37,290 nt of DNA from assembly GCA_937899905.1 (NCBI GenBank), contig CALCCF010000016.1, positions 1 through 37,290 of the forward strand, in the 5' to 3' direction. Shown here piece by piece: positions 1 to 37,290 of this stretch (the stretch's first letter is position 1; the number at the start of each line of letters is the position of its first letter). The translations under genes were made by a program, and so were the position numbers. The notes under the pieces are model-generated. The model saw only the letters and a list, made by a program, of their open reading frames with translations. It ran no database searches and had not been told where the DNA came from. This DNA comes from an uncultured Phycisphaeraceae bacterium (lineage in GTDB: Bacteria; Planctomycetota; Phycisphaerae; Phycisphaerales; UBA1924).

Positions 1-34
1 AAACAAAAAACGGACTCCGATCGGAGTCCGTTTT
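1..34. terminator. Bidirectional intrinsic terminator downstream of tRNA-Val
   Basis: A perfect 10-bp inverted repeat fills positions 11-30. It is flanked by six A's on the left (5-10) and four T's on the right (31-34). Read on the minus strand it lies directly after the tRNA and ends in a six-T run, so it should terminate the tRNA transcript. The T run on the other side suggests it could also work for plus-strand transcription entering from outside the window. Confidence 0.85.
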
Positions 35-42
35 CCAAGTAG

Positions 43-116
43 TGGGCGATACAGGACTTGAACCTGTGACCTCCTCGATGTCAACGAGGCGCGCTAGCCA
101 ACTGCGCCAATCGCCC
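43..116 (-). tRNA. tRNA-Val (anticodon GAC)
   Basis: The minus strand folds into a complete 74-nt cloverleaf. It has a 7-bp acceptor stem (GGGCGAT/ATCGCCC), U8, a 4-bp D stem (GCGC/GCGC) and a 5-bp anticodon stem (CCTCG/CGAGG). The anticodon loop TTGACAT gives anticodon GAC, which reads valine GUC. The T arm (ACAGG/CCTGT) has loop TTCAAGT, and the discriminator is A73. CCA is not encoded, so it must be added after transcription. The variable region is short (class I tRNA). Confidence 0.96.
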
Positions 117-274
117 AGTGAACCCCTCCCAAGGGGGCAGAGAGTATATCGGCCCGCAACCGCCCGGCCACCAACCCGTACAATCTTCGAGACCGCCCTG
201 CGAACGCATCCGGGGCAGCGCCCGCGCCGGGCTTACTCCCCCCCCACCCATCGCCCGGCCGAAGGAGGCCACCC

Positions 275-1237
275 ATGAGGCCGAACGCTCGCATGAACTG
301 CGCCATTGGCGTGCTGACGATCGCGTCAGCCGCGATCGCCCAGACCGACGGCATCACCCCTGCCACCCCCGCGCCAAGCACACTGCCCGCGGTCGAGGAC
401 CCCGCCAGCCTTGCGGCCGCGGCCGATGCCCAAGGCGGTTTTGAGACCTCGCTCCAGGACTACCGCGTCCGGCAGAAACAACTCGAGACCGAGCTCCGCC
501 AACTCCGCTACACGTACTTCCGCAACAAGCGGGCCCACGACCTGCGCGCAGCTGGACTCGAGAAGCTCAAGGCGTACAACGACCCTGCCATCTTCGAGCC
601 CATGATCGAGACCTTCGCCCGCACCGGCGCCGATGCCATCGCCGCAATCATCGACCACCTGGCCAGCCTGGAAACGCCCGAAGCCCTCGCGACCATCGCG
701 TGGACCGCGCTCTTCGACGATCACCCCCGCCGCCGATCCATGGCCGGCGACACCCTCGTGCGCACGCTCGATGGCAAGACGATCCCGCACACGGTGAAGA
801 GCGTCGTCGCCGACGGCCTCGCCCGCCGCCACGACCCGCACGTCGCCAACGCCGCCGGCCTTGCCGCAAGCCTGCAGTTGGCCGACGCCATCCCCGCGAT
901 GATCGCAAGCCAGGTCGTTGGCCGAGGTAGCGGCAGCGAGGGCGGCGCCCTGGCCTATATCCTCATCGGCCAGCAGCAGGCATTCGTGAGCGACCTCCAA
1001 CCCGTCGTCGGCGACAGCGCCGTCGCCTTTGACCCCGAGCTCAGCGTTGTCACCGAAGGGGTCGTACTCCGCGTGCTCGACGCGGTCGTCGTCACGTATC
1101 GCGTCGAGGTCAACGACGCCCTCATCCGCCTCACCAGCGACCTGTCGGGGGAAGACACCAGTTACCTCGGCTGGGACCAGAACAAGTGGCGAAGGTGGTA
1201 CACCAGGGAGTTTCTGCCGACGTACGAGCCGGGCTGA
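275..1237 (+). CDS. Secreted HEAT-repeat-like hypothetical protein
   Basis: A 320-residue protein. The ATG is chosen because a strong AAGGAGG lies 6 nt upstream. Residues 7-23 form a short hydrophobic segment ending Ala-Ile-Ala-Gln, consistent with a Sec signal peptide. A charged helical stretch (about residues 60-95, rich in Arg, Gln, Glu and Leu) is followed by alpha-helical units of about 30 residues (about 100-220) that resemble HEAT or armadillo repeats, with no catalytic motif. The Ala/Leu pattern with conserved Asp-Pro and Thr-Pro turns suggests a scaffold or protein-binding role in the periplasm. It stands alone: tRNA upstream on the other strand, a convergent ABC gene downstream. The function is not recognised; the HEAT call is by pattern only. 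Confidence 0.8.
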   Translation: MRPNARMNCAIGVLTIASAAIAQTDGITPATPAPSTLPAVEDPASLAAAADAQGGFETSLQDYRVRQKQLETELRQLRYTYFRNKRAHDLRAAGLEKLKAYNDPAIFEPMIETFARTGADAIAAIIDHLASLETPEALATIAWTALFDDHPRRRSMAGDTLVRTLDGKTIPHTVKSVVADGLARRHDPHVANAAGLAASLQLADAIPAMIASQVVGRGSGSEGGALAYILIGQQQAFVSDLQPVVGDSAVAFDPELSVVTEGVVLRVLDAVVVTYRVEVNDALIRLTSDLSGEDTSYLGWDQNKWRRWYTREFLPTYEPG

Positions 1238-1260
1238 TGCTCCAGAGGTAAGACGCGGTA

Positions 1261-2208
1261 TTACTGAACGAGCCCCTTGGTCAACCGCATGAACGCCGTC
1301 TCCAGGTTCACCGCCTCTTCGGTGAATCGCTTCAGACGGAAGCCGTGGTTGATCAGGATGCTCGGCACATCGGCAATGGCCACCGCGCCCTCTTGATCGA
1401 GCGTCAGATGGATCTCGACGCCATCATCCGTATCGATGAGCTCGGCCTTCTTGACACCAGGCAGCTTGCTGAGCACCTCGGCCGCGTCGGGTGATCGCTC
1501 GATCACCTGCAAGTGCAGCACATGCCCAACGCGGGCTCGCGTTAGTGCATCGCGCACCGTGCCGGTGTACAGCAGCTTGCCTTGCTCGATGATGCCCACC
1601 ACATTGCACAGCTCCGCCAGCTCGTGCAGGATGTGGCTGGAGATCAGGATGGTCTTGCCCATCCGCTTGAGTTCCTTCAGCAATTCTCTGATCTCGATTC
1701 GTGCACGGGGGTCCAAGCCCGACGCCGGCTCGTCCATCAGCAACACCTTCGGATCGTGGAGCAACACACGCGCCACGCTCAGCCGCTGCTGCATGCCGCG
1801 GCTGAGACTGTTCACCTCGGCCGTCGCCTTGTACGTCAGGTCGGTCAGCTCCAGCACGTCGTTGACCACCGTCTTGCGCTGCTTGCCGTGGATGTCGTAC
1901 GCCGCCGCAAAGAACTCGAGGTACTCGGTGACGACCATGTCCTCGTACGCACCCATGAAGTCGGGTACATAGCCGATCTGCGGCCGAATGAGTCGATTCT
2001 GATAGCCAACGGTGTTGCCAGCGACCTGCGCCTGCCCGCTCGACGGCTTGAGCAGCGTTGCCAGGATCTTGATCGTGGTCGTCTTGCCTGCGCCGTTGGG
2101 GCCGATGAAGCCGAAGCAATCCCCCTCGTCGATCGCGAGGTTGAGGTTGTCCAGTGCGACCAGATCGCCGTACCGCTTCGTCAGATTGACCGTCTCAATG
2201 ATCGGCAC
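1261..2208 (-). CDS. ABC transporter ATP-binding protein
   Basis: The 315-residue nucleotide-binding subunit of an ABC transporter. Walker A is GPNGAGKT (36-43), the signature loop is LSRGMQQ (135-141), and Walker B is VLLMDEP (155-161), followed by a SGLDP D-loop. The overall pattern is that of the CcmA/NatA/DrrA branch, with a roughly 90-residue C-terminal extension after residue 220. The start is GTG at 2208, preceded by AGGAG 6 nt upstream. The next gene upstream on the same strand (stop at 2264, 55-bp gap) is a large membrane protein, so the two are probably co-transcribed. No classical permease is adjacent in the window. The substrate cannot be inferred; in planctomycetes such ATPases often sit with GldG-like or ABC-2-type membrane proteins (general knowledge). 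Confidence 0.95.
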   Translation of the reverse strand: MPIIETVNLTKRYGDLVALDNLNLAIDEGDCFGFIGPNGAGKTTTIKILATLLKPSSGQAQVAGNTVGYQNRLIRPQIGYVPDFMGAYEDMVVTEYLEFFAAAYDIHGKQRKTVVNDVLELTDLTYKATAEVNSLSRGMQQRLSVARVLLHDPKVLLMDEPASGLDPRARIEIRELLKELKRMGKTILISSHILHELAELCNVVGIIEQGKLLYTGTVRDALTRARVGHVLHLQVIERSPDAAEVLSKLPGVKKAELIDTDDGVEIHLTLDQEGAVAIADVPSILINHGFRLKRFTEEAVNLETAFMRLTKGLVQ

Positions 2209-2263
2209 GCTGCACTCCTATCCCTGCCAAGCCGGCTGAGTCGATCCGAATCAGTGTCCGAGG

Positions 2264-4699
2264 CTAAAAGTCCGGCCCAACGCCGCCGCCATCTTCACCA
2301 TCTCCGCCACCGCCAACCGCCGGCGTCGCCACGATCCGTGGTGGCCGATCCTCCAGCGGGTACACCCATCGGACGAACGTTCGCCCGCTCAGGTTCGGGT
2401 CCCGACCATCGATCCGCATCGGTGTCGGGCTCGGCGCGCCCTCTCCATCAGGGCCGACACCCAGATGCCCCAGCACAATGATGCACGGCTGGGTCATCCA
2501 GATGCCAAGGTCGAGCCCGTGCATCACACGCCGTGTCGCCGCCGTGAACGAGTCGCTGCTTTGCCCCGTCGCCGGCGGCCCGATCTGGCTGATCAGGCTC
2601 GCGACAACGAGCTGCTCGCTCACGTTGCGATCACCGGAGGGCAGCGGTGTGGCTTGCGTGAAGCCGCTGATGCGCTGCAGGCCGCGCTCATCAAGCCAGT
2701 TGTGCAGCGCAACGTCCTCCGTGCCGCTCCGCCGAGTGGCGGCCGCAAGGTCGAGCTCGACGGCCGCCGGCCACGCACCCGAGAGCTTGAACGCCGACGC
2801 GTCCATGATCGGCCGATTCGTGCTGAACCCCGGCTGCACAACCTGCATGCCGTGGTTCACGATGATCACCACGTCGTGCAAGTCTCCGGGCAGGTCGTGC
2901 ACCAGCCGACCCTGCGCCTCGCTGCTCTCATCGGTGAGCGGCATCCCGATCGGTCGCGGCGTCGAGCGAAGCTCACCGGGCCCACCCGCGCCGTCTGTCG
3001 GCACCGGCATCGCCCACGACGTGGGCCCCGCCCACTGCACGGTCAGCTCCTTCATCGTCGAGCGCACCGGGAAGGTCATGCGCTCGGGCCGAGCGCCTGA
3101 CAAGGGGTACCCGCGATTGTCTGGAAAGCTGCCAATCGTCGCGTTGGTTTCGGGAGACATCCAAGGGCTCACCGTCGCGACGATCGAGCCGGCATCGGGG
3201 TTGCCAACCTCGAGCTCGGCCTCACCATATGACGGCACGATCAGGCCCGCCCACGTGCGCGTGCGCTGGATGTTCTCGCCAAACACATGATCGACAATGG
3301 TCAGGTGAGCCCCGCGAACCGAAGCCGGGCTCAGCAGCACGGCACCACCCCACGCGATGCCAGTGAAGAGCCCCGTCACGCCGACGAACGCCAGCCACGC
3401 GTGCTTTGATCGGCCGGACTTCTTGAGCACGGCGAAACCCACCGGGCCGGCCACCAACCAATACGTGATAAAGACGACGAAACCGAGGAGCACGCCCGAC
3501 GCCGGGCTGCCCGTCTGCGCGATCGTGTCGTCGATGCTGATGTCGTAGTGTCGCACCGACCGCGAGGGCTCGCGAATCTGCTGGCCGCGGATACTCCAGG
3601 GCCGCAGGTCGCCGCGGCGCCCGAGCACGCGATGCCAGAAGCTGCCCGGTGAGGGCGCACCGACCCGCGCCAAAGCCTCGGCGCCAACGTCCAATCCGAC
3701 CATCGTGACATGCCCGAGGCCCACTTGCCGCCGCACAACGATCGCGTTGCCGGCCGGGTCTCGAAGGACCACCGAGGTGCGCTCCGCGTCGAAGTCGTCA
3801 TCCTGGACCTCGAACGTGTGCGCAACGATCGTCGGCGGCAGCACGATATCGGATCGGGTCGTCAGCAACGGACGGATCGGCCCGGTCGGATAATCCGGAT
3901 CGCGCGTCGCCGTCACCGCGGGCATGATGTCGAACAGCGGGTTGTTGAGTTCGCCAGCGAACCACGTACCTCCGACTTGCGGCATGAGTACCACCAGGTG
4001 CCCGCCCTGCTGCACCCAACGCCGAAGCGTCTCCGCACGTCCCGCACCGAGCGTCACCGGCTCGCCAGCCGTCCACACAAACACGCCGTATTGGCTCAGG
4101 CCCGCCCACGCGTCGGGCATGGTTGAGGGCTCGATCCTCGTCGCGACCACCGTGGGTTCATGCAATCGACTGTCGTACGCCTCACTCTTGCCATCGCTGT
4201 ACGCTGTAAGCCCGGCTGTGGGCGCGCCGATGACGCCAATCAGGCCGACCTCGGGCCGAACCACCGCCGTAGGGGTCAAGAACGCCTCGCCGACCAGCCG
4301 GCCCGCACGCGGCGTCGCCGAATCCGTGTCCTCCGCCTCATACACGCGAGCCAGGATGCGCTCCCGCGCATCGAAACGGAACGGCAGCCGGAGGTACGTC
4401 CACAGCTCCTGCCGCTGCCCTGGGTTGGAGGCCAACCCTCGTTCGTACCACGTCGTGTCGCCGTCCGCGTCCTTAAACTCGATCCGCAGAAGGAGCTCGC
4501 GCTGCCGGACGCCACGGTCCGTGATCGCCAACCTCAGCCCCGCCCACGAACCGGCCCGAACCGCGTTGCCCAACCCAAACTCAACCGGAACGATCGCGAC
4601 CTCGCCCTGCCCGATACCAAGGGCCGCAGCAGGGTCGGGCAGCTCTGGCGCGTCCTGGGCCACCGCCGGAGCGCCGAGAACCAGCATGACCGCGAGCAC
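2264..4699 (-). CDS. Large exported membrane protein with GATase-like fold (function unknown)
   Basis: About 811 residues from a GTG at 4699. A hydrophobic stretch ending Ala-Val-Ala-Gln just before Asp-Ala-Pro-Glu looks like a signal peptidase site. The start is uncertain: ATG 4687 is slightly shorter, and ATG 4780 adds 27 residues including a basic one but would overlap the divergent gene at 4749. After a beta-rich region comes a segment containing GGHLVVLMP, typical of the class-I glutamine amidotransferase-like domain of planctomycetal membrane proteins (DUF4350-like). Two adjacent transmembrane helices follow near the middle (around GVLLGFVVFITYWLVAG and WLAFVGVTGLFTGIAW), then a long extracytoplasmic C-terminal half ending in a Gly-rich tail. 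It probably forms an operon with the ABC ATPase 55 bp downstream. Exact role unknown. Confidence 0.82.
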   Translation of the reverse strand: MLAVMLVLGAPAVAQDAPELPDPAAALGIGQGEVAIVPVEFGLGNAVRAGSWAGLRLAITDRGVRQRELLLRIEFKDADGDTTWYERGLASNPGQRQELWTYLRLPFRFDARERILARVYEAEDTDSATPRAGRLVGEAFLTPTAVVRPEVGLIGVIGAPTAGLTAYSDGKSEAYDSRLHEPTVVATRIEPSTMPDAWAGLSQYGVFVWTAGEPVTLGAGRAETLRRWVQQGGHLVVLMPQVGGTWFAGELNNPLFDIMPAVTATRDPDYPTGPIRPLLTTRSDIVLPPTIVAHTFEVQDDDFDAERTSVVLRDPAGNAIVVRRQVGLGHVTMVGLDVGAEALARVGAPSPGSFWHRVLGRRGDLRPWSIRGQQIREPSRSVRHYDISIDDTIAQTGSPASGVLLGFVVFITYWLVAGPVGFAVLKKSGRSKHAWLAFVGVTGLFTGIAWGGAVLLSPASVRGAHLTIVDHVFGENIQRTRTWAGLIVPSYGEAELEVGNPDAGSIVATVSPWMSPETNATIGSFPDNRGYPLSGARPERMTFPVRSTMKELTVQWAGPTSWAMPVPTDGAGGPGELRSTPRPIGMPLTDESSEAQGRLVHDLPGDLHDVVIIVNHGMQVVQPGFSTNRPIMDASAFKLSGAWPAAVELDLAAATRRSGTEDVALHNWLDERGLQRISGFTQATPLPSGDRNVSEQLVVASLISQIGPPATGQSSDSFTAATRRVMHGLDLGIWMTQPCIIVLGHLGVGPDGEGAPSPTPMRIDGRDPNLSGRTFVRWVYPLEDRPPRIVATPAVGGGGDGEDGGGVGPDF

Positions 4700-4748
4700 C
4701 GAGGCTACCGCGCTGAAGCCCGGCTCGCAAACGCCCGATAGCCGAACT

Positions 4749-5072
4749 ATGGCAGCCCAGCTCGACCCAACGCCGCTCATCATCGCCCTAGCCGTGCTGG
4801 GGATCGCCGCGATGCTCCTGACCATGGCCGCGGCCATCCGCCAAGGCGCCTCGGTCCTCGACCTTGAGGTCAAGGTACAAAGACTCCGCGAGATGCAGCG
4901 CCAGCAGCTCATCGCCAAGGGCGCGATCGCAGCCGATCCCCACGAAGTCTTCGGGGTCGACATCATCGAGGACGACGACGTGATCGAGGTCGCCGAAGCG
5001 GCTGAGGTGGAAGACAACGCGTCACCAATCTCGGGCGAACCCGAGATCGAACCCGCGCGCCAGGCCGCCTGA
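4749..5072 (+). CDS. Small single-pass membrane protein with coiled coil and acidic tail
   Basis: A 107-residue protein. The frame stays open far upstream, but that extension is antisense to the divergent membrane protein and lacks protein-like composition, so the ATG at 4749 is preferred. Residues 9-31 form one transmembrane helix. Residues 36-56 are a charged heptad-like helix (LDLEVKVQRLREMQRQQ) suggesting a coiled coil. The remainder is acidic (several Asp-Asp and Glu-Val-Ala runs). Its start lies 49 bp from the start assigned to the divergent gene, and its stop is one base from the stop of the convergent M20 peptidase. No family is recognised; a membrane-tethered assembly factor is one possibility. 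Confidence 0.75.
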   Translation: MAAQLDPTPLIIALAVLGIAAMLLTMAAAIRQGASVLDLEVKVQRLREMQRQQLIAKGAIAADPHEVFGVDIIEDDDVIEVAEAAEVEDNASPISGEPEIEPARQAA

Positions 5073-5073
5073 C

Positions 5074-6504
5074 TCACGCCGACCCTTCCCGCAGCAAGTC
5101 GATCAGCACCGCGTGCGATCGCGCCCCCATGCGGAAGCACGGAAGCTCGAACTTCTCGTTCGGCGAGTGCACGCGATCGTCATCGAGACCGAAGCCCATG
5201 AACACGGTGTCGAGCCCGAGGCTGTCCTTGAGCATGCCCGCCACCGGGATCGACCCGCCCGTCTTGATGAGGGCCACATCCATGCCGGTTGCCTGCTCCA
5301 TCGCGCGTCGGGCCTGAGAGAGCCAAGGCGAGGTCGGGTCCACGCTCGAAGGATGGCCGCCGTGCATGTCTTCCAGCTCCCACCGGCAGCCTGGCGGAGT
5401 TCGGCCCTGCAGCCAAGCGAAGAACTTGTCGGCGATGTCCTTGGGGTCCTGGTCGGCCACCAGCCTGAAACTCACCTTGGCCGTCGCGTACGCGGGGATG
5501 ACCGTCTTCGCGCCCGCACCGGTGTACCCGCCCCAGATGCCGTTGATCTCGGCCGTCGGCCTCGACCACTCACGTTCGATGCTCGTAAAGCCAGCCTCGC
5601 CGATGTCGGCCTCGGGGCCGAGCCCGATGTTGCGCAGCATGGCGGGCACATCAATATTCAGCGATGCCCACTCGGCCCGCTCTTCAGCCGTGGCCTCGAC
5701 AAGATCGTCGTAGAACCCATCGATGGTGATCCGCCGATCCTCGTCCCACATCTGCGCGAGCACACGAGTCAACTCGTTGAGCGGGTTGGGCATGCGCCCT
5801 CCCCAGAACCCACTGTGCACATCCTTGTCCGGGCCGTGCAGCCGGATCTGCGTGTACGCGAGCCCGCGCACGCCGTAGGTAATGGCCGGCCGCGTGCGCG
5901 AGATCATGCCCGTGTCGCTGATGAGGCAGAAGTCGCACCCCTTGAGCGCGGGCTCGTGCTCCTTGAGGAACTTCTCGAGGTTCTCCGAGCCCGACTCTTC
6001 CTCGCCCTCGAGCAGCACGGTCATGCGCAGGCCGCCAGCGGGCTCACCGCCCACCTCCATCCAAGCGCGCAGCGCCTCGAGGAACATCGCGACCTGCCCC
6101 TTGTCGTCGCTCGCGCCGCGAGCCACAATGTGTTCGGCCGGGACCTTGTCGTCGGCGGGCTTCACCAGAGGATCGAACGGCCCGCTCTCCCACAGATCGA
6201 GCGGATCCGGCGGCTGCACGTCGTAGTGGCCGTAAAACAGCACATGCGGGCCACGACCGGTATCCGCGTTGGGCGTCTTGGCCAGCACGCACGGATGCCC
6301 AGGCTCGGCCGCACTACCCGTTGGAAGGACTCGGGCTTCCAGGCCCGCCTCGGCGAGGCGATCGGCGGCCCACTGTGCCGCGTCCTGGCACTGTTCGGCG
6401 AATTTCGGATCGGCGCTGATGCTTGCAATGCGCAGCCAGTCGCACAGGCGCTGCACGCCCTGCGGCTCGGTGTCTTGGAGATTCTGGAGGACCTGATCGA
6501 TCAT
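5074..6504 (-). CDS. M20-family zinc dipeptidase (CNDP-like)
   Basis: A 476-residue M20 metallopeptidase of the cytosolic dipeptidase/carnosinase-like branch. Visible motifs in order are GHYDVQPP (first metal His and catalytic Asp), ARGASDDKGQ (bridging Asp), EGEEESGS (catalytic Glu-Glu) and SDTG (metal Asp). Next comes the dimerisation or lid region with VHSGFWGGR, then near the C-terminus RVHSPNEKF (last metal His). Length and motif spacing match the family. The start is ATG 6504 because AGGAG lies 5 nt upstream; in-frame codons further upstream run into the neighbouring gene region. It should hydrolyse dipeptides or related amides in the cytoplasm with two zinc or manganese ions. It converges with the small membrane protein gene, one base apart. 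Confidence 0.95.
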   Translation of the reverse strand: MIDQVLQNLQDTEPQGVQRLCDWLRIASISADPKFAEQCQDAAQWAADRLAEAGLEARVLPTGSAAEPGHPCVLAKTPNADTGRGPHVLFYGHYDVQPPDPLDLWESGPFDPLVKPADDKVPAEHIVARGASDDKGQVAMFLEALRAWMEVGGEPAGGLRMTVLLEGEEESGSENLEKFLKEHEPALKGCDFCLISDTGMISRTRPAITYGVRGLAYTQIRLHGPDKDVHSGFWGGRMPNPLNELTRVLAQMWDEDRRITIDGFYDDLVEATAEERAEWASLNIDVPAMLRNIGLGPEADIGEAGFTSIEREWSRPTAEINGIWGGYTGAGAKTVIPAYATAKVSFRLVADQDPKDIADKFFAWLQGRTPPGCRWELEDMHGGHPSSVDPTSPWLSQARRAMEQATGMDVALIKTGGSIPVAGMLKDSLGLDTVFMGFGLDDDRVHSPNEKFELPCFRMGARSHAVLIDLLREGSA

Positions 6505-6578
6505 GCATGCTCCTGGGGCTGGCCACGAGAGAGCCACCAAAGGAGCATCGTTGCCACCTCGGCCCCGCGCGTCGCGTT

Positions 6579-7094
6579 TCAGCCCCCGCCGGCTTCCTTG
6601 CGATCGAGCGCCTCGAGCATGAGCTCGACCGGCGGCTGGGGATTTCGGCCGACAACGGGACGCCCACAATCGGGGCACTCCACCGACTCGCCGACCGGCA
6701 CGTAAACCCACGTGGGGTCCCACTTGGCCCGCCCATCTCGGGTCCAGTTGCACGCCTCCGCAGGCAGCAGCGTCACCGTGCCCGTGTTCGGATTTTCCAA
6801 GGGGAACGCGACGCCATCGGCCACGCGATAGTCTTCGAAGACCTCGCCCGTTTCCATGTCGATCAGGGTGCGCTCCTGCGACCATCGCTCAAGCGAGCCC
6901 ACCTCGGTTCGCAGGGCCCGAGCGGCAAACACGGCCGCACCGATCAGGCAGCCGAGCACCACGACCGACAAGATGACGTTCTTCGGCGGCAGCTTGCTCG
7001 AGCCGCCACCGCCCCTCGAGCCCTTCTTCGGCTCGCTCTGACGATCGAAATCGTCGATCAGGCTCCCAAGGCTCTCCGTCTGGTTTTGTGCCAT
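6579..7094 (-). CDS. Membrane-anchored zinc-ribbon-like hypothetical protein
   Basis: A 171-residue protein with a GGAG ribosome binding site 5 nt before the ATG. A polar, Lys/Gly-rich N-terminus (1-38) precedes one transmembrane helix (about 40-60). The extracytoplasmic part has a beta-rich segment and a Cys-Pro-Asp-Cys-Gly knuckle at 140-144, with another Cys at 115. Only one CxxC pair is present, so a complete zinc ribbon would need a partner or a second protomer. It lies between the pseudopilin gene upstream (stop at 7149, 54-bp gap) and the M20 gene downstream (74-bp gap), all on the minus strand. No family is recognised. A role linked to pseudopilin export is possible from position only. 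Confidence 0.75.
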   Translation of the reverse strand: MAQNQTESLGSLIDDFDRQSEPKKGSRGGGGSSKLPPKNVILSVVVLGCLIGAAVFAARALRTEVGSLERWSQERTLIDMETGEVFEDYRVADGVAFPLENPNTGTVTLLPAEACNWTRDGRAKWDPTWVYVPVGESVECPDCGRPVVGRNPQPPVELMLEALDRKEAGGG

Positions 7095-7148
7095 CGATGC
7101 TCCGCTTCAGTCACGACTCTACCCGCACGCCATGCGCTCGGACGGTGG

Positions 7149-8246
7149 TCAGGGCACGATGTACGGGTCGCTGTCGGAGATGTTCAGCGTCTTCTCCGGC
7201 CAGGTCTGCAGTGCGTGACGCCAGAAGAAGCTCGGGTCTCGCAGCCTGGTGCCCGTGGGGAACCAGAGGTCTGGATCGGTCGCCTCGGCGTCGCCTACGA
7301 GCTTCACGTGCCCGTCGAAGAACGCCAAGTGCCCGAGCGCTTCGGTAGCCTTCACCTCGCTCGGATCGGCTCGCACCCCATGGCGGAACGCGAACCGTCG
7401 CATGTCGGGAAACTCGAGAGGATCGGCGATGTGCAGGCGGCGGCCACTCTCTCCGGGGGCCACCGTACGGTCGAGTTCCTTGCTCTCACGCCACACAGGG
7501 CCGACACCACCGAACGCGCCGCCGAACCACCCTCCGCCTCCGTCTCGCTCACCGATCGCGTGGTCGAAATCCGGCTTCTCGTTGCGGGACGCGAATCGAT
7601 GGCCCTCGAAGAGGGCAACCTTGGCGTAGAGAGTGCCCACGTTGTAGATAAAGGGCTTGTAGTTGCCGCGATCCTGCCCTCGGCGGGGGCTGGTGCCTCC
7701 CTCCTCGGGTGGCCTCGTCGAAGACGTGAATTGCGTGCTCATGTTGTAGCCGATCATGCGGCCCGTCGTGAAAAACGGGCCGTCTCGCCCGCCGGGAAAC
7801 GGCGCGGCTTGGAAGCGATTGGCCGGGCAGATGTACTCGTCGACAACAGAGCGATACCAGTCGAAGCGTTGGCCGCGGGCGGTCTCACCCTCGCGCGTTC
7901 GACCCTCGGCCCTGATGTTCTCACCGGGGCCGATGCGGCCGTTCATGAACGCCAGCGGGCCCATCCAATCCCACGACTGCATGGCGATGCCGTTGTAGGT
8001 CCCAAAGCTCGCCTCGAAGCCGCTCGTGTCCGGGCTGCCGACGATCGCGTCCTTGTACTCGCTCGCGTACACGTTGAGGCTTTGCACATTCGACCGCAGG
8101 TTCGACGCACCGATCACCTGTCGCGCGAGGTCTCGCGCCTTACCAAGCGAAGGCAGCAAGATGCCAATCAGCAACGCGATGATCGCGATGACCACCAGCA
8201 GTTCGATCAGCGTAAAACCAGCTCGGCCGACTCGATCGTGACGCAT
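7149..8246 (-). CDS. Type II secretion-like pseudopilin (prepilin N-terminal methylation)
   Basis: A 365-residue protein with the class-III prepilin signal Arg-Ala-Gly|Phe-Thr-Leu-Ile-Glu (cleavage between G10 and F11, Glu at +5) and a hydrophobic helix to about residue 33. It therefore needs a PilD-type peptidase, which is not in this window. Near the C-terminus [10 protein letters not shown] matches the DG-containing 'H-X9-DG' ending typical of the many planctomycetal pseudopilins. The start is ATG 8246 with GGGAGG 9-10 nt upstream. A candidate -10 (TAGACT) lies further upstream at about 8294-8299 on the minus strand. It is much longer than classical GspG because a large globular domain follows the pilin helix. 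The cargo or partner is unknown. Confidence 0.92.
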
Positions 8247-8370
8247 GCTCGAAAACCTCCCGCGCTCCGCACAGGGCCAAAGTCCGAAGGGACAAGTCTA
8301 GCTCATGAGGCCGGTGCCTTCGGCCCCGACTTGGCTCTGGATCCTCAGTCCTCGAGGTCTTTATCCAACC

Positions 8371-9696
8371 TTAATCCGGGCCGGGCCTTCGGCCGTTGTC
8401 GGTTCCTGTCGCTGAGCTACGCAACTCCAGCCATACCACGGCGGCTGCCCCGCGCCCGCTCCGAACGGCGCCCTCCATCGTGGCCGGCCAGCCGGTCGAC
8501 GTGGCATCCCCCGCCAGCACGCACCCCTGGTCGGCAAACAGGCCGGCACCCGGCCGCTGACGCTGGAATTCGGCCGTCGCGGCGAACGTCGCCCTCCGCT
8601 CCAGCACGGGCCGTGCCCACTCGACGGCCGCCCCCCGAGCCCGCGGCAGGTAGGCCTCGATCTCTTCGACCGTCCGGCGGACGATCTCGTCCTTGCCCAG
8701 GCCCACCCACGCGTCGGCGGCGCTCACCACGGCGTGCACCAGGTTCGGGTCGGCGGCCTTCGAGAACACCCACTGCACACCGCCCTCGACGAGCACCGCG
8801 TGCGGCACATCGAGCACCGGCCGGTCGTAGCGGATGTGGACACCCAGGATGGGGCTAAACCCGACGCCCGGGTATGGCGGCTGGCCATCAACGGAGACCA
8901 AGCGGTTCGCAGCCGCGGGGTCGAGCGCGCAGACCACGGCGTCTCCATGGAACTCGCCACCATCGGCACAGCGGACCAGCCTCGGCTCGATCGCGTTCAC
9001 CCGAGCCCCCAACTCGACGGCCCCACCCGCGGCCTCGAGGATGCCCGCCACGGGCTCGTACAGATCCGACAGCGGGCCCGTCGGCACACCGATGGCGGCC
9101 TCGCTCGCCCCGCCGAGCATTGCGCCCTGCACCACGTGCAGGCCGACCTCGGCACTGACACGCTCCGGCGCAAGGTTGCAGGCGCTGACGATCAACGGGT
9201 CCCAGAACCGCACGATGGCGCGATCGGTTGGCCGGGTGCCATCGAGCCAGTCCAGGAACGAGAGGTCGCCGAGGCTCGTCCGATCCGTTCGCCCCGCGAG
9301 CCGGGCCGCGCGCGCGATGCTGGCTTTATCCTTGAACGAGAGGAATCGAGCGGTGACCATCGACGGCGCGAACGCGGCAGGGCCCGGCAACGGAAGCGGT
9401 CGGAGCGTGCTGCGTCGCCCGCCGGGCTCGATCCACGTCTGCCTGGTGCCCCACGCGAGTTGGTCGGCCACGCCCAGCCTCTCGAGCAACTCCACGTACA
9501 CACGGCAGGCCGCCATGGTCACGTGCTGGCAGTTGTCGAGGACCTCGCCCGTGCGCGCATCTTCGAAGCTCCCGGCCCTCCCGCCAAGCCGGCGTCGAGC
9601 TTCGAGCAGCGTTACCGCCACCCCCTGGTCGGCCAGCATGATCGCCGCCGAGATCCCCGCCAAGCCACCACCGACGACAACCGCGTTCGGTGCCAT
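8371..9696 (-). CDS. hpnE: Hydroxysqualene dehydroxylase HpnE (FAD-dependent)
   Basis: A 441-residue flavoprotein of the squalene-associated FAD-dependent desaturase family. The N-terminal dinucleotide-binding motif is VVVGGGLAG (about 6-14), followed by LLEARRRLGGRAGSF, typical of the amine oxidase/phytoene desaturase fold. Near the C-terminus GLFADQGCVLAGDATSTGWPATMEGA is the second FAD-contacting motif. In characterised hopanoid producers HpnE reduces hydroxysqualene to squalene in the third step from farnesyl diphosphate. The start is ATG 9696. Its 5' end lies 3 bp after the hpnD stop, so it is the last gene of hpnCDE. No squalene-hopene cyclase is visible here, so the end product (squalene, hopanoid or sterol) cannot be decided. 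Confidence 0.95.
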   Translation of the reverse strand: MAPNAVVVGGGLAGISAAIMLADQGVAVTLLEARRRLGGRAGSFEDARTGEVLDNCQHVTMAACRVYVELLERLGVADQLAWGTRQTWIEPGGRRSTLRPLPLPGPAAFAPSMVTARFLSFKDKASIARAARLAGRTDRTSLGDLSFLDWLDGTRPTDRAIVRFWDPLIVSACNLAPERVSAEVGLHVVQGAMLGGASEAAIGVPTGPLSDLYEPVAGILEAAGGAVELGARVNAIEPRLVRCADGGEFHGDAVVCALDPAAANRLVSVDGQPPYPGVGFSPILGVHIRYDRPVLDVPHAVLVEGGVQWVFSKAADPNLVHAVVSAADAWVGLGKDEIVRRTVEEIEAYLPRARGAAVEWARPVLERRATFAATAEFQRQRPGAGLFADQGCVLAGDATSTGWPATMEGAVRSGRGAAAVVWLELRSSATGTDNGRRPGPD

Positions 9697-9699
9697 CGG

Positions 9700-10596
9700 C
9701 TACGCCAGCCTCCCGGCCGCGAGCACGCGGCGGCCTAGCGCGCCCACGGCGATGCCGAGCTTAGCCCCACCACCGAGCGCACCACCGGCCCCCGCCATTC
9801 GCAGGCGGTGCGCGATCAGCGTGTATGCCCGCGTCATCGCCCACATGGCCGGCCCAGCATCGCGTCGCACCATGGCGTCAAGCGGCGCGCTCGACTCCAG
9901 CAGGTCATGGGCCTCGCGCAACAGGTCTTGTCGGACGGCTGGGTCGCCGATGTCGGCTCCCAAGCGCCCGAGGCGTTCGATAGGTACGTACCGCCTGCCG
10001 GCGCGTTCGTCATCGCCGATGTCGCGCGCAACATTGATGAGTTGGAACGCCCGGCCGCGTTGCCCCGCCAGCTCGAACGCGTCCGCCGGCACAACACCCG
10101 ATCGAACGCCCCAGATCGCCACGCAGCACCGGCCGACATTGCCCGCCACCCGATCGCAGTATTGCACCAACTCCGAATCGTGCTCGAAAGCGATCGGCTC
10201 CAGGTCTTGCCGGACGCCATCGAGCAAAGAGCGGAACCACTCGGGCTTGATACCACACGACCCGATCGAGTGCGAGAGCGCCGGCCAGATGCCTCGGCTG
10301 GGCGATTCGCCAGCGAGCACGGACTCGGTCGATGCCGCGAACCGATCAAGCACAAGTCGACGCTGCTCTGCCGGCGCGAGGGCATCCGCCGCATCGTCGG
10401 CCAGTCGCATCCAAGCGTACAGGGCGTGCATGTCCGGGCGGCAGCGGCTGGGGGTCAGGCGGATTCCTACGGCGAAGCTGGAGCCCGCACGCGACGTGAT
10501 TTCCCTACAGACCGCTCTGGACCGCTCGAGGTCGGTGGGACTCTCGCCCTGGATCAACGATGAGACCCGTTCGAGTTCGTTCTGGACGTCCGGCAC
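9700..10596 (-). CDS. hpnD: Presqualene diphosphate synthase HpnD
   Basis: A 298-residue trans-isoprenyl diphosphate synthase (squalene/phytoene synthase family). The first Asp-rich motif is in YAWMRLADDAADAL and the second in NVARDIGDDERAGRRYVP. Together they bind the Mg2+-diphosphate groups of two farnesyl diphosphates. It is assigned HpnD (head-to-head condensation to presqualene diphosphate) from its position between hpnC and hpnE and its overall pattern. The start is GTG 10596, overlapping the end of hpnC by 43 nt. A TTG at 10557, which overlaps the hpnC stop in a TTGA arrangement, is an alternative and would leave 285 residues. Translational coupling with hpnC is likely either way. Confidence 0.93.
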   Translation of the reverse strand: MPDVQNELERVSSLIQGESPTDLERSRAVCREITSRAGSSFAVGIRLTPSRCRPDMHALYAWMRLADDAADALAPAEQRRLVLDRFAASTESVLAGESPSRGIWPALSHSIGSCGIKPEWFRSLLDGVRQDLEPIAFEHDSELVQYCDRVAGNVGRCCVAIWGVRSGVVPADAFELAGQRGRAFQLINVARDIGDDERAGRRYVPIERLGRLGADIGDPAVRQDLLREAHDLLESSAPLDAMVRRDAGPAMWAMTRAYTLIAHRLRMAGAGGALGGGAKLGIAVGALGRRVLAAGRLA

Positions 10597-11576
10597 GCCC
10601 CGAAATATAGCGAGGCAAACCCACGCGCCGCGATGATGGCCTTCCTCGACGTGCCGACTTTCGGCCGGTGCCAGAGCGTCGCGCAGCCGATGCGTTCGAT
10701 CTCCCCAAGCGTTGCGCGACCGCCCATGGCCATCATCCCAACCAGCGCTCCGATCCGACCGCCGACTCGTGCGGGAAGGCCCTCTCCCGTCGCATACAGG
10801 CCGGCAGTTCGCTCAACCAGCGGCCGCACACCACGGATGTACCGCACGCGTGCGACCGGATCCTTCGGCGTATCCAGCCATCTGCGCAGCTCATCGACAC
10901 GAAAGCCCACCTCGGCCGATGGCAGGTACACGCGATCTCTGTCAACGAGGTCTCGCCGGACATCTTGGATGTGGTTGGTCACTTGCAAGGCCGTGCAGAT
11001 GGCGTCGCTCGCGTCCCAGGCGTCCTGGTTGGCTGCCTTTTCGTCGGGCGGGCGCAGGCCGGCCATCATCAGCACAATCCGGCCCACCGGATCGGCGCTG
11101 AGCTTGCAATACCCGAGCAGCTCGTCCCAGGTCTGGTACCAACGCACACGCTGGTCCATCTCAAAGGCGGAAATGAGCTTGCCGAACTCGGCCCGTGGAA
11201 GGCGGTGCCGATCGATCGTGGGGCGCAGGGCGACGAGCACGGGGTGCGTGGGCTCTTCTGCCTCCAACTCGCGACGGAACCAGCCGAGCAGTTCGAGCGA
11301 TCGCGCTCGGATGGCATGGGGATCTGGATCTGGACCGAGCGAGGGGTCGACCTCGTCGCCCAGGTCATCAGCCCACCGGCAGAACGTGTAAACAGCGGCG
11401 AAGTCCTCGACCAGTTCGGGCGGCAGGAGCTTGCCGAGGACCACGAAGTTCTCGCTGGCCCCTCGCGCGAAGCCCACCGCGTACGAGCGGGCCTGCTCGA
11501 CGGTCGCCGTGCCGCCACCGGGCCCGAACTCGGCCAGCGTGTCCATCACCGACTTGGCTGGGTCCAGACCGGCCAC
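10554..11576 (-). CDS. hpnC: Hydroxysqualene synthase HpnC
   Basis: A 340-residue squalene/phytoene synthase-family protein, first gene of hpnC-hpnD-hpnE. The metal motifs are in FCRWADDLGDE (first) and NHIQDVRRDLVDRDRVYLP (second). In the three-enzyme pathway HpnC converts presqualene diphosphate to hydroxysqualene. The start is GTG 11576 because AGGAGG sits 4 nt upstream. The frame is open to a TTG at 11597, and ATG 11546 is a shorter option. The gene diverges from ispH across a 48-bp gap, so both promoters must be compressed into, or overlap, this region. HpnC versus HpnD is separated by gene order and similarity pattern; a profile comparison would confirm. Confidence 0.92.
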   Translation of the reverse strand: MAGLDPAKSVMDTLAEFGPGGGTATVEQARSYAVGFARGASENFVVLGKLLPPELVEDFAAVYTFCRWADDLGDEVDPSLGPDPDPHAIRARSLELLGWFRRELEAEEPTHPVLVALRPTIDRHRLPRAEFGKLISAFEMDQRVRWYQTWDELLGYCKLSADPVGRIVLMMAGLRPPDEKAANQDAWDASDAICTALQVTNHIQDVRRDLVDRDRVYLPSAEVGFRVDELRRWLDTPKDPVARVRYIRGVRPLVERTAGLYATGEGLPARVGGRIGALVGMMAMGGRATLGEIERIGCATLWHRPKVGTSRKAIIAARGFASLYFGACRTSRTNSNGSHR

Positions 11577-11613
11577 ATGCCCTCCTGCGCGAACCAACCG
11601 TACGCCTCCAACC

Positions 11614-11619
11614 TATGAT
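11614..11619 (+). promoter_or_regulatory. Candidate -10 element giving a leaderless ispH transcript
   Basis: TATGAT, a five-of-six match to the sigma70 -10 consensus, ends 5 nt before the ispH GTG (11625). Transcription would then start at or within one base of the start codon. No Shine-Dalgarno sequence lies between the hexamer and GTG. A -35 match at the usual 16-18 bp spacing is poor. The same geometry recurs at 24644-24649 and 33846-33851. Confidence 0.6.
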
Positions 11620-11624
11620 CAACC

Positions 11625-12674
11625 GTGAAGCTCCTTCTCCCGAATCCGCGCGGGTTTTGCGCGGGCGTCAGCATGGCCATCGACGTGGTGGACCAGGTCT
11701 TGGACCTGTGTCCGGGCGAGGCGGTGTACGTCTACCACGACATCGTGCACAACACGCACGTCGTGAATCGCTTCCGCGACCGGGGCGTGATCTTCGTTGA
11801 GGATGTGGATCTGGTGCCGAGCGGGGCGATTGTGGTCTTCAGCGCCCATGGCATCCCGCCCAGTGTACGCCAGCGGGCCGTGGACCGCGGGCTTCGTGTG
11901 ATCGACGCGACGTGCCCGCTGGTGACCAAGGTGCACAACGAGGCGATCCGCTACGCCAAGCTCGGCTATCAGATCTTGCTCGTGGGCCACAAAGAGCACC
12001 AGGAGATCATTGGGACGCGCGGTGAGGCCCCGGACGCGACACAGGTCGTCGAATCGCCCGAAGACATCCCGCATCTCCACATCGATGATCCCCACAAGCT
12101 GGTCTATCTGACCCAGACGACCCTGAGCACCGACGACGCCGCGGTCATCATCGATGCACTCCGGGCAGCGTTCCCGCACATCAAGAGCCCGCCGAGCGAG
12201 GACATCTGCTACGCGACGACCAACCGCCAGCACGCCGTCCGCACGCTCGCGCCCATGTGCGACCTCACGCTGGTCGTCGGCTCGACCAATAGCAGCAACA
12301 GCAAGCGGCTTACGGAGATCAGCGGGCACGCGGGCACACCGGGCAAGCTGATCGACGATGCGAGCCAGATCGATCACGGGTGGTTCGGCTCGGCCGACGA
12401 CACCGTGTTAATCACCGCTGGCGCGAGTGCGCCCGAGGACCTCGTGGCCCAGGTCTGCCGCACGCTGCTGGACCGCTACGGCGGCGAAATCCAGGCGTGC
12501 GATGTCTTCGAGGAAGATGTGTACTTCGCCCAGCCTGCCGGGCTCAAGAAGATGATGCGAGCCCAGGGGATCGACCCGAAATCGCGCGCGATCCGGGTCA
12601 CCAAGCCGACCGTATCGGCCGAGATCTACGGGGCAACCGCACTCACCATCAGTGCACCCGAGCGACGCGCGTAA
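11625..12674 (+). CDS. ispH: 4-hydroxy-3-methylbut-2-enyl diphosphate reductase IspH
   Basis: A 349-residue [4Fe-4S] enzyme that reduces HMBPP to IPP and DMAPP, the last step of the MEP pathway. The three cluster cysteines are visible: C12 (RGFCAGV), C97 (DATCPLV) and C195 (EDICYATTNRQ). Substrate residues H42, H75, H122 and E124, and the TNSSNS loop (221-226) that holds the diphosphate, are all present. Length is somewhat above the approximately 315 of E. coli because of the C-terminus. The start is GTG, immediately after a -10-like hexamer with no ribosome binding site. It is divergent from hpnC, so IPP/DMAPP formation and squalene formation sit side by side. Convergent with a Bfd-like [2Fe-2S] protein 6 bp away, whose possible role as electron carrier is only a guess. 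Confidence 0.97.
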   Translation: MKLLLPNPRGFCAGVSMAIDVVDQVLDLCPGEAVYVYHDIVHNTHVVNRFRDRGVIFVEDVDLVPSGAIVVFSAHGIPPSVRQRAVDRGLRVIDATCPLVTKVHNEAIRYAKLGYQILLVGHKEHQEIIGTRGEAPDATQVVESPEDIPHLHIDDPHKLVYLTQTTLSTDDAAVIIDALRAAFPHIKSPPSEDICYATTNRQHAVRTLAPMCDLTLVVGSTNSSNSKRLTEISGHAGTPGKLIDDASQIDHGWFGSADDTVLITAGASAPEDLVAQVCRTLLDRYGGEIQACDVFEEDVYFAQPAGLKKMMRAQGIDPKSRAIRVTKPTVSAEIYGATALTISAPERRA

Positions 12675-12680
12675 ATCTGG

Positions 12681-13079
12681 CTATGAACCTTGAGAGGGGC
12701 CTGATCCGTTCACCGAGCGGGAACCGACGCGTGGCTCACTCGACTCGAAGCTCTTGGCCGTGACACCTTGAGGACTCGACTGGCGGTTCACCGCAGACTC
12801 GGCTTCTTCGGCGATCTCCCGGAGTGCGCGACCGTTCATCAGCGGGATGCTCGTGCGTCCGGTGCTCAGCACCACACGAACGTACTGCTTGCACATGCCA
12901 CAGCCCGTGCAACATCCGGTGCGATCGCTCAGCTGCTCCAGCGAGAGATCCTCTTGGCGGGACATCTCGAGCAGCTTCTCAAAAGACTGGTTGAAGCACA
13001 CGCATCGCTCCACTCGGACGCGTGATGATGGCCGATCGAGATCGGCGATGCTCGCTTTGCTTTTCGAGTCGTGCCCCAT
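12681..13079 (-). CDS. Bfd-like [2Fe-2S] protein
   Basis: A 132-residue protein with a central BFD-type [2Fe-2S] domain (about 24-75). Cys26-x-Cys28 and Cys60-x2-Cys63 in RCVCFNQ and TGCGMC are the likely ligands; two further cysteines at 56-57 precede the second pair. Bacterioferritin-associated ferredoxin itself is about 64 residues and helps mobilise iron. The same domain also serves in nitrite reductase and in small electron carriers. The polar N- and C-terminal tails are not recognised. The gene lies 36 bp after the pseudopilin of the cobalamin-riboswitch operon and could be its last gene, or it may have its own promoter. It ends 6 bp from ispH on the opposite strand. Confidence 0.88.
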   Translation of the reverse strand: MGHDSKSKASIADLDRPSSRVRVERCVCFNQSFEKLLEMSRQEDLSLEQLSDRTGCCTGCGMCKQYVRVVLSTGRTSIPLMNGRALREIAEEAESAVNRQSSPQGVTAKSFESSEPRVGSRSVNGSGPSQGS

Positions 13080-13115
13080 GCGTAGTCAGCGTATCGACCA
13101 AATACCCCAGATCTC

Positions 13116-13937
13116 TCAGCGCCAGTCCCGCCAATCGGGTATATAGCGAGGATCGTTCTGGAAGCCGATAGACCCGATTCCCGCCTCCGGTTGCGTGAGC
13201 CAGGAAGCCTCGGCGCGGTGCCCACGGGCGCTGCCATCGGCGTGCACGGCCATGCAGAGGCCACCAGGGCCCCTTGTGCCGTGCCTGAAGCAGGTTGTCG
13301 GGAACGCGTTCACGCGCCACCGACCGCGTCCTGCGTACAGCTGGGGGGGATCGAGCAGCGCATTGCTGGCCGGTAATGCGCCCGGGCCCTGGCTGATAAG
13401 CGTGTCGGCAAACACGAGAAGCTCGGTAGGTTGGGCAATCGAACTCATCCATTGTAAGGGACGATGCTGAATTTCATAGGACCAACCCGGAGTAAATTCT
13501 GGGGTTAAAAAGTACCCGTTGTATCCGTACGTGCTCGTGGGCGTGCTCGTCGCGCCCTGGTGCTCATACGTTCCGCGGCGCTGGGCGGGGCAGGCGTAGG
13601 GCCCGATGTCGCCCGGTTTTGCATCCAGGTATGGCGTCAGCAAGCCACGCTCATGGTCGAGCTCGCCTGAGACCGAACCATCGGCGCCCCACCAGAAGAT
13701 GTTGTCGCCGCCACGCGTATCGCGCACATCCGTGTACGCGAGCGGCATGGCCAGCCCGTCATAGTCGCCCGCGTACACGAGCCACGCGGTGCCAAGCTGC
13801 CGCACGTTGCTGAGGCACTGTGCCGAACGCGCGGCCTCGCGTGCGCCGGCCAGGGCGGGCAGCAGCACGCCCACGAGCGTCGCGATGATGGCCACGACCA
13901 CCAGCAGCTCGATGAGGGTGAAGCCCGCTCTGCGCAC
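13116..13937 (-). CDS. Pseudopilin with DG-containing C-terminus, third gene of the riboswitch operon
   Basis: A 273-residue pseudopilin. The start is GTG 13937, which overlaps the TAG stop of the preceding gene in the sequence TAGTG. The protein then begins Met-Arg-Arg-Ala-Gly|Phe-Thr-Leu-Ile-Glu, so the leader is only five residues. The pilin helix runs to about residue 25. The C-terminal half contains the RHGTRGPGG ... VHADG segment expected of planctomycetal 'processing-associated DG' pseudopilins, and several aromatic, Gly- and Tyr-rich stretches. Translational coupling to a secreted beta-propeller gene is notable, because such pseudopilins are often encoded alone. It may form part of a short pseudopilus that moves or displays the two upstream surface proteins; this is inference. 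Confidence 0.92.
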
Positions 13938-15361
13938 TAGCCACACCCCGCGTCGAACGCGTTCTGGAAGCACAAGAAGTCGAATAGCGTGAGGGTGCCG
14001 TCGCCGTCGCAGTCGGCCAGGACATCGCCGCGATCGAAGGCGTTCTGGAACGCGAGGAAGTCGAATATTGTCAGCTCGCCATCGCCGTCAAAATCAGCGA
14101 AGCAGGCGTCGTGATATGCGAACGCCAAGACCCCGTCGATCCAGGCGCTCACCGCCACGCCACTGGAAACCGCGGGCGCACCGCCACCGAGCGTCGTGCG
14201 ATCGATGACGAACTCGCTACCGGCCGGATCGGCATTGAGATCCAGCAGCGCGAGCCCCCCGCCACGACCGCCGACGAGCAGCGCTGGTCCGTCGGGCGTG
14301 TCCAGCACGGCCGGCTGGTGGTCCCAGCCGCCATAGCTGAGGTACTCACCGGGGTCGACCTCGCCGTTGCCATTGAGGTCGTCCCAGGTTTCGGTGACCA
14401 GGTCCCACAGCATCGTTCCCGATGCATCGAAGAGCTGTACCGTCGCGAGCGAACCGAAGCCGTCGATGCCTCCAGAGAGCACGATGCGCCCGTCGTCGAG
14501 CACGATGGGCACGGCGTCGGTGCGCTCGCACGCCGTGGTCCAAAGTTCGTCGCCCGTCGCAGCGTCGTACTTGGCCATGATGCTGTTGCTGCGGCCACCA
14601 AAAAACCCGTAGGTAGGCGCGTAGGCCGCGCCATCGACGATGCTCGGCCCACCGAAGAACCCCTCCTCCAGGGGCTCGTCGATGGTCCAGAGCGAGTCGA
14701 GGGCGAAGTCGAACGCGTACATCACGCCGTCGATGTCGCCGACGAGCACGCGGCCATCGGCCACCGCCGGCGTCGCGCCCGAGGTTGGGCCGAAGGCCTC
14801 ATCACCAAGCACATCGCCGCTCACCGCATCGATCGAGACCAGGCGCCCACCGCCCGCGGGCGCATAGGTCGTGACGATGACACGAGCCGGGTCGCCCACG
14901 ATCGCCGGCGACGCATTGACCATGCGTTGGCCGAGGTCCACGCTCCAGATCTCCGAGCCATCGGCCAGATCCAGACCGACAATGCCGAAGCCCGAGGCGA
15001 CGGCGACCAGGCCATCATCGATCGTGCCTTGGACCGCTGGCGAGGCCCAGGACAAGAACTCGGGCGGCGCAATGGGCGTGCGCCAGAGCTCCCGGCCATC
15101 CGATGCATCGAGCGCAAAGGCGAACGCGTCGGGTCCGGTCCACCCCAGCACGACGACCACGCCGTCCTCAGAGATGACCGGGCCAGACTGGCCGACGGAC
15201 TCGAACTCGCCGTCGGCGTCGAACGTCCAGGCGGCGCTCGACAGGTCAGGCAACGCCGGCACGCTGGCGATGCCACGACGCTCGGGCGTGGCCGCGTAGT
15301 GCGTCCACTCTTGCCCGAGCGCTGGGCTCGCCGCCAGCGCGATGAGCAGCGATGCACGCAT
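13937..15361 (-). CDS. Exported PQQ-like beta-propeller protein with GC-type dockerin anchor
   Basis: A 474-residue protein. ATG 15361 overlaps the TAA stop of the upstream gene (TAATG). Residues 1-17 form a signal peptide ending Ala-Leu-Gly-Gln. Most of the rest is a PQQ-type propeller: each blade ends in an Asp-Gly-x-x-x-Trp pattern ([34 protein letters not shown]) between short beta strands. The last approximately 55 residues hold two Asp-rich repeats ([15 protein letters not shown] and [15 protein letters not shown]), each followed by a Phe-Gln-Asn-Ala-Phe-Asp helix, and end Ala-Gly-Cys-Gly. These match the GC-type dockerin-like tail taken to hold proteins at the cell surface. No PQQ-dehydrogenase catalytic residues are evident, so ligand binding is more likely than catalysis. 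Confidence 0.93.
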
Positions 15362-16266
15362 TACGGGCAGCCCGTCGTGAACGCGTCCTGGAACGCGAGG
15401 AAGTCGAAGAGGTCGAGCGCGCCGCTGGCGTCGAAGTCGGCCCGAGCGTCGCCGGTCACGAACCGGTTCTGGAACTCCAGGAAGTCGAAGACGGTCAGGA
15501 AACCATCGCCGTCGATGTCGGCCGGGCACGTGGCCGCGACGTCGGCAAACGCGTCGATCTCCGGGGACCCCGAGGAGGACGCAATGCGCACGAAGCTGAT
15601 CTCACTCAGGTCGACCGTCGCGATATCAACGCCGACACCGCCTCCAGAGCCGTCGTAGGCCGCGACGAGTTCCACGAAGTTGAGACCGATGGGGTCCAGC
15701 GTTGGATCAACGGGCTTGGTGAAGTCGCTTGGCACAGAACCGGCCGAGGTGTCGTACGGGCCCGTGAGATCGAGGTATCCCAGCGTGGCGTTCGGGCCGT
15801 CGGCGTCGACGCCATCGATGAGGAACCACTCGACGCCATCCGCGGAGACCTCGATTGTCCCTCCTTCGGCGAAGATGCCCGAAACCAAGCCATCGGGGAA
15901 GGAAGCGTCGGTGTACAGGGCGTTCGAGAAGACAAGCAGGTCGATGCCAAACGGGTTGGTGGCGTCATCGGTGATCGGTTCGTCGAATTCGACCACGAGG
16001 AATCCACCGGCGCCGATGCTCACCAACTCGTCACGCCCAAACGGCGGGTTGAACGGGGTAACGGAACCAGGGAAGACGCCCTCTCCGGTAAATCGCTCGG
16101 GCGGACCGAGGGTCGTGAGCGGGTCGGTAAACCCAACGGCAGGCTCGGACCCTTCGGCGTAGTCGACCACGCGATCGGCCCAAGGATCGAACAGGCCCTG
16201 GGCCATGGCGGCGGGAGCGACAGCAGAAGAAATCAATCCAGCGAATGCGATAGCTGCGGTGCGCAT
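15361..16266 (-). CDS. Secreted beta-rich surface protein with GC-type dockerin anchor, first gene of the riboswitch operon
   Basis: A 301-residue protein. ATG 16266 has AGGAG about 6 nt upstream. The signal peptide is 1-23, ending Ala-Met-Ala-Gln. The mature part is predicted beta-sandwich: GAGGFLVVEFDEPI, then NPFGIDLLVFSNALY, IEVSADGVEWFLIDG and ISFVRIA. This order (smooth surface loop, 'EVS-DG-x-W', then 'VRI') resembles discoidin-like surface proteins; I cannot name the family. Near the C-terminus two Asp-rich dockerin-like repeats follow, and the protein ends Thr-Gly-Cys-Pro. The second repeat has Ala-Ser-Gly in place of Gly-Asp-Gly, so its calcium site may be weak. It sits about 200 nt downstream of a cobalamin riboswitch, which implies B12-repressed expression. 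Confidence 0.93.
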   Translation of the reverse strand: MRTAAIAFAGLISSAVAPAAMAQGLFDPWADRVVDYAEGSEPAVGFTDPLTTLGPPERFTGEGVFPGSVTPFNPPFGRDELVSIGAGGFLVVEFDEPITDDATNPFGIDLLVFSNALYTDASFPDGLVSGIFAEGGTIEVSADGVEWFLIDGVDADGPNATLGYLDLTGPYDTSAGSVPSDFTKPVDPTLDPIGLNFVELVAAYDGSGGGVGVDIATVDLSEISFVRIASSSGSPEIDAFADVAATCPADIDGDGFLTVFDFLEFQNRFVTGDARADFDASGALDLFDFLAFQDAFTTGCP

Positions 16267-16273
16267 GGCGCAC
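16259..16273 (-). promoter_or_regulatory. Start-codon hairpin of the riboswitch operon
   Basis: GTGCGC and GCGCAC form a perfect 6-bp inverted repeat around CAT on the minus strand. The ATG at 16266-16264 therefore lies in the loop and at the first base of the 3' arm, and the AGGAG element abuts the 5' arm. Such a fold could hinder ribosome entry and may be the translational output of the upstream riboswitch. This is read from sequence; its use is inference. Confidence 0.45.
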
Positions 16274-16389
16274 TCCTTTCGTGCCGACGTATGGCCGGCG
16301 TCGATGCGTCCCGAAATCGCGCGGGACGGCCCCGGACCGAGTCGCCCGCATGGGGCGTGTCCAGTGAGTCGCGCTCGCTGTGGGTACAT

Positions 16390-16436
16390 TGACGCGGCAA
16401 CGCGCACGCCCGGGGCAACGGGGACGCACCGCGTCA
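16390..16436 (-). promoter_or_regulatory. Leader hairpin between riboswitch aptamer and first gene
   Basis: TGACGCGG (plus 16390-16397) pairs with CCGCGTCA (16429-16436) across a 31-nt GC-rich loop that can fold further. It begins 26 nt downstream of the aptamer on the minus strand. There is no T run after it, so it is not a standard intrinsic terminator; an antiterminator, anti-sequestor or Rho-related element is possible. Confidence 0.4.
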
Positions 16437-16462
16437 CCCGTTTCGCGAGGGCGACGACGCAT

Positions 16463-16677
16463 GCTGGTGGCAGGTCTTCCGGCTTCGGGCCCGAGTCTCG
16501 GCGTGCCTTCCCGCGGCGTCAGGAGAACGACGCTCGCAGTGGCGTGTGCGGCCCTGGTTCTACCCAGAGCGGCCGAGGTCGGAGGCGGCCCGTTACGGCG
16601 GCGCGTCCGCGGTGGCTTCTCACCACGCTTCCCTTTTCACTCCGGTAGGGCGCTTGCCATCCCGGAGAACCACTAGC
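16463..16677 (-). promoter_or_regulatory. Cobalamin (B12) riboswitch aptamer, class I
   Basis: On the minus strand the conserved elements occur in order. P1 is GCTAGTGG/CCACCAGC, closed with one mismatch. P2 is CTCCGG/CCGGAG. Then come AAAAGGGAAGC, the GTGG..CCAC arm with GTGAGAAGCC, a GCGG..CCGC arm with GTAACGGG, CACGCCACTGCGAG, GGGAAGGC and finally the B12 box CCGAAGCCGGAAGACCTGCC near 16466-16489. The match to the classical aptamer is extensive and the strand is unambiguous. It lies 197 nt upstream of the ATG at 16266, so adenosylcobalamin or another corrinoid should repress the dockerin/beta-propeller operon. The expression platform is not certain; two downstream hairpins are listed separately. 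Confidence 0.95.
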
Positions 16678-16682
16678 GGTTC

Positions 16683-16711
16683 AGCCTACTCCGTGTCTGG
16701 TCGCGGATCAA
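16683..16711 (-). promoter_or_regulatory. Candidate sigma70-type promoter of the riboswitch operon
   Basis: On the minus strand TTGATC (plus 16706-16711) and TAGGCT (16683-16688) are separated by 17 bp. The -35 matches four of six bases and the -10 three of six. Transcription would start near 16676, almost exactly at the 5' end of the riboswitch P1 stem, which supports the assignment despite the weak -10. Confidence 0.55.
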
Positions 16712-16765
16712 GGCCGCGTTACGGTGGACTGGTTGGGTCTGTAAGATTCACCGAGGGGGATTCGC

Positions 16766-16972
16766 ATGCTCTTGATGATCGCGGTCGCGTTGTTCTTTCT
16801 CGGCGTGGCGTTTTTTATCTGGAAGCACGAGCTCCCCGAGCATCGCATGGCCGATCGCAAGGGGCTCATGGTCTTCCACGGCTTGATTTGCCTGGCGTGC
16901 CTGGCCATCGGCTTCGGCATCTTGTGGGTGCAGCTGGGCCCGATTCTTATGAACGCGGTCGAGACGCGTTAG
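16766..16972 (+). CDS. Small two-helix membrane protein
   Basis: A 68-residue protein. The ATG is preceded by a purine-rich GAGGGGGA 5 nt upstream. It consists almost entirely of two hydrophobic helices (about 1-18 and 36-58) joined by a charged loop KHELPEHRMADRK. No motif or family is recognised. It begins about 90 bp from the riboswitch on the opposite strand and its stop overlaps the stop of hflX by 4 bp in a tail-to-tail arrangement. It could be a small stress or envelope protein, but nothing in the sequence says so. Confidence 0.72.
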   Translation: MLLMIAVALFFLGVAFFIWKHELPEHRMADRKGLMVFHGLICLACLAIGFGILWVQLGPILMNAVETR

Positions 16973-18357
16973 ACGCCCTTCCAACCAGCGCGTTGGGTCT
17001 CGCCTGTCATCGGTGTTTCCACACCGAGCGAGCGGAGCTGCCGTAGCACGCGATCGCTCAGATCACCGGTGACGATCAGGCTCCCGTTCTCGTACTGTCG
17101 GTCGCGCACGTGGCCCTGCGTCTCCACGAGGTGGATGGCCTTCGCGTTGGACAGTTCGATCGTGAGTGTCAGATCGTGGATGTCACCCTCGCACAGGCGG
17201 CGCAGCCGCTCGGCGAGTCGATCTTGGCCGGGCCTTGGTTCGGTGGGCGTTGCTGGAAGCGCGGACAGGGCAATCGCGTCGGGCAAGCGCTGCTGCCACA
17301 CGAGCAACTCGCGATTGTCGCTGAGCCGATCGATCTTGTTCAGCACGATGACGCGCCTCGGCGGCGACCAGTGCTCGCCGCCCTCGGTGCGCGCGGTCTC
17401 CGCGTCGAGATCGTCCAGCGTCTTCATGACCGTCTGGTACTGCAGCTCGCACGCCGGATCAGAAACGTCGAGCACGACGACCAGCGCGTCAGCGTGGGTC
17501 GCTTCTTCGAGTGTCGCGCGGAACGAGGCGATCAGCCGGTGCGGCAGATCGCGCACGAAGCCAACCGTGTCGCTGAGCATCACTTCCAGCCCACTGCCAA
17601 GATCCCACGCACGCGTGCGTGTCATGAGCGTGGCAAACACACGATCGTCGGCATAGGCACCGCCCTCGGTCAGCGTGTTGAACAGCGTGCTCTTGCCGGC
17701 GTTCGTGTATCCCACGAGGCCCACGGTGAACCGCTCGGCGTTGCGTTGTCGCACGGCCCGACGCTTGCGCGCCTGGACGCGGTGCAGCTCCCGCTCGAGC
17801 TCGAGCTTGCGCCGCTGCACGAGGCGTCGGTCGATCTCCAGCTGCTGCTCACCAGGGCCACGCGTGCCAACGCCGCCGATACCACCCGAGCCGACGATGC
17901 GTTCGAGGTGGTCCCACATCGCGCGCAGCCTGGGGTAGGTGTACTCGAGTTGGGCCAGCTCGACCTGGAGCTTGGCCTCGTGCGTTGTCGCGCGGCTGGC
18001 GAAGATATCGAGGATGAGCTCCGAGCGATCGAGCACCTTGCGTTCGGTCGTGCGCTCGATCGCGGAGATCTGCGCGGGCGAGAGGTCGTGGTCGAAGATG
18101 ATCGTGGTGGCGCCGAGCGCCTCGCACAGCTGCTTGAGCTCTTCGATCTTGCCCTTGCCCAGGTACGTGCCGGACTGCGGCCGCTGCAGCCGCTGCTCGA
18201 GCTCGCCCACGATCACCGCGCCGGCCTGCTCGGCCAGGGCGCCCAGCTCGCCGAACGGGTCGGCCGGGTCGTACGTCGAGTCCGGCAGCCGGCCGGCCGC
18301 GAGCACCGCGCGCTCGGCGCGGACTTCGATTGAGGTTCGTTCTTTGCTGGGGGGCAT
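16969..18357 (-). CDS. hflX: GTPase HflX
   Basis: A 462-residue ribosome-associated GTPase. The N-terminal HflX domain (about 25-200) includes GTYLGKGKIEEL, FDHDLSPAQ and the Gly-rich GSGGIGGVGTRGPGE linker (157-170). A basic helical hairpin (QARKRRAVRQRN) precedes the G domain. G1 is GYTNAGKST (216-224), G3 is DTVGFV and G4 is NKID. Length agrees with long HflX proteins. The family splits stalled 70S ribosomes under stress. The ATG at 18357 has no clear ribosome binding site. It is divergent from the S41 protease gene at 18485, with 127 bp between, and tail-to-tail with the small membrane protein gene. Confidence 0.96.
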   Translation of the reverse strand: MPPSKERTSIEVRAERAVLAAGRLPDSTYDPADPFGELGALAEQAGAVIVGELEQRLQRPQSGTYLGKGKIEELKQLCEALGATTIIFDHDLSPAQISAIERTTERKVLDRSELILDIFASRATTHEAKLQVELAQLEYTYPRLRAMWDHLERIVGSGGIGGVGTRGPGEQQLEIDRRLVQRRKLELERELHRVQARKRRAVRQRNAERFTVGLVGYTNAGKSTLFNTLTEGGAYADDRVFATLMTRTRAWDLGSGLEVMLSDTVGFVRDLPHRLIASFRATLEEATHADALVVVLDVSDPACELQYQTVMKTLDDLDAETARTEGGEHWSPPRRVIVLNKIDRLSDNRELLVWQQRLPDAIALSALPATPTEPRPGQDRLAERLRRLCEGDIHDLTLTIELSNAKAIHLVETQGHVRDRQYENGSLIVTGDLSDRVLRQLRSLGVETPMTGETQRAGWKGV

Positions 18358-18484
18358 CTTGGAGTGCTGCTCGGGCGGGGCTTCCGTGCGTGTCGATCCT
18401 CAGGCCGGGTGGGCCTCGGACGGCTCGCGTATCGTGGTATCAGATGGATTCTACGAGCGATCGACACACGAGCGGGGGCGGCCG

Positions 18485-20002
18485 ATGCCCAGCGTGACCA
18501 AGCCAAAGCCCAAGGGGGCCGACGCCCGCAAATCGGCCGGCCCATTCTGGGGTCCGGGGAGGTTCCTGCTCGTCGTGGCCTTGCTCGTGACGGTGTCGGC
18601 CTCGCTCTTCGTGCTGCGGGCCCAGATGCAGGGGCTCGGCCGGTTCGCCCAGGCGGCCGCCGTGCTGCAGATCGTCCAAGACGAGTACGTGCAGGAGACC
18701 GATGCCGACGAGCTGTCGCGAGCGGCGATCTCGGGCATGCTCAACCGGCTGGGCGACCCCAACAGCGTCTACATCCCGCCGGCGGTCGCCGAGCAGTTCA
18801 ACCGCACGGTGATGGGCTCGGACTACGTCGGCATCGGCGTGCAGGTGCAAAGGCGCGACGGGTACGTCACGATCACGTCGCCGATGGCGGGCACGCCGGC
18901 GGCACGTGCGGGCGTGCAGCCGGGCGACCGCATCCTCGCGGTCGACGGCGTCGACACGCGCGAGTTCGACACCGAAGAGGTGACCGGACTGATCGCCGGG
19001 CCAAGGGGCGAGGTCGTATCGCTCTCGCTCGAACGCGAGGGCGAGGAGATCACGGTCGACATCGTGCGCGGCGAGATCCGAGCCGAATCGGTGCGCGGGC
19101 TGCGCCGGCTCGACACCGAGGGCGCGTGGAGCCACGCGCTCGATCGCGAGTTCGGCATCGGGTACATCAGGGTGTCACAGTTTGTCAGCGGGACGACCGC
19201 CGCCACACTCGCGTCGATGGAGCGTGCGCGCAGCCAGCTCGGTGCGCTCAACGGCCTGGTCCTCGACCTGCGGCACAACCCGGGCGGATCGATCGGCGAG
19301 TCGGTGGGCGTCGCCGACCTGTTCTTGGATGGCGGCCCGGTCGTGCGCACCGAGAACCGCGCGGGCGACACGGTAACGCTCGAGGCCTCCCCGGGCGTGG
19401 CGTTCGACGGCCCCGTCGTCGTGCTGATCGATGAGATCAGCGCGTCGGGCTCGGAGATCGTGGCCGGGGCGTTGATCGAGCGGAGCACCAACGCCCGCGC
19501 CGTCGGCACACGCACCTTCGGCAAGGCGAGCGTGCAGACCGTCTACGGCCTGCCCGATGGTGGCACGCTGAAGCTGACCGAGGCTTACTACCTGCTGCCC
19601 AGCAGCCGAAACCTGCAGCGCACACCCGGCACAACCGAGTGGGGCGTGGATCCGAGCCCGGGCATGCACGTGATGCTTGGCGATGGCGGCTGGGACGAGC
19701 TGGGCCAGCTGTTCGCTAGGCTCGACGCCGTGGGCGGCGACGGTGCCAACGGCGGCATCCCGAGCGAGGCGTGGAACAGCGCCGCCACGCTGCTGGACGC
19801 GATGGGCGACGCGCAGCTGAGCGCTGCGCATGCCGCGCTCGTGGGCGTGCTGACAACCGGGGAGTGGCCGCGCGTGGGTGGCGATGCGGCGACCGGCGAG
19901 CGTGCGCTGCGCATCGAGCAGATCGAGCGCACCATCGAGCGCATCGACGTCGAGCGTCAGCGCCTCGAGCGCGACCTCGAGCAGCTGCGAGAAGCCTCGT
20001 GA
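18485..20002 (+). CDS. C-terminal processing protease, S41 family (CtpA-like)
   Basis: A 505-residue exported serine protease. A transmembrane anchor or uncleaved signal spans about 27-46. The PDZ domain covers about 115-200 (YVGIGVQVQRRDG, AGVQPGDRILAVDG). The tail-specific protease core carries the Ser in DEISASGSEIVAGAL (Ser321 or Ser323) and the Lys in TFGKASVQT (Lys347), the family's Ser/Lys dyad. The last approximately 90 residues form a Glu/Arg-rich coiled coil that may control assembly. ATG 18485 follows a GGGGGCGG stretch; the frame is open upstream only through antisense hflX. It is the first gene of a cluster with tsaD and a GGQ protein, so the three may be co-transcribed. The target is unknown. 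Confidence 0.94.
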   Translation: MPSVTKPKPKGADARKSAGPFWGPGRFLLVVALLVTVSASLFVLRAQMQGLGRFAQAAAVLQIVQDEYVQETDADELSRAAISGMLNRLGDPNSVYIPPAVAEQFNRTVMGSDYVGIGVQVQRRDGYVTITSPMAGTPAARAGVQPGDRILAVDGVDTREFDTEEVTGLIAGPRGEVVSLSLEREGEEITVDIVRGEIRAESVRGLRRLDTEGAWSHALDREFGIGYIRVSQFVSGTTAATLASMERARSQLGALNGLVLDLRHNPGGSIGESVGVADLFLDGGPVVRTENRAGDTVTLEASPGVAFDGPVVVLIDEISASGSEIVAGALIERSTNARAVGTRTFGKASVQTVYGLPDGGTLKLTEAYYLLPSSRNLQRTPGTTEWGVDPSPGMHVMLGDGGWDELGQLFARLDAVGGDGANGGIPSEAWNSAATLLDAMGDAQLSAAHAALVGVLTTGEWPRVGGDAATGERALRIEQIERTIERIDVERQRLERDLEQLREAS

Positions 20003-20027
20003 GCGCCATCGTGAAGGTCATCAGCGG

Positions 20028-21101
20028 ATGCTGACCCTCGGCTTCGAGACCTCGTGCGACGAGACCGCGTGCGCCATCGTGCGCGACGGGCGGCACGTGC
20101 TCAGCAACGCCATCGCCACGCAGACCGAGCTGCACGAGGGCTACGGCGGCGTCGTGCCCGAGATCGCCGGGCGGGCCCACGTCGAGCGGATCATCCCCGT
20201 GCTGCGCCGGGCGGTGGCCGACGCGGGCGTGTCGCTGGGCGACATCGACGCCGTCGCCGTCGGCCACCGGCCCGGGCTCATCGGCAGCTTGCTCGTGGGC
20301 GTGTGCGCGGCGAAGGCCACGGCGCTCGCGCTCGGCGTGCCGCTAGTCGGCGCCGACCACGTCCAGGCCCACCTCATCGCCGGCACGCTGGACATCGACG
20401 AGGACCCGCCAAGCCCCGCGCTGGGCCTGGTCGTCAGCGGCGGGCACACGGCGATGTACCTCGTGCCCAGCCCGATCGAGGCCCAGCGCCTCGGCACGAC
20501 GCGCGACGACGCCATCGGCGAGGCGTACGACAAGGCCGCGACGATCCTGGGCCTGCCGTATCCCGGCGGCCCGCGTCTCGACGCGCTCGCGCAGGAGCCG
20601 GGCGCGAACGACCAGGCCGTGGACCTCCCGGTCCGCCGCCTGGAGCGCGGCTCGCTCGATTTCTCGTTCAGCGGGCTCAAGACCGCCGTGCTGTACGCGG
20701 TGCGCGGCGTGCCGACGAGGCCGGGCGCGCCGCAGCCGCCCCCACCGCTGCCGATGACCGACGAGCGCGTGCGCGACCTCGCGGCGAGCTTCCAGCGGGC
20801 GGCGTGCCGGGCGATCATCCTCAAGCTGGGCCGGGCGAGCGACGCGCTGGGCGAGCGCGGCACGGAGTGCCGGACGCTCCTGGCCGGAGGCGGCGTGACG
20901 GCGAACAGCCGCCTGCGCGCCGAGCTAGCGGCCTTCGCCGAGGAGCGCGGCCTCGAGCTGCGGCTGCCGAAGATGGCGTACTGCCTGGACAACGCGGCGA
21001 TGATCGCGGCGCTCGGCGCACGGCGGCTGATGGCCGGGCATGCCGACGACCTCACGCTGCGGGCCCACCCATCGAGCAGCATCGGGGCGGCCTCGCTCTG
21101 A
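20028..21101 (+). CDS. tsaD: tRNA N6-threonylcarbamoyladenosine (t6A) synthase subunit TsaD
   Basis: A 357-residue ASKHA-fold enzyme that transfers threonylcarbamoyl from TsaC/TsaB-made threonylcarbamoyl-AMP to A37 of ANN-decoding tRNAs. Key motifs are GFETSCDETACAIV (5-18), the two metal histidines H111 and H115 in ADHVQAH, LVVSGGHTAMY, GEAYDKAATILGLPYPGG, and LLAGGGVTANSRLR near the end. Length is a little longer than E. coli TsaD (337). ATG 20028 has GAAGG about 10 nt upstream and begins 25 bp after the protease stop. Its TGA overlaps the ATG of the next gene in TGATG, so the two are translationally coupled. TsaB, TsaE and TsaC are not in this window. Confidence 0.97.
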   Translation: MLTLGFETSCDETACAIVRDGRHVLSNAIATQTELHEGYGGVVPEIAGRAHVERIIPVLRRAVADAGVSLGDIDAVAVGHRPGLIGSLLVGVCAAKATALALGVPLVGADHVQAHLIAGTLDIDEDPPSPALGLVVSGGHTAMYLVPSPIEAQRLGTTRDDAIGEAYDKAATILGLPYPGGPRLDALAQEPGANDQAVDLPVRRLERGSLDFSFSGLKTAVLYAVRGVPTRPGAPQPPPPLPMTDERVRDLAASFQRAACRAIILKLGRASDALGERGTECRTLLAGGGVTANSRLRAELAAFAEERGLELRLPKMAYCLDNAAMIAALGARRLMAGHADDLTLRAHPSSSIGAASL

Positions 21102-21667
21102 TGGATGGCCACTTCGAGACAATCGGCGACACACCAGAGCGCATCGAGCGCCCCCCACGACCGCCCCACCCGGCGTCGCTCGACGACCAGACCATCCTCG
21201 CCGAGTGCCGCATCGAGCGCGGCCGCATCGGCGGTCCGGGCGGGCAGCACCGCAACAAGGTCGAGACGGCCGTGACGCTCACCCACACGCCCACGGGCCT
21301 GAGCGCCCAGGCCGGCGAGCGGCGCAGCCCGAAGGACAACCAGCGGATGGCGCTGCGCCGCTTGCGGTTGGAGCTGGCCACGCACGTGCGCCTGGGCGTG
21401 CCCGACGGCGAGGTGCGGAGCGACCTGTGGCTCACGCGCACCAAAGACGGCAAGATCGCCGTGTCCGACCGCCACCGCGACTTCCCGACGATGCTCGCCG
21501 AGGCCATGGACGTGCTCTGGGCCGCGCGCATGGACGTGCGCCGCGCCGCCGCGCGCCTCGGCGTCAGCCGGACCCAGCTCGTGCGATTGATCGGCAAGCA
21601 TCCGGCGGCGCTGGGCGCGATGAACCAGGCCCGCGTGCGGCGCAAGCTGCGGCCGCTGCACCCGTAG
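21101..21667 (+). CDS. GGQ-domain release-factor-like protein
   Basis: A 188-residue protein with the catalytic domain of bacterial release factors. The Gly-Gly-Gln motif is at 47-49 within RIGGPGGQHRNKVET, followed by the basic, Arg-rich helices of the family. Decoding domain 2 of RF1/RF2 is absent, which places it with stand-alone GGQ proteins such as ArfB/PrfH-like rescue factors. Residues 135-188 carry an extra LGVSRTQLVRLIGKHPAALGAMNQARVRRKLRP segment with a basic C-terminal tail, reminiscent of the tail ArfB inserts into the mRNA channel. ATG overlaps the tsaD stop (TGATG). Ribosome rescue or peptidyl-tRNA hydrolysis is likely; start-to-stop length and the tail should be checked against ArfB. 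Confidence 0.88.
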   Translation: MDGHFETIGDTPERIERPPRPPHPASLDDQTILAECRIERGRIGGPGGQHRNKVETAVTLTHTPTGLSAQAGERRSPKDNQRMALRRLRLELATHVRLGVPDGEVRSDLWLTRTKDGKIAVSDRHRDFPTMLAEAMDVLWAARMDVRRAAARLGVSRTQLVRLIGKHPAALGAMNQARVRRKLRPLHP

Positions 21668-21682
21668 GGCGCGCGGCGCGGT

Positions 21683-22342
21683 TCAGGCAGCACGCTCGCG
21701 CAGGGCCGTCTCACCGTCGGCCGGCTTGGTGCCCAGGCGCACGAACAGCACGTGGCCCCAGACGGCGTGCTCGCCGTGCCGCGCGACGACGGCGTAGCGG
21801 ATCCCATCGAGCCCGAAGGGCAGGTCCCCGTCGACGAAGCGTTTGCTTGTGGTCGTGCCCAGCACGCGCCATGTCTCGCCCCCATCGAGCGAGCGCTGGA
21901 CCAGGTAATAGGTGCCTTGCGGGCCGCCCCCATTCCACGACAGCTCGACCTCGCCTGCCGGGCGCACGTCGAAGGCGAGGTTCGTCGGCTTCTCCGGTGG
22001 TGGCGCCTCGCCCGGCCGTGCGCGAGGGCTCAATCCCGCGAGCGCGTACACGCCCGGGTCGCCCGTCGCCGCGGCGTGGGCCTTGATGGTCGCGATGGCC
22101 GCGCGGGCCCGCGACGTCGCCGCGCCAATGCCGTTTCGCCAGGCCAGCGTCGCGCTCTTGGCGTGGGCCGCCGCCTCGTCGGCCGCGAGCCGCCTCGCCC
22201 GGGCAACACCGGCGAGATCGGCCACCTCCTGGGCGAACGCCTCGCCCAGCCCGATCTGCCCGGCCCGCTCGATCCACTGCGGCGCCCGGGCCTCGATCCA
22301 CTCCAGCGCGTCGGTCGGGTTCTGCGGGAGGTTCTCGGGCAT
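21683..22342 (-). CDS. Hypothetical protein with C-terminal fibronectin type III-like domain
   Basis: A 219-residue protein without a signal peptide. ATG 22342 has a short GGAG close upstream. The N-terminal half (about 10-110) is an Ala/Arg-rich helical region (AADEAAAHAKSATLAWRNGI). A Pro-rich linker (about 115-125) leads to an FnIII-like beta domain: PTNLAFDVRPAGEVELSWNGG, then TYYLVQRSLDGGETW, then YAVVARHG. Such short helical/FnIII proteins are common in marine planctomycetes, with no known role. It ends 15 bp from the GGQ protein on the opposite strand. A 330-bp repeat-rich gap separates it from the ankyrin gene upstream. Confidence 0.8.
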   Translation of the reverse strand: MPENLPQNPTDALEWIEARAPQWIERAGQIGLGEAFAQEVADLAGVARARRLAADEAAAHAKSATLAWRNGIGAATSRARAAIATIKAHAAATGDPGVYALAGLSPRARPGEAPPPEKPTNLAFDVRPAGEVELSWNGGGPQGTYYLVQRSLDGGETWRVLGTTTSKRFVDGDLPFGLDGIRYAVVARHGEHAVWGHVLFVRLGTKPADGETALRERAA

Positions 22343-22499
22343 GGCGTGGCTCCGGTGTCGACGGCGGGTCCGTTCGCGCTGCCCGTTGGCCTTCTCAGGC
22401 CGTGGCGACGCGCCAGCCATGCATCGGCCCGAACCGGCCGCCACTCCAGCCCCGGGGCCGCCGCAGCGGGCAGATCGCCCCGGATCGGCATGGATTGCG

Positions 22500-22605
22500 C
22501 CCGTTCTCGTGTCCGAACACCCCGATCCGGCGTCGGAACACCCGATTCTGAAACCGAAATGGCCTGTTTCGATTTCGGATCACGGCGTTCTGGTGTCGGT
22601 TCGAG
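22500..22605. repeat. Repeat cluster in the 22343-22672 intergenic gap
   Basis: The 330-bp gap has no gene. It holds two tandem-like copies of an 18-bp unit (GTCCGAACACCCCGATCC at 22511-22528 and GTCGGAACACCCGATTCT at 22532-22549). It also holds a direct repeat CGTTCT-n-GTGTC-n-G at 22502-22515 and 22586-22599, and a perfect 7-bp inverted repeat CCGAAAT/ATTTCGG at 22554-22560 and 22572-22578. The stretch is less coding-like than its neighbours. It could be a regulator-binding region or a degraded element; no transposase is present. Confidence 0.55.
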
Positions 22606-22672
22606 AGATCCCGACGGCCGATCGGCTTGGATGGACTTGCGAATGGACCGTCCATCGCGTGACGCCGTCTGG

Positions 22673-24637
22673 CTATCGGCCGCCGGGCGGCGCTGGTTCC
22701 TGCTCGCGGGCCGCCCACTCGGCCTCGGCGGCTTCGAGCATGTCGAGGATGCGTGCGAAGGCCTGGGGATCGGCGAGCGATGGGTAGACGGCGTGCATGT
22801 CGGGATCCTCGGCGAAGAGCTCGATGAGGTTGAGCAGCCCCTGCCGGATCGAGACCCCGTTGGTCTCGTGCGTCGGGTCGACGCCCACGTCCAGCAGGAT
22901 CGCCACCGCGTCGGGCTCGCCCCAGAGCGCCGCGTACGAGAGCGCGTTGCGCGAACCAGGGCCGTAGACGTTGGTGTTGGCGCCCAGCTCGATGAGCCGA
23001 CGGACCATGCGCGGCCCGCCAACAACCGCGGCGTTGGCCAGGTCGGAGGCCGAGCAGTACTCGACCCGCACGCGCCGCATCGGATCGACCGCCAGGATGG
23101 CATCGAGCGCCGGCAGGCAGCCCTCGCGGATCGCCCGCTCGAACGCTCGGACCGCCCCGTCGCGGGTGGCCTCCAGATCGACCTCCAGCACGTACGCGGT
23201 AAGGCCGAGGTCGCGGCGATACGGCGCCCACCACGCCCGAGCATCCGCCTGGACGGCCTCGAGCGGCAGGCCGTACCCAGCCCTGCGGACGCCGGCCAGC
23301 CCGTGCGCGATCAACAGATCGACGCACGCGGTGTCGCCGAGCTCGATGGCCCTTTCCGCGGCGTACCGCAGGCGCCAGTCCTCCCACTCGAAGTGCTCGA
23401 GCAGCCGGGTGCGCATCGCGTCGCTCGCGTAGACCAGGGCCCAGTGCAGGTAGGCGGGCGTGTCGGTCGGGCCCAGCCGTGGCAGCATCGCCTCAACCAC
23501 CGCGCCGTGCCCGTGATAGAGCGCCGCGACCATGGGCGAATACGGGTCGACGGTGGAGACGGGGTCGGCCCCGCGATCGAGCAGCGCGGCGGAGGCTCGC
23601 ACGTGCCCGCGCGACGCGGCCCACTGCAGCGGCGTGGTCTCGTGCAGATGGAACGGCACGCTGTTCAGCCCGGGCAGCGGCTCCTCGCCGGTCGCGCCGC
23701 CGGCCAGCAGCCGCTCGATGGCCTCGACGTCGCCCACCGCCGCGGCATGATGGAGCGGCGGCAGCCGATCGACCGCCATCCACCGGTGCGTGGCCAGCGC
23801 CGCGCCCGACGCGACGACCAGCACCAGCGCGAGCGCCGCGCCGAGCATCGGGGCGCGGGCGGTCAGCAGCTCGCCGACGGTCGTGCGCTTGGCCGGATCT
23901 CGACCGCACTCGGGGCAGGGCGCATCGTCGGATAAGCCGTCGCGTGGGTGCCCGCAGGCGACACATCGGTTCTTCCGTCCGCGACGCCGGCGACGAAGCA
24001 CGCGCAACCCCGCCAGCGGCAGAAGCGCCGCGGCCCACAACAGCGCGAACACGGTGGTGTTCACCAACACACCAACCGGCATCGGCCGCAGCGGCAGGAT
24101 CACCCCGACATGACGGTTCGGCCACGGCCCGATCGCGATGCCGCCCGCGCCGGCGACCGCGCTCGTGGAGGCCGGCCACTCGAAGGGCATGGCCGCCACG
24201 CCCCCGCGCACGAACTCGCCGGGCAGCGCGAACTCGATCGGCCCCGCCTCGCGCACCGAGCGAACGCACCGCATCGGCCACCCGGCGCTGACCTCCCGCG
24301 CGACATCCAGCGTCCGCTCCCGCGCCGGCGCGAACGGCCCGGGCTGGTCGGCGAGCCCGTGCCCCACGCTCCACGCCGGCAGCGTGATGGGCGCTTCGAG
24401 ATCCGGCGGATCGTCCCACAGGTCCAGCGCGTCGAACGTCCGCCACGTCAGCGTGCGGTCGCGGCCTTCCTCGACCACCCACCCGCGCATCTCTGTCCGC
24501 GTGCCCGTGGGCGTGCCCGTGAGCGGCGTGTCGGGCCACGCGGAACGATCCACCAGCGCCCCGGCCCACGCGACGAGGAGGCTGGTGCACAGGCCCAGGG
24601 CCAACAGCAGGGCCAGCTTGAACGCGACGCGGCGCAT
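22673..24637 (-). CDS. Membrane protein with zinc ribbon and ankyrin repeats
   Basis: A 654-residue protein. Order: N-terminal transmembrane segment (about 6-27), a large extracytoplasmic region (30-180), a second helix (about 185-213), an Arg-rich stop-transfer stretch, a four-Cys zinc ribbon (C225, C228, C241, C244), a third helix (about 262-282) and then ankyrin repeats from about 290. Ankyrin signs are LHHAAAVGDVEAIERLLAGGA, PLQWAASRGHVRASAALLDRGADP and NALSYAALWGEPDAVAILLDVG. ATG 24637 is preceded 6 nt upstream by CATAAT. The ankyrin part probably binds proteins. A zinc ribbon placed between two membrane helices is an unusual layout. Function unknown. Confidence 0.88.
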   Translation of the reverse strand: MRRVAFKLALLLALGLCTSLLVAWAGALVDRSAWPDTPLTGTPTGTRTEMRGWVVEEGRDRTLTWRTFDALDLWDDPPDLEAPITLPAWSVGHGLADQPGPFAPARERTLDVAREVSAGWPMRCVRSVREAGPIEFALPGEFVRGGVAAMPFEWPASTSAVAGAGGIAIGPWPNRHVGVILPLRPMPVGVLVNTTVFALLWAAALLPLAGLRVLRRRRRGRKNRCVACGHPRDGLSDDAPCPECGRDPAKRTTVGELLTARAPMLGAALALVLVVASGAALATHRWMAVDRLPPLHHAAAVGDVEAIERLLAGGATGEEPLPGLNSVPFHLHETTPLQWAASRGHVRASAALLDRGADPVSTVDPYSPMVAALYHGHGAVVEAMLPRLGPTDTPAYLHWALVYASDAMRTRLLEHFEWEDWRLRYAAERAIELGDTACVDLLIAHGLAGVRRAGYGLPLEAVQADARAWWAPYRRDLGLTAYVLEVDLEATRDGAVRAFERAIREGCLPALDAILAVDPMRRVRVEYCSASDLANAAVVGGPRMVRRLIELGANTNVYGPGSRNALSYAALWGEPDAVAILLDVGVDPTHETNGVSIRQGLLNLIELFAEDPDMHAVYPSLADPQAFARILDMLEAAEAEWAAREQEPAPPGGR

Positions 24638-24643
24638 CGGTGG

Positions 24644-24649
24644 ATTATG
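24644..24649 (-). promoter_or_regulatory. Candidate -10 element for leaderless transcription of the ankyrin gene
   Basis: Minus-strand CATAAT (five of six matches to TATAAT) ends 6 nt before the ATG at 24637. There is no room for a ribosome binding site. The same hexamer and near-identical spacing occur upstream of the gene at 33857. Confidence 0.5.
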
Positions 24650-24688
24650 GCCGGCCCGCGGCCGCCCGGACCCGCGGGCCCGTGCCAC

Positions 24689-25504
24689 TCAGCGCCGCCG
24701 CAGGATCACGTGCCGCTGCTCCTTGAAGTGGCAGCGGATCTCGAGCACCTCGAACCAGGGCGACCAGAGCCGGCGCTCGGCGGCGTCGGTGGCGTAGCGA
24801 TAGTTCTGGGCGACGGTCTCGTTGCCCCATTCGTACACACCGTTACTCTCGCGTAGCGACCGCTCGCGCTCGCGCTCGGGCACGTCGACGAGCTGCACGT
24901 TCTCGTCGAGCGCCGTGATGATCGCCATGCTGCCGGGACGCAGGATGCGCGCGAGCTCCTCGGCCCAGCCCGGGGCGTCCTTCGTCTGGATGTGCGTGAA
25001 CACCGAGTTGGCGAAAACGAAGTCGAAACGTCCGTCGTCGTAGGGCAGGTCGGGATCGAAGCCGTTGAGATTCACGCGGACGCGATGCCCGAGGTGCCGC
25101 GTGCAGAAGTCGACCGCGTCGGTCGTGACGTCGCTGCCGAAGAGCTCTGGGCCCAGCGGCAGCCAGTGGCGGGTGAGCCGGCCGAAGCCCATACCGAAGT
25201 CGAGCACCGCCCCGAGCGCCGTGGGGTTCACGCCGTGGTCCTCCAGCTCGCGGAGGTAGAACAGCATCGCGCGAGCCCCGGTGGCGAAGAACGCGTCGGG
25301 ATTGGTCTTTGCTGAGTGCTGGATCGAGCCCGCGGCCGCACCGGGCGCCGTGCCATCATCGGACTGCAGCGGATCCAGATCGCGGCCGTACTCCGCCCGG
25401 TAGTGGTCGCCAAGGCGATCCAACCAGTACGCACGCTCGGCCCGCCAGTGATCGACGGCATCGGGCGTCATGAAGGCGGGCACCGATGCTTGGGTCGAGG
25501 TCAT
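24689..25504 (-). CDS. SAM-dependent class I methyltransferase
   Basis: A 271-residue protein. Motif I VLDFGMGFGRLTRHW is the SAM-binding glycine loop. VRVNLNGFDPDLPYDDGRFDFVFANSVFTHI holds the acidic and post-II motifs of methyltransferase type 11/12 folds, and ELARILRPGSMAIITAL is the next conserved strand. Residues 1-90 are a helical extension. ATG 25504 is chosen because longer starts run into antisense of the peptidase gene. It begins 59 bp after the M42-like peptidase gene on the same strand and ends 51 bp before the ankyrin gene start. The substrate cannot be told; it resembles O- or small-molecule methyltransferases. Confidence 0.9.
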   Translation of the reverse strand: MTSTQASVPAFMTPDAVDHWRAERAYWLDRLGDHYRAEYGRDLDPLQSDDGTAPGAAAGSIQHSAKTNPDAFFATGARAMLFYLRELEDHGVNPTALGAVLDFGMGFGRLTRHWLPLGPELFGSDVTTDAVDFCTRHLGHRVRVNLNGFDPDLPYDDGRFDFVFANSVFTHIQTKDAPGWAEELARILRPGSMAIITALDENVQLVDVPERERERSLRESNGVYEWGNETVAQNYRYATDAAERRLWSPWFEVLEIRCHFKEQRHVILRRR

Positions 25505-25563
25505 ACCCGAATGTCGTCGATCGGCCGGGAGCCCGTGCACAATCCGCGGCGCGGCCCGCCGGG

Positions 25564-26799
25564 CTACTCGCCGAGCACGAAGCTGCGATCGTCCCACAGC
25601 TTCGCGAGGCGCTCTTCGATGCCGCCGCCCGGGCGCAGCTCCTGGCCGCAGGCGATGAGTAGGTCGACCAGGCCGTCGAAGTCGGCGATCGCGATCTGCT
25701 CGCTGGCGATGGTGGGCGGCTGGGTGTTCGTGCCCGCCTGCACGGCCGCAAGGTCGGCCATGTTGTGGTAGTTGCCCAGCGGCAGGCATACGCACGTCGC
25801 CTCGTATCCCGCCGCGCAGAAGACCGTGGCCTCGCACGCGCCACCGGCCATCAGCTTGCGCTGCCAGCGCCACTTGGGCAACTCGCTCTGCTTCTGCGCC
25901 GCCGTCGGCGACGCCGGGCCACCAGCAACGGCCTCGGCACGCGCGGCCACGGCCGCGGTCAGCCGCGGCGTGAACACGGTCAGCCGATCGCCAACGCGGA
26001 CGATGGGCCCGCCACCGATCGGCGAGTCATCGAACGCTCGGCTGTTCTCCAGCGCGATGATGGGCGCCGAATCGGGGATGGTCTTCTCGCGGCAGGCACC
26101 GATCGCGCCGACGAAGCCGATCTCCTCGGCCCGCGTGCAGAACACGCGCACGTCACGCCCCACGGCGTGCCCATGCCGCTTCTGTTCGAGCAACGCGTCG
26201 AACGCACAGAGGGCGGCCGCGGCAGCGGCCAGGTCGTCGCACGCCGGCGCGCTGAGCAGGCCATCCTCGATGAACGACAGAGGCAGGTGCCACGTCGCGA
26301 TATCGCGCGTCGTCAGCCCGTCCGTGCTCAGGCCGTCGTCGAGCCGAACACGGTACCGCTTGAAGAGTTCTTCTTCTCCCTCGGCCGGCTCGACACGCTC
26401 CAGTATCGTCGCGGCGCGCGGGTCTCCAGACTCGGGATGGATGTTGACGCGAGCGCCCTTGAAGTAGTCTTCCATGACGCCACCACGAAAGGCGAGCACG
26501 GCCGTAGAGCCGTCCTCGATCGCATCCACCGCGAATCCCGGATGGTCGAGGTGCGCGGTGACGTATACCGGCTCGCCCGGCGCAAACGGCTCGGTGCGCC
26601 GCAGCGTCAGGTTGCCGTGCGCATCGGCGGTCAGCGTGACGTCTTCACGTTGCGCCGCCCACGCTTTGACCCACTCTACAACGCGATCCTCGCGCCCGGC
26701 CACCGTGGGAATCCCTGTAAGCTCAGTGAGCCATTGGTGGTGTTGCTGTCGGGCTTCGGCTGTTGGTGTGGTGGGCGCGGCGGGCTCGGTCGTGGTCAT
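25564..26799 (-). CDS. M42/M20-like zinc aminopeptidase family protein
   Basis: A 411-residue cytoplasmic metallopeptidase-like protein. Motifs are VTAHLDHPGF (first metal His and Asp), PACDDLAAAAAALCAFDAL (bridging Asp), FCTRAEEIGFVGAIGA (catalytic Glu-Glu) and IALEN (metal residue). Near the C-terminus CLPLGNYHNMAD supplies the last His. These give the five metal-ligand positions of clan MH peptidases. Family M42 (glutamyl/deblocking aminopeptidase) is the best guess, but an insert around residues 140-190 is atypical. ATG 26799 follows a TAnnnT sequence 5 nt upstream. It is the first of a same-strand run with the methyltransferase and ankyrin genes. Confidence 0.88.
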   Translation of the reverse strand: MTTTEPAAPTTPTAEARQQHHQWLTELTGIPTVAGREDRVVEWVKAWAAQREDVTLTADAHGNLTLRRTEPFAPGEPVYVTAHLDHPGFAVDAIEDGSTAVLAFRGGVMEDYFKGARVNIHPESGDPRAATILERVEPAEGEEELFKRYRVRLDDGLSTDGLTTRDIATWHLPLSFIEDGLLSAPACDDLAAAAAALCAFDALLEQKRHGHAVGRDVRVFCTRAEEIGFVGAIGACREKTIPDSAPIIALENSRAFDDSPIGGGPIVRVGDRLTVFTPRLTAAVAARAEAVAGGPASPTAAQKQSELPKWRWQRKLMAGGACEATVFCAAGYEATCVCLPLGNYHNMADLAAVQAGTNTQPPTIASEQIAIADFDGLVDLLIACGQELRPGGGIEERLAKLWDDRSFVLGE

Positions 26800-26809
26800 G
26801 GATCAGGGT

Positions 26810-26851
26810 AGCAAGCAAAGCCGCCGACACTCCTCGCGGAACGTCGGCGGC
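26810..26851 (-). terminator. Intrinsic terminator after the CvpA-like gene
   Basis: GCCGCCGAC (plus 26820-26828) pairs perfectly with GTCGGCGGC (26843-26851): a 9-bp GC stem with a 14-nt loop, 23 bp downstream of the stop of the minus-strand gene at 26875. The tail reads TTTGCTTGCT, a weak T run, so termination may be partial. The same region carries the upstream part of the M42-like gene. Confidence 0.7.
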
Positions 26852-26874
26852 GAACCGAGCGACTCAAATCGATA

Positions 26875-28686
26875 TCAGCGACCGCGATCGATCTCCAAGC
26901 CGGGTTCCCAAGTCGCGATGATCATGTCACCGGCGACCATCGCGACGATCTCGACTCCGGCACTCACGCGGTAGATGAACCGCGTTTCCTGGTTCGCGAG
27001 GTTGCGACTCACCGTGAACGGCAGGTCGCTGAGGTCATTGATCGGCTGACCCGGCGTAAAGGCGATGAACGTGTTGGCGTCTTCAACGCACACGTAGCCG
27101 ACCGGCGGATACAGCTGGCCGCGCTGGTCGACCAGCAACGGCGCCTCGTTGCCCGAGAGATTCTGGAAAACCTCCCCGTTAAGCCCGAGCGGCGAATCTC
27201 GGCCGACGTCGGCCTGCACGATGCGCACGTCACGCGAGTCCTGGAATCCATTCACGCGGAGTGAGGGATCGATGAACTGGCCGCGCAGCTGGCCCGTCGT
27301 GAACTGCTCGACGCCGCCAACGATGCTGAACGAACGTTCGTTGTCGCCCTTCTCGGCCTGGAGGCCACGCTCGTTGCCCTTCTTGAGCAGCAAACGACCG
27401 GGCAGGTTGGCCTGCACGTAGAGGTGGAACTCGCTGGCCGGGAGCGCTCGCTGTCCAACGGCCGTTGCGAGCCTCGCCGCAAACCGATCATTCATGCTTG
27501 CGAGATCGATCCCGCCGTACTCAAACGTGGTGACCGCGTCATCGCGCTGGTCTGTGGTTGTGAACGTCAGGTTTGGCTCGGCGGTGAGTTCTTGCCGCAT
27601 GCCACGGATGTAGATCGCAATCGGTCGATACGCCCGAGGGAGCGCGAAATCGAACACCATGATCGAGTTGGCCCCGCCACCCACCGACGCGATGTACCGA
27701 TCGTCGGAATCGAAGCGGAACCGCGCTAGCGTCGGCTCATCGCCGTCGGCCTGGGTGATGATGGCCGAAGGGTGGAAGGCACGGGTCACGCCGGTGTCAC
27801 CAAGCTCGGCAACCAAGCGAACCTGCGCATTGCCCAGAACGATCCTCGCACCACCGCCGGTCTCGCGCGCCGCGGCGCTGAATTCGACCACAATGCCCGC
27901 CACGTAGCCGTTGGTGATCTCCTGGTTGTCCAGGCCGATCACACGCTGGTTGACGCTCTGCCAGCGATCACGCATGAGCTGCTGGATGGGCCCGCCACGA
28001 TCGATGTCGCCAAGGGCGTACCACTGGATGACCTCGAACTCGTCCGGCGTGGACGCGTTGCGGCTGCGGCCTTGGAAGTTGATGCGCATCGCCGAGCCCT
28101 TCTCGTGGAAGCCCGGATGCCACTTGGCCAATGGTTCGCTGGTCGCGAGCGAGCCGCGAGAAAGCACCGAGTACATCTGGGCCGTCCACTCGTCGACGTA
28201 AGGCCGAAGCGGGCTCGTGTTGCGAACAACGCTGCCTCGCGCGCCCCCGCCCTCCGAGGTAAACACGACATTCTGCGTGGGGTTCGTTGGCCCGAAGCGC
28301 ATGAGGCTGAAGGACATGAGCACCATGCCAACCGTAACGATGCCGACGCCCAGCCCGCATACACCAGCGCCAACATACTCGACCGTGTCGTTGAACTTGA
28401 GGTTGGCGGGAACGGCCTTGTCGACCAGCACTCGCAACAGAGCCAGCGCGATCGCGAAGCTGAGCCCCAACGCCACGCCGTGGCCGGTATCTCGCAGGAT
28501 ACTAAAGAAGCCGCGATCGGGCGAGTTCTGCAAGATCAGCAGCGTCAGCGGCTCATACACGGCGAACGCGATAGCTCCCGCCGCGAACACGCACAGGAAG
28601 TGCAAGAAGGCGCTAAAGAAGCCCCGGGTCACCCAAACCCACGCAAGCACGAGCACGGCCAGCAATGAGACGATCGTCCAGACCAT
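26875..28686 (-). CDS. CvpA-like multi-pass membrane protein with large extracytoplasmic domain
   Basis: A 603-residue protein. The N-terminal ~130 residues hold four transmembrane helices (about 2-20, 24-45, 65-90, 103-128) with a CvpA-like pattern. They are followed by about 470 residues that should face one side of the membrane, mostly beta structure with no recognised motif. ATG 28686 has AAGGAG about 8 nt upstream. It is the third gene of a minus-strand run pilT, degenerate GspE, this gene (43-bp gap to the previous one). It may be the membrane partner of the two ATPases; no known pilus platform protein (PilC/GspF) fits. Family beyond the CvpA-like segment is not recognised. Confidence 0.85.
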   Translation of the reverse strand: MVWTIVSLLAVLVLAWVWVTRGFFSAFLHFLCVFAAGAIAFAVYEPLTLLILQNSPDRGFFSILRDTGHGVALGLSFAIALALLRVLVDKAVPANLKFNDTVEYVGAGVCGLGVGIVTVGMVLMSFSLMRFGPTNPTQNVVFTSEGGGARGSVVRNTSPLRPYVDEWTAQMYSVLSRGSLATSEPLAKWHPGFHEKGSAMRINFQGRSRNASTPDEFEVIQWYALGDIDRGGPIQQLMRDRWQSVNQRVIGLDNQEITNGYVAGIVVEFSAAARETGGGARIVLGNAQVRLVAELGDTGVTRAFHPSAIITQADGDEPTLARFRFDSDDRYIASVGGGANSIMVFDFALPRAYRPIAIYIRGMRQELTAEPNLTFTTTDQRDDAVTTFEYGGIDLASMNDRFAARLATAVGQRALPASEFHLYVQANLPGRLLLKKGNERGLQAEKGDNERSFSIVGGVEQFTTGQLRGQFIDPSLRVNGFQDSRDVRIVQADVGRDSPLGLNGEVFQNLSGNEAPLLVDQRGQLYPPVGYVCVEDANTFIAFTPGQPINDLSDLPFTVSRNLANQETRFIYRVSAGVEIVAMVAGDMIIATWEPGLEIDRGR

Positions 28687-28729
28687 TGTTCAGACTCCTT
28701 CGCGGTCTCGTTTCGCGATCTCGAGCGGA

Positions 28730-30466
28730 TTAGGCCTCGGCGGCCGCCGGCTTGGGCTTCGCGGCCGCCGGCTTGGACTTCTGGGCACCCACGGTGACTC
28801 GGACGACCTCGTCAACGCTCGTCTCGCCCTCGACGGCGCGGATGAGCGCGGCCTGCTGGATGCCGGGCACGCCCTGCTTTCGCATTGCTGTTGCCAACGC
28901 GTTGACGTCGCCCTGCGCGATGGCCGACTTCTCGTCGTCACCGATCGAGTACACCTCGAACACACCGATCTGGCCAACGAAACCAGTGCCGCCACTCTCG
29001 GGGCACGGGACGACCTTCTTGTTGACCTCCACGTGCGTGCGATGGCGGTAGAGGGTCTTGACCTTCTCGGGGCTAAGGCCCAGCTTCTTGAGCATGTCCG
29101 GGCTCGGCACGTACGCCTCGCGGCTCGACTTTGCCAACGCCCGCACCAGCTTGCCCGCCATCACACCCTTCAGTGACCGAGCGGCCAGTTGGTTGTCCTG
29201 GACAGCGCGGCGGAAGATCTCGATCGCCTGGAGCGCACCCTCGGCCGGCAGCGAGAGGTACACGCGGGCGTGCTCGATATCGCCCTTGCACGCCTCCTGC
29301 GCGGTGGCCTCATCGAGCATCTCGGCGACACCAACAACGCTCGGATCGCGACGCAAGATGGAACGCAAGAGCGACGAGTGATCGGGGCCAGAACCGGCGG
29401 GCGACCAGATATTCTGGCGGATGCCCTCGAGCGTGTCCTGCTGCTCGAGCTCGATCGTCTGGATGTTGGAGGTGTACGCGTCGTGCATCTTCAGCACGGT
29501 GTACAGCATGCTCGTGCGTCCCATGCCCTTGGGCGCCGCGAGCAATACAACACCCGTCCCATCCTCGACGAGCCGCTGCAGCAGCTCGAACTGCTGGGGC
29601 AAGAGGCCAAGCTGGTCCGGGCTGCGACGCACGGCCTTGGACGGATCCACGATCAGCGAGAGCTTGAGGCCCTGCTGGCCGCCGCTGGTGATCACACGCA
29701 GGTGGTGGCGCTCGCCTTCCTTGGATACGTCCGGCTCGCCAACCTGACGCCGGCGCTGGCCAGCCTCCAGACCCGAGGCGGTCTGCCAGAACGCGATGAC
29801 CCGCATCGCGTCCTGCGGCTGCATGGGCTCGCCCACCACGGCGCGGAGGCCGTCGATCGTGTGCGCCACCGCGTAGCCCTTGTCTCCCATGGGCATCAGC
29901 TCGATCTTGTGGGCCCGGGCCGCGACACCATCGATGTACAGCCTTTCGGCCGCAGCACGAACCACCATCTCGCTCGTGCCCTCTTCGGGCGGGTCCATCG
30001 TCACGCCGTCGGGCTTGACGATGGCCAGCTGCAGGCGGTCGGCCTTCTTGGCTTCCCTGGACTCCTTGCGAGCCTCCATCCAGTCCTTGACGTTCATCGT
30101 CAGATGGTGCTCTTCGGGGACGCGTTCGTCCTTGTTGGCCATCTGCACGTATACGAACGGCGGGACGAGCAAGAGGAGCAACACCACCGGCAACGCGACC
30201 AAGAACGCGACGATGCCGGTCAGCGGGTTGAGGATGATCACGGCGATGGCGGCGATCGCCGTCACCATATAGATCGTGTTCCACTTCTCACGGGGCAGAT
30301 AGAAGCGGGCGGCGTGCTTGTCGGCCACCGTCGAGATGAACCACGCCCACGCGGCGAACGCGGCCACGAAGATGATCGCCTTCCACCAGGAGGCCAGCAC
30401 GAAGGCGCTCGTCTCGGCTAAGACGAGCGAGGGCGTGGGGCTAAGCAAGAGCTGGGTCGGATCCAC
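28730..30466 (-). CDS. Degenerate GspE/PilB-like ATPase fused to transmembrane helices
   Basis: A 578-residue protein. Residues 18-46 and 65-108 form hydrophobic helices, unlike cytosolic PilB/GspE. From about 150 the sequence follows the type II/IV secretion ATPase fold. Walker A is APKGMGRTS (311-319) where active members have GPTGSGKTT: Lys is replaced by Arg. The Walker B region reads SVVGVAEMLDEATAQ (376-390) instead of IxxGEIRDxETA. The C-terminal CPESGGTGFVGQIGVFEV (488-505) retains the shape of the family's four-Cys motif but only one Cys. These changes suggest loss of ATPase activity. A Lys/Ala/Pro tail ends the protein. GTG 30466 has AAGGA 11 nt upstream. It lies after pilT, 91 bp away. 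Confidence 0.9.
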   Translation of the reverse strand: MDPTQLLLSPTPSLVLAETSAFVLASWWKAIIFVAAFAAWAWFISTVADKHAARFYLPREKWNTIYMVTAIAAIAVIILNPLTGIVAFLVALPVVLLLLLVPPFVYVQMANKDERVPEEHHLTMNVKDWMEARKESREAKKADRLQLAIVKPDGVTMDPPEEGTSEMVVRAAAERLYIDGVAARAHKIELMPMGDKGYAVAHTIDGLRAVVGEPMQPQDAMRVIAFWQTASGLEAGQRRRQVGEPDVSKEGERHHLRVITSGGQQGLKLSLIVDPSKAVRRSPDQLGLLPQQFELLQRLVEDGTGVVLLAAPKGMGRTSMLYTVLKMHDAYTSNIQTIELEQQDTLEGIRQNIWSPAGSGPDHSSLLRSILRRDPSVVGVAEMLDEATAQEACKGDIEHARVYLSLPAEGALQAIEIFRRAVQDNQLAARSLKGVMAGKLVRALAKSSREAYVPSPDMLKKLGLSPEKVKTLYRHRTHVEVNKKVVPCPESGGTGFVGQIGVFEVYSIGDDEKSAIAQGDVNALATAMRKQGVPGIQQAALIRAVEGETSVDEVVRVTVGAQKSKPAAAKPKPAAAEA

Positions 30467-30507
30467 GAGTGGCGTTCCTTTGCGCTGTCAAGGACCAATC
30501 GGCTGAG

Positions 30508-30528
30508 CCGGCCCGCGTCGCGGGCCGG
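30508..30528. repeat. Perfect GC palindrome between pilT and the pseudo-ATPase gene
   Basis: CCGGCCCGC and GCGGGCCGG form a 9-bp perfect stem with a 3-nt loop. No T run follows on either strand, so it is not a standard terminator. It lies 29 bp after the pilT stop; an mRNA-processing or stability element between the two genes is possible. Confidence 0.6.
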
Positions 30529-30557
30529 TGGGTGCGTGCAGTCGGACGGGTGCAAGC

Positions 30558-31742
30558 TTAGTGCTTCTGCGTCGCTCCGCCGAACTTCTTCAGACGCATC
30601 GACAGGTCGTCCTTGTTGGGGCTGTTCTCCATCGCGATGCGCTGATGGATGTACTCCTCCTCGATGAGCTTCACCAGCCACGCGTTGAAGTCGACCATGC
30701 CCTGCTGCTGGGCCTCGATCGAATTCAGATACTCGCGCAGCTCGCCCTCACGTTCTTCGAGGATGTGCTTCTGGACAACGGTGTCGTTGATCAGGATCTC
30801 GATGGCCGGGATACGCGGGATGTGCTCGTGCAGCGTCGGCAGCAGCTTCTGGTACACGAACGCACGCATCTGATAAGCCAGCATGCGGCGAATGCCCTCG
30901 ATCTCCTCGGTCTCGAAGAGGCCGTAGATGCGGCTGAACGTCTGGGTCGTGCTCGAGGCGTGGATCGTTCCGTAGACCAAGTGGCCCGTCTCGGCGGCGT
31001 TCAGCGCGGCCTCGAACGTGTCCTTATCGCGCATCTCACCGATGAGCACGGTGTCAGGGTTCTCGCGCACGAGGGCCTTCAGGGCGATCTTGAAGTCCAG
31101 CACGTCGATGCCGATCTCACGCTGGTTGATCGTCGCCTTCTTGTCCTGGAAGATGTACTCGATCGGGTCCTCGATCGTCACGATGTGGATCGGCTTGCGC
31201 TGGTTCACGTAGTCGATCATCGAGGCGATCGTCGTCGACTTACCCGAACCGGTCACACCGCTCAGCAGCACGATGCCCTGCGGCTGCAGCGCGATCTGGC
31301 CCATCACCTCGGGCAGGTGCAGCTTCTCGAAGGGCAGGATATTGCTCGTGATGAGGCGGGCGGCCAGAGAGATATGGCCGCGGGCCTTGAACAGGTTCAT
31401 GCGGAAGCGGGAGCTCTCGTCGTAGTCGTACGCGAAGTCGACCGAGCCGTAGTGGGCCAGGTCCTGCAACTGCTCCTCGTCTAGCGTGACCTTGATGATC
31501 GCCTGCCAGTCCTCGGCGGTCACCGGCGGCGTGTCCAGCGGCTTGAGCGCGCCACGCATGCGTAGCTTGGGAGGCTGGTCGGTCTTGATGATCAGGTCCG
31601 ACGCACCGAACTTGATACACGCCTTCAGGAACTCGCCCAGACGGGTCTCATGCGGGTCCCGCTTGCCGCCGAGGACATCGGAGATCGGTGCGGTGTGCCC
31701 CTCGGTCTCGTGCGCCCGTTCCGCTGTGTGTGCGCTGCTCAT
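30558..31742 (-). CDS. pilT: Pilus retraction ATPase PilT
   Basis: A 394-residue type IV pilus retraction ATPase of the PilT/PilU branch. Walker A GVTGSGKST is at 162-170. The Asp box VTIEDPIEYIF is at 188-198, Walker B VLIGEMRD at 232-239 and the His box TGHLVYGTIHA at 252-262. The usual PilT C-terminal AIRNLIRE motif is not seen, so a PilU or other variant is possible. The N-terminal 30 residues are polar and unusual. ATG 31742 is preferred to upstream in-frame codons, although the ribosome binding site (GGGAG) is distant. It heads the run with the degenerate GspE-like and CvpA-like genes. No pilin or PilC gene is in this window. Confidence 0.96.
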   Translation of the reverse strand: MSSAHTAERAHETEGHTAPISDVLGGKRDPHETRLGEFLKACIKFGASDLIIKTDQPPKLRMRGALKPLDTPPVTAEDWQAIIKVTLDEEQLQDLAHYGSVDFAYDYDESSRFRMNLFKARGHISLAARLITSNILPFEKLHLPEVMGQIALQPQGIVLLSGVTGSGKSTTIASMIDYVNQRKPIHIVTIEDPIEYIFQDKKATINQREIGIDVLDFKIALKALVRENPDTVLIGEMRDKDTFEAALNAAETGHLVYGTIHASSTTQTFSRIYGLFETEEIEGIRRMLAYQMRAFVYQKLLPTLHEHIPRIPAIEILINDTVVQKHILEEREGELREYLNSIEAQQQGMVDFNAWLVKLIEEEYIHQRIAMENSPNKDDLSMRLKKFGGATQKH

Positions 31743-32111
31743 GCTTGTACAAGCTCCCGCCGCCCGAGGCGACGCGTGGGTCAGAAGATGTCCCGAGGCC
31801 AAGATGGGCCCCGATCGACGGTCCGGATACACGCTCCCCGCCCCACGCCCCCACTGGCCTTACCGGTCTACCGCCCTCCCTGGTCGCGGCCGGGCGCGAA
31901 CGGTCGAGCCGTAAATGTAGCGCCCCTGCCCCCCCCAACCGTTACCAAGGACACGCCATTTGTTCGCCGATCGGGGCCAGATCGGTGCCAGAGATGCTGG
32001 TCCGAGAATGCCATATCGCGCCCTCGACTCGATTCGCCGCGGCCGCGACGCGTGTTCCTCAACTCGGGCTCTGTCTCCACTTCGGCGAGTGAACCAGATC
32101 GGCGAAGCGCA
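31743..32111. other. Gene-free stretch upstream of pilT
   Basis: About 370 bp between the pilT start and the sigma-factor terminator. I see no protein-like frame on either strand, no RNA gene and no clear promoter. A C-run of eight at about 31929-31936 and a TACATT on the minus strand near 31914 are the only features; a -35 at the right spacing is lacking. Confidence 0.5.
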
Positions 32112-32136
32112 CAAAAACGGGCCCCATTGGGGCCCG
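32112..32136 (-). terminator. Intrinsic terminator of the sigma factor gene
   Basis: On the minus strand GGGCCCC-AAT-GGGGCCC (plus 32119-32135) is a perfect 7-bp GC stem, followed after one C/G step by TTTTT (plus 32113-32117). It starts 20 bp after the stop codon of the gene at 32156. Confidence 0.9.
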
Positions 32137-32155
32137 ATGTGGGTGCGACTTCGGA

Positions 32156-33226
32156 TCAGGCCGTGGAAGCGACCTCGCCGGCCTCGGCGTCCTGCTCCTC
32201 GTCCTCAGGACGAAGGCCCAGGAAGTTGGCCTCCAGCTCCAGACGCAGCTTCTCCATCGCCTTGTTCTGGATCTGGCGGACACGCTCCTTGGTGACGCCG
32301 ATGATCTGCCCGACCTGCTCGAGGGTCATGGGCTTCTCTTCACCGCTCTCGAGCCCGAAGCGGTGCTCGATGACGGTCCGCTCGACGTCCGTCAGGTCGG
32401 CCCGGTTGTCCATGACGATCCGCTTGACCTCGTCGGCCGCATCCCGCTCGAAGTCGGCCCGCTTGGTCTCGAGGAAGTTGGACTTCTCGAGCTTGGGGTC
32501 AAAGTCGGTCGGGAAGCGCTGCCGGTACTTGCTCAGCTTCATGCCCTGGCGGCTGAAGGCCTTGAGGATCGCCCGACAGGCGTAGGTCGAGAACTTGTAC
32601 CCGCGGCCCGCGTCGAACTTGTCGACCGCACGCAGCAGGGCCATGTTGCCCTCGCTGACCAGGTCGGCGAAGTCGACCTCGCTCATCCGCGTGCGCTTGG
32701 CCATCGCCAGCACCAGAGCCAGGTTCGTCTCGGCGATCTGCTCGCGGATGAGGTCCGCACGCCGGTACCACCACAGGATCTTCTCCGCCTGCTCGGGCGT
32801 GGGCTTGCGGTTGGGGTTCTTCCAGACCTCTTCCTGCAGCATCCACACCCGGTGGCGGGCGTAGTTGAACTGGTGGAAGAGGACCTTCTCCTCGGCCGCC
32901 GTCAGGATGACCTGCTGGCTGCTCTTGACCGTCCGGGTCCGCGTGGCGGACAGGTCGTCCATCACGGGGTGGTACCAGGCGGTGTCGGGCTTCTGGATGT
33001 CCGGAGCCTCGTCGTAGATCTTCGAATCGGCTTGCTCTTCGTAGAACGCCGGGCTGTCGATGTAGTCCATCTCTTGGGCCATGATCTGGTCGAGCAAACG
33101 CTCGTCCTCGGGGCTCAGTCGACGCCGGGCCCCACGCGCAACAAAACCCTGGCCCGACACACCGGCGTGCTGGCGACGGCGTGCCTGCTCGAGCGGGCTC
33201 GGTCCTTGGCCTCGGTTCTGCCTCAT
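32156..33226 (-). CDS. RpoD-like sigma-70 family RNA polymerase sigma factor
   Basis: A 356-residue sigma factor of the primary/alternative sigma-70 class. Region 2 carries DLVSEGNMALLRAVDKFDAGRGYKFSTYA, which holds the core-binding and -10 recognition residues. The C-terminal region 4 has the helix-turn-helix TLEQVGQIIGVTKERVRQI. Between them is a short linker with no complete region 3. Region 1.1 is not evident; residues 1-110 are polar and planctomycete-specific. ATG 33226 has AAGGGA about 10 nt upstream. Size and the missing region 1.1 suggest a group 2-type factor, not the housekeeping one, but this cannot be settled here. Own terminator downstream, 630-bp leader region upstream. Confidence 0.92.
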   Translation of the reverse strand: MRQNRGQGPSPLEQARRRQHAGVSGQGFVARGARRRLSPEDERLLDQIMAQEMDYIDSPAFYEEQADSKIYDEAPDIQKPDTAWYHPVMDDLSATRTRTVKSSQQVILTAAEEKVLFHQFNYARHRVWMLQEEVWKNPNRKPTPEQAEKILWWYRRADLIREQIAETNLALVLAMAKRTRMSEVDFADLVSEGNMALLRAVDKFDAGRGYKFSTYACRAILKAFSRQGMKLSKYRQRFPTDFDPKLEKSNFLETKRADFERDAADEVKRIVMDNRADLTDVERTVIEHRFGLESGEEKPMTLEQVGQIIGVTKERVRQIQNKAMEKLRLELEANFLGLRPEDEEQDAEAGEVASTA

Positions 33227-33386
33227 ACGTTCACTTCCCTTCGCACCTGGCCGGGCGTTCATGCCCGGGAGCGTGTGGCGGCCCATCTACCGAGGGCCGT
33301 GCCTTGCCACAAGCCAAGCCATCTGCCGCGTACCCCCTTGTTGGGAAGGCACGCAGAGATCGAAACACCGGCGGGCATGGTTTTGT

Positions 33387-33403
33387 TCGGAGCATCGCTC
33401 CGA
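33387..33403 (-). other. Leader hairpin TCGGAGC-GAT-GCTCCGA
   Basis: A perfect 7-bp stem with a 3-nt loop on the minus strand, nested in a longer imperfect pair (GGCATG/CATGCC) and followed by ACAAAACC. It lies about 160 nt upstream of the sigma-factor start. Confidence 0.5.
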
Positions 33404-33433
33404 GCGCATGCCGGACCGGATCGAGACGATGAC

Positions 33434-33451
33434 AAAAGCCCGTATCCGGGC
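33434..33451 (-). terminator. Terminator-like hairpin (possible attenuator) upstream of the sigma factor
   Basis: On the minus strand GCCCG-GATA-CGGGC (plus 33438-33451) is followed directly by TTTTG. It sits about 210 nt upstream of the sigma-factor start and more than 500 bp from the sod stop. It could end read-through from the sod gene, or attenuate the sigma gene if a promoter lies upstream of it. The stem is short. Confidence 0.45.
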
Positions 33452-33512
33452 AAGTACCATCGAAACCGGTTGTGATCCTCCTGGCCGCCAGGAAATGAGA
33501 TAGCAGGGTTTT

Positions 33513-33561
33513 CCCGAGCATTGTCGCTAAGGAATTGCCCCGACACTGTTCCTGGCTCGGG
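33513..33561. other. Stem-loop CCCGAGC/GCTCGGG with inner AGGAA/TTCCT stem
   Basis: A 7-bp outer stem (33513-33519 with 33555-33561) encloses a 5-bp inner stem and a 14-nt loop, with an asymmetric left bulge. The compact two-stem shape in a gene-free region is what a small structured RNA would show. No match to a known RNA family is recognised. Confidence 0.4.
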
Positions 33562-33845
33562 TGACAGCCCGCGTGTGTTGCATTGGCCTGTCGACCTCGG
33601 AGGTCCACGCTACTTGTACGTCACTCCCAACGCGAAAGTTTCCTCGTTCGCTTCATACGAGGCACGAATCGAGAAAACCACGACTTACCCACAGGAACCC
33701 CACGATTCTCGTTCGCCAACCGATGAGCCGCGATCCTTGCGACGGCGGGCGCGAGACCGACCACCACAATACCAGAGACCCTTCGATTATCCAAACGAAT
33801 TCTCCAGTTTTCCCGATCGGGTATCCCAACGCGATCGTGTTACGG

Positions 33846-33851
33846 CATAAT
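33846..33851 (+). promoter_or_regulatory. Candidate -10 element giving a leaderless transcript of the 55-residue gene
   Basis: CATAAT (five of six matches) ends 5 nt before the GTG at 33857, the same geometry as TATGAT before ispH. No convincing -35 is present at the standard spacing, and there is no ribosome binding site. Confidence 0.5.
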
Positions 33852-33856
33852 CCAGC

Positions 33857-34024
33857 GTGTCAGCGAAGAAACGGCGCAGCGGCTGGAAGAAGAACGCGAT
33901 CGTGACAGGAGTGCTCCTGTCGCCGATCGCGGTGCTTGCGTTGATCTTCTACCTGCTCAGCCTCGGGTACCAGGCAGAGCTCGAGCGTGGCTCGTCGGGG
34001 CCTCAGCCCCGTGCCTTGCCGTAG
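33857..34024 (+). CDS. Small single-helix membrane protein (55 residues)
   Basis: A 55-residue frame starting at GTG: basic N-terminus [11 protein letters not shown], one transmembrane helix (about 14-36, rich in Val, Leu, Ile) and a short polar tail [14 protein letters not shown]. The positive-inside pattern and the -10-like hexamer directly upstream support a real gene despite the size. Its 3' end overlaps the stop of the superoxide dismutase gene by 22 nt, tail to tail. No family is recognised. Confidence 0.62.
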
Positions 34025-34614
34025 AGCTCGGCGACCTTGCCCCAATCCACGACGTTCCAGAACGCTGTGACGTAATCTGGACGGCGGTTTTGGTAGTTCA
34101 GGTAGTACGCGTGCTCCCAAACGTCGCAGCCGAGGATGGGCGTGTGCCCCTCCATGAGCGGGCTGTCCTGGTTGGCGCTGCTGGTCACGTGGAGCTTGCC
34201 GCCACCATCAACCACGAGCCACGCCCAGCCCGAGCCGAAGCGCGTGGCGGCTGCCGCCGCGAAGTCGGCCTTGAACTTGTCGAAGCCACCGAGATCCGAG
34301 TCGATGGCCGCAGCCAGATCACCGGAGGGGTTGCCGCCACCATTGGGGCTCATGATCTGCCAGAAGAGGCTGTGATTGGCGTGGCCGCCCCCGTTGTTGA
34401 TGACCGCCTGGCGCTTGTCCTGTGGCACATCGTTGATGTTCCGCAAGATCTCCTCGATCGGCTGGACCGCCATCGGATGACCGTCGAGGGCAGCGTTCGC
34501 CTTGTCCACGTAGGCCTGGTGGTGCTTCCCGTGATGGATCTCCATCGTGCGGGCATCGATGTGGGGCTCGAGGGCATTGTGGGCATAGGGCAGGTCGGGC
34601 AGCGTGAACGCCAT
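34003..34614 (-). CDS. Superoxide dismutase, Fe/Mn family
   Basis: A 203-residue enzyme that converts superoxide to oxygen and hydrogen peroxide. All four metal ligands are in place: H27 ([10 protein letters not shown]), H81 (HANHSLFW), D164 and H168 ([19 protein letters not shown]). The length is normal. The NQDSPL and DVWEHAYYL context favours the Mn or cambialistic type over strict Fe, but this cannot be fixed by eye. No signal peptide, so cytoplasmic. ATG 34614 has AAGGAG 7 nt upstream. The upstream neighbour on the same strand (dockerin protein) ends in its own terminator, so sod is probably transcribed alone. Its end overlaps the small convergent membrane gene. Confidence 0.97.
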
Positions 34615-34741
34615 GGGATCTCCTTCTGATTGGGGGCCGGACGCGTGTGCACCCGGTCGCTCGCCGGTCACATGGTATCGTGCACGGTCCACGGCATGGC
34701 CAGCTTGCGGGATGCCCGCCTGGACGATTGCGAGTGGTACC

Positions 34742-34776
34742 AAAACAAACACCCCCCGGCGACAAGCCAGGGGGTG
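34742..34776 (-). terminator. Intrinsic terminator of the dockerin gene at 34808
   Basis: On the minus strand CACCCCC and GGGGGTG (plus 34770-34776 and 34750-34756) form a 7-bp stem with a 13-nt loop, followed by TTTGTTTT. It lies 31 bp after the stop codon and separates the gene from sod. Confidence 0.85.
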
Positions 34777-34807
34777 GCCGATTCGATTGGTGGTTCGCCG
34801 TCTGGGC

Positions 34808-35539
34808 TTACTCGCAGCCCGCGTCGAATTCGTTCTGGAAGGCCAGGAAGTCGAACAGCGTCAAGTCACCGTCGCCGTCAAAGTCGGCCAGCAGATCGCC
34901 GGAGTCGAAGAGGTTCTGGTACGCGAGGAAGTCGAACAGCGTCAGCTGGCCGTCGCCATCGAGATCGGCGCGGCAGGGCTCGCCCCCGACAAACACCAGG
35001 TCGTCGGCGTCGAAGATCTCGCCGACGGCAGTCCCGCCGTAGCTCGGCGACGCGATGATGCGAACCTCGGTGACGGCCTCGGTGCTTGTAAAGCCCAGGA
35101 ACGTATCGTCAAAGCTGCCCGACGCCAGATAGTCGAGGATGTCCGAAACGCCCTCGCTCGTCTCGATCGCGAGCGCGATGCCCGAGGCCGCGCCGAAGGT
35201 GTCCCAACCGAAGCCCTGGATCGGGTCATCGAACGTGAAGATGTACGCGACATGCGCCGTGGCGGGGAAGATCGACCCCGCGAAGTTGCCCGCGGCGATC
35301 TCCGGGCCGCCGATCGTGCCATCGCCGCCCTCGACCTCGACGGTGCCCCAATCGAACGCGATCGGGCCGGTGGACGGCTGGAGCGGATCGAAGGTGCCGT
35401 CGAACGTCTCAAGGTCGAACACGCCGCCGACGATGGCGTCGTCCTCCCACGCCGTGCGATCGCCGTAAGCGGTGAACTGGGCGTGGGCAGCGCTCGCGAT
35501 GCCAGCCAGCACGACGATGGATGCAATACGATGGGTCAT
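34808..35539 (-). CDS. Secreted protein with GC-type dockerin anchor
   Basis: A 243-residue protein. The ATG at 35539 has AAGGGGG about 8 nt upstream. Residues 1-21 are a signal peptide (ending Ala-His-Ala-Gln). The mature part is beta-rich: [41 protein letters not shown] and [15 protein letters not shown], the order of a surface lectin- or jelly-roll-like domain ('W-DTF' and 'VRI' strands) but no family is named. Two dockerin-like Asp repeats ([18 protein letters not shown] and [18 protein letters not shown]) close the protein, which ends Asp-Ala-Gly-Cys-Glu. Stand-alone gene with its own terminator. A TAGACT -10-like sequence lies upstream near 35581-35586 on the minus strand. Confidence 0.92.
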
Positions 35540-35623
35540 TGGGATCCCCCTTTGATGGTGTGGATTCGGTTCTGCGAAAGAGTCTACCGCGTTCACCGAC
35601 TAACTTGGCCTGCAGTTCTCGAT

Positions 35624-35647
35624 AGTTTGGGACTCAATCCCCAAACT
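35624..35647. promoter_or_regulatory. Inverted repeat in the divergent 35540-35709 region
   Basis: AGTTTGGG and CCCAAACT form a perfect 8-bp stem with an 8-nt spacer, midway between the divergent dockerin and adaptor genes. A dimeric regulator site is as likely as a hairpin; no T run follows on either strand. Confidence 0.45.
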
Positions 35648-35709
35648 TTCCCGAGTGGCACGCCATACAAGGCCCGATAGCCTCCCGCCCCGCATTCTCC
35701 GGAGCCTCC

Positions 35710-37020
35710 ATGATCAAGACACTCGCCGTCCTGCTCACCATCCTGATCGTGCTCGGCGTGGGCGGAGCCGTCGGTCTCATGCAACTCGGCGGGCCCGAAG
35801 GCTTGCGAGACCGCTTCACGCCCGAAGAGTCCGCGACGAGAGTCATCGTCAACCCCGCCCGGGTGTCCGACCTGCAAAGAACCATCAATGCGCCCGGCGC
35901 GATCGAGCCAAAGCAGATGGTGCAGATATCCGCCGAAGTCAGCGCCAGGATCGTCGCATTGCCATTCGGCGAGGGCGACAGCGTGCGAGAAGGCGACGTG
36001 ATCTGCCGGCTGGACGCTGAGGACCTGCAGGCCAGGCTCGACGCCTCCGAGAGCCGGCTGCGGAGCCAGGAGAGCCAGCTGACCGGCGCCCGGGCCGAAT
36101 TGGAACTGGCCAAGCTCGAGCTCGGCCGGGTGCAAGAACTCCTCGACACCGGCGACATCGCCAAGACCGAGTTCGACGCGGCCCGCGCTCGCGTTCTGCA
36201 GGCAGAAAGCACCGAAGCGGTCATCGAGGCCGGCATCGAGGCCGCCCGCGCTGATGTCCGTGCCGCCAAGCGTGACCTTGAGAACGCTGTCATCGCCAGC
36301 CCCATCACCGGGCGCATCGTGAACCTGCCCGTCGAGGTCGGCGAGACCGTGCTTGGCACCTTCAACAACCAGGGCTCGCTCATCATGGAGATCGCCGACC
36401 TTGGCACCGTGATGATGCAGGCCCGCATCGACGAGACCAGCGTCGGCCTCGTACGCGACGGCCAGAGCGCCGACGTCCGGCTGATCTCTTACGGCGACCG
36501 GATCTTCGAGGGCGTTGTCGAGCGTGTCGGCCTGCAGCGCCGCGTGTACAACGATGGCACGAGCTACGTGCAGGCCGAGATCCTGGTTTCTCAGGCAGAA
36601 GACGACCTGCTGCGCACGGGCCTGACCGCCAACGCCGACATCCACGTGCAGACCGTGCGGGATGCGATCATCGTGCCCAGCCAGGCGGTGCTCGATCGAC
36701 GCGTCGAGAGCCTGCCCCAGCGTGTTCGAAACTCGCCACTGGTCGACCGGCTCCGCACATTCGCGAGGGTCGTATACGTGATGGAAGACGGCAAGGCGCA
36801 GGCACGCCCGGTGCGCACGGGCGTGAGCGACCTGACCGACACCGTGATCCTTGAGGGCGTCGAAGAGGGCGACCAGGTCATCACCGGGCCGTTCCGGGTG
36901 CTGCGAGACCTCGAGGACGGTGTCACGGTGGCGCTGCAAGACGAGGACGAGGACGCGCAAGAGCCCGGAGCTCCGAGCGAGGACGCCCAGGCGAGTACCG
37001 CCACAACGGGAGCTGGATGA
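35710..37020 (+). CDS. Periplasmic adaptor (membrane fusion) protein, MacA/HlyD-like
   Basis: A 436-residue RND/ABC-exporter adaptor. A TM anchor (about 5-24) is followed by the lipoyl-like half [30 protein letters not shown], a long coiled-coil hairpin (about 95-195, rich in Glu, Arg, Leu) and the second lipoyl half with [24 protein letters not shown] beta-barrel and membrane-proximal domain follow. The C-terminal 40 residues are acidic and Ala-rich. ATG 35710 has CGGAG 5 nt upstream. Its TGA overlaps the ATG of an ABC ATPase (TGATG), so the operon is a MacAB-type tripartite exporter. The outer-membrane partner is not visible. The substrate is unknown. Confidence 0.94.
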
Positions 37021-37157
37021 TGCTCGGGCTGCGTCGGAGCAAGCAGCCCACCGATGCGCCGGCCATCCGGGTGCGTGGGCTCGAGAAGGTCTACAAGATG
37101 GGCGTCGAGACGGTCCGTGCCCTCGACGGCGTCGCCCTGGAGCTCGCCACGGGCGAG
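37020..37157 (+). CDS. MacB/LolD-like ABC ATPase, 5' fragment cut by a chimeric junction
   Basis: Only the first 46 codons are authentic. After a polar start ([12 protein letters not shown]) comes [23 protein letters not shown], the normal first strand of exporter ATPases, up to about LELATGE. The next residues should be (F/Y)VAIMGPSGSGKST with Walker A. Instead the frame continues, without stop, into antisense of a clpC gene (37158 onward), so no Walker A exists. ATG overlaps the adaptor stop (TGATG). The true gene presumably continues elsewhere in the genome. Confidence 0.85.
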
Positions 37158-37289
37158 GGCCGGCTTGAGCACATTGCTGGCGGCGATCGCCCCCTCGGCG
37201 CCGCCCGCGCCGACGAGCGTGTGCAGCTCGTCGATGAACAGGATCGTGTTCTTGGCCCGGCGGACCTCGTTCATGACCGCCTTGATGCG
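37137..37289 (-). CDS. ClpC/ClpB AAA+ D1 fragment (partial at both ends)
   Basis: Minus-strand frame of 51 codons matching the D1 ATPase module of ClpC/Clp[21 protein letters not shown] (Walker B DE), then [30 protein letters not shown]. The match stops at the Gln, where Cys-Ile-Gly-Ala-Thr would be expected. The window edge cuts the other end. It is oriented opposite to the exporter genes that it abuts, and no start or stop is visible. It is best read as a sequence piece joined to the exporter operon, not as a gene in its normal place. Confidence 0.85.
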
Positions 37290-37290
37290 C

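Follow-up and report, generated by a model that had tools for sequence, protein, structure and literature searches.

A complete cobalamin riboswitch in the window (the whole stretch of 37,290 nucleotides analyzed here) is followed by three coupled genes, A, B and C, the first of which encodes an exported protein whose predicted structure has the fold of the cobalamin-binding domain BtuH. On account of this fold, the locus is read as a B12-capture operon without btuB: A-B-C quite probably forms a B12-repressible operon for extracellular cobalamin capture, directed toward an ABC importer. At low B12, the riboswitch would permit translation and the three proteins would be produced, and ample cobalamin would close the aptamer and repress them. 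The BtuH domain of A would bind cobalamin at the cell surface or in the exported space, anchored by a dockerin tail rather than by lipid, and A would then pass it on toward the importer, with B and C perhaps assisting in capture, display or outer-membrane passage. In the genus of the window, that passage would seemingly proceed without a TonB-dependent BtuB.

The Riboswitch and the Operon Behind It

The features on which the analysis is based are listed below.

16452..16689, minus strand: cobalamin riboswitch aptamer (RF00174; cmscan)
16600..16606, minus strand: aptamer segment ACGCGCC, candidate L5 loop (conservation of CGCGG-(A/T)CGCGC; putative L5 assignment)
16432..16456, minus strand: hairpin H1, loop TCGCGAAAC, candidate P13/L13 (recurrence of the CGCG-looped hairpin)
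16307..16328, minus strand: hairpin H2, loop CGCGATTT, proposed as a second L13-like hairpin, close to the ribosome-binding site (recurrence and covariation)
16273..16277, minus strand: Shine-Dalgarno AGGAG of gene A (sequence reading; start codon at 16266)
15361..16266, minus strand: gene A, exported BtuH-domain homologue by predicted fold, with GC-type dockerin tail (translation; dockerin NF041540, 40.8 bits; fold)
13937..15361, minus strand: gene B, an exported beta-propeller of the PQQ-like type that ends in a GC-type dockerin (PQQ_2, 82.5 bits; dockerin; BamB-like fold)
13116..13937, minus strand: gene C, prepilin-like (N_methyl and weak DUF1559 domain matches; start overlaps the stop of B)
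12681..13079, minus strand: BFD-like small [2Fe-2S] protein after C (Fer2_BFD, 23.6 bits against a cut-off of 26)

A sequence-only reading of this DNA had proposed a strong B12 aptamer at 16463-16677 on the minus strand, with an intact core and B12 box and a single mismatch in P1. The covariance-model search with the Rfam Cobalamin family (cmscan) agrees on element and strand, matching RF00174 at 16689-16452 on the minus strand with 65.1 bits (E 4.8e-14; gathering score 31.5) over the complete model (1-189), so that the earlier boundaries fall 11-12 nt short at each end. The element has both its aptamer core and its B12 box, and the single mismatch, an A-C, holds for the inner P1 helix (CUAGUGG/CCACCAG), with more non-pairs marked by the model farther out. 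This is the only RF00174 match in the genome assembly (G000, 3.63 Mb), a draft of 113 contigs with 95% completeness. In itself, the riboswitch is ordinary.

The start codon of gene A lies 185 nt downstream of the aptamer. The stop of A overlaps the start of B in TAATG and the stop of B overlaps the start of C in TAGTG, and A, B and C are therefore regarded as coupled. The suggestion that the only gene this switch can control is a secreted protein was thus right as to what lies directly downstream, but too narrow as to the unit, which comprises at least three genes. Sec-type signal peptides can be read at the N-termini of A and B, both of which end in GC-type dockerins; no lipobox is found in A, and the N-terminus of C has a prepilin cleavage motif. 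BtuG is not supported as an identity for gene B by its best 50 Foldseek matches, which are BamB, tetrathionate hydrolase, and designed and other propellers. The BFD-like gene possibly shares the A-B-C transcript, and in 22 loci clustering finds a homologue downstream of the riboswitch operon. Farther downstream on the same strand, 8371-11597 holds genes resembling squalene/phytoene synthases and a flavin amine oxidase, which we take to be of the HpnC, HpnD and HpnE type; an IspH-like gene on the plus strand (11625-12674) lies between them and the C-side genes.

Gene A as a BtuH-Domain Protein

Pfam scanning of A gave no usable family and only a weak EF-hand row (E up to 1), and A did not match DUF4465 (PF14717). 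A profile of 30 A homologues searched against the PDB reached 8blw_B (1e-11) and 7biz_A (1.6e-8), and a profile of both A subtypes without the dockerin tails reached the same chains at 1.2e-9 and 5.7e-7, respectively. In the source papers, the 7BIZ structure is described as BtuH2 crystallized with B12, and 8BLW as BtuB1-BtuG1 with a C-terminal BtuH domain (PMC10404256; PMC8941943). The profile of the window's subtype alone (A2) yielded dockerins and chance rows but no BtuH in the PDB at E <= 1, and the structure of the window protein was therefore predicted (pLDDT 94.7 and pTM 0.92, from 48 rows of its own subtype). When the predicted structure was compared with 990 chains by VIA-align, 8blw_B ranked first (Z 13.2, rmsd 3.3, 147 aligned, 24% identity) and 7biz_A second (Z 13.0, rmsd 3.0, 138 aligned, 25% identity); the next matches were unrelated proteins at Z 9.7, and CBM32 and other jelly rolls scored Z 8 to 10. 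With Foldseek, 8blw_B was the sole match at E <= 0.001, at a modest TM-score of 0.41, and 7biz_A was absent among the best 50 matches listed. The link between A and BtuH therefore passes through the fold and an intermediate subtype, and, judged from the predicted structure, gene A encodes a planctomycete BtuH-domain protein.

The cobalamin contacts of BtuH2 (Gln333, Asn399, Phe401, Tyr510, Trp511, Trp577 and Leu578) can be placed on matching residues of the 7biz chain with an inferred offset of 100. With this numbering, Asn399, which contacts the phosphate in BtuH2, corresponds to Asn115 of A and is kept in all 30 rows, and Gln333 (in PAPGQ) is kept in 7 of 30 and absent from the window protein; among the BtuH2 contacts, the Asn alone is kept throughout the A homologues. 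On the modeled fold, the window subtype likely binds cobalamin, maybe through contacts other than those of BtuH2, since the equivalent of Gln333 is missing and the Asn is kept. A literature search (with most subscription papers outside it) yielded no description of a planctomycete BtuH and no planctomycete cobalamin riboswitch with a secreted protein, and only single mentions of a cobalamin riboswitch under Phycisphaer-; a planctomycete BtuH-domain protein has apparently not been described before.

Distribution of Gene A and Its Riboswitch

The distribution was analyzed in 61 genomes of the order, namely that of the window and 60 relatives. RF00174 was matched in 58 of them (57 over the cut-off; 55 genomes with one match and three with two), and a genome-wide search with the A1 profile found core A in at least 52. 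Among the matches listed, 51 of the 52 core-A genes lie 50-1768 nt downstream of a riboswitch on the same strand; in G041, A is on a separate contig and the riboswitch contig ends soon after the switch. Six of the 58 genomes have a riboswitch without core A among the matches listed, including G052 and G053, which carry a more distant member of the cluster there. In a core-only search, each of the ten order genomes with a match showed a single gene (in two pieces in G326). These counts are not independent, because the genomes share ancestry and the A1 and A8 profiles were built from riboswitch loci.

The reverse test started from A: among 80 loci obtained by A homology, 34 were scanned, and RF00174 lies just upstream on the same strand in 31, the exceptions being L106, L114 and L122; some of the loci belong to genomes already in the set (e.g., L095, G001). 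Labels such as Leptolyngbya, Kuenenia, Limnohabitans and Bacteroidia are attached to L104, L106, L121 and L133, whose operons are of the planctomycete type; these labels look wrong. In a sample of the phylum, core A was detected in 33 of 294 genomes, 23 of them outside the order. In 20 of these 23, a riboswitch lies upstream of A (18 within 1.9 kb and two at 4.6 kb); of the others, G148 and G183 start at a contig edge and G322 has no riboswitch.

These results alter part of the sequence-only reading, which had placed the aptamer in an unexpected genomic setting with no cobalamin-transport gene nearby: the first gene has a predicted BtuH fold, and similar loci are found repeatedly, both within the order and outside it. 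It was right, however, that the locus is a guide to B12-regulon members not listed before.

Other Genes Behind the Riboswitch

The partner genes swap among loci, the versions observed being A-B-C, a c3 propeller upstream of A and C, a version with A and C alone, c4 proteins, and a TonB receptor. Counted by homology cluster, a prepilin is present at 52 of the 61 riboswitch loci, and its strict motif was found in 42 of 61 compared with 0.08 expected per stretch upstream. The c3 propellers, which have a PEP-CTERM-like tail, stand first behind the riboswitch in 20 loci (L075, L052, L066 and 17 others); their profile gave weak YncE and hydrazine-synthase rows against solved structures (best 0.0032) and no clear relative. 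Short secreted proteins of the c4 type open five riboswitch operons (L072, L051, L085, L056 and L050), with a similar one in L182; the c4-type group also includes L082. Those scanned matched no Pfam family except PEP-CTERM, and not DUF4465, and a c4 profile search returned nothing useful; they are possibly another B12-binding family. In G048, a TonB receptor stands behind the riboswitch, at the usual place of A.

Two loci join A to DUF4465. In L184, the riboswitch is followed by DUF4465 (2.3e-56), A, a prepilin, Peripla_BP_2, an ABC ATPase and FecCD, and in L183 by a DUF1559 prepilin, A and DUF4465. DUF4465 proteins bind B12, and a member from Mucisphaera calidilacus (Phycisphaerales) co-purified with B12, according to the part of the report available (PMC13398666). 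In L181, from a planctomycete of another class, a protein of PKD-PKD-BtuH-like architecture (2322-4121) stands behind a cobalamin riboswitch.

Leader Hairpins and the Start Region

Two recurrent CGCG-looped hairpins stand in the leader between aptamer and gene A. The first, H1, lies directly 3′ of the aptamer and occurs at 44 of the 61 loci, where base shuffles would give 5.4 and dinucleotide shuffles 7.9; H2, farther downstream, occurs at 56 of 61 (13.4 and 17.4 expected, respectively). The 3′ end of H2 mostly lies 11-40 nt upstream of the start codon, with outliers. In all 38 sequences with a 7-nt loop, double changes occur in 7 of 7 pairs of H2, and the covariation score is 0.646, compared with 0.248 after shuffling and at most 0.137 after sliding. 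The stem is paired in 96.6% of cells in these 38 sequences and in 98.2% in a subset of 32 of them, percentages that are inflated because the sequences were chosen for possessing the stem, which affects the double changes less.

The CGCGG-(A/T)CGCGC of the aptamer is kept in 58 of 61 riboswitches, and its CGCG is complementary to those of the leader hairpins. As CGCG is also self-complementary, the partners are not fixed, and either H1 or H2 could be the partner of L5. In the published kissing-loop model, as far as the available part of the paper describes it, contact between L5 and L13 stabilizes P13 and hence the hairpin at the ribosome-binding site (PMC10653944). The analogy suggests that L5 may bind the loop of H1 or H2 and thereby govern which state the start region adopts. 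The minimum free energy of the leader is no better than that of shuffles (z 0.03), and no terminator or sigma-70 promoter pattern was found on the riboswitch strand. In the window, CTCCT of the variable hairpin flanked by CACTG and CGGGAA can pair with AGGAG, but its role as an anti-Shine-Dalgarno was rejected because it is not conserved in other members of the genus.

Apparent B12 Requirement and the Possible Outer-Membrane Route

The gene content of the order suggests dependence on external corrinoids or B12, because the MetH activation domain is present in 60 of 61 genomes, the MetE N-terminal domain exceeds the cut-off in none of the 61 (one weak row, in G048), and CbiC is found in none of them, although control genomes matched. 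FecCD permeases, for which other ligands are possible, occur in 58 of 61. The TonB Plug domain was detected in 21 of the 61 order genomes and in 4 of the 37 of the family, and neither Plug nor barrel in any of the seven genomes of the window's genus (0/7 each), which include the single-contig G004 and others at 98-100% completeness.

The distribution of receptors bears most directly on ordinary BtuB-dependent uptake, in which A would be an accessory catcher feeding a TonB-dependent BtuB that assemblies missed or that has diverged too far for the models to recognize. The draft state of the window's genome would leave room for a missed gene, TonB receptors do exist in the order and in 15 of the 23 A-bearing genomes outside it, and the G048 riboswitch precedes one. 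However, the lack of matches to both domains in all seven genomes of the genus, single-contig and near-complete genomes included, and the scarcity of Plug in the family make this explanation somewhat unlikely for the window. Plug was also more frequent in genomes without core A (6 of 9, compared with 15 of 52 with it, among the matches listed), but a link between the receptor and a missing A was set aside because the difference (Fisher p 0.052) is confounded by ancestry.

A different function would be required if A, B and C were B12-repressed surface proteins with another purpose, such as adhesion to B12-producing algae or bacteria, and A did not bind B12. Dockerin tails, a jelly-roll fold common to carbohydrate-binding modules and the loss of most BtuH2 contact residues would all suit such a role, but the BtuH domains score 3.5 Z above the carbohydrate modules and A is found in operons together with DUF4465 and a BtuFDC-like importer, and we therefore consider it improbable. 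Nor does the switch look like a non-regulating relic. The missing promoter and terminator patterns and the unremarkable folding energy would fit one, but the aptamer is kept in 58 of 61 genomes and at 31 of 34 A loci, and H2 covaries strongly, which makes a relic very improbable.

Capture of B12 by an operon without btuB thus remains the preferred reading of A-B-C, and it applies to the window's family rather than to all A operons, since many A-bearing genomes outside the order have plugs. G115, the source of L184, is not receptor-free either, as it has seven plug matches, one of them approximately 5 kb from its second riboswitch. A more specific proposal, which we put forward as speculative and rather unlikely, is that planctomycetes of this family import B12 across the outer membrane with no TonB-dependent receptor at all: A and B would act as exported catchers under riboswitch control, a pilus-like machine of the pseudopilin C would display the loaded catcher or carry it inward, and a BtuFCD-type importer would follow.

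The apparent absence of BtuB is what gives the locus its interest. The lineage seems to depend on external B12 and yet gives no indication of the usual outer-membrane receptor, which points to an unexplained uptake route and makes the passage of a molecule as large as B12 a testable question, for which the conserved prepilin of the operon and the doubled CGCG hairpin of the leader provide concrete leads. BtuH-type B12 capture would also be extended from gut Bacteroidetes to planctomycetes, and a secreted family without a Pfam name would gain a probable function.

Comparison with Known Systems

The riboswitch resembles class-I cobalamin riboswitches with an L5-L13 kissing loop in its aptamer and in the complementary CGCG of its leader hairpins, but it differs in having two CGCG-looped hairpins, a doubling not found in the available parts of the literature compared, which was no full survey. 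The operon shares riboswitch-controlled cobalamin uptake, as proposed here, with the TonB-dependent BtuB and BtuB-BtuG systems, and a TonB receptor does follow the switch in G048, whereas TonB-receptor domains were not found in the window's genus (0/7). The B12-binding DUF4465/BtuJ proteins occur in the same riboswitch operons as A (L183 and L184), although neither A nor the c4 proteins match DUF4465.

The closest comparison is with BtuH of Bacteroides thetaiotaomicron (BtuH2, BT_1956, and the H domain of BtuG1, BT_1490); the parts available of the source paper report BtuH from gut Bacteroidetes and three Firmicutes (PMC8941943). Unlike the Bacteroides proteins, the window protein has a GC-type dockerin in place of a lipobox and does not keep most corrin contacts, and its operon contains a PQQ-like propeller and a prepilin, with no evident btuB or btuG. 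The two nevertheless have in common the domain fold, as predicted for A, the control by a cobalamin riboswitch, export and the Asn at the phosphate contact, and the planctomycete protein of L181 has two PKD stretches before its BtuH-like domain, much like BtuH2.
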